Origin: Deltaproteobacteria bacterium
Lineage (GTDB): Bacteria > Myxococcota_A > UBA796 > SXON01
Direction of reading: 5' to 3'
Length of the DNA stretch: 43,438 nt
Assembly: GCA_016875435.1 (NCBI GenBank)
Contig: VGRE01000005.1
Location: 1-43,438 of the forward strand
The notes below the pieces were generated by a model. The model searched no databases. It saw only the letters and a program-made list of their open reading frames with translations, and was not told the DNA's origin. The stretch's first letter is position 1. Each line of letters begins with the position of its first letter. This document shows positions 1-43,438 of the stretch, piece after piece. The position numbers and the translations under genes are program-made.

Positions 1-1893
1 TCGGTGTGCATGTCCGTGCGCTACATCGTGTGGCGCGGCCTCGCGACGCTGGCCCTCGATCGCCCCGAGGACGCCATCCTGAGCATCCTCTTGTACGGCG
101 CCGAGGTCTACGGCGTGGGCGTCCTGATCCTCGGCTACTTCCAGACCTCGATCATGCGCCCGCGCCGTCCGGTGCCGCTGCCCGACGACGCCGAGTTGCC
201 TGCGGTCGACGTCTACATCCCCACTTACAACGAGAGCATCGGGATCCTGCGCCGCACGCTCATCGGCGCGCAGGCCATCGACTGGCCGCGGAAGCAGGTG
301 TACCTGCTCGATGACGGGCGGCGTCCCGAGATGCGGGCGCTGGCCGAGGAACTCGGTGTCGCCTACCTCGTCCGCGCCGACAACCGGCACGCCAAGGCGG
401 GCAACATCAACGCGGCGCTGGAGGTCACAAGCGGCGAGTTCATCGCCATCTTCGACTGCGACCACGTGCCCGTCCGCAGCTTCCTGCGCTTGACGATGGG
501 CTTCCTCCTCGCGGATCCGCGCGTGGGCCTGGTGCAGACGCCGCACCACTTCTACAACCCCGATCCCTTCGAGCGGAACCTTTGGCTGGGGGAACTGGTC
601 CCCCCCGAGCAGGAGATGTTCTACCACGCGGTGCAGATCGGGAACGACTTCTGGAACTCGGCCTTCTTCTGTGGAAGTTGCGCGGTGCTGCGGCGCGCGG
701 CGGTCCAGAGCGTAGGTGGCATCGCTACCGAGACGGTGACCGAGGACGCGCACACCTCCCTGCGCATGCACGCCGCCGGCTGGCGCTCCGCCTACCTCGA
801 CATCCCCCAGGCCGCTGGGCTCGCCACGGAGCGCTACGCGTTCCACGTGGCCCAGCGCATGCGGTGGGCGCGCGGCATGACGCAGATTTTCATGCTAGAC
901 AACCCGCTGTTCAAGCCGGGTCTCACCTGGGCGCAGCGGCTCAACTATCTCAACGCCATCCAACACTTCCAGTTCGGCATCCCCCGGCTGGTGTACCTGA
1001 TCTCGCCGTCGCTGTTCCTTCTCTTCGGGGTCCACCCGCTGCGCGCCAACCCCTGGGAGGTGATCGCCTACGCGATGCCCCACGTGTTCTTGTCGCTCGT
1101 CGGGGGGCTCGCGGTGGCGCGCTCGGTGCGTCACGCCTTCTGGGCCGAGGTCTACGAGACGGCCCTGGCGCCGTACACCGCGCTCGTCACCGCCCTCGCC
1201 TTCGTGGCGCCACGCCAGGGCAAGTTCAACGTCACCGTGAAGGGAGCCTCGCTCGACCGCGCCGCCTACGATCTCCGCCACGCCCTGCCCAACCTCGTGG
1301 TGCTCGCCCTGTGCGTGGCAGGGCTCGTCGTGACGCCGGCTCACTGGGCGGAGTTTCCGCTGGAGCGGGGCACGCTCATGGTCACCTCGTTGTGGAACCT
1401 CTACAACGTGGCGATCCTCGGGGCGGCGGTCATGGTCGCCCTCGAGCGTCCCCAGCGTCGCAAGACCTGGCGCGTCAAGCGAGAGCATCGCGTGCGGGTC
1501 CTCGGGGCAGACCGGCAGGATCTCATGCCCATCACGGGCGAGACCATCGACATAAGCGAGGGGGGTATCCGCCTCCTGTGTGGTGACTTCCCCGCCGACC
1601 AGAAGCGGGTGCTCGTGGACATCCAGAGCGAGTTCAGCCGGGCCGAGGGCATCCCCGGACGAGTGCTGGCACGCTTCAACCGCGAGGATCGCGTGGAACT
1701 CCTCGTGGAGTTTCGCGACCTCGATCCGGCCCACGAGCGCTCGGTGATCGAGTTGATGTTCACTGACCCCGACGCATGGACGCACCGGCCCATCACCCAG
1801 CATCCGCTTCGGTCACTGCTGACGGTGATCTACGCTCCGTGGCGCGCCTTGGTGCTCAGCCTGCGCGACGATATGGACGAGTCGGCCGCATGA
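1..1893 (+). CDS. bcsA: Cellulose synthase catalytic subunit BcsA (5' partial)
   Basis: Inner-membrane processive glycosyltransferase (GT2) that polymerises UDP-glucose into cellulose and passes the chain through the membrane. The open frame runs off the left edge. Compared with known BcsA the first membrane helices are missing, so the true start lies upstream. Counting from the GTG at 4, the GT2 motifs are DDG (103-105), DCD (151-153), TED (246-248) and QRMRW (284-288). Several membrane helices follow. A C-terminal PilZ domain has the RxxxR-type KREHRVR and the DxSxxG-type DISEGG, so activation by cyclic di-GMP is expected. The stop overlaps the next start by four bases (ATGA). It heads a bcsA-ribbon-bcsB-bcsZ-bcsC operon. 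Confidence 0.95.
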   Translation, partial: SVCMSVRYIVWRGLATLALDRPEDAILSILLYGAEVYGVGVLILGYFQTSIMRPRRPVPLPDDAELPAVDVYIPTYNESIGILRRTLIGAQAIDWPRKQVYLLDDGRRPEMRALAEELGVAYLVRADNRHAKAGNINAALEVTSGEFIAIFDCDHVPVRSFLRLTMGFLLADPRVGLVQTPHHFYNPDPFERNLWLGELVPPEQEMFYHAVQIGNDFWNSAFFCGSCAVLRRAAVQSVGGIATETVTEDAHTSLRMHAAGWRSAYLDIPQAAGLATERYAFHVAQRMRWARGMTQIFMLDNPLFKPGLTWAQRLNYLNAIQHFQFGIPRLVYLISPSLFLLFGVHPLRANPWEVIAYAMPHVFLSLVGGLAVARSVRHAFWAEVYETALAPYTALVTALAFVAPRQGKFNVTVKGASLDRAAYDLRHALPNLVVLALCVAGLVVTPAHWAEFPLERGTLMVTSLWNLYNVAILGAAVMVALERPQRRKTWRVKREHRVRVLGADRQDLMPITGETIDISEGGIRLLCGDFPADQKRVLVDIQSEFSRAEGIPGRVLARFNREDRVELLVEFRDLDPAHERSVIELMFTDPDAWTHRPITQHPLRSLLTVIYAPWRALVLSLRDDMDESAA

Positions 1894-2489
1894 ACACCCA
1901 GTGGCAGTGCCCGTTGTGCAAGGCGGCGAACCTCGTACCCGCTCCCCTGTGTCGCGTGTGCCGCACGCCGTGGCCGGGCATCCGTTCGCGGTCGCGCGCC
2001 GAGGACGACGATGCCCCGCTGACGGCGAACCTGCTAGAGTCCCTCCCTGCCCCCGCGGCGCTGGCCTGCCTCGCCTTCGTGCTCTTCTTCTGGTGGGCGC
2101 CTGTCACCCGGCCCTTCTCGGTGCCCAACGTTCACAGCGGGTGGTCGGCCTCGGTGAGAGCCGATCGTCACGACGAGCTTCGTCTCGCCCGTCGCGACCT
2201 GCTGGCCCTGGCCGAGGAGCTGGGGCGCACGCTCGACACGGGCGCCCCGCTGTCGCCGACGTGGAACGACAGACTCACCAGCACGCGGCAGAAGTACCAG
2301 GTCTACGGTGAGCGAGACCGCACGCCGAAGCTCGGCGCGGCCGAGGTGAAGCTTCACACCGCCGTCATCGAGCTGGCCAGCATTCGCTACCAGTTCTCGG
2401 CGGGCCAACCCGGGGTAGAACTCCGGGAAAGGCTCGCTCTCGTCTTTACTGTCCTTTCCGAGGTCGCGGAGGAACTGAACAATGCGTAG
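1890..2489 (+). CDS. Small zinc-ribbon membrane protein in the cellulose operon
   Basis: 199 residues. The ATG at 1890 overlaps the bcsA stop (ATGA) and puts the protein start directly before an N-terminal zinc-ribbon-like pattern, CPLC-x(10)-CRVC. One membrane helix follows at about residues 54-72 (LACLAFVLFFWWAP). The remaining ~125 residues look soluble and partly helical, probably outside the cytoplasm. I do not recognise the family and it is not one of the standard Bcs proteins. Its place between bcsA and bcsB, with overlaps on both sides (the end overlaps bcsB by 8 bases), argues for co-translation and a role in assembly or regulation of the synthase. That role is inference from position only. 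Confidence 0.75.
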   Translation: MNTQWQCPLCKAANLVPAPLCRVCRTPWPGIRSRSRAEDDDAPLTANLLESLPAPAALACLAFVLFFWWAPVTRPFSVPNVHSGWSASVRADRHDELRLARRDLLALAEELGRTLDTGAPLSPTWNDRLTSTRQKYQVYGERDRTPKLGAAEVKLHTAVIELASIRYQFSAGQPGVELRERLALVFTVLSEVAEELNNA

Positions 2490-4626
2490 CAGTATTTTCT
2501 CTCTCGTCGTGCTGGCGGTGCTCCTCGGGGCCTCGCCCGCCTCGGCGCAGGAGGCCGAGCGGCCTTATCCGGGCCCGGAGGGGGCGTACGAGGCCACATT
2601 CGAGGACGAGTTCTTCCAGTCGAGCGACCTGATGTTGCAGGGCGTGCACGCCAACGCCTCGCTGACCTTCACCCGCCCGAAGTCCTGGGAACTCGTGGCC
2701 GACCCCGTGCTGCACGTGGCATTCAACCACTCGGCCGCGCTGCTGGAGCACCGCTCGCATCTCACCGTGCTGGTCAACGACCACCCCATCGGCACGGTGG
2801 CGCTGTCGGCGGCCAATGCGACCGGGGGCGAGTTCGACCTGAGCCTGCCGCGCAAGCTGCTCGACGACTACAACCTGCTCGCCTTCGCGGTGCAGCAACA
2901 CTACACCGACGACTGCGAGGACCCCTTCGATCCCGCCCTGTGGACGCGCATCGAGCGGGTGTCCAGCATCACCCTCCCCTACCGGCGCCTGCCGGTGGTG
3001 GGGGAGTTGCTGGAGTGGCCGTTCCCCGTCTTCGACAAGCTCGGCTACGGCCCCACGCGCCTGGCGCTCGTCACCGCGGGCTCGCCCTCGCCCGATACCG
3101 TGGATGCGCTTGGGAAGGTGGGCTTTTCCGTGGGTCGGCTGGCCGACTGGCGCGAGGTCGATAGCGCCGCGCCGGTGACGACGGTGCTCGACGCCCGGAC
3201 GCCGGCGGCGGTCATCGGCACGGTGAGCGAGGCCCCGGAGGCGCTCGGCCTGCTCGGTCTCGACGCGCTCGCGGACGACGAGGGCGCGGTGGGCATCGTG
3301 CCCAACCCAAGCGACCCCACCCTGCCGGTGCTGGTGGTGGTGGGCGGCGGGCCCGCCGGCCTCGCCAAGGCGGCGGGCGCCCTCGCGGGACAGGATCGTC
3401 ACCAGGTGCTCTCGGGCTCGGTGTCGAGGGTCACGGCCCTGGGGTCTGCCAACCCACCGCCCACCCGCATGGACCCGCTCCCGGTTCCGCCGGCGACGAA
3501 GTTCGACTTCGGCGACATCGGCGTCCAGGGCGTCACCGTGCGCGGCTACTACCCGCCCACCATCCGGGTGCCGCTCCGCTTCGAGGGCGACGCGCTGGTG
3601 ACCCCCGGGGGTGGCACCGCGCGCATCGACTACGCCTACTCGGCGCAGCTTGACCCGCGACTCTCGTCCATGGAGATCCGCCTCGGCGGGCTGGTGATCC
3701 GGAGCGTGCCGCTCGACAAGGTGGCGGGCGAGTCGTCGGCGAGCGTCACCGCGCCCCTGCCGCAGGAGCTCTTCGCGCCCGAGAGCACGATCGACATCGT
3801 GTTCCACCTGTTCCCCCGCGACTTCGACGCCTGCGAGCGGGTGAGCGACAAGCAGTTGTGGGGAACGGTCTTCGCCTCGTCGTCGCTGGATCTCGCGCGC
3901 GACCACGTCGCGGAGATGCCCGATCTCGAGCTGCTCCGCTTCGGCAACTGGCCTTTCACCGGGCTCGCTCCGCAGGGAGGCACGGTGGTGGTGTTGCCCG
4001 ACGCGCCCAGCGCCCGCGCCACGTCGGCCGGCTTCACTTACGCCACGCGGCTCGGGCGACTGACCCACGCGCCTGCGCCCGACTTCCGCCTCGCGCGGGC
4101 GGGCGACGCGGGCTTCTCCGAGAACGCCGAGAAACACTTCGTGCTCCTGGTGGAAGACGCCGGGCACGCGCTCTACGACTCGATGGCCTCGGCAGGCCAG
4201 GTGCTCCTCACGGGCGGGCCCGACCGACTGCTCAGCAACAGCCAGCAGGCGGCCCTCGTGCGCGCCGCGGTGGGCACGCCCTACGGGACGGTGGAGGAAA
4301 CCTTCTCGCCCGCCAACCCCGAGCGCGGCGTGCTGGTGCTCCGCGCGTTGCGCGAGGATGGTCTCGAGACGTTGGTCGACGTGGTCACCGACCTTGGCAA
4401 GGTGAAGCTCCTCGATGGCAACGCGGCGGTGGTGGCCGACGACCTGAGCGTCCGCACCATCGACGTGGCCACCAGGGCGCGCTGGGGCTCCTTGCCCGTG
4501 ACCACGGCCGCGCAACGCGAGATCCAGCGCAACTGGTGGGTGCTGGGCGCGCTGGTACTCGGCGGCGCCTTCATCCTCACCGCCATCGTGCGCGTGTGGG
4601 CCCAGTCGCGACCGGGACCCGGCTAG
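2482..4626 (+). CDS. bcsB: Cellulose synthase regulatory/periplasmic subunit BcsB
   Basis: 714 residues, typical length for BcsB. It has a signal peptide with a charged start (MRSSIF...) and likely cleavage after ASA at about residue 22. A long periplasmic part with repeated beta-rich carbohydrate-binding and flavodoxin-like modules follows. A C-terminal membrane anchor (WVLGALVLGGAFILTAIV) docks on BcsA. BcsB guides the emerging glucan across the periplasm and is needed for BcsA activity. A clear ribosome binding site, GGAGGAA at about 2469-2475, precedes the ATG, which overlaps the upstream zinc-ribbon gene by 8 bases. Family assignment rests on order in the operon, topology and overall sequence character. 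Confidence 0.9.
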   Translation: MRSSIFSLVVLAVLLGASPASAQEAERPYPGPEGAYEATFEDEFFQSSDLMLQGVHANASLTFTRPKSWELVADPVLHVAFNHSAALLEHRSHLTVLVNDHPIGTVALSAANATGGEFDLSLPRKLLDDYNLLAFAVQQHYTDDCEDPFDPALWTRIERVSSITLPYRRLPVVGELLEWPFPVFDKLGYGPTRLALVTAGSPSPDTVDALGKVGFSVGRLADWREVDSAAPVTTVLDARTPAAVIGTVSEAPEALGLLGLDALADDEGAVGIVPNPSDPTLPVLVVVGGGPAGLAKAAGALAGQDRHQVLSGSVSRVTALGSANPPPTRMDPLPVPPATKFDFGDIGVQGVTVRGYYPPTIRVPLRFEGDALVTPGGGTARIDYAYSAQLDPRLSSMEIRLGGLVIRSVPLDKVAGESSASVTAPLPQELFAPESTIDIVFHLFPRDFDACERVSDKQLWGTVFASSSLDLARDHVAEMPDLELLRFGNWPFTGLAPQGGTVVVLPDAPSARATSAGFTYATRLGRLTHAPAPDFRLARAGDAGFSENAEKHFVLLVEDAGHALYDSMASAGQVLLTGGPDRLLSNSQQAALVRAAVGTPYGTVEETFSPANPERGVLVLRALREDGLETLVDVVTDLGKVKLLDGNAAVVADDLSVRTIDVATRARWGSLPVTTAAQREIQRNWWVLGALVLGGAFILTAIVRVWAQSRPGPG

Positions 4627-4636
4627 GCGCGCGGCC

Positions 4637-5728
4637 ATGAGCCTTCTCGTGTCGCTGACGATCGCGACCGGCCTCGCGCACGGTGGCGTGCCGACGCCGG
4701 GGAGCGAGTTGTCGCCCACGTGGGCGGCCTACCGCAAGGTGTACGTGTCCGAGGACGGCCGGGCGATCGACTACCGCGAGTCGGCACGCTCCACCTCCGA
4801 GGGGCAGTCCTACGCGATGGTCCGCGCGCTGTGGGCCGGGGACCGCGACACCTTCGACCGCGCCTGGCTGTGGACCAACGCGAACCTCCAGGGCGGCGAT
4901 CCCTCGCGCCTGCCCGCCTGGTCCTGGGGGAAGAAGGTTGATGGCACCTGGGGGGTGCTCGACCCGCAGCCCGCCTCGGATGCCGACCAGTTCATCGCCT
5001 GGTCGCTCCTCGGCGCCTCGCGGACCTGGGACGCGCCACGCTACGCCGACCAGGCGGTGGCGCTTCTCGCGCGCATCTGGGCGGAGGAGACCGAGGTGGT
5101 GCACGGCGAGCGCTGGTTGCTCCCCGGCCCGTGGGCCCGGGGGCAGGACCCGGTGCGGCTCAACCCGTCCTACTTCCTACCCTTCGCGTGGCGCAGCTTC
5201 GCGGAGCACGACCCGGCCCACGACTGGCGCGGCCTGGTGGACCCGGCCTATCGCCTGCTGGAGGCCTGCCGCGGCGCCGTCGGACTGCCGAAGGACTGGT
5301 GCTATGGTGACCGGGCCAGCGGCCGCGTGGTGGCCGCAGCCGACCCGCGGCACGACGACTTCGGCTTCGAGGCCTTCCGGGTGGCGTGGACGCTCGCGGC
5401 CGAGGTGAAGTGGCACGGCGAGCGGCGAGCGCGCGCCTTGCTGGGGCCCTACGTGGCGCTGTTGTCGCGACCCGACGCCCCGGTGCGCATCCCGGCGATT
5501 ATCGGTCCCGACGGGGCGGCGCGGGTGGACTGGGCCTACCCCGGCATGTACGGGGCCTTGTTGCCCGCGTGGTCGCTGCAGCGCCCAGCGGCGGCGCGCC
5601 GGGCCTGGCTCGAGCAGATCGTTCCCCTGCGGGCGGATCACGGGTGGGGCGACCCGGACGACTACTACGGCCAGAACTGGATCTGGCTCGGCCTGGCGCT
5701 TTGGCAGTCCGAGGAGAAGCCGGCTTGA
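4637..5728 (+). CDS. bcsZ: Periplasmic endoglucanase BcsZ (GH8)
   Basis: 363 residues, the usual BcsZ length. It is a glycoside hydrolase family 8 endo-1,4-glucanase that trims cellulose in the periplasm. The N-terminus is a short uncharged signal peptide (MSLLVSLTIATGLAHG). The general acid Glu is in STSEGQSYAM (E55, the same number as in E. coli BcsZ). At the place where GH8 enzymes normally have the catalytic Asp (pattern YDAxR) this protein reads FEAFR, so the Asp appears replaced by Glu245; this reading is tentative. It starts 10 bases after bcsB, and its TGA overlaps the TTG start of bcsC. Confidence 0.9.
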   Translation: MSLLVSLTIATGLAHGGVPTPGSELSPTWAAYRKVYVSEDGRAIDYRESARSTSEGQSYAMVRALWAGDRDTFDRAWLWTNANLQGGDPSRLPAWSWGKKVDGTWGVLDPQPASDADQFIAWSLLGASRTWDAPRYADQAVALLARIWAEETEVVHGERWLLPGPWARGQDPVRLNPSYFLPFAWRSFAEHDPAHDWRGLVDPAYRLLEACRGAVGLPKDWCYGDRASGRVVAAADPRHDDFGFEAFRVAWTLAAEVKWHGERRARALLGPYVALLSRPDAPVRIPAIIGPDGAARVDWAYPGMYGALLPAWSLQRPAAARRAWLEQIVPLRADHGWGDPDDYYGQNWIWLGLALWQSEEKPA

Positions 5729-8700
5729 TTCTCGCGCTGCTCCTCGCCTTCTCCCCCGGGGCCGCGGCGGCGGTGCCGCCCGAGGTTGCCGTGCTGGCTG
5801 ACGCCCCTCTCGACGGCGCCGCGCGCGTGGCGCACGCCCGGGCGCTGCTCGCGCGGCAAGGCTGGGAAGAAGCGGGAATCGAGGCCCTGCGTTCGCTCGT
5901 GGCCCACCCGATCGCCGGCGCCGAGGCGCGGGCCACGCTCGCCCAGTTCCTCGCACCGCTCGATGGGCGACCGTCCTGGGGGCCGGTCTACGCCGACCTG
6001 CTCGCCAGCGGGGACGTCCCGGCACGGGCGCTCGTCGAGGTGCGGCGTGCGGAGTCGATCGCGCTCGCTACCGACACTCGCGGGCGAGGTCTCGACGCGC
6101 TCGACACCCTCGCGGCCAGCGGCGACCCGGTCGTGCAGCGCGCTCTCGGCCGGGCCTACCTGCGGCTCGGGGAGGGCGACCGCGCCCTCGCGGCGTTCGA
6201 CCGCGCCGCCGGGCAGCCAGGCCAGCGCGACGGGCAGGTGCTCGCCGCCATCACGGCCGGTCGTATCGACCTGGCCCGGGAGCTGGCCAGGGGTGGAGCC
6301 CCGCCCCTCGCGGCCGAGGCCGTCGCCAGCGGCGAGCTCCGCGCCCGTGCCGAGGCCCTCGCCGGGAGCGGCTACACCGTCGCCGCCGCGCGCCTGCTCG
6401 GGGGTGCCACGAGCGCGGCCGACCTGCTCCGCCTCGGAGAGTTCTACCGAGCGCTGGGTCGCGACAGCGATGCAGTCCTCGTGCTGGCGCGGGCGCGAAA
6501 GGCCCCGAGCGGGGGCGTCGCGCTCGACGAGAGCGTGGGCCGCGCGCTGGCCGACGCGTACGCGAGCACCCGGCGCTACAAGGAGGCGCTCGCGGTGGTA
6601 CCGGCAGGCGACAGCGACCGGCGGTTGCAGTTCGAGGCGGCAGGCCGGTTCAAGGCTGCCTGGGAGTCGGCCTCCAAGAAGGACGACGCGCCCGCGCTGG
6701 AGGCGGCGTGGCGGGCGTGGCCGGGCGATCCCTTTATCGCCCGAGAGTGGGGCAAGGGTCGCCTCGCGGATGGAAGGCCCGAGGAGGCGCTCCCGGTTCT
6801 CGGGACGGTGCTCGACCTCCTCCCTGTCGAGGCCGATGCGCTCGGGGTGTACAGCTTGGCCGCGCAACGGTCGGGCACGCCGTCGAGCGCCGCGCGGCGT
6901 TACCTCGCCGGCGCGGCGGCCACGAGCAGTGCCGCCGACAGGGCCCGGTGGATCAAGTCCGCCTCGGCCTTGCTGATGCTGCACGCGGAGGAGCAGAAGA
7001 AGCGCGGCCTCGTCGACGATGCGATCGAGGCCTACCTGGTCTCGCTGGCCATCTTCCCGGCGGGGAAGGGCGAGACGATGGGCGCGGCCGGACTCTTGTG
7101 GCAGACGAGGCACCTCGAGGGCGCGCTCGCGCTCTACGACGCGCGGCGACAGGCCTCGCCGGACGACGCGGAGCTCGTCATCGCCTGCGTTCGCCTGAAC
7201 CTGCAACTCGGCCGCGAGGAGGAGGCGCTGCGCCTGCTCCGGGGCTCGCGCGGCCAGGACAAGCAGGTGGCGCTGTTGCGGGTCACCGTGGAGAACGGCA
7301 TCCGCGCCCGCGAGGCCCGTGCTGCCGACCGTGCCGGCGACCTCGAGGGGGCGGTCGCCTTGTGGCGGCAGCTCGTGGGAACCTGGCCCCGCGAGCCCGA
7401 GTTCCTGCACGGCCTCGGCGACGCCATGGCCGCGCTCGACCAGTGCGAGGAGGCCGTCGAGGCCTACCGCGCGGCAGCGTCCCTCGACCCCAGGCGCCCC
7501 TGGGTGGTGCTTGGCGAGGCGAACTGCCTGGTGAGGCTGGGCCGCCCCGAGGAGGCCCGCGCCCGCGTGGCGGAGGCCTACCCGGCTGGAACCGACCCGG
7601 CGGCCGACGCGGAGCGCCCGCGGGTGCTCGCGCGGGCGTGGCGGCGCTCGGCGGAGACCTTCCAGGCCGCCGGGCTCGGGCGCGACGCCTTCGCCGCGTG
7701 GCGCGAGGCCTTCACCCTCGACCCCGAGGTGTGGTCGGCCAACGGGCTGGGCGGGCTCTATCTGGCTCACGACCAGCCCGAGGTGGCCCTCGCCTTCTTC
7801 GAGGAGGCGCAACTGTTCGACGGCCTCGCCGTTCCCCCGCGCGTGGGAAGGGCGCTGGCGCTGGAGCGGCTGGGTCGCTGGGACGATGCCATCGTCGCCG
7901 CGAACTGGATCACGGCGCCTCTTCCGGACGGCACCCCGGTGGTGGGCGCCGAGGCGGCCGAGGACCGGCGCGCCATCGTCCGGAGGGTGACGGTGGCGCA
8001 GGCCGACTACCAGCGCCGAGTCGGCGACCCCGAGGGGGCGCTCGCGCGCGTGATGGCCGTGATCGAGTCCGATGGACCGAGCGCCGACCTCTGGAGCGTC
8101 CAGGTAGCGGCGGCGCTCGACCTTCTGGACTGCCCGGCCGCGCTGGCCGCGGTGCCGGAGGCGCTCCGAGGCGACCCGCGCAGCCGGTGGGCGCTGGCGA
8201 CGGCGCTGCGCGCGGGCACGGTGTGCGCGGCGATGCCCGAGGTCCTGCCCCTCCTGGTGGAGGCCGACCGGCTCGCGGGCCGGGGCTACGCCGCCGACGA
8301 GCTGCGCGCCGGGCGGCTGGAGCTCACGCTGCAACGCGCCGAGAAGCTGGCGCGCGCCGGTCGTGGCGCCGACGCGGCAGTTCCCATCCGGGAGGCGGAG
8401 GCACTCGGCCCGCAGACCGCCGACGAGTGGGCGCGCGTGGGCGGGGCCTGGCTGGCGGCCTCGCATCCCGACGAGGCGCTCGCGGCCTTCGACCACGCCC
8501 TCGCCGAGGAGCGGAACCACATCCCGGCAATCATCGGCATCGCCGGCGTGCTCAAGGCCCAGATGCGGATGGCCGCTGCCGAGGGTCACCTCCAGGACGC
8601 CTACGATCAGCTCGGCGACCCGAGGATTGGCCTCCAGCTCGTCCAGGTGCTGATCCAGCGGGGACGGTACCGGAAGGCTGAGGAGGTACTTGGCGACGTC

Positions 8701-9936
8701 AAGACGCGCGCCCTGCCGCCCGAGCCTGATCCGCCGCCCGCGGAACTGCCGCCCGACCCCCTGCCGGTGCTTCCCCTGCCCAGCGGGCGGGTCGTGGGGC
8801 CCCGCACCTGGCCACCCGTGCCCCCGCAGGACACGCAGCCTCGCTGGCTGGTCGACGCGCGCGAGGCGATCCGGATCGACCTGTTGCGGGAACGCTCGGT
8901 CAGCGTCGTCACCGCCGCCGGCTACTTCGCGCGTCCCGGCGAGCCTGGAACGGGGGCGCTCAGCGGCTGGTACGTGCCTGTCTCCGCCGTGTTCCCGCCC
9001 ATCGGGCTCGTGCGTCCCGACCTGGACGCCACGGTCCTGTCCATCGACGACGGCGTCGACTCCGACCTCGGTGTCGCGACCTCGGTGGGCCTCGCGTCGC
9101 CGCCGTCCCGGCGCTTCTCCGCCACGGGCCGGCTGGGCCTGAGTCCCATCGGGTTCAACGACATCAACCTGCTGTGGTCGGGCCAGGCTCGATACGGCCT
9201 GCTTCCTGCCGTGACCGTGGGCGGCACCGTGGCGCGGGCGCCAGTCACCGACAGCTTGCTCTCCTGGAGTGGCAAGGTCGACAGCTCCCGCGGGCTGTAC
9301 GGCTTCGTCTCGCAGATCTGGGGCTCGGCCTACCTCACGTGGAATCCCAGCGCCCCGGTCGACCTCGGGGTGATGGCGCGCGGCGGCTACACCGAGGGCT
9401 ATGGCGTGGAGCCGAACCCGCTGGGCGAGGTGGTGGCCTGGGGCGGCCTGTCCGTGGGCCAGCGCGAGGCCTTCGGCTTCGCCCGCCTTGGTGTCGAGGG
9501 CCTCGTGCAGAGCCACGCCCGCCAGGAAGGCGGCTTCGACGTGGGCGAGGGCGGATACTTCTCGCCTCGCCTCTTCGCGCTCGCCGCTGCGCGCATCGAT
9601 TCTGGATACACGTTTCGCTCACGACGAGCCCGCCTGTGCGGCACCGCCAGTATCGGTCCGCAGTACACCGACGGCGACCCCACCCAATGGTTCGGCGTGG
9701 GCCTCACCGGAGCCGGGAAACTGGGCGCGGGCGCCGCCGTGCGGGTCTCGCCGGCCATGGCGTTCGGCCTCGACGGTCGCGTCGACGCCACCCTCGGCGG
9801 CTGGCACCAGGAAACGGCGCTGTTGCACCTGACCTGGGGGCTGGTGCCCGGCACGCCCGCCTCGCCGTCGCAGTCGACGGTGGCGTCGCCGGGCGCCATC
9901 CTCTTGCAGACCAGCGATCTCTGCCGGGTAGAGTAG
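5725..9936 (+). CDS. bcsC: Cellulose export outer-membrane protein BcsC
   Basis: 1403 residues if started at the TTG at 5725, which overlaps the bcsZ stop (TTGA) and gives a signal peptide, ILALLLAFSPGAAAA. The first ~1000 residues are repeated TPR-like helical pairs that form a periplasmic scaffold. A Pro-rich linker follows at about 990-1045. The last ~340 residues (from about 1060) are the BCSC_C beta-barrel, with the family-typical GRLGLSPIGFND and APVTDSLLSW. The protein takes cellulose through the outer membrane. The open frame extends upstream to 5386, but that part overlaps bcsZ and lacks a signal peptide, so the TTG start is preferred. Confidence 0.9.
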   Translation: MILALLLAFSPGAAAAVPPEVAVLADAPLDGAARVAHARALLARQGWEEAGIEALRSLVAHPIAGAEARATLAQFLAPLDGRPSWGPVYADLLASGDVPARALVEVRRAESIALATDTRGRGLDALDTLAASGDPVVQRALGRAYLRLGEGDRALAAFDRAAGQPGQRDGQVLAAITAGRIDLARELARGGAPPLAAEAVASGELRARAEALAGSGYTVAAARLLGGATSAADLLRLGEFYRALGRDSDAVLVLARARKAPSGGVALDESVGRALADAYASTRRYKEALAVVPAGDSDRRLQFEAAGRFKAAWESASKKDDAPALEAAWRAWPGDPFIAREWGKGRLADGRPEEALPVLGTVLDLLPVEADALGVYSLAAQRSGTPSSAARRYLAGAAATSSAADRARWIKSASALLMLHAEEQKKRGLVDDAIEAYLVSLAIFPAGKGETMGAAGLLWQTRHLEGALALYDARRQASPDDAELVIACVRLNLQLGREEEALRLLRGSRGQDKQVALLRVTVENGIRAREARAADRAGDLEGAVALWRQLVGTWPREPEFLHGLGDAMAALDQCEEAVEAYRAAASLDPRRPWVVLGEANCLVRLGRPEEARARVAEAYPAGTDPAADAERPRVLARAWRRSAETFQAAGLGRDAFAAWREAFTLDPEVWSANGLGGLYLAHDQPEVALAFFEEAQLFDGLAVPPRVGRALALERLGRWDDAIVAANWITAPLPDGTPVVGAEAAEDRRAIVRRVTVAQADYQRRVGDPEGALARVMAVIESDGPSADLWSVQVAAALDLLDCPAALAAVPEALRGDPRSRWALATALRAGTVCAAMPEVLPLLVEADRLAGRGYAADELRAGRLELTLQRAEKLARAGRGADAAVPIREAEALGPQTADEWARVGGAWLAASHPDEALAAFDHALAEERNHIPAIIGIAGVLKAQMRMAAAEGHLQDAYDQLGDPRIGLQLVQVLIQRGRYRKAEEVLGDVKTRALPPEPDPPPAELPPDPLPVLPLPSGRVVGPRTWPPVPPQDTQPRWLVDAREAIRIDLLRERSVSVVTAAGYFARPGEPGTGALSGWYVPVSAVFPPIGLVRPDLDATVLSIDDGVDSDLGVATSVGLASPPSRRFSATGRLGLSPIGFNDINLLWSGQARYGLLPAVTVGGTVARAPVTDSLLSWSGKVDSSRGLYGFVSQIWGSAYLTWNPSAPVDLGVMARGGYTEGYGVEPNPLGEVVAWGGLSVGQREAFGFARLGVEGLVQSHARQEGGFDVGEGGYFSPRLFALAAARIDSGYTFRSRRARLCGTASIGPQYTDGDPTQWFGVGLTGAGKLGAGAAVRVSPAMAFGLDGRVDATLGGWHQETALLHLTWGLVPGTPASPSQSTVASPGAILLQTSDLCRVE
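9929..9934 (+). promoter_or_regulatory. TANNNT box before CotH-like gene 1
   Basis: TAGAGT lies 8 bases before the ATG at 9943. No Shine-Dalgarno sequence is visible and an in-frame TAG (9934-9936) excludes an upstream start. The geometry fits a leaderless transcript. Confidence 0.45.
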
Positions 9937-9942
9937 CGCTGC

Positions 9943-11109
9943 ATGCTCATCATGCTCCTGGCCTGTGGACGCGAGATCGGCACGGGCATCGCTGGGAACG
10001 GTTCCGACACCGGCGCCACTCCAGGCAGCGGCCTCGACTACGAGGACGGCAACTTCCTCTACACCACCGATCACATCCTCGACTTTGGCATCGCGCTCGA
10101 CGAGGCGGCTATCGCCGCGCTCGCTGCCGATTCAAGTGAAGATGTTGTCGCGACATTTACCTACGAGGACGAGAGCTACGAGGTTGGCCTGCACCTCAAG
10201 GGCAGCCCCTCGGGCTCCTTCCGCACCCTCGACGGCAAGGCCGCCTTGAAGGTCGACTTCCACCAGTGGGACCGCGAGCAGGAGTTCCACGGCGTTCGAC
10301 GCCTCACGCTGAACAACATGATCCAGGACTCCACGATGAGTCACGAGCACGCCGCCTACCGGCTCTTCGCCGAGGAGGGTGTGGTGGCGCCGCGCCACGG
10401 CTACGCGCGGGTGACGGTCAACGGCGAGTGGTTTGGCCTCTACGGCATCGTGGAGACAGCCGATGAGCAGTTCGTGAACCGTCACTGGCCCGGCGACGAC
10501 GAGGGACACCTCTACGAGGGTGGCTACGGCTCCGACCTCTACGAGTGGGCGGTGGAGGCGTTCGAGATGAAGGAAGGCGACGAGGCCGACCGCGCCGACC
10601 TGGCCGCGCTCGTGGAGGAAGTGGAGTCTTGCGGCGAGGGCGAGATCCTGCCGCTGCTCGAGCGGAACTTCGACGTCGATGCCCTGCTCGCCGCGTGGGC
10701 GGTGGAGCTCGCGATCGCCGATCCCGACGGCTACACCACGCTCGCCAACAACTACCTTCTCTACTACGCGCCCGTCGCCGCCCAGTGGACGATGATCCCG
10801 TGGGGACCCGACCAGGGCTTCGAGGGCGCCGCCCCGATCTTCACCGAGATGACGGGGCGACTCGTCGAGATGTGCGTGGCCGACGCCGACTGCACCGAGG
10901 CCCTCCGCGTTGCCACGCTCGCCGCCGTCGACACCTGGGAGTCCTCGGGCCTCGGTGACTTCGTCAACGGCGAGACGGCGCGCATCGAGGCCGACTGCCG
11001 CGCCGACCCCCGCTCGGAGTGGGGCGACATCGGTTGTCGCGACGCGCAGGCGGCGCTGCGCGAGTGGGTGAGCGCCCGCCCCGCCGCCATCCGCGCGGAG
11101 GTCGAGTGA
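9943..11109 (+). CDS. CotH-kinase-like lipoprotein 1
   Basis: 388 residues. The lipoprotein signal is only MLIMLLAC, with Cys at position 8; an in-frame stop directly upstream forces this start. The mature protein has the CotH-like core: LKG, then ALKVDF, RLTLNNMIQD, APRHGYARVTVNGEWFGLYG and DPDGYTT..NNYLL. At the family-typical W-D-x-D site it has IPWGPDQGF, so the first Asp is Gly. CotH proteins are atypical protein kinases or structural proteins of spore coats and secreted assemblies; the substrate here is unknown. It lies 6 bases after bcsC, and its stop overlaps the next CotH-like gene (GTGA), so the two are co-translated and may be co-expressed with cellulose synthesis. Confidence 0.85.
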   Translation: MLIMLLACGREIGTGIAGNGSDTGATPGSGLDYEDGNFLYTTDHILDFGIALDEAAIAALAADSSEDVVATFTYEDESYEVGLHLKGSPSGSFRTLDGKAALKVDFHQWDREQEFHGVRRLTLNNMIQDSTMSHEHAAYRLFAEEGVVAPRHGYARVTVNGEWFGLYGIVETADEQFVNRHWPGDDEGHLYEGGYGSDLYEWAVEAFEMKEGDEADRADLAALVEEVESCGEGEILPLLERNFDVDALLAAWAVELAIADPDGYTTLANNYLLYYAPVAAQWTMIPWGPDQGFEGAAPIFTEMTGRLVEMCVADADCTEALRVATLAAVDTWESSGLGDFVNGETARIEADCRADPRSEWGDIGCRDAQAALREWVSARPAAIRAEVE

Positions 11110-12347
11110 TCCTCTTCCTGCTCGCGTGCGACCGTGACGTGGGCGAGGACAGCCCGGGCGAGCTCGAGGGCCCCGCCGACGACGCGGTGTGGGACGACCG
11201 CTACCTGCCGGTGTATCGAATCACCATCGACGCGGAAGACTGGGCGGGCGACCTCGCGGCGCTGCACGCGACCGACACCTGCGAGGTGCGCAACTACCGG
11301 CCCTCGACCGTGGACTACGAGAACCCCCAGTCGGGCGAGACGGAGCGCTACGACAACGTGGGCATCCGCTACCGCGGCCACTCCGCGCTCCAGGGCGACA
11401 ATCGTTTCGGCTTCAAGCTGAGCTTCGACGAGTACGACGAGGTCGGCGAGTTCCACGGCCTGCACAAGGTGAACCTCAACGGCACCGAGGGCGACAGCTC
11501 CTTGATGCGCGAGCGCCTCGCGCAGTGGGTGATGCGCTCGGCCGGCGTGCCCGCGCCGCGGGTCAGCCACACGCGGGTGTACGTCAACGGCGAGTACCAG
11601 GGCATCTTCCCCTTCACCGAGGAGCCCGACGACCAGGTGTACCTCGACGCGCACTTCGACGATCCCGACGGTTCCCTGTTCAAGGTCGATGGCTACTGCG
11701 AGGGCGACGGGGATTTCGAGTGGAAGGGCGAAGAGGTCGACAGCTACGACAGCCGCTACGAGGCCAAGGCTGGCACCGGCGAGGAAGCCTTCACCGAGGA
11801 TCTCATCCCGATGATCGCCTGTGCCAGCAACGAGGATGACGCGGCGATGCTCGCTTGTGTCGACGAGCACATCGACGTGGCCGAGTTCTTCACCGAGATC
11901 GCGCTGGACATGGCGCTCCCGGACGTGGACGGCATGGCCGCCGGGGGACAGAACTTTCTGCTCTACCACGACCCTTCGACCGGCCTTTTCGTGGCCTATC
12001 CATGGGACAAGGACCAGTCCTTCCGCGTGAGCGATGCGCTCAGCGACAGCATCTGGGACCTTCACCCCACGTGGAGGGAGGAAGGAGGCCCCGAGTTTTT
12101 GCGTCGCCTCCGGGCTCTGCGCAGCGTGGAGTTCTGCGCCGAGGTGCTCCGGGTGGCCGACCTCACCGACCCGGCGGTGCTGGGCGACGAGTTGGATCGC
12201 GTCGAGTCGCTGCTCGAGGGCTACATCGCAGACGACCCGTGGTTTGCCGAGGGCGCCTGGGCCTACCACGTGGACAGCGTGCGCGAGGCGATCGCCGAGC
12301 GACACGAGGCCGTGGTCGCGGAAGCGACGGCGTGTACCCCTCCCTAG
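11106..12347 (+). CDS. CotH-kinase-like lipoprotein 2
   Basis: 413 residues from the GTG at 11106, which overlaps the stop of the preceding CotH-like gene. The lipoprotein signal is (M)ILFLLAC, with Cys at residue 8. CotH-like blocks are IRYRGHSAL, FKLSFDEYD, KVNLNGTEGDSSLMRERLA, VYVNGEYQGIFPFTEE and AYPWDKDQSF. It is the only one of the four CotH-like proteins here that keeps both Asp residues of W-D-x-D, so it is the best candidate for kinase activity. It is expected on the periplasmic or outer face of a membrane. The tandem with CotH-like 1 suggests a functional pair. Confidence 0.85.
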   Translation: MILFLLACDRDVGEDSPGELEGPADDAVWDDRYLPVYRITIDAEDWAGDLAALHATDTCEVRNYRPSTVDYENPQSGETERYDNVGIRYRGHSALQGDNRFGFKLSFDEYDEVGEFHGLHKVNLNGTEGDSSLMRERLAQWVMRSAGVPAPRVSHTRVYVNGEYQGIFPFTEEPDDQVYLDAHFDDPDGSLFKVDGYCEGDGDFEWKGEEVDSYDSRYEAKAGTGEEAFTEDLIPMIACASNEDDAAMLACVDEHIDVAEFFTEIALDMALPDVDGMAAGGQNFLLYHDPSTGLFVAYPWDKDQSFRVSDALSDSIWDLHPTWREEGGPEFLRRLRALRSVEFCAEVLRVADLTDPAVLGDELDRVESLLEGYIADDPWFAEGAWAYHVDSVREAIAERHEAVVAEATACTPP

Positions 12348-12373
12348 GAGCCATTCGCCGGCCGTTCCCGCAA

Positions 12374-12391
12374 TCGTCACGCTCTCGTCAC
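12374..12391 (+). promoter_or_regulatory. Pho-box-like direct repeat upstream of the phoB-like gene
   Basis: TCGTCAC (12374-12380) repeats as TCGTCAC (12385-12391) with an 11-base period, the architecture of PhoB sites (CTGTCAT-N4-CTGTCAT). Ten bases after the second repeat is a -10-like TAGATG. This suggests autoregulation by the response regulator. Confidence 0.5.
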
Positions 12392-12404
12392 CCGCCGCGA
12401 ATAG

Positions 12405-13121
<717 letters not shown>

Positions 13122-13129
13122 GCACCGGC

Positions 13130-13135
13130 TAAGCT
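13130..13135 (+). promoter_or_regulatory. TANNNT box before the phoR-like gene
   Basis: TAAGCT lies exactly 6 bases before the GTG at 13142, with no Shine-Dalgarno sequence. It may be an internal leaderless promoter for the kinase. Confidence 0.4.
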
Positions 13136-13141
13136 CGGCCG

Positions 13142-14371
13142 GTGAACTTCGCCCTTGGCGCAGCCGTCTTGTGCCTCGTCGGCACCTTCGCGTGGATCAC
13201 CTGGCAACGCCGCCTTGCCCGGCGCTGGCTCGACCGCCTCGCCCACTCGGTGCGCCGCTACGCCCGGGGGGAGGACCGCCGCCTCGCCGTCGACGCGCCG
13301 CCGCCCGAGCTGGAGTCCCTGTCGCTCGCCCTCGACGACCTCGTGCGGGCGCTGGGCGAGGAAGCAAGCGGCATGCGCTCGGAGCTGCGGCTGGAGCAGG
13401 AGATGGTGCGCCACACGCCGAACGGCCTGGTGCTCGTCGACGTCGAGGGGCGCGTGCGCATGGTCAATCCCGCCTCGCGCGTGCTGCTGCCGGTGCGCGG
13501 CGACCCCACCGGGCGAGTTCCCATCGACGCCATCCCGCTCGCCGAGTTGCAAGACGTGATCGACGAGTGTCGCGAGAAGAACGCCATCGCCGAGCGCAGC
13601 GTGGTGTACGGCCCGCGCGACCTGGTGGTGCGTGGCCTGCCCCTCGACGGCGGCCGGGCCGCCCTCGGCGTGGTGCTCGACATCACCACCGTGCGCGCCG
13701 CCGAGCGGGCGCGTCGCGACTTCGTGTCGAACGTTTCCCACGAGCTGCGCACGCCGATCACCACCATCGTGGGTTTTGCCGAGGCGCTGGGCGACGAGCC
13801 CCTGCCCGAATCGAGCCGGCCGATGATCGAGGCCATCCAGCGCAACGCGCGCCGCCTGCACGCGCTGGTCGACGACGTCCTCCACCTCTCGCGCATCGAG
13901 TCGCGAGGCGAAGATCTTGCCTGCGAGGCCCAGTCCCTGCGCCCGCTGGTCGACGAGGTGGTGCAGCGGGTTGGTCCCCGGGCGGAGGCGCGTCGCCAGT
14001 CGCTCGTGGTAGAGGGGCCCGATCTCGAGGCCAGCATCAACGCCGACGCCTTCGTCCACGCGCTCGGCAACCTCGTCGACAACGCGGTGAAGTACACGCC
14101 CGAGGGGGGGCACATCGCCGTGCGCCTCGCGACGGCGGGCCACGGCGTGGAGGTGTCGGTGGTCGACGACGGCCCGGGCATCGACCCGGTGCACCATCCC
14201 AGGCTCTTCGAGCGTTTCTACCGGGTAGACCCCGGGCGCTCCCGCGACGTGGGCGGCACCGGGCTCGGGCTCGCGCTGGTGAAGCACCTCTGCCAGGCGA
14301 TGCGCGCGGAGGTGAGCGTGACGAGCGCGCCGGGGGAGGGGAGTTGTTTCGTCATTCGGCTTCGACCTTAG
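13142..14371 (+). CDS. phoR: PhoR-like sensor histidine kinase
   Basis: 409 residues from a GTG start. There is a single N-terminal membrane helix (residues ~3-21) and no sizeable periplasmic sensor domain. A linker leads to a PAS-like domain at about 85-185 (HTPNGLVLVDVEGRVRMVN). HisKA carries phospho-acceptor H200 in NVSHELRTP. The HATPase domain has the N box (NLVDNAVKY), DDGPGI, and GGTGLGLALVKH. The order TM-PAS-HisKA-HATPase is that of PhoR. It phosphorylates the upstream regulator. Its last 20 bases overlap, tail to tail, the end of the rhomboid gene on the other strand. Confidence 0.85.
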   Translation: MNFALGAAVLCLVGTFAWITWQRRLARRWLDRLAHSVRRYARGEDRRLAVDAPPPELESLSLALDDLVRALGEEASGMRSELRLEQEMVRHTPNGLVLVDVEGRVRMVNPASRVLLPVRGDPTGRVPIDAIPLAELQDVIDECREKNAIAERSVVYGPRDLVVRGLPLDGGRAALGVVLDITTVRAAERARRDFVSNVSHELRTPITTIVGFAEALGDEPLPESSRPMIEAIQRNARRLHALVDDVLHLSRIESRGEDLACEAQSLRPLVDEVVQRVGPRAEARRQSLVVEGPDLEASINADAFVHALGNLVDNAVKYTPEGGHIAVRLATAGHGVEVSVVDDGPGIDPVHHPRLFERFYRVDPGRSRDVGGTGLGLALVKHLCQAMRAEVSVTSAPGEGSCFVIRLRP

Positions 14372-15887
14372 AGATCGCGGCCTGCACCTTGCTGCTGTCG
14401 GGAAACTCGGCGCGGGCGCGGGCGACGGCGTCGCGACAGGATTCGAACCTGGAGCGGCACAGGGCCTCGACCTCGGCGGCGGCGATGTCGTCCTCGGCGG
14501 GACGCTGGCCTCGCGCGCGGGCGAAGCTCGCGAGGGCGGCGGGCTCGTCACCCAGCGCGGCCTGCGCTGCGGCTGCCTCGACCACCACGCGCCACTGGCT
14601 CGAACTGGCCCCGTCGAGCTTGCTCTTTAGCTCGGTGGGCGCGGTGAGCGTCCACCCGTCGATGGCCGCGCGGAGCCGCGGTGCGAGGCGAGCCCCCGCG
14701 GCGGTGTCGGTGCCCCCCACGGTGCTGTGGAGCCCGCGCACCGCCACGCGTAACCACAGCTCGCGCGCCACCCCGTCGGCGACGTAGTTCACCAGGGCGT
14801 GATCGCTGTCGATGGGCGTTGCCCTTGCCTCCTTGTCGAGCCGCGCCAGCCGCGCGCGCTCGAACTCCACGACCTCGTCGATGGTGGGTGGATGCTCGTG
14901 CTCCCGCGTGTTCGCCGCGATTGCGGCGCTGCGGTCGAAGGGCCCGTAGCCGCGCATGCCCGAGCGCGACACCTGCACCTGCCAGTAAGACGGTCGCGAC
15001 AGGCTGGCGCCGTCGGCCTCGTAGGTCGCCATGGGCACCATCGAGGGACCGGCCATCACGGGCGCGAGCACCATCGCGCCCACGGCCGCCAGCACGACCG
15101 CGTGTGCCCAGCGGTTGCCACGTCGCCAGGGCTCGATGTTCGGGCGGTAGAAGGCGCCGGTCACCACGCCGGTGACGAGGCCCACTGCGTGGGCGGTGTT
15201 GTCGACGCCCTCTGCCGTGAGCCCGTTGACGAAGGCCCAGAGCGTGAAGCCCGCCGTGGTGGCGCCGAAGATGCCGAGCGCAGCGCGAGGCAGCAGGCCC
15301 CCATAGCGCACGCCCAGGGCGGCGCAGGCACCGAGCAGGCCAAAGTCGCCGGCGCTCATGCCCACGCTCGGCATGCCCGGCAGGCTGTAGGCCGAGGCGA
15401 GGCCGCCGGTGGCCACGCTGAGCAGGATCACGTGGGCGAGCGCAGCGTGGCCCATGATGCGCTCGAACGCCACGCCGGCCACGACGATGGCGGTCATGTT
15501 CGACAGGAGGTGCGGCAGGCCGGAGTGGAGCAGGCCGTAGCCCACCACGCGCCAGCCCTCGCCGCGCTCCACGATGGCCGGCGTCTCCCGGGCGAGCGCG
15601 GCGTGGAGCGTGCCGCCGGTGGCGAAGCTCGCGGCGTGAACGCGGATGGCGATGCCGGCGATCAGGGCCGTCACCCAGGGCACGGTCGGCCGCGTCCACC
15701 TGGCGCGGACCATCGATGCCGTGTCGCCACGCAGCTCGGCGAAGCCAGGCCATTCCCGCGCGGGGATCCACTGGCCCCCGCGTTCCACCGGTGTCTCCGG
15801 CCCGACCCCGCCGTCGCGGATCAGCGTTTCCAGCTCGTCGAGCGCCACGGCGCGCTCTTCGCCGTCGGACTGGATGCGGACGATCAC
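14352..15887 (-). CDS. Rhomboid-family intramembrane serine protease with GYF_2-like N-terminus
   Basis: 511 residues from a GTG start. Residues ~1-52 resemble a GYF_2 (DUF4339) module (LDELETLIRDGGVGPETPVE...WIPA). The six-helix rhomboid core spans ~70-245. It has the HxxxN oxyanion pair (H126, N130), catalytic S178 in GMSAGDFG (classical form GxSGAxxG) and catalytic H233 in NTAHAVGL. It cleaves membrane proteins within or near their helices. A helix near 262-280 and a C-terminal soluble domain of ~210 residues follow; I do not recognise that domain. The gene converges on and overlaps phoR by 20 bases. It is divergent from the LON-domain gene. Confidence 0.8.
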   Translation of the reverse strand: MIVRIQSDGEERAVALDELETLIRDGGVGPETPVERGGQWIPAREWPGFAELRGDTASMVRARWTRPTVPWVTALIAGIAIRVHAASFATGGTLHAALARETPAIVERGEGWRVVGYGLLHSGLPHLLSNMTAIVVAGVAFERIMGHAALAHVILLSVATGGLASAYSLPGMPSVGMSAGDFGLLGACAALGVRYGGLLPRAALGIFGATTAGFTLWAFVNGLTAEGVDNTAHAVGLVTGVVTGAFYRPNIEPWRRGNRWAHAVVLAAVGAMVLAPVMAGPSMVPMATYEADGASLSRPSYWQVQVSRSGMRGYGPFDRSAAIAANTREHEHPPTIDEVVEFERARLARLDKEARATPIDSDHALVNYVADGVARELWLRVAVRGLHSTVGGTDTAAGARLAPRLRAAIDGWTLTAPTELKSKLDGASSSQWRVVVEAAAAQAALGDEPAALASFARARGQRPAEDDIAAAEVEALCRSRFESCRDAVARARAEFPDSSKVQAAISKVEAE

Positions 15888-15894
15888 GACTTGT

Positions 15895-15900
15895 CAGCTA
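15895..15900 (-). promoter_or_regulatory. GGATAGC box before the rhomboid gene
   Basis: On the minus strand GGGATAGCTG is followed by 7 bases and then the GTG at 15887. No Shine-Dalgarno sequence is seen. It is one of five GGATAGC boxes in this position in the window. Confidence 0.4.
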
Positions 15901-15968
15901 TCCCCGTGTCGCGTTGGACGGTGCGCGGCTCCGTGCCTACCGTTTCGCCAGCGAAGAGCCTGATCCGA

Positions 15969-16622
15969 ATGGACCGTACCGAGATTGCCCGCACCTGCGA
16001 GACCCTCCGGGTGTTCCCCCTGCCCGGCACGGTGCTGATGCCGGGTGCGCCACTGCCGCTGCACGTGTTCGAGCCGCGCTACCGGCAGCTCGTGGCCGAC
16101 GCGCTCGAGGGCGACGGCATCCTGTGCGTGCCGCAGATCGCGGAGGGCCAGGAGGAAGGGCATCTCGGCCGGCCCGAGCTCCTGCCCTACGTGGCGGTGG
16201 GGCGCATCGCCCTGCACCACCAGCTGCCCGACGGGCGCTACAACATCCTCGTGCAACCCATCGGCCGCGCTCGCTTGCGGCACGAGCTGCCCGCGGAAAC
16301 GCCCTACCGCCGCTTCGTGGCGGATTTCCTCGACGACACCGACGACGACGACGCGCGGACCGCCCTGATCGGTCGCCGTGTCGTGGGGCTGGTGGCCCCG
16401 GTGCTCGCGATGGTGGGTGCCGACGCCGACAAGTTGCAGCAGGCCCTCTCCAGCATGGAGCCCTCGCGCGTGCCCCAGTCCCTGGCGCCGCTGGTGTTGC
16501 GCGAGGCCGCCGAACGGCAGGCCTACATCGCCGAGGACAGCGCCGTGAAGCGCGCGGTGATGGTCGAGCACGCCGTGCTCACCTACATCGCGGAAACGCG
16601 AGGGGCGGCGGCGGAGGCTTGA
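15969..16622 (+). CDS. LON substrate-binding-domain protein
   Basis: 217 residues from the ATG at 15969. The protein is a stand-alone LON N-terminal domain: LRVFPLPGTVLMPGAPLPLHVFEPRY, then a region rich in LP and acidic residues, then a helical tail. There is no ATPase or protease domain. Such proteins are common and mostly uncharacterised; roles in protein quality control are assumed. In-frame GTG codons at 15906, 15921 and 15933 are other possible starts, but the LON homology begins only at about residue 12 of the chosen frame. It is divergent from the rhomboid gene and convergent with queG. Confidence 0.8.
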   Translation: MDRTEIARTCETLRVFPLPGTVLMPGAPLPLHVFEPRYRQLVADALEGDGILCVPQIAEGQEEGHLGRPELLPYVAVGRIALHHQLPDGRYNILVQPIGRARLRHELPAETPYRRFVADFLDDTDDDDARTALIGRRVVGLVAPVLAMVGADADKLQQALSSMEPSRVPQSLAPLVLREAAERQAYIAEDSAVKRAVMVEHAVLTYIAETRGAAAEA

Positions 16623-16623
16623 C

Positions 16624-16658
16624 AGGCTGTAGGCTGCAGGGTCTAGGCTATCGGCTGG
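16624..16658. repeat. Degenerate 7-base tandem repeat, five units
   Basis: Units read aggctgt, aggctgc, agggtct, aggctat, cggctgg. They sit just after the LON-domain gene stop, in the 126-base convergent gap before queG. The rest of the gap shows no gene and no clear terminator. Confidence 0.45.
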
Positions 16659-16748
16659 TGACGGGCAGGTTATTCGTGGCGCGTCCCCGCTCGTCCTCGG
16701 CTGCCGACGCGCCGCTGACGACCTGAGGCTGCCGTCCCGGGCGACCGG

Positions 16749-17771
16749 CTACCGGCACGATCCGGGGTCGGTCAAGCGCCCGAGCGACCAGCGGGCGGCC
16801 TCGGCCACCACGGGAGAGGGGTCGGCCGCCGCCCTCTCGAGGGCGGGCAGGGCCCCGGTGTCGCCGATGTTGCCGAGCACCAGGGCGGCGTTGCGTCGTA
16901 AGCGGGGGCCGGCCGCCCGGCGGATGGGGGAGCCCTCGAAGCGAGCCACGAGCTGGGCGTCGTCCATGGCGAGGATCGCGGGCAAGTCCAGCCAGGCGTC
17001 GCGCGGTGCGAGCGCCGGGTCGACGGCGGGCGCGTGCTCGTGGGGACAGCTGTCCATGCAGTCGTCGCAACCGAAGACCCATCGGCCGAGCAGTGGGCGC
17101 AAGGGGAGGGGAACCGGCGCGTCGGCCTCGATCGTCAGGTACGAGATGCAGCGCGTGGCCTCGATCCCCGAGCCTGCCACCAGCGCCCCCGTGGGACAGG
17201 CCTCCACGCATCGCGAGCAGCGACCGCAGTGGTCGCCGAGCGGCGCGTCGGGCGCCATCTCGCGGTCCACGGCGAGGGTCGCGAGGAAAAACGTGGCGCC
17301 CCGGCTCGGGATCACCTGGCAGTGGTTCTTGCCCACGAAGCCGAGGCCGGCGCGGGCCGCCCAGGCGCGCTCGTACACCGGCCTGCTGTCGAGCGAGGCG
17401 TAGCTGCCGATGCCGGGAAACGCCATGTTGAGTCGCGACTGCAACTTCCGGAGCCGCTTGAGCACGACGTTGTGGTAGTCGCGGCCCCAGGCATACGAGG
17501 CCACGCGACCGGTGAGGCCGCCGGGGTCGGGCGCCAGCCCGCCGAAGTCGAAGGCGAGCACCAGCACTGACTGGGCGCCGGGCAAGAGCGACCGGAGCTG
17601 CGCGCGCGCGTCGCGCCCGGCGCGCAGCCACCCCATCTCGCCCTCGGCGCCGCGGGCGAGGAAGGCGTCGAAGTGCGACATATCGAGCGCGGGATCTGCG
17701 CTGGCAACGCGCGCTTCGCTGAACCCGAGCGCGCGGGCCTCGGCGAGCAGGAATGTGCGCACATCGGTCAC
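16749..17771 (-). CDS. queG: Epoxyqueuosine reductase QueG
   Basis: 340 residues from the GTG at 17771. It catalyses the last step of queuosine tRNA modification, reducing epoxyqueuosine with cobalamin and two [4Fe-4S] clusters. Visible features are the Asp in DSRPVYERAWA (D128), GFVGKN, the ferredoxin-like cluster C182-x2-C185-x2-C188-x3-C192P, then C208, C235-x2-C238-x3-C242P, and a C-terminal HEAT-like repeat (RRNAALVLGNIGD...). The frame stays open to 17870, but that would overlap the divergent trxB gene. The GTG start matches the usual N-terminus of the family. Confidence 0.9.
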   Translation of the reverse strand: MTDVRTFLLAEARALGFSEARVASADPALDMSHFDAFLARGAEGEMGWLRAGRDARAQLRSLLPGAQSVLVLAFDFGGLAPDPGGLTGRVASYAWGRDYHNVVLKRLRKLQSRLNMAFPGIGSYASLDSRPVYERAWAARAGLGFVGKNHCQVIPSRGATFFLATLAVDREMAPDAPLGDHCGRCSRCVEACPTGALVAGSGIEATRCISYLTIEADAPVPLPLRPLLGRWVFGCDDCMDSCPHEHAPAVDPALAPRDAWLDLPAILAMDDAQLVARFEGSPIRRAAGPRLRRNAALVLGNIGDTGALPALERAAADPSPVVAEAARWSLGRLTDPGSCR

Positions 17772-17776
17772 GCCAC

Positions 17777-17782
17777 CCGCTA
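17777..17782 (-). promoter_or_regulatory. GGATAGC box before queG
   Basis: On the minus strand GGATAGCGG ends 5 bases before the GTG at 17771. No ribosome binding site is seen. It supports the chosen start and a leaderless or nearly leaderless mRNA. Confidence 0.35.
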
Positions 17783-17814
17783 TCCGGCGCGATAAACCGC
17801 CGGCCTTTCCCGAG

Positions 17815-18756
17815 ATGCCTGTGCCCCACGAGACTGTCATCATCTGTGGTTCCGGCCCCGCCGGCCTCACCGCCGCGCTCTACACCGCGCGCGCGAATCT
17901 CAAGCCGCTCGTGCTCGACGGTATCCGCCCCGGCGGCCAGCTCACCATCACCACCGACGTCGAGAACTATCCAGGGTTTCCCGATGGGATCATGGGGCCG
18001 GAGCTGATGGACCGCATGCGCGCCCAGGTGGCGCGCTTCGGCACGCGCTTCGAGCTCGACGAGGTGGCGTCCTGCGACCTGGGCCAGCGCCCGTTCTCGT
18101 TGCGCACCGCCAACGGCAACACCTACACCTGCGACACGCTCATCATCGCCACCGGCGCCGACGCGAAGTACCTGGGCCTCGAGAGCGAGACCCGCCTTCG
18201 CGGCTACGGCGTGAGCGCCTGTGCCACGTGCGACGGTTTCTTCTACCGGGGCAAGGAGCTCATCGTGGTGGGGGGGGGCGACACCGCCATCGAGGAGGCC
18301 ACCTTCCTCACCCGCTTCGCCACGAGGGTGTACCTCGTCCACCGTCGCGACAAGCTCCGCGCCAGCAAGGCGATGCAAGATCGCGCCTTCGCCAACCCCA
18401 AGATGGAGTTCCTCTGGCACACCGAGGTGGTGGAGGTGCTCGGCGAGAAGACGGTCGACGCGGTGCGCCTGCACAACAGCCAGACGGGAGAAACCTACGT
18501 CAAGCCGATTGGCGGCATGTTCCTTGGCATCGGCCACCAGCCCAACACCCGGGCCTTCGTCGACTGGATCGATCACGACGACAACGGCTACCTCGTGCCA
18601 CAGCCGGGTCGCACCGCTACCAACATCGAGGGCGTGTTTGCCTGCGGCGACGCGGCCGACCACTACTACCGCCAGGCGGTCACCGCCGCCGGCACCGGCT
18701 GCGCCGCCGCCATCGAGTGCGAGCGCTGGCTCGAGTCGAAGGGAGGTCACTCGTGA
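17815..18756 (+). CDS. trxB: Thioredoxin reductase
   Basis: 313 residues, normal length. It is an NADPH-dependent FAD enzyme that reduces thioredoxin in the cytoplasm. Features are the FAD-binding GSGPAGLTAALYTARA near the start, the redox-active CATC (C136, C139), the NADPH-binding GGGDTAIEE with the HRRDKLRAS specificity motif, and the C-terminal FAD motif EGVFACGDAAD. The ATG at 17815 directly precedes the FAD fold. The gene is divergent from queG with a 43-base gap. Its TGA overlaps the GTG of the following M16 peptidase gene, so all three genes to 21517 form one operon. Confidence 0.95.
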   Translation: MPVPHETVIICGSGPAGLTAALYTARANLKPLVLDGIRPGGQLTITTDVENYPGFPDGIMGPELMDRMRAQVARFGTRFELDEVASCDLGQRPFSLRTANGNTYTCDTLIIATGADAKYLGLESETRLRGYGVSACATCDGFFYRGKELIVVGGGDTAIEEATFLTRFATRVYLVHRRDKLRASKAMQDRAFANPKMEFLWHTEVVEVLGEKTVDAVRLHNSQTGETYVKPIGGMFLGIGHQPNTRAFVDWIDHDDNGYLVPQPGRTATNIEGVFACGDAADHYYRQAVTAAGTGCAAAIECERWLESKGGHS

Positions 18757-20060
18757 TCCTGATCTCGGCCGCGCTGGCCGCCGACGGCCCCTCCATTCCC
18801 TACGAGCGCTACGAGTTGCCCAACGGGCTCCAGGTCATCCTCATGGAAGACCATCGCCTGCCCCAGGTGTGCGTCGACCTCTGGTACCGCGTGGGCAGCA
18901 AGGACGAGGCGAAGGGGCGCAGCGGCTTCGCGCACCTCTTCGAGCACCTGATGTTCATGGGCACCAACCGCCTCCCCGGCTCGGGCTTCGACCAGTCGAT
19001 GGAGGCCCACGGCGGCTGGAACAACGCCTGGACGATGGAAGACGCCACCAACTACTACGAGGTGGGCCCGTCCGGTCTGCTCGACACCTTCCTCTGGATG
19101 GAAGCCGATCGGATGCAGGCACTGGACGACGCGATGACGCAGGAGAAGCTCGATCTCCAGCGCGACGTGGTGAAGAACGAGCGCCGGCAGTCGAACGAGG
19201 ACCGTCCCTACGGGATGGTGGAGATCGAGATGACCACCGCGCTTTTCCCCGAGGGACACCCCTACGCGCACAGCGTGATCGGGAGCCACGAAGACCTCAG
19301 CGCCGCCACCGTGAGCGACGTCACCGGCTTCTTCCAGAGCTGGTACGTGCCCAACAACGCCTCGCTGGTGGTGGCCGGCGATTTCGACCCCGCCGCCGTG
19401 AAGCCGGTGATCGAGAAATACTTCTCGGTCCTGGAGCGCAAGGAGCTGCCCGCCCGCTGGAATGGCGAGCGCCCGAGCAAGCCGCAGAAGGCCCTGGTCA
19501 CCATCACCGACCAGGTGGAGTTCCCGAAGCTCAACCTCTACTGGCACTCGCCGGCCAAGTTCCAGCCGGGCGACGCCGAGATGGAGCTGGTGGCCGACCT
19601 CCTCGCCGGGGGCGAGTCCTCGCGGCTCTACCGTCGCCTCGTCGACTCGGGGATGGCGCAAGACGTGAGCGTGTACCAGTACGGCGCGGAGTATGGCGGG
19701 GTGTTCTACCTCTCGGCCTTGCCGATGGACGGGGTGACGGTCGACCAGCTCGACCTCGCCGTGCGCGAGGAGCTGGCGCTCCTGGCCAACTCGCCGCCCA
19801 CCGCCGAGGAGATGGAGCGACTGCGCAACCAGCGCAAGGTGGCGCGCTACGAGGAGCTGGAGCCCCTGCAGAACCGCGCCGAGACGCTGAATCGTTACTG
19901 GGCCTACACCGGCACGCCCGACTGGCTCGCCAAGGACATCGCTCGCTTCGGCGACGCCCGGCCCGAGGCGCTGTCGGCAGCGGTGTCGCAGTATCTCAAG
20001 CCCGAGCTGGCCACGAAGATCGTGGTGAACCCCGAGCCCGCCGCCGCGGAGGCCAACTGA
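18753..20060 (+). CDS. M16-family zinc peptidase, catalytic subunit
   Basis: 435 residues from the GTG at 18753, which overlaps the trxB stop and has GGGAGGT at 18741-18747 as ribosome binding site. The N-terminus is a short uncharged signal peptide, (M)ILISAALAA. The inverted zinc motif HxxEH is H61-LFE-H65, and the third ligand Glu is probably in the VVKNERRQ region. It is a pitrilysin/processing-peptidase-like enzyme that degrades or trims peptides in the periplasm. It pairs with the following gene, whose product has lost the zinc motif but carries the other half of the family motifs, as in bacterial two-subunit M16B enzymes. Confidence 0.9.
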   Translation: MILISAALAADGPSIPYERYELPNGLQVILMEDHRLPQVCVDLWYRVGSKDEAKGRSGFAHLFEHLMFMGTNRLPGSGFDQSMEAHGGWNNAWTMEDATNYYEVGPSGLLDTFLWMEADRMQALDDAMTQEKLDLQRDVVKNERRQSNEDRPYGMVEIEMTTALFPEGHPYAHSVIGSHEDLSAATVSDVTGFFQSWYVPNNASLVVAGDFDPAAVKPVIEKYFSVLERKELPARWNGERPSKPQKALVTITDQVEFPKLNLYWHSPAKFQPGDAEMELVADLLAGGESSRLYRRLVDSGMAQDVSVYQYGAEYGGVFYLSALPMDGVTVDQLDLAVREELALLANSPPTAEEMERLRNQRKVARYEELEPLQNRAETLNRYWAYTGTPDWLAKDIARFGDARPEALSAAVSQYLKPELATKIVVNPEPAAAEAN

Positions 20061-21517
20061 TGCGCGCCCTCGTCCTGGTGCTCGCCGCCCTCGCGGCCGG
20101 CCCTGCCCTCGCCAAGTCGAAGAAGGCCCCCGAGCCGGCCCCGGTGGTGGTGGCGCCGCCGCCGCCCGACCCCCTGGCCGATCGCCCCGTGGTGGGCGAG
20201 GCCCGCGCCTTCGTGCCGCCCGCGCCCGCGGTGTCCCAGCTCAGCAACGGCGTGAGCACGTGGACGGTGGTCAACGACGCGCTGCCGCTGTTCACCGTGG
20301 CGCTCACCGTCCCGGGGGGATCCGCCCTCGACCCCGCCGGGAAAGAAGGCACCAGCGCGCTCGCGGTGGAGTGTATGCAGCGCGGCGCGGGCAGCCGCGA
20401 CGCGGCAGCGTTCGCCAGCGAGGTGGAGCGACGCGGGCTGTCGCTGTCCGCGGGCACCGGCGCCGACGGCGCCTACGCGGTGTTGTCCGGCACCACCGAC
20501 CAGATGGAGGCCGGTCTCGACCTCCTCGCCGACATGGTGATGCGCCCGAAGTTCGCCGGCGGCGAGGTGAAGAAGGCCAAGGAGCTGCTGCTGGCCGGCC
20601 TCCAGTCGTCGATGGACGAGCCCGCCTACGTGGCCAACCGGACGGCGCAGTGGCTCTACTGGGGTGCCGATCATCCCTACGGCCGCCCCAGCGACGGCAC
20701 CCAGGGCGGTTTGAAACGCGCCGGGCGCGGCGACATCAAGAAGTGGCACAAGGCATCCTGGCATCCTGCCGGGGCGCGTTTCACCGTGGTGGGCGCGGTC
20801 GACCCGGCGAAGGTGCAGTCCGCGCTCGAGGCCCGTTTCGGCGCGCCCTGGAAGGCCGGGAAGCGCCCGGCGGTGGTGGTGCTCCCGGCCCCGGTACACG
20901 ACAAGGAGCCCATCTACCTGGTGGATGCCCCGGGCAGCAGCCAGACGGGCTTCTACCTCGCTTTCCCTGGGCTTCCCGCTGGCCACGCCGCCGCCGCGCC
21001 CACCCGCGTGGGCACCATCGCCCTCGGGGGCACCTTCACTTCCCGGCTCAACTCTCTCCTCCGCGAGAAGCGGGGGTATACCTACGGTGTCCGGGCGGCG
21101 CTCGCCGAGGCCCTGCACGGGGGCACGCTGATGGTGCGCACCCGCATCCGTGCCGACGTCACCGGCGCCGCGCTGGTGGATCTCGTCGGCGAGCTCGAGG
21201 GCATCCGCAAGGGCATCAGCGCCGAGGAGCTGGGCAAGGCCCAGGGGGCCTTCCGGCAAGACATCGTCGAGACGATGGAGACCGTCTCCGGCACCACGAT
21301 GGCCTTCGCCAACCTCCACGAGGTGGGCCGGGCGCCCGACAGCCTCGCCGCCGACCTCGGCGCGGTGGGCAGCGTGAGCCTCGACGCGGTCACGCCCACC
21401 ATGGCGCCCTACGACCCCAGCCGGGCGGTGATCGTGCTGGTGGGCGACGTGGCGAAGATCAAGCCCCAGCTCGAGGCCGCGGGGTTCAACAAGCTGAGCG
21501 TGGTCACGCCGCCGTAG
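20060..21517 (+). CDS. M16-family peptidase, non-catalytic partner
   Basis: 485 residues. The ATG at 20060 shares one base with the upstream stop. It has a conventional signal peptide (MRALVLVLAALAAGPALA) and a Pro-rich linker of ~25 residues. In the place of HxxEH the sequence reads TSALAVEC, so zinc binding is lost. The substrate-binding R/Y region is kept (GGTFTSRLNSLLREKRGYTYG), the usual mark of the inactive subunit of an M16B heterodimer. The last 14 bases overlap the end of the subtilase gene on the opposite strand. Confidence 0.9.
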   Translation: MRALVLVLAALAAGPALAKSKKAPEPAPVVVAPPPPDPLADRPVVGEARAFVPPAPAVSQLSNGVSTWTVVNDALPLFTVALTVPGGSALDPAGKEGTSALAVECMQRGAGSRDAAAFASEVERRGLSLSAGTGADGAYAVLSGTTDQMEAGLDLLADMVMRPKFAGGEVKKAKELLLAGLQSSMDEPAYVANRTAQWLYWGADHPYGRPSDGTQGGLKRAGRGDIKKWHKASWHPAGARFTVVGAVDPAKVQSALEARFGAPWKAGKRPAVVVLPAPVHDKEPIYLVDAPGSSQTGFYLAFPGLPAGHAAAAPTRVGTIALGGTFTSRLNSLLREKRGYTYGVRAALAEALHGGTLMVRTRIRADVTGAALVDLVGELEGIRKGISAEELGKAQGAFRQDIVETMETVSGTTMAFANLHEVGRAPDSLAADLGAVGSVSLDAVTPTMAPYDPSRAVIVLVGDVAKIKPQLEAAGFNKLSVVTPP

Positions 21518-24500
21518 GGCGCCGCCTGGCAAGCAGGAGACCGAGGATGGCCACGCCCCCCGGCGTGCTCACCCCCGCGCTGCATCCGCACTCGTCGTCG
21601 ATGCCGGCGTCCGGGTCGTCCATCCAGGTGTTCCACCCGTCGAGCGGCACCTCGTAGTTGTGGGTGTTGCGATTGTCGTGGCCGAAGCGCACCCAGCCGG
21701 CGTCGGCGCCGGCCTCGGTGCCGGTGTGCCACGCGAAGAGGTAGCCCTCGCGGGTGCCGACGACGACCTCGATGGTGCCGTCGCCGTCGATGTCGCCCAC
21801 GGCCGGCGAGGCGATCACCCACTGCCCGGTGAGCTTGGGCCAGCCCACGGGCTGCTCGCCGTCGGCGTTCCAGGCGTGCACGATGAAGCCGCCCGAGCCG
21901 GTGATCGCCTCCATGCGGCGGTCGCCGTCGATGTCGACCACGGCGGGGTTGGCGAAGAACTGCAGGTCTTCCACCATGCGCGGGAAGCCCGGCAAGAAGT
22001 CGCCGGTCACCCCGCTCCAGCCGCCGAGGGCGTGGTCGAAGTCGTGCCGGACGCCGTCTTCCTCGGTGCCGCGGGCGTAGTCGAAGCCGGCCGCGCCGTT
22101 GACGATGTCGGGCACGCCGTCGCCGTCGAGGTCGCCGATGCTCGGGCTGTTGATGAGCGGGAAGATCGTGGTGTCGGAGACGTTGCTGCCCGCGCCGTAC
22201 ACCGAGAGCGCCGACTTGGTCTTGAAGAAATCGGTGCCGTCGCCATGCACGATCTCCACGTCGCCCGCGAGGCCGTGCGTCACCACCTCGACGACACCGT
22301 CGCCATCGAGGTCGACCAGCGCGGCCGAGTTGGGCACGCCCTGGCCCACCATGGGGAGCACGTCGACAAACAGTCCATACAGCCGAATCGGCCAGCCCGG
22401 CATCACCTGTCCCGTGCCGTCGACCGCGTAGAGGGCGGCGTGTTCCTCGGTGACCGTCTCGTTGGTGCCGATCACGATGTCGTCGCGACCGTCACCGTCG
22501 ATGTCGCCGATCGCGGGCGAGGCCACGATTCGCCGCCGGTCGAGCACCTCGTCGGGCCAGGCCAGGCGCACGGGGAAGCCGGGGGTGTAGCTGCCGTCAA
22601 TCTCCCAGGCATAGAGTTGCTGGTCGCCGGCGCCGAGCACGATCTCCAGCGCGCCGTCGCCGTCGATGTCGCCCAGGGCGGGGGAGGAGAAGAAGCTGTC
22701 GGCGAGGCTATCGTCTTCATCGGTGTAGGTGACCGGCTCGCTCGCCACCGGGAAGCCGGGCCACTCCGCGCCGTCGGCGCCAAACACGTGGACCATGCCT
22801 CGGAAGGTGGCCACCACCACCTCCAGTGCGCCGTCGCCGTCGAGGTCGGCCACGGCCGGGGTGGCGGTGATCGGCGCGTACACGTCGGCGCCGATCGCCG
22901 TCCAACCCGCGGAGGCCCGGTGGTGGGCGGGGTTGGCGGGGTCGAGCTCGGGGAGGTGCTCGGTGTGGACGGGCCAGCCGAAAAGCTCGGAGCCGTCGGC
23001 GCGGATCGCGTGGACCCAGCCGCCGCCATCGGCCTGGATCACCTCGGCGGCGCCGTCGCCGTCGAGATCGGCAAGGGCGGGCGACGCCTCCAGCGAGTGA
23101 GGCAGCTCGACCGGCCAGCCGGCCACGGCGTCGGGGTCGTGGTGCACGTAGAAGGAAGTTCGCGCGGTGGTGCTGCGGCCCTTGTCGTCGGTGACGACCA
23201 GGCGCAACTGCACGGTGGCGGCGTTGGCGTTGAGCTCGCGATCCACCGGGCTGGCGCCTCTCGGGGGGTCGATGACCGTCACCTCGAAGTCGGGGAGCGT
23301 GAAGTCGGCGATGGGGCCGTCGAGCGCGCCGTTGCCGCTGTCGATCTGGGTCCACTCGGTGGGCTCGAGGCCGAGTCCGTAGCTCAAGCTCCACGACGCC
23401 ACCTCGCCCCGGCTGGTGGCAAGGCCGGACACGGTGATGCTGGGGGTGGCCACGGGGTCGATCCAGTCGTACCAGGCAGGCTCGGTGAGCTCGGCCACCG
23501 GGGGTACCTCGCCCAGCGAGGCGGCCAGCACCGCGTTGTAGGCGTTGACCCGTCCCCAGCCGCTCCAGGCGTCCCAGCCGGTCCTGGTGGGGTAGCGGCT
23601 CGGGTCGTCCGGCAAGGCGATGTCGTCGGCGCCCCCGGACAACAGCGCGTGCAACTCGCCGGGCGTGGGTGTCCAGCCCGCGTCGCGCGCGGCGCTGATC
23701 ACGAGGCCGGTGATGCCCGAGGTTACCCCGGTGGCACCGGACGAACAGTTGGTCGACGAGGCGCTGCCGTCGAGCCGGACGCCGTGGTTGGTACAGTTGG
23801 AGTAGGCGAGGAAGCTGGTGGAGTCATCGGCGTGCTCGCCATTGTAGACAATCGCGTGCACGTAGAAGGTGTGCGCCGCCATGCCCGGGGGGTTGGGGTG
23901 GTAGGCGGTCTCGTCGGCGGCGCTGCCGATGGTGAGCGTCCCCATGTCCCAGGCGTAGTCGATGGCGGCCTCGACGGTGGCCGTCTGTTGCACCGCGCCG
24001 GCCGCCACCAGCGCCACGTCGGCGCCGCTGTCGACCGCGAACACCAGCCCCGAGCCGAAGGTGGAGCCGTCGACCACGAAGCTGTCGCCCACCCGGATGG
24101 GCAGCACCACGCAGTTCGGGCAGGTGCCGATGTCGCCCCCGTCGTTGCCCTCGGCGGCGGCGTCCTCCGACTCGCCGGTGCCGTGGCCGAAGCGCACGTC
24201 GTCGTAGGGGTTGTTGTCGTCCCACTGGAAGTCCCAGCCGCAGATGTCGTCGACATAGGCGTTGGCGTCGTCGTCGATGCCGTCGGAGAAGGTGGCGATG
24301 AGGTCGGAAGGGTCGAGCAGGTGGTCGGCGGCGTCGTCGCCGGCGGTGATGTCCACCCGGCTGTCACCGTCGTAGTCGGCGATGGTCAGCGCGCCGTCGC
24401 CGTTCTTGTCGTGCTCCTCGCTGCCCTCGGGCGGCGGCAACTCGCTCGCGTTGAGCACGAACTTGCGCACCACGTCGGGGTCGTCCCAGTGCACGCCGGA

Positions 24501-24752
24501 GTCGATCACCGCGATCACCACGTCGGTGCGGCCGGTGGTCACCCGGAAGGCGCGGTCGACCCACATGCCTGGGCCCATGCCCTCCTCCTCGGCGGCGTCG
24601 AGCGCCACGCCCCAGGACGCGGGGATGTAGGAGAGGAAGTTCCAGAGGTTCTCCACCTCGGAAGGACAGAGGTCGGGCCGGTCGGGCTCGCCGCACTGGG
24701 GGTAGGTGGGGAGGGGGAACTCCGCGAGGGCGAGGCCGATGAGCATCAACAT
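21504..24752 (-). CDS. Subtilase-like (S8) protein with FG-GAP repeats and MYXO-CTERM-like tail
   Basis: 1082 residues from the ATG at 24752 (a second ATG at 24746 is equally possible). A short signal peptide (MLMLIGLALA) precedes an S8 domain with D84 (VIAVIDSGV), H190 (RFGHGTG) and S338 (CSSGATGV, for the usual GTSxAxP). The oxyanion Asn site seems to be Asp280 (GSAADE). An Ig-like region follows. From about residue 650 there are at least eight FG-GAP/VCBS blades with calcium loops such as DLDGDG and DIDGDG. The C-terminus is ECGC, a hydrophobic stretch and ARRRP, a MYXO-CTERM-like sorting signal. It is probably surface-displayed. Confidence 0.85.
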   Translation of the reverse strand: MLMLIGLALAEFPLPTYPQCGEPDRPDLCPSEVENLWNFLSYIPASWGVALDAAEEEGMGPGMWVDRAFRVTTGRTDVVIAVIDSGVHWDDPDVVRKFVLNASELPPPEGSEEHDKNGDGALTIADYDGDSRVDITAGDDAADHLLDPSDLIATFSDGIDDDANAYVDDICGWDFQWDDNNPYDDVRFGHGTGESEDAAAEGNDGGDIGTCPNCVVLPIRVGDSFVVDGSTFGSGLVFAVDSGADVALVAAGAVQQTATVEAAIDYAWDMGTLTIGSAADETAYHPNPPGMAAHTFYVHAIVYNGEHADDSTSFLAYSNCTNHGVRLDGSASSTNCSSGATGVTSGITGLVISAARDAGWTPTPGELHALLSGGADDIALPDDPSRYPTRTGWDAWSGWGRVNAYNAVLAASLGEVPPVAELTEPAWYDWIDPVATPSITVSGLATSRGEVASWSLSYGLGLEPTEWTQIDSGNGALDGPIADFTLPDFEVTVIDPPRGASPVDRELNANAATVQLRLVVTDDKGRSTTARTSFYVHHDPDAVAGWPVELPHSLEASPALADLDGDGAAEVIQADGGGWVHAIRADGSELFGWPVHTEHLPELDPANPAHHRASAGWTAIGADVYAPITATPAVADLDGDGALEVVVATFRGMVHVFGADGAEWPGFPVASEPVTYTDEDDSLADSFFSSPALGDIDGDGALEIVLGAGDQQLYAWEIDGSYTPGFPVRLAWPDEVLDRRRIVASPAIGDIDGDGRDDIVIGTNETVTEEHAALYAVDGTGQVMPGWPIRLYGLFVDVLPMVGQGVPNSAALVDLDGDGVVEVVTHGLAGDVEIVHGDGTDFFKTKSALSVYGAGSNVSDTTIFPLINSPSIGDLDGDGVPDIVNGAAGFDYARGTEEDGVRHDFDHALGGWSGVTGDFLPGFPRMVEDLQFFANPAVVDIDGDRRMEAITGSGGFIVHAWNADGEQPVGWPKLTGQWVIASPAVGDIDGDGTIEVVVGTREGYLFAWHTGTEAGADAGWVRFGHDNRNTHNYEVPLDGWNTWMDDPDAGIDDECGCSAGVSTPGGVAILGLLLARRRPTAA

Positions 24753-24759
24753 GCCGCCC

Positions 24760-24769
24760 CGGCTATCCT
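24760..24769. promoter_or_regulatory. Overlapping divergent -10-like boxes
   Basis: Only 27 bases separate the divergent starts at 24752 (minus) and 24780 (plus). Within them the minus strand has GGATAGCCG, with TAGCCG at 24765-24760, 7 bases before its ATG. The plus strand has TATCCT (24764-24769), 10 bases before its GTG. The two boxes share the bases at 24764-24765. Confidence 0.4.
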
Positions 24770-24779
24770 CGCCGCCCCC

Positions 24780-25874
24780 GTGTTTCGCGTCCTGCTCGTG
24801 CTCCTCGCCGCTCCCGGCTGCGCCGCTTGGGATGGCGCGTGTGGTGTCGACGACGACGGCGTGCTCTATGGCGACTCGCTTCACGCCTTCACCCTCGACA
24901 TCCCCGACCCAGGCGCCCTGGCCGACAGCTCGCGCGAGGACAGCGAGGACACCCCGGGCACGTTCTCGTGGGACGGCGCGGACTGGCCGGCCGAGGTTCG
25001 GCTCAAGGGCGGGCACAGCTTCCAGCCCATCGAGGACAAGCCCGCCTTCAAGGTCGACCTCGGCGAGGGACGTGTCGACGGCGCGCGTCGCTTGACGCTC
25101 AACAACATGGTGCAAGACGCCTCGGCCCTCTCCGAGCGTGCCAGCTACGCGCTCTACGCGGCGCTGGGGGTGCCGGCACCGCGCCACGCCTACGCTTGCC
25201 TCGTGGTCAACGGCGAGGACAAGGGTCTCTACAGCGTGGTGGAGACGCTCGACGAGCTGTGGATGGCCCACCAGGGCGGCACCGCGCTCTACGAGAGCGA
25301 TGGCTTCGCCGACCTGACGGCGGATCTGGTGGGTGGCTTCACCGAGGAAGAGGGCGAGGCCGATCTCGACGCGCTAGTCGCGGTGATCGAGCTCGACGGC
25401 GTGCCGACGGTGCTCGAACGGGACTTCCATCCCTCGGTCTACGCCATGCTCGCCGGGGAGCTGCTCCTCGGCAACCCCGACGGCTACGCCAGCAACGTGA
25501 ACAACTACCTGTTGTTGCTCGCCGACGAGCGCTGGACGCTGGCGCCCTGGGGACAGGACTTCAACCTGCGTTTCCGCTACGGCGTGACGCACCCGATCTC
25601 GGGCCTGGGCGCGGGCCCCGGGGTGCTCTACACCGGCTGCGTGGCCGACACGGCCTGCGCCGCGCGACTGGAGTCCGCGATTGTCGAGGGTCGCGACACG
25701 TGGTTGGATCGCTTGCCCGGCGTCGCCGAGGATGCCCTGGCCGTCGTGGGCGAGGCGGCGCGGCTCGATCCCCTCGATCCCTACGACGAGGAGAAGGTGG
25801 CGGCGGCCCAGGATCGCGCGCTGGCCTTCCTGCGCGAGCGTCCCGCCGTGGTGGCGGCCGAGCTGGGGATCTGA
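24780..25874 (+). CDS. CotH-kinase-like lipoprotein 3
   Basis: 364 residues from the GTG at 24780. The signal is (M)FRVLLVLLAAPGC, with the lipobox Cys at residue 14. CotH-like blocks are VRLKGGHSF, KPAFKVDLGEG, RLTLNNMVQDASALSERA, APRHAYACLVVNGEDKGLY and NPDGYASNVNNYLL. At the W-D-x-D site it has APWGQDFNL, again Gly for the first Asp. It is closest by eye to CotH-like 1. The much longer upstream open frame is antisense to the subtilase and was not used. The substrate is unknown. Confidence 0.8.
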   Translation: MFRVLLVLLAAPGCAAWDGACGVDDDGVLYGDSLHAFTLDIPDPGALADSSREDSEDTPGTFSWDGADWPAEVRLKGGHSFQPIEDKPAFKVDLGEGRVDGARRLTLNNMVQDASALSERASYALYAALGVPAPRHAYACLVVNGEDKGLYSVVETLDELWMAHQGGTALYESDGFADLTADLVGGFTEEEGEADLDALVAVIELDGVPTVLERDFHPSVYAMLAGELLLGNPDGYASNVNNYLLLLADERWTLAPWGQDFNLRFRYGVTHPISGLGAGPGVLYTGCVADTACAARLESAIVEGRDTWLDRLPGVAEDALAVVGEAARLDPLDPYDEEKVAAAQDRALAFLRERPAVVAAELGI

Positions 25875-25879
25875 GCGGT

Positions 25880-25885
25880 TAGCTC
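25880..25885 (+). promoter_or_regulatory. -10-like box before the SRPBCC-like gene
   Basis: TAGCTC lies 6 bases before the ATG at 25892. The sixth base is C, so the match to TANNNT is incomplete. Confidence 0.3.
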
Positions 25886-25891
25886 GGGGGC

Positions 25892-26344
25892 ATGGCGAGC
25901 TTCACCTCCTCACACGCGGAAACCCGCGCCCTGCCCGTGTCGCCGGCCCAGGCGGCGGAACGTTTCGCCGAGCCGGCGCGGCAGGCGAGCTGTCACCCGG
26001 AGCTGGCCGAGGCCACCGTCCTCGACGCCGCGCGCGTGCGCATGGCCATGAAAGAGATGTCGCATGGTCCGGTCAAGTTCTCGGGGCGCTACACGCTGAG
26101 TTTCGCCCGCGACGGCAACGACGTGACCTGGGCCTCGTCCGACGGCAACCTCCACGTGCTGGGCCGCGCCCACTTCCATCCTGCCCCGGGGGGCTGCACG
26201 ATGGACTTCAGGGAGGAGGTCCGGCTGGAACTCGAGCTCAACCGCGTGCTGGCCGGCGTCATCCGTCCCGTCGCGGAGGCGATGATGAAGAAGGGCATGC
26301 GCGGCTTCGTGGAGCGCATGTCGGCGTCGATCGCCTCGGCCTAG
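25892..26344 (+). CDS. Small START/SRPBCC-like protein
   Basis: 150 residues with no signal peptide or membrane helix. The pattern resembles a small lipid- or hydrophobic-ligand-binding SRPBCC fold: an N-terminal strand (THS-like), 'SPAQAAERFAEPARQ', repeated short strands ending in TMDFREEVRLELE, then a long C-terminal helix. The assignment is from overall pattern, not from a motif. The stop codon TAG (26342-26344) and the stop of the opposite gene share the palindrome CTAG, so the two genes overlap tail to tail by 4 bases. Confidence 0.55.
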   Translation: MASFTSSHAETRALPVSPAQAAERFAEPARQASCHPELAEATVLDAARVRMAMKEMSHGPVKFSGRYTLSFARDGNDVTWASSDGNLHVLGRAHFHPAPGGCTMDFREEVRLELELNRVLAGVIRPVAEAMMKKGMRGFVERMSASIASA

Positions 26345-26769
26345 CGCCGCCGCCCGAACCCATCCCGAGGCTCGATCCCGGGCAGTTGCACCACCTCGGT
26401 TGAGCTCCCCGCCTCGGCTGCCGCGAAGATCGCCAGCGCGCGATCGATGGCGCCGTCGCCGCGCACCGTCACCACGAGGTTGCCGCGCCGCGCCAGCACG
26501 AAGCCGTCGTCGCCGAGCGACTCGTCGCCCACGCCGGCGGCCGGCAGGCCAGCCCGCAGGGTGGCCGAGGAGAAGGCGTAGGCCTCGCGGGCCTCCGCCT
26601 CGCCCGGGTACCAGGCCACCGTCGCGAAACCGCCGGGCGCCGGGGCCTTCCAGGTGTCGGTGCCAAGGATGGGCGTGGGCTCGCCGAGGCCCAGCGACGC
26701 GGCGCGGCTCATGCGCACGCCGGACACCGGATCGGCGGCCAGGGCGAGGGACAAGAGCAGCGTGATCAT
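26341..26769 (-). CDS. Small exported protein of unknown function
   Basis: 142 residues. The ATG at 26769 overlaps the stop of the upstream lipoprotein gene (ATGA), so the two are an operon. The signal peptide is short and uncharged (MITLLLSLALAA). The mature part of ~130 residues has a mixed alpha/beta pattern that includes GFATVAWYPGEAEAREAYAF and RRGNLVVTVRGDGAIDRALA; it recalls proteins that report on a measured quantity, but I recognise no family. Translational coupling suggests work with the transglutaminase-like lipoprotein. Confidence 0.65.
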   Translation of the reverse strand: MITLLLSLALAADPVSGVRMSRAASLGLGEPTPILGTDTWKAPAPGGFATVAWYPGEAEAREAYAFSSATLRAGLPAAGVGDESLGDDGFVLARRGNLVVTVRGDGAIDRALAIFAAAEAGSSTEVVQLPGIEPRDGFGRRR

Positions 26770-28175
26770 TGCATCGTCCCCTGCGACTGGTAGTCGTAGC
26801 TGGTCCGGTCGGGGCTGAGCCGCTCGAGGTACTCGGAGGGCGCCACCGCCTGGACCATCATCAGCGCGTTGGGCTCGGAGCCCGGGTCGTCGTCGCCGTC
26901 GAGGGCGAGGGTGGCGTCCCACACCGCGCCGAGGGTTTCTGACACCGTCACCGCGTGGTAGTTGAAACTACAGCCGCCGTTGCCGAAGGGGCAGTGGGTG
27001 TAGTCATCGCCGCCGATGGCGAGGATGTAGTTGAGGTCGAAGCTCCAGCCGATGATCGCGTACTCGGCCAGGGCGCCGATCATGTTGCCGTAGGCCACGA
27101 TGATGCCGGCACAATCGGTGCAGTTCACCGTGGTGCCGTAGCGGAGGTCGATGAAGGCCGACATGTCGAAGCTGGCGCGCTCCCAGTCGTTGCGCACGTA
27201 GGTGGTGTAGGCGCTGGCGCCGTAGCGAGTGTCGTATTCGAGGCCGAGGTCCTCGTACACCCAGTTCACCAGCGCGTCGAGCGCGGCCTCGCGCGTGGGC
27301 GCGGTGCCCTCGATGGCGCGCAGGGCGGGGTCGATGGCCGCCACCCAGGGCCGGTAGAGGTCGCCCTCCTCGTACCAGGTGGGTCCGTCGAGCACGCGGT
27401 ACACGCGCATCGGCACGGCGAGGGTGTTGACCGGGTAGGTGGCGCCGCTGGCGCCGGTCGACACCACCTGGAGGGACAGGGTTTCCTCGGTGACGCCGAG
27501 CGTGCTGCCGATCGCCGCGTCGCGCTGCAGGGTGACGGTGCCGGAGGCGGGGCTACCGTCGATCACCGTCCAGCCCTCGGCCACCACCGAGAGCTCGCCC
27601 TCGTCGAGGTTGGCGGCCCCTAGCTCGCTCTGCTCACCGAAGGCCAGGGTGAGGATGGGCCGGCTGTCCCAGCGGTAGGCCAGGGGTTCGCCCTCGCCCG
27701 TGGCGGGGAGGCCGAGCGCGGCGCCCACGGCAGGCAGGCTCGTTGGCCTGCCGTCGCGGTCGATGCTCGACACCGCCGAGAACGGCTCGGTGGCCACCTG
27801 GGCCTTGCCGGCGCGATGCCAGTACAGCGGCACCCGCAGCGCGCTGGCGCCGCCGTCGTCGCCGGCCCGGGCGTCGACCAGGCCGGCGCGCACCACGGCG
27901 AGCGTGGTCGTGGCCTCGCCCACCTCTACCGTGTATGTTCCTGTCGCGACCAAGTCGCCATCGCTGTCCCGGCCGTCCCAGCCCGGTGCCCCCACGCCCT
28001 CGCGGACCATCGTCCCCTCGCTGTCGAGGATGCGCGCCGTGTTCCCGGCGTCGCTGTCGAAGGTCCAAGTGAGCCCCGACAACGGGTCGAAAGCGGGGGC
28101 GGCGACGATCGCGGGCGGGCCGCTCTCGTCCCCGAGGTCGATGTTGGCGGCGGAGCAAGCGAGGAGCAGCAGCAT
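26766..28175 (-). CDS. Transglutaminase-like lipoprotein
   Basis: 469 residues from the ATG at 28175. A GTG three codons upstream (28184) is less likely because it lies in the -10-like box. The signal is MLLLLAC, with Cys at residue 7. An Ig-like FlgD-type segment near the N-terminus reads WDGRDSDGDLVATGTYTVEV. The C-terminal third has a transglutaminase/papain-like triad pattern: Cys in NCTDCAG, His in FNYHAV and Asp in VWDATL. It may crosslink or cleave proteins or peptides in the envelope; the reaction is not predictable. It is followed by an overlapping small exported protein gene. Confidence 0.65.
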   Translation of the reverse strand: MLLLLACSAANIDLGDESGPPAIVAAPAFDPLSGLTWTFDSDAGNTARILDSEGTMVREGVGAPGWDGRDSDGDLVATGTYTVEVGEATTTLAVVRAGLVDARAGDDGGASALRVPLYWHRAGKAQVATEPFSAVSSIDRDGRPTSLPAVGAALGLPATGEGEPLAYRWDSRPILTLAFGEQSELGAANLDEGELSVVAEGWTVIDGSPASGTVTLQRDAAIGSTLGVTEETLSLQVVSTGASGATYPVNTLAVPMRVYRVLDGPTWYEEGDLYRPWVAAIDPALRAIEGTAPTREAALDALVNWVYEDLGLEYDTRYGASAYTTYVRNDWERASFDMSAFIDLRYGTTVNCTDCAGIIVAYGNMIGALAEYAIIGWSFDLNYILAIGGDDYTHCPFGNGGCSFNYHAVTVSETLGAVWDATLALDGDDDPGSEPNALMMVQAVAPSEYLERLSPDRTSYDYQSQGTMQ

Positions 28176-28182
28176 CGGCGGC

Positions 28183-28188
28183 ACCGTA
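28183..28188 (-). promoter_or_regulatory. TANNNT box before the transglutaminase-like gene
   Basis: TACGGT on the minus strand lies 7 bases before the ATG at 28175, with no Shine-Dalgarno sequence. It supports the ATG over the GTG at 28184. Confidence 0.4.
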
Positions 28189-28237
28189 GCCCCGCCGCGC
28201 TCGCCTCGGTTGCAAAGCTCGCGTCACGTGGCGCGCC

Positions 28238-28255
28238 GTGACGATGCGGTGACAG
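28238..28255 (-). promoter_or_regulatory. Second Pho-box-like direct repeat
   Basis: The minus strand reads CTGTCACCGCATCGTCAC: two GTCAC cores with an 11-base period, close to the repeat before phoB. It sits in the 101-base gap between the transglutaminase-like gene (minus) and the lipid-kinase-like gene (plus), 8 bases before the plus-strand -10-like TACAAG. Its orientation points to the minus-strand gene and its spacing to the plus-strand gene. Confidence 0.35.
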
Positions 28256-28263
28256 CGCACCAC

Positions 28264-28269
28264 TACAAG
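28264..28269 (+). promoter_or_regulatory. -10-like box before the lipid-kinase-like gene
   Basis: TACAAG lies 7 bases before the ATG at 28277. No ribosome binding site is visible. Confidence 0.35.
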
Positions 28270-28276
28270 GCTCCGC

Positions 28277-28903
28277 ATGCACGTTGCTGCCGAGCGCCCC
28301 GAGAACCTGTTCCGGTCGAGCTACCACGTCCTGTCATCGATCGCGACGCTCATCCTGCTGGAGATGGTGCTGTCGCGCGAGCAGGCGGTGTGGGTGGCCA
28401 CCGGCTTCGCGACGTTCGCGTGGACCTGCGAGCTGTCGCGTCGCCACGTGCCCGGCGTCAACGACATCCTGATGCGCCTGCTCGGCCCCATCGCGCACCG
28501 CCACGAGTGGCACCGGGTCAACAGCGCCACCTGGTACACCACCGGCCTCGCGTTCATCGCGCCGGTCTTCGCCACGCCCACGCTGGCGCTCGCCCTCGTG
28601 TGCGCGGGCCTTGGCGACCCGGCGGCGGGCTTCATCGGCCGCCGCTACGGGCAAACCAAGCTGGTCAACGGGCGCTCGCTCGAGGGCACCATCGCCTACG
28701 CCGTGGCCTCCTTCCTCGGCTGTCTCGCGGTGCTCGCCCTGTGGCACGGCAACATCCCGCCCTCGCGCGGCCTCCTCGCCGCCAGCGTGGCCGCCGTGAC
28801 CGGCGCGCTCACCGAGCTGTTTGCCACCCGGGTCGACGACAACTTCATCGTGCCCATCACCGTGTCGCTGGCGGTGGGCGTGGTGTTCGGTGGGATGGTC
28901 TAG
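28277..28903 (+). CDS. CTP-dependent diacylglycerol/dolichol kinase-like membrane protein
   Basis: 208 residues with about six membrane helices and no signal peptide. The signature of the phosphatidate cytidylyltransferase/dolichol kinase group is clear: GLGDPAAGFIGRRYG, then GRSLEGT, and near the end TELFATRVDDNFIVPI. Relatives are yeast Dgk1, Sec59 and plant phytol kinases, which phosphorylate lipid alcohols with CTP. The lipid used here cannot be told. It lies downstream of a Pho-box-like repeat and 18 bases upstream of the GH1 gene, which seems to have its own promoter. Confidence 0.75.
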   Translation: MHVAAERPENLFRSSYHVLSSIATLILLEMVLSREQAVWVATGFATFAWTCELSRRHVPGVNDILMRLLGPIAHRHEWHRVNSATWYTTGLAFIAPVFATPTLALALVCAGLGDPAAGFIGRRYGQTKLVNGRSLEGTIAYAVASFLGCLAVLALWHGNIPPSRGLLAASVAAVTGALTELFATRVDDNFIVPITVSLAVGVVFGGMV

Positions 28904-28909
28904 CCGGGA

Positions 28910-28915
28910 TAGCGT
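28910..28915 (+). promoter_or_regulatory. GGATAGC / TANNNT box before the GH1 gene
   Basis: GGGATAGCGT ends 6 bases before the ATG at 28922. The TAG in the box (28910-28912) is also an in-frame stop, so the GH1 protein cannot start further upstream. It is the clearest leaderless arrangement in the window. Confidence 0.5.
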
Positions 28916-28921
28916 CGGCGG

Positions 28922-30436
28922 ATGACGCTCCTGCTGCTGTTCGCCTGCGTCAAACAAGACACTGGCGACCCCGTGCTCTACCCCTTCCCCGAGGGCTTTC
29001 GCTGGGGGGCCGCCAGCGCCGCCCACCAGGTGGAGGGGGGCAACACCAACAACAACTGGTACCAGTTCGAGACCTTGCCCGAGTTCGCGGGCAAGACCGC
29101 CGAGCCAAGCGGCGCCGCCACCGAGTTCTACACGCGCTACGAGGCCGACTTCGACCTGCTCGAGCGCATGGGCGCCGACGTGTTCCGGCTGTCGATCGAG
29201 TGGTCGCGTGTGGAGCCAAGTCGCGACACGTGGGACGAGGCCGAGTGGACCCACTACCGCGAGGTGATCGAGGCCCTACGCGCGCGCGGCATCGAGCCCA
29301 TGGTCACGCTGCATCACTTCACCGACCCCATCTGGCTCAACGACCTGTCCGACCTCGACTGCGCGGCGGGCCCCACCGACAGCAACATGTGCGGGTGGAC
29401 CAACCCCGAGGCCCCGGCCGAGTTCGCCGAGTTCAGCGGGGAGGCGGCCACCCGGCTCGGCGACCTCGTCGACGAGTGGAGCACCTTCAACGAGCCCGGT
29501 GGCTACGTGCTCTCCGGCTACCTCGGCGGCGCCTTCCCCCCCGGCTACAGCAACCTGACCGTCGACGGCATCCAGGAAAACGTCATCCCGGTGATCGAGG
29601 CCCTCGCCACCGCCAACGCGCTGGCCTACGACGCGGTGAAGGCGGCCGACCGCACTGACGCCAACAGCGACAACGTGATCGCCCACGTGGGCTTCACCAA
29701 CTCGATCCAGTGGATCGTCCCCCTCGACGAAGACAATCCCGACGACGTGGCCGCCGCCGAGCGCATCCAGGCGCTCTACGGCTACGCCCTCCCCGACGCG
29801 GTGATCCTCGGCATGCTCGACCGCGACCTCGATGGCGCCCCCGAGGAAGAACACCCGGAGTGGGCCAACAAGTGCGACCTTCTCGGCTACCAGTACTACT
29901 ACCGGATGCCGGTGAAGTACCAGGCCTCCTTCCCGCCGGTCGAGGCCATCCCCTGTGACGCATCGGTGTTGGAAGCGCTGGGCATGTCGCTCTCCGACTT
30001 CGGCTGTCCCGAGCCGCATCCCGACGACATCACCCAGATGGGCTACGAGCACTACGCGCCGGGCCTTGGCTTGCTCGCGGAGCCGATGGCCGAGCGTTAC
30101 CCCGGCGTTCAACTCCGCGTCACCGAGGCGGGCATCGCCACCACCAGCGGGAAACGCCGGGCCGAGAGCATCGTGCGCCAGCTCGTCGGCCTGCACGCCG
30201 CCATCGAGGACGGGCAACCGGTCGACGGCTACATCCACTGGTCGCTCACCGACAACTTCGAGTGGGCCGAGGGCTTCCGCCCGCGCTTCGGCCTCTACTC
30301 GGTGGACTACGACACCATGGAGCGCAGCGCCACCGAGGGCGCCACCGTGCTCGGCCAGATCATCGAGGACAACGGCATCCGCCAGTCGGTGTACGACGCC
30401 TACGGCGTGGGCGAGCACCTGAGCCCCGGCGAGTAG
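28922..30436 (+). CDS. GH1 beta-glycosidase-like lipoprotein
   Basis: 504 residues. The signal is MTLLLLFAC, with Cys at residue 9; the start is fixed by an in-frame stop 12 bases upstream. Glycoside hydrolase family 1 features are FRWGAASAAHQVEGG at the N-terminus, RLSIEWSRVEP, the acid/base E191 in STFNEPGG, and the nucleophile E402 in VTEAG, where most members have TENG. WSLTDNFEWAEGFRPRFGLY near the C-terminus is the typical aglycone/glycone segment. It probably hydrolyses beta-glucosides or cello-oligosaccharides outside the cytoplasm, which would fit with cellulose made nearby, but the substrate is inferred. Confidence 0.85.
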   Translation: MTLLLLFACVKQDTGDPVLYPFPEGFRWGAASAAHQVEGGNTNNNWYQFETLPEFAGKTAEPSGAATEFYTRYEADFDLLERMGADVFRLSIEWSRVEPSRDTWDEAEWTHYREVIEALRARGIEPMVTLHHFTDPIWLNDLSDLDCAAGPTDSNMCGWTNPEAPAEFAEFSGEAATRLGDLVDEWSTFNEPGGYVLSGYLGGAFPPGYSNLTVDGIQENVIPVIEALATANALAYDAVKAADRTDANSDNVIAHVGFTNSIQWIVPLDEDNPDDVAAAERIQALYGYALPDAVILGMLDRDLDGAPEEEHPEWANKCDLLGYQYYYRMPVKYQASFPPVEAIPCDASVLEALGMSLSDFGCPEPHPDDITQMGYEHYAPGLGLLAEPMAERYPGVQLRVTEAGIATTSGKRRAESIVRQLVGLHAAIEDGQPVDGYIHWSLTDNFEWAEGFRPRFGLYSVDYDTMERSATEGATVLGQIIEDNGIRQSVYDAYGVGEHLSPGE

Positions 30437-30469
30437 CGACGGGTTACAGCTGGTTTCTCCTCCGGATGC

Positions 30470-30698
30470 TCACCATGGCGGCCGGGAGACGGTGAAACAC
30501 TCCTCGCGGCTCTCGTCGAGCTCGATCACCGCCTCGAGCCGGGCGTCGGCTCGCCCGTCCACCTCGCTGCCCATCACGACACTCGTGGCATGGGGCAACG
30601 GCAGACACGTGCTCGGCCGCCAGCGATTAGATCTCCGGTCTGGCGCAGAGCCCGAGGAAAGGACGACCGGCGTCGGCGCAGGCGAGGAGCCGGATCAC
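30470..30698 (-). pseudogene. Possible frameshifted small lipoprotein
   Basis: The GTG at 30698 overlaps the stop of the M2 peptidase gene (GTGA) and encodes IRLLACADAGRPFLGLCAR, a lipobox start like others here, but meets TAA after 23 codons. In another frame, from about the same point to TGA at 30472-30470, the sequence reads like a protein end: VVMGSEVDGRADARLEAVIE, then LDESREECFTV. One frame change would join the two into a ~75-residue lipoprotein. It is either a broken gene or a sequencing error. The short gap to the GH1 stop at 30436 holds nothing else. Confidence 0.35.
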
Positions 30699-32455
30699 CT
30701 CTTCCGGTTCTCTTTCTGGAGCCACTTCCGCAGGGGCTCGAAGTAGGCCACCATCGCCCGGGTGGACAACTCCTCACCGGTGGCGTCTTTCAGCACCTCG
30801 CGCCAGTCCTCGGTGGCGCCCTTCTCCAGCACGCCCTTGATGAAGGCGCCGGCTTCCTTGCTGCCGTAGTAGTTGCAGTCGTGAGGGTCTTGCTTGAGGA
30901 TCTTCTTGGCGATGTGCTCGTGCAGCTGGTACTTGATGACCGTCGCGAGCGCGTAGTCGTAGTACTGCGCCGGGTCGTCGTTGATGTGGGTCTTGGTGCA
31001 GGCGTCGCAGAGGGCGGGGTCGGTCAGGCGCGCCTTGTCGGGCACGGCGATGCCCTGGTACTGCGACACGATCTCCCACCAGCGTTTCTGCCACTGGTCG
31101 GCGGGGAGGTTCTTCTCGTAGAGCTCGTACTCGAAGCGGCTCATCGTGCCGGTGGCGAAGGGGACGAAGGCCACCGTCTGTTCGAGCGCCTCGGCGAGCA
31201 GCACCTGCGTGGGATCGCTCTTGTGTTTCTTCGGCAAGATCCCCAGCTGTTTGAGGTAGCTGGGCTGGAACGCGGCCACGTTGGCCAGCTCGCCGATGCC
31301 CTCGTGAAACGCCCGGTTGGCGCCCTTGCGCAGCGTGAGCGGCACCTCGGGACGGGTGTAGCTGATGTAGTAGTAGATGTGTCCCAGCTCGTGGTGGCTG
31401 GTGCCAAACCACTGGCTGTCGGGCTCCACGCTCATCAACGAGCGAATGTCCTGCTTCAGGTCCATGTGCCAGGCCGAGGCGTGGCTGTTCTTGTGTCGCG
31501 ACTGCCCATCGGGCACCGGGTAGAGGTCGGACTTCTCCCAGAATGACTTCGGCAGCTCGGGGAAGCCCATCGACACGTAGAATTGCTCGGAGGACTCGAT
31601 GATCCACTCCGGCGACTTGTCCTCGAAGTAGGGGTCGAGGTCGGCGCTCTGCACGAGCCCGCCCCACTCCTGGCCCCAGCGATTGGGCAGCCAGTGGGCG
31701 GGGATGTCGCCCTCGGGCACCGGCTGGCCGTACTTCTTGGCGAGCTGGCGCTTGGCCCAGGTGTGGAGTTCCTTGTAGAGCGGCGCCATGTCCTTGTTCA
31801 GCTGGTCGAGCAGCGCCATCATCTCGTCGGCGCTCATGCCGTACTCCGACACCTGGTAGCCGAAGTAGGAGCTGAAGCCGCTCGCCTTGGCCACGCCATT
31901 GCGCAGCTCGCGCAGCTCGCCGAGCCCGGCCTTGAGCGGAACGCCGATCTCCTTCGACGTGGTCCAGACCTTCAGCCGCTTCGCCGCGTCGGTCTCGGCT
32001 TGCAGCATGCCGTCGATGTCGTTGGCGCTGAGGGCCTGGGCGCACTTGCCGTCGGCGCCGCGCGCCTCCATGCAGTACTCGAAACCGTCCTGGGCCGCGC
32101 CCTGCCGGGCCTCGGCCGCGATGCGCCTGTTCACCAGCTCCGTCTGGTCGCCCGGCGCCTCGCCGGCCGCGTAGAGGATGGCGTCGAGCTGCCGCAGTTG
32201 CAGGGGCGTGATCTCCTTCTCCCGCCCCCGCCACTGGCGAGCGCGCTCGATGATGTGGGGATCGCCCACGAAGGCGGCGGTGGCCTGCGAGGCGGCCTCG
32301 CGGCGTCCCTGGTTGAGGTCGCTCACGTCGGTGGCGGCCTGCCAGCTGGCCTCGGCGTCGAGCGCGTAGAGCCGGGAGAGGAGAGAGTCGTAGAGGTCGA
32401 GGAAGCGCTGGGCGCCGTCGTCAGCGTGGGCCAGGGTGGCGAGGAGGAGGAGCAT
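30695..32455 (-). CDS. Peptidyl-dipeptidase of the ACE (M2) family
   Basis: 586 residues, close to the size of single-domain bacterial ACE enzymes. The signal peptide is short (MLLLLATLAHA). The zinc site is H355-E356-LG-H359 with third ligand E385 in RKGANRAFHEGIGE, which closely follows the ACE pattern HHEMGH...GANPGFHEAIGD. It is a zinc carboxydipeptidase that removes C-terminal dipeptides in the periplasm or outside. The C-terminus is basic (QKENRKR). Its ATG lies 10 bases after the stop of the broken phoD gene. Confidence 0.9.
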   Translation of the reverse strand: MLLLLATLAHADDGAQRFLDLYDSLLSRLYALDAEASWQAATDVSDLNQGRREAASQATAAFVGDPHIIERARQWRGREKEITPLQLRQLDAILYAAGEAPGDQTELVNRRIAAEARQGAAQDGFEYCMEARGADGKCAQALSANDIDGMLQAETDAAKRLKVWTTSKEIGVPLKAGLGELRELRNGVAKASGFSSYFGYQVSEYGMSADEMMALLDQLNKDMAPLYKELHTWAKRQLAKKYGQPVPEGDIPAHWLPNRWGQEWGGLVQSADLDPYFEDKSPEWIIESSEQFYVSMGFPELPKSFWEKSDLYPVPDGQSRHKNSHASAWHMDLKQDIRSLMSVEPDSQWFGTSHHELGHIYYYISYTRPEVPLTLRKGANRAFHEGIGELANVAAFQPSYLKQLGILPKKHKSDPTQVLLAEALEQTVAFVPFATGTMSRFEYELYEKNLPADQWQKRWWEIVSQYQGIAVPDKARLTDPALCDACTKTHINDDPAQYYDYALATVIKYQLHEHIAKKILKQDPHDCNYYGSKEAGAFIKGVLEKGATEDWREVLKDATGEELSTRAMVAYFEPLRKWLQKENRKR

Positions 32456-32461
32456 CGGCGC

Positions 32462-32467
32462 GGGCTA
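32462..32467 (-). promoter_or_regulatory. GGATAGC box before the M2 peptidase gene
   Basis: On the minus strand GGGATAGCCC ends 6 bases before the ATG at 32455. Its TAG is also the stop codon of the upstream phoD remnant. No Shine-Dalgarno sequence is seen. Confidence 0.4.
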
Positions 32468-33548
32468 TCCCGACGAGGGCTCCACGGTCATCCGGTGGAC
32501 CTCGCGTCCGTGGCCGTCGTGGAAGGCCACCGTCAGCGCGCGACTCTTCGCGTCGATCTCGACGATGCCGTACCACTGCATGCCGTCCGAGGGCGGGTTG
32601 GCCCCCGCGATGCGCTCGGAGAGCGACACCCGCTCGCACCGGGGACCGAAGGTGTCGTCGAGGGCGTTGGGGTTGAAGGTGCCCGCGTGGAGGGGGCCCG
32701 CGAGGAACTCCCAGAAGGGGTCGAAGTCCTTGAACTGCGCGCGGGACGGCTCGTAGCGGGTGGCCGCCGCGTAGTGCAGGTCGGCGGTGACCCACGCCAC
32801 GTCGCGCACGCCCTCGTGCTGGAGGTGCGCGAGGACGTCGGCGATCTCCAGCTCCCGGCCCATGGCCTCGCCGTTACCATTACAGGCGTTGTCCCATGCC
32901 TCCTTGCCGTCGGCGGAGGCGATGCCCAGCGGCATGTCGCAGGCGACGATCTTCCAAGCGGCCCGGGAGCGCGACAACCCCTGCTTCAGCCAGTCCCGCT
33001 GCACCGGCCCCAGCCAGGACGCGCCGGGGCCGTACGTCTTGTCGCGACCGGCGGAGTTCGGTCCCCGGTGCGAGCGCGTGTCGAGCACGAAGAGATCGAG
33101 CAGCGGCCCGTAAGCGATCTTCCGGTAGATCTTGTCGCCCCCGATTGGGGTGTACTCGGCCCCAGGCGAAGCGCACGTTGCGTCCCCGCGACGGTGGCAG
33201 GAAGCTCCCCAGCATCCATTCCTCCGTGGGACCGGTACGCGCCCGCCAGTACACGCGATCGTGGTGCCACCGCTGCTTCACGCTCACGCGGGCGGTGAAG
33301 TCGGTGTCGGCGCTCGCCACGGGGCCGCCCGCGCGCCTGGCATGGCGAAACTCGGGGTTGTCTGCCTACTCGACCTCGAGCTGGCCCTCGATGCGCCCGC
33401 GAGCCCAGAAGGTGGCGCCCTTGCCGTGCACGTCGCCAACGGCGAGGGCGCGAGGGTTGAGCCGCTCGGTGGTGTCGGCCCAGCCCAGCCGCGGGAGGAA
33501 GATCGAGGCCGAGGCCCCGGCGAGCAACTGGCGGCGGCTGGGACGCAT
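32465..33548 (-). pseudogene. phoD: Broken PhoD-like alkaline phosphatase/phosphodiesterase
   Basis: The remnant starts with a Tat signal (MRPSRRQLLAGASASIF). It continues in frame 1 as a PhoD N-terminal domain, interrupted by TAG at 33366-33368 in EVE*ADNPEF, where the family usually has Trp. After NVRFAWG (about 33160) the frame shifts to AEYTPIGGDKIYRKIAYG, then FVLDTRSHRGPN and a PhoD-like C-terminus ending at 32465. The central part, with the expected GD and NHE/DHE metal ligands, is missing, probably over 100 residues. At ~361 codons in total it is well short of a normal PhoD. It therefore carries at least a nonsense change and a deletion with frameshift. Confidence 0.8.
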
Positions 33549-33554
33549 GACCCA

Positions 33555-33560
33555 AGCGTA
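33555..33560 (-). promoter_or_regulatory. TANNNT box before the phoD remnant
   Basis: TACGCT on the minus strand lies 6 bases before the ATG at 33548. It is still intact although the gene is broken. Confidence 0.4.
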
Positions 33561-35228
33561 CTACCGGGTCCCGAGGATCTCCACGTCGAGCACGCCGGCC
33601 AGCGTGTCGCCGCGGGTGGCGCCCGCCTCGCTGAAGCTGAGCGTGCCGTTGCCCAGGTAGGCCACGGTCTGCCACTGGTCGCTCGTGTTGCTGTCGAGGT
33701 ACATGATCACGCCCTCGGCGTCGTGACCGTCGAGCGAGAGCGACGCGCCATCCACGAGGAGTGACTTGTCGAAGACGGCATAGGGGGCCACGTACACTCC
33801 CGGCGCGATCTCGCTGACCGTGAGCCAGATGGCCCGACCATCGTCGATGATACCGGCTGATACACCGTCCTGAGTCGATGGGTACTCGACACCGTCGAAT
33901 AGGTAGTAGGTGTCGGCCTCGCCAGCGGTCCACACGTCGCCATTGGGGTAGCTGCCCCAGGTGGTGCTGAAACTCACCTGGGCCTCGCCGACCGTTTCCC
34001 AGCACACTTCCCCGCGCAGGTCGGCGGCCTCGGCGCCCCGCGCCATGCCGTCGCGCACGTCGTCGGCGCGCAGCTCCACGATCGTGCGCGTGGCCTCGAT
34101 ACCGGTACGCATCGACTTGCCGTCATGCTCGGCCACCAGCTCGGCCCAGGCGTCGATCTGGGCCACCTTCTCGGTGCCATCCCAGGCCGCGTCGAGCTGT
34201 CGCGACAGCTCGGCCTCGTACAGCCCGCGGCCCTCGTCGTGGAGGAAGAGGCGATGGGCGAGCGCGCTGAGGGTGCCCACCCAGGCGTTGGCGCCGTCGT
34301 TGCCCCAGAAGGGCTCGCGCTGGTCGAAGGCGGCGTCGGGGCCGCTGGCGATGAAGCGGAGGCGCCCATCGCCGGGGAGCGCATAGGCGTAGAAGTTGTT
34401 GGTGTTGGCGTTGTAGCCGTCCCAGTGACCGGCGATGGACTCTGCCGCCCAGAACGTGAAGAAGGCGTCGAGGTCGATGACCGCGTCGAGCGCGTCGAGG
34501 AGCGCGCTGTCGCTGGCCTCGAGCGCCTCGGTGACGGCCTCGAGCTCGGCCCCGGTGGTGTCGTCGGTCTCGTACTCGAAGGTCTGGGTCCAGCCCTCGC
34601 GGAAGTCGGAGAGGGTGCCCTCGTACATCGCGGTGGGCCACTCGCCGCTACGCCGCACCACCAGCTCCTCGTCGATGTTCTCGGTGTGGGCGTAGATGCC
34701 CAGGTCTTCGCCGTTGACCACCACGTGGGCCAGCGCGCATCGTGGCGCCACGAGGCCGGCCTCGCTGAACCATTGGTGCGCGAGACAGGTGCGCATGCGG
34801 CTCGGATCCTGGCGGCCGTTGTTGAACACCAGCTTCTCCAGGCCGAAGAATCGCTGGTCGTCGACATACTCGCCCACGTCGATCTTGAGCGAGGGCCGGT
34901 CGGAAACGACCGAGCCGATCAGGCCCTTCTTGCGGACGCCCACCTCGCCCATGGCCTCGCCGTCGAGCCAGGCCTCGCCGGGGAAGTAGGTGTAGGGGCT
35001 GGGCCAGGGCCCATCCATGCACGCCTCGCCCATGAGGTCGTAGTAGGTACGCTCTTGCGCGCGGAGCTCGGCCCAGTCATCGGGGTCGAGCTCGACCACC
35101 AGCTCGTGAAGCGCGCTCACGTCGAAGAGCGCGTCGGCCTCGGCTCCCCCCTGGACCTCGTCGCTGGCCGCGGGCTCGCCGCTGTCGAACGACACGGTCT
35201 GGTCGGCGCAGGCGAGGAGGAGGAGCAT
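33561..35228 (-). CDS. CotH-kinase-like lipoprotein 4
   Basis: 555 residues from the ATG at 35228; signal MLLLLAC with Cys at residue 7. CotH-like blocks are VGVRKKGLIGSV, RPSLKIDVGEYVDD, KLVFNNGRQDPSRMRTCLA, APRCALAHVVVNGEDLGIY and HWDGYNANTNNFYAY. The W-D-x-D site is the most divergent of the four (IASGPDAAF). An extra ~130-residue C-terminal beta-rich domain (from about WETVGEAQVSFSTTWGS) is absent from the other CotH-like proteins here and may bind a ligand or surface. It lies just upstream of the phoD remnant. Confidence 0.8.
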   Translation of the reverse strand: MLLLLACADQTVSFDSGEPAASDEVQGGAEADALFDVSALHELVVELDPDDWAELRAQERTYYDLMGEACMDGPWPSPYTYFPGEAWLDGEAMGEVGVRKKGLIGSVVSDRPSLKIDVGEYVDDQRFFGLEKLVFNNGRQDPSRMRTCLAHQWFSEAGLVAPRCALAHVVVNGEDLGIYAHTENIDEELVVRRSGEWPTAMYEGTLSDFREGWTQTFEYETDDTTGAELEAVTEALEASDSALLDALDAVIDLDAFFTFWAAESIAGHWDGYNANTNNFYAYALPGDGRLRFIASGPDAAFDQREPFWGNDGANAWVGTLSALAHRLFLHDEGRGLYEAELSRQLDAAWDGTEKVAQIDAWAELVAEHDGKSMRTGIEATRTIVELRADDVRDGMARGAEAADLRGEVCWETVGEAQVSFSTTWGSYPNGDVWTAGEADTYYLFDGVEYPSTQDGVSAGIIDDGRAIWLTVSEIAPGVYVAPYAVFDKSLLVDGASLSLDGHDAEGVIMYLDSNTSDQWQTVAYLGNGTLSFSEAGATRGDTLAGVLDVEILGTR

Positions 35229-35235
35229 CGACACG

Positions 35236-35241
35236 AGGGTA
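35236..35241 (-). promoter_or_regulatory. TANNNT box before CotH-like gene 4
   Basis: TACCCT on the minus strand lies 7 bases before the ATG at 35228. No ribosome binding site is visible. The remaining ~180 bases to the RluA-like gene show no gene. Confidence 0.4.
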
Positions 35242-35419
35242 TGACACGCCAGGGGCGGGGGCGTGAAAGGAAATCGTGGGGGCGCTACCGCCCTTGGCGC
35301 GGGCGCCGGCTTCCAAAGCGTGGGTGACCGTGTACCCGGCCATTGGGCCGATCCCCACGGCAGCGCTAGGCCGCGAGTCGAGACCGCGACAATTTTCCGT
35401 CGTGGCTCAAACCCCCGGC

Positions 35420-36214
35420 TCACCGCCCATACGCCCGCCTCCACAGCTCGTCCGGCAACGGCGACACGTATCGCCGTGCATCCCCCTCCGGGTGCCGGAA
35501 CCCGATCACCTGGGCGTGCAACGCGAGCCGAGAAAACCTCGCTCCACCATAGAGATCGTCCCCGAGGATGGGAAACCCCAGGTGAGCGAGGTGCAGCCGC
35601 ACCTGGTGGGTGCGACCGGTTTCCAGCCGGGCCTCGACCACTGATACATCGCCCGATGTATCAGCCACCCGGAAGTGAGTGACAGCGGGCTTTCCCCCGG
35701 CAACCACGCCGCGTCGTCCGTCGCCCTTGCGTCCCAGCGGCGCATCCACGGTCGGCTCCCCCCGGAAACGCCCGCGCACCAGCGCGAGGTAGCGCCGCTC
35801 CACGCTGTGCTCCTCGAGCTGGGCCTTCAGGTCGAGCTGGCAACGCTCATCGCGCGCCACCAGCAACAGCCCCGAGGTGCCCTCGTCGATGCGATGCACC
35901 GGCAGCGCCTGCCCGAGCCACCGCGCCACCTGCGAGAGCACACTCGGCTCGCGTCGCCCCGGCGCGGGCACGCTGAGCAGCCCGGAGGGCTTGTAGACCA
36001 CCGCCAGCCGCGCGTCGTGGGCCACCGCCGCCGCGTCGCGACCGGGCGCGTGCGCGGGCCGCGACGCGAGCACCCGCACCTCGTCCGCCTCCACCTCCCG
36101 CCCCATGTCGGCCACTGGCGTGTGCCCGAGCCACACCCGCCCCTGGCCCGCGAGCTTCCGCGCCTCCCGTAGCTCGTGCCCGCGTTGCCGCAGGACCTCC
36201 CCGAGCGTGGTCAT
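35420..36214 (-). CDS. RluA-family pseudouridine synthase
   Basis: 264 residues from the ATG at 36214. An N-terminal S4 RNA-binding domain (TLGEVLRQRGHELREARKLA) is followed by the catalytic domain with D110 in HRIDEGTSGLLLVAR, VVYKPSGLLSVP, and the C-terminal GRTHQVRLHLAHLGFPILGD. It isomerises uridine to pseudouridine in rRNA or tRNA in the cytoplasm; which site is modified cannot be told. The frame stays open to 36301, but the extra residues do not resemble the family. No leaderless-type box or good ribosome binding site is seen at this start. Confidence 0.9.
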   Translation of the reverse strand: MTTLGEVLRQRGHELREARKLAGQGRVWLGHTPVADMGREVEADEVRVLASRPAHAPGRDAAAVAHDARLAVVYKPSGLLSVPAPGRREPSVLSQVARWLGQALPVHRIDEGTSGLLLVARDERCQLDLKAQLEEHSVERRYLALVRGRFRGEPTVDAPLGRKGDGRRGVVAGGKPAVTHFRVADTSGDVSVVEARLETGRTHQVRLHLAHLGFPILGDDLYGGARFSRLALHAQVIGFRHPEGDARRYVSPLPDELWRRAYGR

Positions 36215-36320
36215 GGCAGTCCCGATCCGCCGCGCCTGCAGATCGGCGCCTCGCGAAAGTTGGAGGCCGCGCTCGTCCCGCCCGCAGCGGGGCACGGCCA
36301 ACGCGATCGAGCCACCCGGT

Positions 36321-36425
36321 CCCCAGTGGAAGACTGGGGGTGGTGCCCCTGGCGCGCCGGCCCGCTTGCCGGGCCGGTCGACGGGGGCGACAGGACCTCC
36401 CGGGGGACCTCCCGTGTCGCGACAC
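36321..36425. other. Structured gene-free segment: hairpins, direct repeat, palindrome
   Basis: The 267-base gap 36215-36481 has no credible gene. It holds CCCCAGT/ACTGGGG (36321-36327 and 36333-36339, 5-base loop) and CCGGCCCG/CGGGCCGG (36357-36364 and 36370-36377, 5-base loop). It also holds GGACCTCCCG twice (36393-36402, 36405-36414) and the perfect palindrome GTGTCGCGACAC (36414-36425). No T-run follows the hairpins, so they are not ordinary terminators. It lies upstream of the RluA-like gene and downstream of the NodB-like gene. Confidence 0.4.
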
Positions 36426-36481
36426 AGGGCCGAGCACGGCCGACCAAGGTGACGCGTACGGGGTTCATGCCACAGTGACGG

Positions 36482-37480
36482 CTAGTTCTTCGCCGCCAGC
36501 GCTGTCCCGTAGATCTCCTCGCTGGTGGCCACCCGCATGTTGGCCGCCGCCCACTGCACCCAGCGCTCGTACGCCCCCCAGATAGCTTCTTTCTCCCGCC
36601 GGTTCCGGCTCTTCGACACGTCCACCCCGGTGAGCGGGTAGGCCGGCTGCCGGATCGTCTTCTTGGTGCGGTCGGTGTAGTACGAGAGCGTCCACCCCTC
36701 GGGGCCGGAGCGCTCGAAGTTGTTCTCGTGGATGAGCGACGTGACGTACGGCGTGCGACCGAGCGTCCACGACTTGAGCGCCTCCCGCATCCTCGGCAGC
36801 GGGTCGTAGTTGTCGGGGTCGGACTCCACGCGGTTCCACCAGAAGTCGTTGCGGTCGCCCCAGCGGGTGATGTTGATGTCGCCCGGTCGCTCCAGCAGCG
36901 TGCCGTACCACGTGAAGGGGTCGGCCTTTGGGGAGCTCGACGCGTGCGTGGTGATCACGCACTTCGCGCCCATCGAGGCGAACACCTCCATCGCCGCCTC
37001 GCGCACGCCGGCGTTGCCGACGCTCAGGCCCACGCACGAGGGCGCGCGGCCGAAGGTGTTCTTCACCAGCGTGTAGCCGCCGATGGTGCCGGTCTTGAGC
37101 TCGCCGGTGGCCATGTCCTGCGCGTAGGTCTCGTACTGCTTGATGACGGCAACCTTCTGCTCCTTGGTACGCAGCGCCGAGAGGGGCGCGGTGAAGCCGT
37201 CGGCCAGGGGGTGCGGCGCGCGGACGTGGTAGCTGATCCCCATGTCGCGTAGCGCGCTCACCGCGTCGCTGCGCTCGCTGACGTAGGCCTGCGTGATCGG
37301 GCCGGTGAGGTAGAAGTCGCCCTTGACCCCGTACTTCCGAAAGATCCCCGCGGCGCGGATGACGGTGTCGGCGCTCTCGTCCACGTGGGTGTGGTCGTGG
37401 GTGTTCATCACGAAGGTGATGGTGGGACGGTCGCTGGCCTCGGCGAGCTGCACGAGGAGAAAGCTGAGGACCGCAGACAT
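36482..37480 (-). CDS. Exported polysaccharide-deacetylase-like (NodB-fold) protein
   Basis: 332 residues from the ATG at 37480, with a short signal peptide (MSAVLSFLLVQLAEA). TITFVMNTHDHTHVDESADT followed by RKYGVKGDFYLTGPI resembles the first strand and helix of NodB deacetylases, where the usual motif is TFDDG and 'ATFF'. Here the DD is replaced by THDH, but acidic and His residues that could bind metal remain. Later parts (CVITTHASSSP, TSLIHENNF) contain further His residues. It may act on a polysaccharide or be a related hydrolase. It is divergent from the hydantoinase gene. Confidence 0.55.
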   Translation of the reverse strand: MSAVLSFLLVQLAEASDRPTITFVMNTHDHTHVDESADTVIRAAGIFRKYGVKGDFYLTGPITQAYVSERSDAVSALRDMGISYHVRAPHPLADGFTAPLSALRTKEQKVAVIKQYETYAQDMATGELKTGTIGGYTLVKNTFGRAPSCVGLSVGNAGVREAAMEVFASMGAKCVITTHASSSPKADPFTWYGTLLERPGDINITRWGDRNDFWWNRVESDPDNYDPLPRMREALKSWTLGRTPYVTSLIHENNFERSGPEGWTLSYYTDRTKKTIRQPAYPLTGVDVSKSRNRREKEAIWGAYERWVQWAAANMRVATSEEIYGTALAAKN

Positions 37481-37550
37481 CGGGGGCTCCGGGGAAACGG
37501 CGGGGGCGGCAGTGGTACGCCGTGCGCACCGTGAAGCTTCGACGCCAACA

Positions 37551-37557
37551 GGGGAGG
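37551..37557 (+). promoter_or_regulatory. Ribosome binding site of the hydantoinase gene
   Basis: GGGGAGG sits 4 bases before the GTG at 37562. Unlike many genes in this window, this start has a clear Shine-Dalgarno sequence. Confidence 0.5.
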
Positions 37558-37561
37558 GGGC

Positions 37562-40500
37562 GTGAGCCGCGCGGGGCCGGCAGGCGAGGGCCAAGTAGCA
37601 CGCGGGCGCACCCTCGTGGACCGCGGCGGCACCTTCACCGACGTGGTGGTGGAGTCGAAGGATGGGAAGCTCGACGCGAGGAAGGTGCGTTCCGACATGG
37701 CCGTGGTCGGCCGCCTCGCGACGGGGCCGCTCTGCTTCGGCACCACGGTGGTGACCAACGCGCTGCTCGAGGGCAAGGCCGCGCGCGTGCTGCTCGTCGT
37801 GTCGCGGGGCCTCGGCGATCTCCCGGCGCTCGGCGACATGGCGCGCCCCGATCTCTTCGACGCCGACGCTCGCCGTCGTGCATGGCCCGGCCTGCGCGTG
37901 GTGGAGGTGGGGGGACGGATCGACGCCGACGGGTGCGAGGTCGAGCCGCTGGAGATCCCCGCGTTGCCGCTCGACGGCGTCGAGGCGGTGGCGGTGGTGC
38001 TGCACAACGCGCCGCTCAACCCGGCGCACGAGTGCGCCCTGCGCGAGGCCCTGCCCCCGCGTCTCCACGCGGTACTGAGCCACGAGTTGGTTCCCTCGCT
38101 CGGTCTCGTGTCGCGACTTGAAACAACATTGCTCGACGCGGCGGTCGGCCCGGTGCTGCGTGCGGCCCTCGAACGCGACGAGATCCCCGCCGGCGCCCAC
38201 GCCATCCGCTCCGATGCCAGCCTGTGTGCCGCGGCTCGCTTGCGTGCGCCCGACGCGGTGCTGAGCGGCCCGGCCGGCGGGGTGCTCGCGGTGCGTCACG
38301 TGGCCGAGCGGGTGGGGGCTCGACTGGCGGTGGGCCTCGACATGGGCGGCACCTCTACCGACGTGTGCCTGGTGGAGCCGGGCCCGCTGCGCTACCGGGG
38401 GGGCGACTCGGTGGTCGCGGGGCGCCGCTTGCGGAGACCGGCGCTCGACGTGGAGACCATCGCCGCCGGCGGTGGATCCATCCTCGGTCACGACGGCGTG
38501 GCCTACACCGTGGGACCGGCCTCGGCCGGCGCGCACCCCGGGCCGCAGGCCTTCGGCAAGGGCGGGCCGCCCACCCTCACCGACGCCGCGATCGAGCTGG
38601 GCCTCGTGGACCCTGATACATTCGACCCTCCTATCGATGTGTCACGTGTATCACTGCCCGGCCCCGCCGAGGCCTACGTCGACATCGCCCGGGAGAGCAT
38701 GGCCGCCGCCGTTCGCCGACTCGCCCTCGCGCGAGGCGTCGATCTCGAGGGCGCGGTGCTCGTGTCTTACGGCGGCGCTGCGGGCCAGCACGCCTGCGCG
38801 GTGGCCGAGAAGCTCGGCCTCGGGCGCGTGGTGGTACACGCGCTCGCATCGGTGATGAGCGCCTTCGGACAGCGTTTTGCTCGTGCCGAGGAGGAGCGTT
38901 CGCGCCCCCTGTGGCGGCCACTGGCCGAGGCCTGGCCCCGGGTGGTCGCGCTGTGGGACGAGCTCGCGGCGGCGCTGGCCGGCTGGCCCGAGCGCAGCTG
39001 CTGGGTGGAACTACGCTACGCGGGCACGGAGTCGTCGCTGCGGGTGGAGGGCGGCTCGGCGATCGAGGTGGCGCGTGCCTTCGAGGCCGAGCACGCGCGC
39101 CGCTTCGGCTTCGCGCGACCGGAACTGCCGGTGGAGGTGGTCCAGGTTGGCGCGAGGGGCCGGGAGGCTGGACTCCCCGGCGACTACACGGTGGCGTGGC
39201 CGGAGGGTGTCCCCGGGCAGGTGGTGGGCCCCTGCTCGCTCGGGCTGGCCGGCACGACGCTGGTGGTGCCGGCGGGTTGGCGCGGGCGCCGGGACGGCCC
39301 GCTGCTGGTGCTCGATCACCAGCAGCCGCGGCCCCGCGCCGAGGCCACCGACGAGGCCCTGTCGCTCGCGCTGTGGTCCAGCCGTTTCTCGGGCATCGCC
39401 GCCGAGGCGGGCGAGGTGCTCCGGGGTCTCGCGCGGTCGGTGAACATCCGCGAGCGCCTGGACTTCTCGTGCGCGATCTTCGACGAGGCGGGCACGCTGG
39501 TGGCCAACGCCCCCCACGTGCCGGTACACCTCGGCGCGATGGGGGCCACGGTGCGCGACCTCATCGGGAGCGGCCTGCCGCTGCCGGGAGGGGCCTCTTG
39601 GCTCACCAACGACCCGGCGGCGGGGGGCTCGCACCTGCCCGATCTCACCGTGGTCAACCGGGCGGGCCGCTGGTTCGTGGCCTCGCGCGCGCACCACGTC
39701 GACGTGGGCGGGAGCACGCCCGGCTCGATGCCGCCGCGGTCGCGAGCGCTCGCCGACGAGGGGCGGGTATTCCGTCGCGTGCCGCTCCTGGTCGACGGGG
39801 GCTTTCGCTGCCCCGATCTCGCTGGTTGTCGCGACATGGTGACGGTCGAGGCCGACCTCCGGGCGCAGGTGGCCTGCAACCTTCACATGGCCCGGCGCCT
39901 CGCCGACTTCGACCCCGTCGACGTGAGCCAGTGGATGGGCCGGCTGGTGGCGGCGGTGGAGAGGGCGGCGGGCGAGGTCTTGCCCCGCCTCGAGGGCGAG
40001 GCCGCTGACGAGATCGACGGCGTCGTGCTGCGGGTGCGCGTGCGCGGCGCGTGTTTCGACTTCTCGGGCAGCGGCGGTCCTCACGCGGGCAACCTCAACG
40101 CGCCGTCCTGCGTGGTGCGCGCGGCGGTGATCTACGTCCTTCGCTGCTTGCTCGGTCGCGACTTGCCGCTGAACGAGGGGCTGTTGCGCGCGGTGGACAT
40201 ACGGGTGCCGCCCGGCTCCATCCTCGACCCGCCGCCCGGCGCGGCGGTGGTGGGTGGGAACGTGGAGACCTCGCAGCGGCTCGTCGACCTGCTCCTGCGC
40301 GCCACGGGACAGCGCGCCGCGTCGCAAGGGACGATGAACAACCTGAGTCTCGGCGGCGAGGGCTGGGCCTACTACGAGACCCTCGGCGGCGGCCTCGGCG
40401 CCTCCGCGTCTGGACCCGGGGCCAGCGGCCTGCAGGTACACATGACCAACACCCGCGCCACCGACCCGGAGGTGCTCGAGGCGCGCCTGCCGCTGCGCGT

Positions 40501-40789
40501 GCGCAGCTTTCGCCTTCGCCCCGCGAGCGGTGGCGGCGGACTCCACGCCGGCGGCAACGGCGTCGAGCGGGAGATCGAGCTGCTCGCCCCGGCCACGGCG
40601 TCGCTTCTCGCCGCGTGGCGCCCCGGCGGTGCGCCCGGGCTGCAGGGCGGGGGCCCGGGGCTCCCAGGCGAGGCGTGGATCCAGCGCGAGGGCGCGTGGG
40701 CCCGCTGGAACGGCGACACCGTCTCGCTCTCGCCCGGCAGCCGCGTGCGCGTGTCGACCCCGGGCGGCGGCGGCTGGGGCGCGAGCTAA
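37562..40789 (+). CDS. Fused hydantoinase A/B (5-oxoprolinase-like) protein
   Basis: 1075 residues from a GTG start. The N-terminal half is the HyuA/ATPase-type domain ([66 protein letters not shown]). The C-terminal half is the HyuB-type domain (ISREtype [79 protein letters not shown]). The fused order is that of eukaryotic and bacterial 5-oxoprolinases, which open 5-oxoproline with ATP. It is ~200 residues shorter than typical 5-oxoprolinase, mainly early in the HyuA part. Substrate is therefore uncertain; cytoplasmic. Confidence 0.85.
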
Positions 40790-40861
40790 GCCCCGGATCC
40801 ACCGGGTCCTCCACCGCGCCGGCCAGGTCGGCCGCGATGGCGAGGGAGCAGAGGACGCTGG

Positions 40862-42538
40862 TTATTCCCCTATTGGACCTTGGATCGGCCCCGGGTGCGT
40901 GGCGCGGGTGTCCATCTGGCGCAGGCGGCGGGCGAGCAGGGCGGCCAGGAACTGGTAGAAACGCAGCCCAAGACCGTTGTCTCGCTCCGTGAGCGCGAAC
41001 ACGTCCTCGGGCCTCAGGTGAAGCAACTCTCCCTCGTCGGTCCCCACGACGTCCGCGCTGGCGGCCCCCGACTCCAGGAAGCTCATCTCCCCGAAGATCT
41101 GCTCGGCGCCGAGCTCGCCCAGATCCAGCTCCCCCGCGCGCACCCGCACGCGACCCCGCTCCACGAGCCAGAGCCCCGCCCCGCGCGTCCCTTCGCTCAG
41201 CAGCAGCTCACCGGCCTGGAATGGACGTCGCCAGCCTACTTCGCGGATGCGTTCCCGGTCCTCGGGGCCCAGGTAGCGGCGCCAAGCCTCGGAGGAGTTC
41301 TGGGCTTCGGGGGCGGGCACGCAGGCGGCGGTGGACTCCTGCACCCGCTGGTCCATCTGGGCCTCGAAGAGGGCCACGCGGTCGGTGTCCAGGGGGACCA
41401 CACCCCCGGTGGAGGTGTAGCCGGAGGGCTCTTCCCCGGGATCGCCCCGAAGATAGCTGGCGCCCCGGGCCTTGTGGACGAGGCGCCAGTTGCGCAAGGC
41501 GAGCACGCAGGCGTTGAGCTCCCCGACGAGGCGCCCGTCTCCGCTGGCGGCGACGAAGCCCCGCAGCCGGCCGGCCCGCGTGTCGACAACCTCGAGAAAG
41601 TCCTGGTGGACCTTGGGAAGGTAACGCCGACTGTGGCGCACGGATCGGCCCATGGGGCTGGCCGCGGAGACGCCGAGCAGGGCGTCCAGGGCCTGGAGGC
41701 AGCCCACCTGGGGGCCGCTGGCCCCCTCCAGCGGACCCTCTCCCTCGTCCAGGCCCCAGATGGTGGTGGGCTGGATCAGGGTGAGGAATTGCCCCGGGCG
41801 AAGGTGGCCGCGCTGGATGTTGCGCTTGAAAGGCTCCCCCAGGCTGGCCAGGTCCGCGCGCAGGCGCTCGAGCAGGAAGAGCACCCGCAGTCGGTCCCCC
41901 CCGGCGCAGGCGCCGACCAACTCCACGAGGGTGCGCAGGCAGGCGGTGCCCCGCGCCTCCGTCTCCACGCCGGTGGCCAGGAAGGCCGCCAGGGCCTCGT
42001 CGTCGGGCGCCCGCAGCCAGCCCACCGCCGGGCGCAGACGCGCTGCGACCAGCTCCTCCACCTCGTAGGCGCCGCCGGGACGGCCACCGTCAAGCTGGAA
42101 GTTGCACAAGACCATGCTGTTGAGGTTTCCCACCCGGGGATGGCCCCGGTCCCGGCAGAGCGCGCTCCAGAGCCGATCCAGGGCCGGGGGCAGGGCGCAG
42201 CGCGCGCGCTCGTAGTCCTCGCGCCTGGGCGGCGCCCGCCGCCAACGGGCACAATGGGCCAGCACGGAGAGCACCGTCATCAGACGGTCCCGTTCGGGGG
42301 TGTCTAGGGCGTCCCAGGAGGCCCCGCGTAGCGCCTCCCCATCGAAGAGCGCCCAGATCCAGGGCTCCACGTCCCCGTCGCCGTGGTATCGCTCGGGGAG
42401 CTCCGCCACGGCCGCGTCGAGAAGGTCGAAGGGGGGCGGCAGGCGGTGGGCGGGCAGGCGCGCGGGCAGGAAGCCGTTGGGTCCCAGGGCCGCGAAAGCC
42501 GCATCCAGAGCGTTTTCTCGTAAATCTCCGCGTTTCAC
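40862..42538 (-). CDS. Indoleamine-2,3-dioxygenase-like heme domain fused to a cyclic-nucleotide-binding domain
   Basis: 558 residues from the GTG at 42538, with a strong ribosome binding site (GGGGAGGAG) just upstream. Residues ~1-400 follow the IDO fold: NGFLPARLPAHRLPPPF, PQVGCLQALDALLGVS, RRYLPKVHQDFLEVVD, and NWRLVHKARGASYL with H355 at the place of the heme ligand His346 of human IDO1. STGG (376-379) matches the IDO GTGGT loop. The site of human Arg231 seems to be Gln (LIQPTTIWG). Residues ~435-545 form a CRP-type cNMP-binding domain with FGEMSFLE; the phosphate-binding Arg is Ala (AASADV). There is no DNA-binding domain. It may be a ligand-controlled heme oxygenase. Confidence 0.75.
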   Translation of the reverse strand: MKRGDLRENALDAAFAALGPNGFLPARLPAHRLPPPFDLLDAAVAELPERYHGDGDVEPWIWALFDGEALRGASWDALDTPERDRLMTVLSVLAHCARWRRAPPRREDYERARCALPPALDRLWSALCRDRGHPRVGNLNSMVLCNFQLDGGRPGGAYEVEELVAARLRPAVGWLRAPDDEALAAFLATGVETEARGTACLRTLVELVGACAGGDRLRVLFLLERLRADLASLGEPFKRNIQRGHLRPGQFLTLIQPTTIWGLDEGEGPLEGASGPQVGCLQALDALLGVSAASPMGRSVRHSRRYLPKVHQDFLEVVDTRAGRLRGFVAASGDGRLVGELNACVLALRNWRLVHKARGASYLRGDPGEEPSGYTSTGGVVPLDTDRVALFEAQMDQRVQESTAACVPAPEAQNSSEAWRRYLGPEDRERIREVGWRRPFQAGELLLSEGTRGAGLWLVERGRVRVRAGELDLGELGAEQIFGEMSFLESGAASADVVGTDEGELLHLRPEDVFALTERDNGLGLRFYQFLAALLARRLRQMDTRATHPGPIQGPIGE

Positions 42539-43012
42539 GGCCTCTCCTCCCCGTCCGCGCCCCGCGCCGCCCCCCGAAAGCCACGGTATTCGCCGCCCGC
42601 GCCCGCGCCGGTCCGCGCGGGTCCTGATGCTACCGAACGCGGTATTACCCTGGCGCCGTCCCACCCAGCACCCCCGGCCACCGCGCGCAAAACGCCGCCC
42701 GCTGGGCCGAATGGCTCGTGGCGAAGGCAGCTGTCCACAGCTGATAACCGAGGGAGAAATCGCACCATGACCGTATTCGGAGAGAACGCCACCTCGGACA
42801 GCAGGGGGCGCAAGGCGGCGCGGGCTGAAAATCGGGGTCGAGAGCGCCGTACGAGGAGTGGTCGGAGGGCGAGGAGGCTCGGTGGCAGGGCGCGGACCGG
42901 GTCGTTACGGGTACCGTAGGAGGGGGTCATGTTTCCTTTCCTCCCGACGCGCGTGCTGCCGACGAAGCCGACGGCCTGAATGCCCGGGTGGTCGGCGATG
43001 GGGATAGATGGG
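42539..43012. other. 474-base gene-poor stretch between the IDO-like gene and the IS110 transposase
   Basis: No convincing gene. A similar 10-mer occurs at 42583-42592 (ACGGTATTCG) and 42770-42779 (ACCGTATTCG), with a partial copy GCGGTATTAC at 42639-42648. CAGCTG-TCCA-CAGCTG lies at 42728-42743 and a TACGG/CCGTA hairpin at 42906-42918. A 50-codon ATG frame (42767-42919) is very Arg-rich and not trusted. The part nearest the transposase may be the IS110 left end, which in this family can encode a bridge RNA. The element boundary is not visible. Confidence 0.5.
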
Positions 43013-43438
43013 ATGACGCGGCCGGTGCTCCAAGTGGAGCACATCGTTTATCCTGAGACGAGCAATCGCTCAACGGAGTCACCGGCCCTGAACGAGCATA
43101 GCACCTTGACCGTGGGGATCGAGCTGGGGGACCGTCGGTCCACGGCGTGCGTCGACGGGGCCGGGGTCGTTGTCCGCTGGTTCGAGTTCCCGATGACGCC
43201 GGAGGGCGTTCGGGAGGCCCTCACGAACCAGGGCTTCGGGCGGGCGGCGATGGAGGCCGGTGCGCAGTCGGGGTGGGTGACGCGCGAGCTCCGGAAGCTC
43301 GGGTACGAGCCGCTGGTGGCGAACCCGCGGAAGCTGAAGGCGATCAGCGCCAACGAGCGGAAGAGCGACCGGAACGACGCGTTGCTGCTCGCCCGCCTCG
43401 CGGTGGCGGACGCGTCGCTGCTCTACCCGATCCGCCAC
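43013..43438 (+). mobile_element. IS110-family transposase/recombinase, N-terminal part (cut by window end)
   Basis: The frame runs off the right edge. It encodes the DEDD RuvC-like N-terminus of IS110-family recombinases: TVGIELGDRRSTACVDGAG, then AAMEAGAQSGWVTRELRKLG, EPLVANPRKLKAI, and RKSDRNDALLLARLA. Here D, E and the DRND Asp residues are the expected catalytic acids. The start is uncertain: ATG 43013 is the longest, but the conserved part begins at GTG 43112 or TTG 43106. A perfect hairpin, GTGCTCC-AAGT-GGAGCAC (43025-43042), and a -10-like TATCCT (43049-43054) sit between, which favours a later start. These elements move by RNA-guided recombination and lack terminal inverted repeats. 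Confidence 0.85.

Follow-up and report, generated by a model that had tools for sequence, protein, structure and literature searches.

The 43,438-nucleotide stretch of DNA analysed here (the window; contig VGRE01000005.1 of a Deltaproteobacteria bacterium assigned to Myxococcota_A) encodes a 558-residue protein in which an IDO-like heme-dioxygenase domain is fused to a cNMP-binding-type domain (cNBD). The domain architecture is new, and the protein represents a new subfamily within known folds. Because both pockets have lost their textbook arginine, the protein is probably a regulated enzyme, or a sensor, with a target other than plain tryptophan. To our knowledge, IDO enzymes have been known as single-domain enzymes. 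A first, sequence-only reading of the window knew of no described example of the architecture, and the open-access literature that we searched likewise described no IDO fused with either a cNBD or cytochrome b5, an absence that counts as weak evidence. The features on which the argument rests are as follows.

40862..42538, minus strand: whole gene, 558 aa, with a GTG start at 42538 and the stop at 40864-40862
41327..42511, minus strand: IDO-like heme-dioxygenase domain, approximately residues 10-404, from the Pfam IDO match and from AlphaFold plus Foldseek, which lead to IDO1/IDO2
41771..41773, minus strand: Gln256, within the motif FLTLIQPTTIWG, where IDO1 has Arg231 for the substrate carboxylate, from the alignment
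41474..41476, minus strand: His355, at the position of the proximal heme ligand (IDO1 His346), His in 19/19 aligned IDO domains
41402..41413, minus strand: STGG, residues 376-379, equivalent to the GTGG of the JK-loop, from the alignment
40898..41278, minus strand: cNMP-binding-type domain, approximately residues 421-547, from the Pfam cNMP_binding match; a beta-roll and then a long C-terminal helix in the model
41078..41095, minus strand: FGEMSF, residues 482-487, start of the phosphate-binding cassette, from the alignment
41060..41062, minus strand: Ala493, at the position where cNBDs carry the Arg for the cyclic phosphate, from the alignment

Translation of the minus strand gave 558 uninterrupted codons with no internal stop, and the GTG start matches the start region of the homologue in a congener, G322. 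The sequence-only reading had the interval and the single frame right but left the strand unstated. It had also proposed an IDO-type and a CRP-type domain within one protein, and both exceed the curated Pfam cut-offs: residues 20-356 match IDO (PF01231) at 66.8 bits (E 2e-18; cut-off 26 bits) and residues 438-519 match cNMP_binding (PF00027) at 46.8 bits (E 3e-12; cut-off 27.5 bits). A phmmer search of PDB sequences agrees, pairing residues 268-371 with human IDO1/IDO2 and residues 423-544 with CRP/PKG cNBDs, of which the CRP-family regulator 4ev0 was the top match. The NCBIfam matches of the cNBD all fell below cut-off, including a weak one to NF041163 (family 2B encapsulin shell), and a PHROGs search with the protein returned no match. 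An AlphaFold2 model built from a 36-row alignment reached a mean pLDDT of 82.5, and its leading Foldseek matches in the PDB are human IDO1/IDO2 (E ~1e-11, TM 0.73-0.79 normalised by IDO1), so that the fold search called for at the outset returns an IDO fold for the N-terminal domain, as a predicted model. His355 lies in a long helix of this model, residues 335-364; Gln256 and STGG fall in loops of low model confidence, pLDDT being below 50 in residues 255-259, 267-274 and 367-384.

Homologues establish the fusion as a family trait. The protein-query survey of 284 Myxococcota genomes revealed two full-length homologues, in the distant Myxococcota G068 and G038, with 41-43% identity over residues 20-545 and an extra methyltransferase-fold domain. 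The third, in G322, emerged when 379 Myxococcota genomes were surveyed with PF01231; IDO domains are rare among them (19/379). The protein is not a chimera, since the same fusion recurs in these three genomes, which supply the other two-domain proteins that the sequence-only reading had suggested seeking and also dispose of its worry that a frameshift had joined two genes. Another congener, G109, retains only a decayed IDO-cNBD fragment, which matches residues 53-161 of the G322 protein at 53% identity; it lies at L010:1492-1818 and adjoins a convergent RsmE-like frame. Stand-alone members of the same IDO subfamily occur in another family (G484 and G486), with neighbour genes that differ between the two genomes. 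Outside Myxococcota, the analysis covered viral contigs, plasmids and genome contigs, the last with narrow patterns: the genome-contig scan recovered G068 and G038 and nothing else, and neither the viral contigs nor the plasmids yielded a relative. In the IDO tree, the four fusion domains form a clade (support 100/100, stem 1.9) that excludes both the canonical IDOs and the IDO-reductase proteins described below; as two long-branched groups meet in this tree, we claim no sisterhood between them. The protein belongs to a distinct myxobacterial subfamily of IDO-like and probably histidine-ligated heme proteins, which we call the IQP type. When G068 was compared with G038, dN/dS came to ~0.34 in the IDO half (0.188/0.562) and to ~0.20 in the cNBD half (0.153/0.752), both below 1 and thus indicative of purifying selection on both halves.

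Alignment of 19 IDO domains (4 fusions, 10 canonical IDOs, 4 IDO-reductase proteins and 1 divergent IDO) bears out the residue assignments of the sequence-only reading and extends them to the family. The column equating H355 with IDO1 His346 is invariant, and STGG aligns with the GTGG of the IDO JK-loop. The suspected replacement of the substrate Arg by Gln is no quirk of a single sequence: Gln256, which falls in the Arg-Pro motif column of canonical IDOs, is Gln in 6/6 subfamily members (the 4 fusions and the stand-alone G484 and G486 proteins) versus Arg in 10/10 canonical myxobacterial IDOs. Profile alignment to IDO2 backs the register of the Arg231 equivalent, the His and the GTGG. Furthermore, the Phe226 position and the JK-loop Thr-Gly-Gly are conserved, and the column of the distal IDO1 Ser167 holds Gly or Ala. 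The most conserved 11-residue windows of the four fusions are LEGASGPQVG, FLTLIQP-TIWG, VLSVL-H--RW, H355-G365 and Y-STGGVV, all of which we take to line the pocket, on the basis of the alignment with IDO1 and of what is generally known about that enzyme. The conserved pocket, together with the retained heme His and TGG loop, argues for a working heme site. In IDO1, Arg231 contacts the substrate carboxylate (PMC12921851), and its family-wide replacement by Gln speaks against a substrate role for free L-tryptophan. As the profile, predicted fold and proximal His of the IDO family (PF01231) are present and the substrate Arg is absent, we name the protein IDO-like. Ordinary tryptophan catabolism has its own enzyme in these organisms, given that a separate TDO gene lies elsewhere in the window genome and in G322, G068 and G038; in the last two, kynureninase adjoins TDO on the same contig.

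The cNBD shows a parallel departure. FGEMSFLE, seen at the outset as the mark of a CRP-type domain, occupies residues 482-489 and includes the cassette Gly-Glu (G483-E484). Where cNBDs usually read RSA, the phosphate Arg gives way to Ala (Ala493 in the window protein) in 4/4 IDO-cNBD fusions, and most other aligned cNBDs have Arg there; the Arg-to-Ala change suspected at the outset thus holds family-wide. All four fusions nonetheless keep FGE[MV]SF...ASA, that is, the cassette Gly-Glu and the following Ser-Ala. The domain thus has the PF00027 profile and Gly-Glu and lacks the phosphate Arg, for which reason we do not claim cNMP binding. A search for the C-terminal helix-turn-helix of CRP/FNR proteins gave no match, and the protein ends 11 residues past the last cNBD helix. 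No cyclic nucleotide binds to the cNBDs of family 2B encapsulins, whose sites are divergent (PMC12407261), and the Arg-less cNBD of the window protein may likewise bind none.

The relatives of the cNBD suggest a likely ancestry. In G068 and G038 the cNBD is followed by a third domain of class I SAM-methyltransferase fold (model pLDDT 88), which the window protein lacks; SAM motif I looks degenerate by eye, making the enzymatic activity of this tail uncertain. Tail homologues occur in cNBD-tail proteins of ~470-570 aa throughout the order; G058, G214 and G180 have them in membrane adenylate cyclase-cNBD-tail proteins. L073-L100 represent a widespread myxobacterial family of cNBD plus methyltransferase-fold proteins (~480 aa, degenerate SAM motif I), and L006:34-2934 and L009:466-3387 encode a membrane adenylate cyclase with an Arg-less cNBD and methyltransferase-fold tail. 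In the cNBD tree, the four IDO cNBDs group (96/87) with the cNBD-methyltransferase and adenylate cyclase-cNBD-methyltransferase proteins, away from other cNBDs, and by themselves form no well-supported clade. The Arg is present in the majority of cNBD-tail proteins (PRSA, VRSA), with ASA found in the IDO proteins, the cyclases and three other members. Most simply, an IQP-type IDO would have joined an Arg-less cNBD-methyltransferase protein, and the window lineage would later have lost the tail.

Genomic context links the relatives to nucleotide cyclases. In G068, the next frame overlaps the end of the IDO-cNBD-methyltransferase gene by 17 bp and encodes a Ser/Thr kinase, AAA_16, GAF and a class III cyclase; the same kinase-AAA-GAF-cyclase gene lies directly downstream of the fusion homologue in G038. 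By eye, the cyclase of this operon keeps both metal Asp residues and the transition-state Asn and Arg, and has His/Asn at the purine-selecting Lys/Asp positions of adenylate cyclases. No cyclase lies beside the gene in the window or G322 neighbourhoods, and the class III cyclases of the window genome are located elsewhere. The operon evidence therefore comes from one genus (G068 and G038) and reaches the window protein by homology only. The cyclase linkage in relatives and the cyclase-cNBD-methyltransferase sister architecture lend indirect support to the idea of small-ligand control, and purifying selection on the cNBD together with the cyclase-linked relatives argues for a regulatory role of this domain. 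The nearest gene in the window is a hydantoinase A/B fusion (37562-40789, plus strand, 1075 aa, one frame) convergent with the IDO-cNBD gene, and an IS110-family transposase (42980-43438, plus strand) runs past the contig end. The G322 neighbourhood includes a PLP enzyme, a GMC oxidoreductase and PGA_cap; neither neighbourhood suggests a shared pathway. Further along the window, a 627-aa CotH-kinase-domain protein (33561-35444, minus strand) adjoins a pseudouridine synthase.

About half of our confidence goes to a heme aromatic oxygenase with a non-canonical substrate, in which the Arg-less cNBD would have a regulatory role connected with nucleotide-cyclase signalling. The analysis shows the fusion, the predicted folds, the conserved residues and pocket, and the cyclase linkage of relatives; heme binding, oxygenase activity, substrate class, ligand and direction of control are inferred. 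Ferrous heme on His355 would take O2, and the substrate would sit in a pocket formed by residues ~89-99, 251-279 and 372-381, with Gln256 where IDO1 has Arg231. This substrate would most likely be aromatic and probably of indole type, with the alpha-carboxylate absent or masked. A ligand or partner on the cNBD would move the linker helix and the JK-loop and so gate the pocket.

A different division of labour, in which the IDO-like domain senses O2, NO, heme or indole without turnover and the cNBD (plus tail where present) is the output to the kinase/cyclase system, is unlikely, yet a serious contender. The sister architecture carries a signalling domain, adenylate cyclase, N-terminal to its cNBD-methyltransferase module, the next gene in relatives is a kinase-GAF-cyclase, and the distal Ser167 position is Gly or Ala, all of which would suit a sensor; however, conservation is strongest in the substrate-side pocket segments, as would be expected of a particular organic substrate or ligand more than of gas sensing, the stand-alone IQP-type proteins have no output domain at all, and the methyltransferase tail is missing from the window protein. 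We consider it rather more doubtful that the cNBD is a degenerate, ligand-free module for structure or dimerisation beside a constitutive enzyme. Loss of the phosphate Arg in 4/4 fusions, the ligand-free encapsulin cNBDs (PMC12407261) and the recurrence of Arg-less cNBDs in several proteins of the same group all point that way, but the cassette Gly-Glu and Ser-Ala are retained in 4/4, dN/dS is no higher in the cNBD than in the IDO part, and Arg-less cNBDs of this group occur fused to adenylate cyclases.

We regard as quite improbable a cis-signalling heme enzyme, whose IDO-like domain would make a small indole-derived molecule sensed by its own Arg-less cNBD (with the methyltransferase-fold tail in relatives), standing in for the adenylate cyclase of the sister proteins; were it true, an IDO product would be a bacterial second-messenger-like ligand. 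An ordinary tryptophan 2,3-dioxygenase with an incidental cNBD would account for the Pfam IDO score, the IDO1-like fold and the retained JK-loop Thr-Gly-Gly and Phe226 position, and is made very improbable by the uniform Gln in the subfamily versus the uniform Arg in canonical IDOs, by the deep separate clade and by the TDO elsewhere in the same genomes. Nothing beyond a fragmented assembly (544 contigs) speaks for an artefact joining two genes, a notion of negligible probability that the single open frame and the same domain order in three other genomes have already refuted.

Relative to known systems, the window protein resembles IDO1/IDO2 (PF01231) in fold (TM ~0.78), proximal His, JK-loop TGG and distal-helix Glu and Phe, and differs in its ~20% identity, the Gln at Arg231, the Gly/Ala at Ser167 and the fused cNBD. 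The HDAO superfamily shares the histidine-ligated heme fold, of which only the His position is seen here, and divergent substrate pockets; its members PrnB and MarE act on indoles in non-kynurenine ways (PMC11791213). In contrast to the window protein, HDAO members have no described regulatory domain in the literature searched, and PrnB gave no sequence match to the window protein in PDB searches. The beta-roll, FGE cassette and C-terminal helix are those of CRP/PKG-type cNBDs (PF00027), from which Ala at the phosphate Arg and the missing helix-turn-helix set the protein apart. The cNBD insert of family 2B encapsulins is similar in its PF00027 fold, divergent cassette and placement in a non-transcription-factor protein, whereas the window protein has no HK97 shell domain. 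The nearest cNBD relatives, the Myxococcota cNBD-methyltransferase and adenylate cyclase-cNBD-methyltransferase proteins, share their tail with the G068 and G038 homologues; in place of the IDO-like domain, their N-terminus has nothing or a cyclase.

The surveys also uncovered giant Myxococcota proteins (~1270-1840 aa; L057:7729-12624, L058:5058-10100, L059:5219-10204) that combine an IDO-like domain with an FAD/NAD reductase and cytochrome b5 and have an N-terminal gamma-glutamylcyclotransferase-like domain, with the domains of L057 confirmed by Pfam and further matches in G488, G492, G560, G577, G590 and G456. They have Ala at Arg231 and keep the heme His. Cytochrome b5 and its reductase are the proposed electron donor of IDO1, and these proteins are apparently self-sufficient IDO-like heme enzymes. 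A second, separate IDO-cNBD architecture occurs in G220, of the same order (L060:1784-6181, 1466 aa, one frame): IDO-like domain, FAD/NAD reductase and cytochrome b5 are followed by two C-terminal cNMP-binding domains, the first of which keeps the canonical Arg (GEVSLIDGGIRSASA).

Mammalian IDO is controlled transcriptionally or via heme loading. A natural IDO-like protein that contains its own nucleotide-sensor-type domain, and whose relatives are linked to a nucleotide cyclase, could be a first directly allosteric member of the family, and would point to new substrates for heme aromatic oxygenases. A single protein poses two questions: which ligand an Arg-less cNBD recognises, and which substrate is oxidised in an IDO pocket that has lost its carboxylate Arg.
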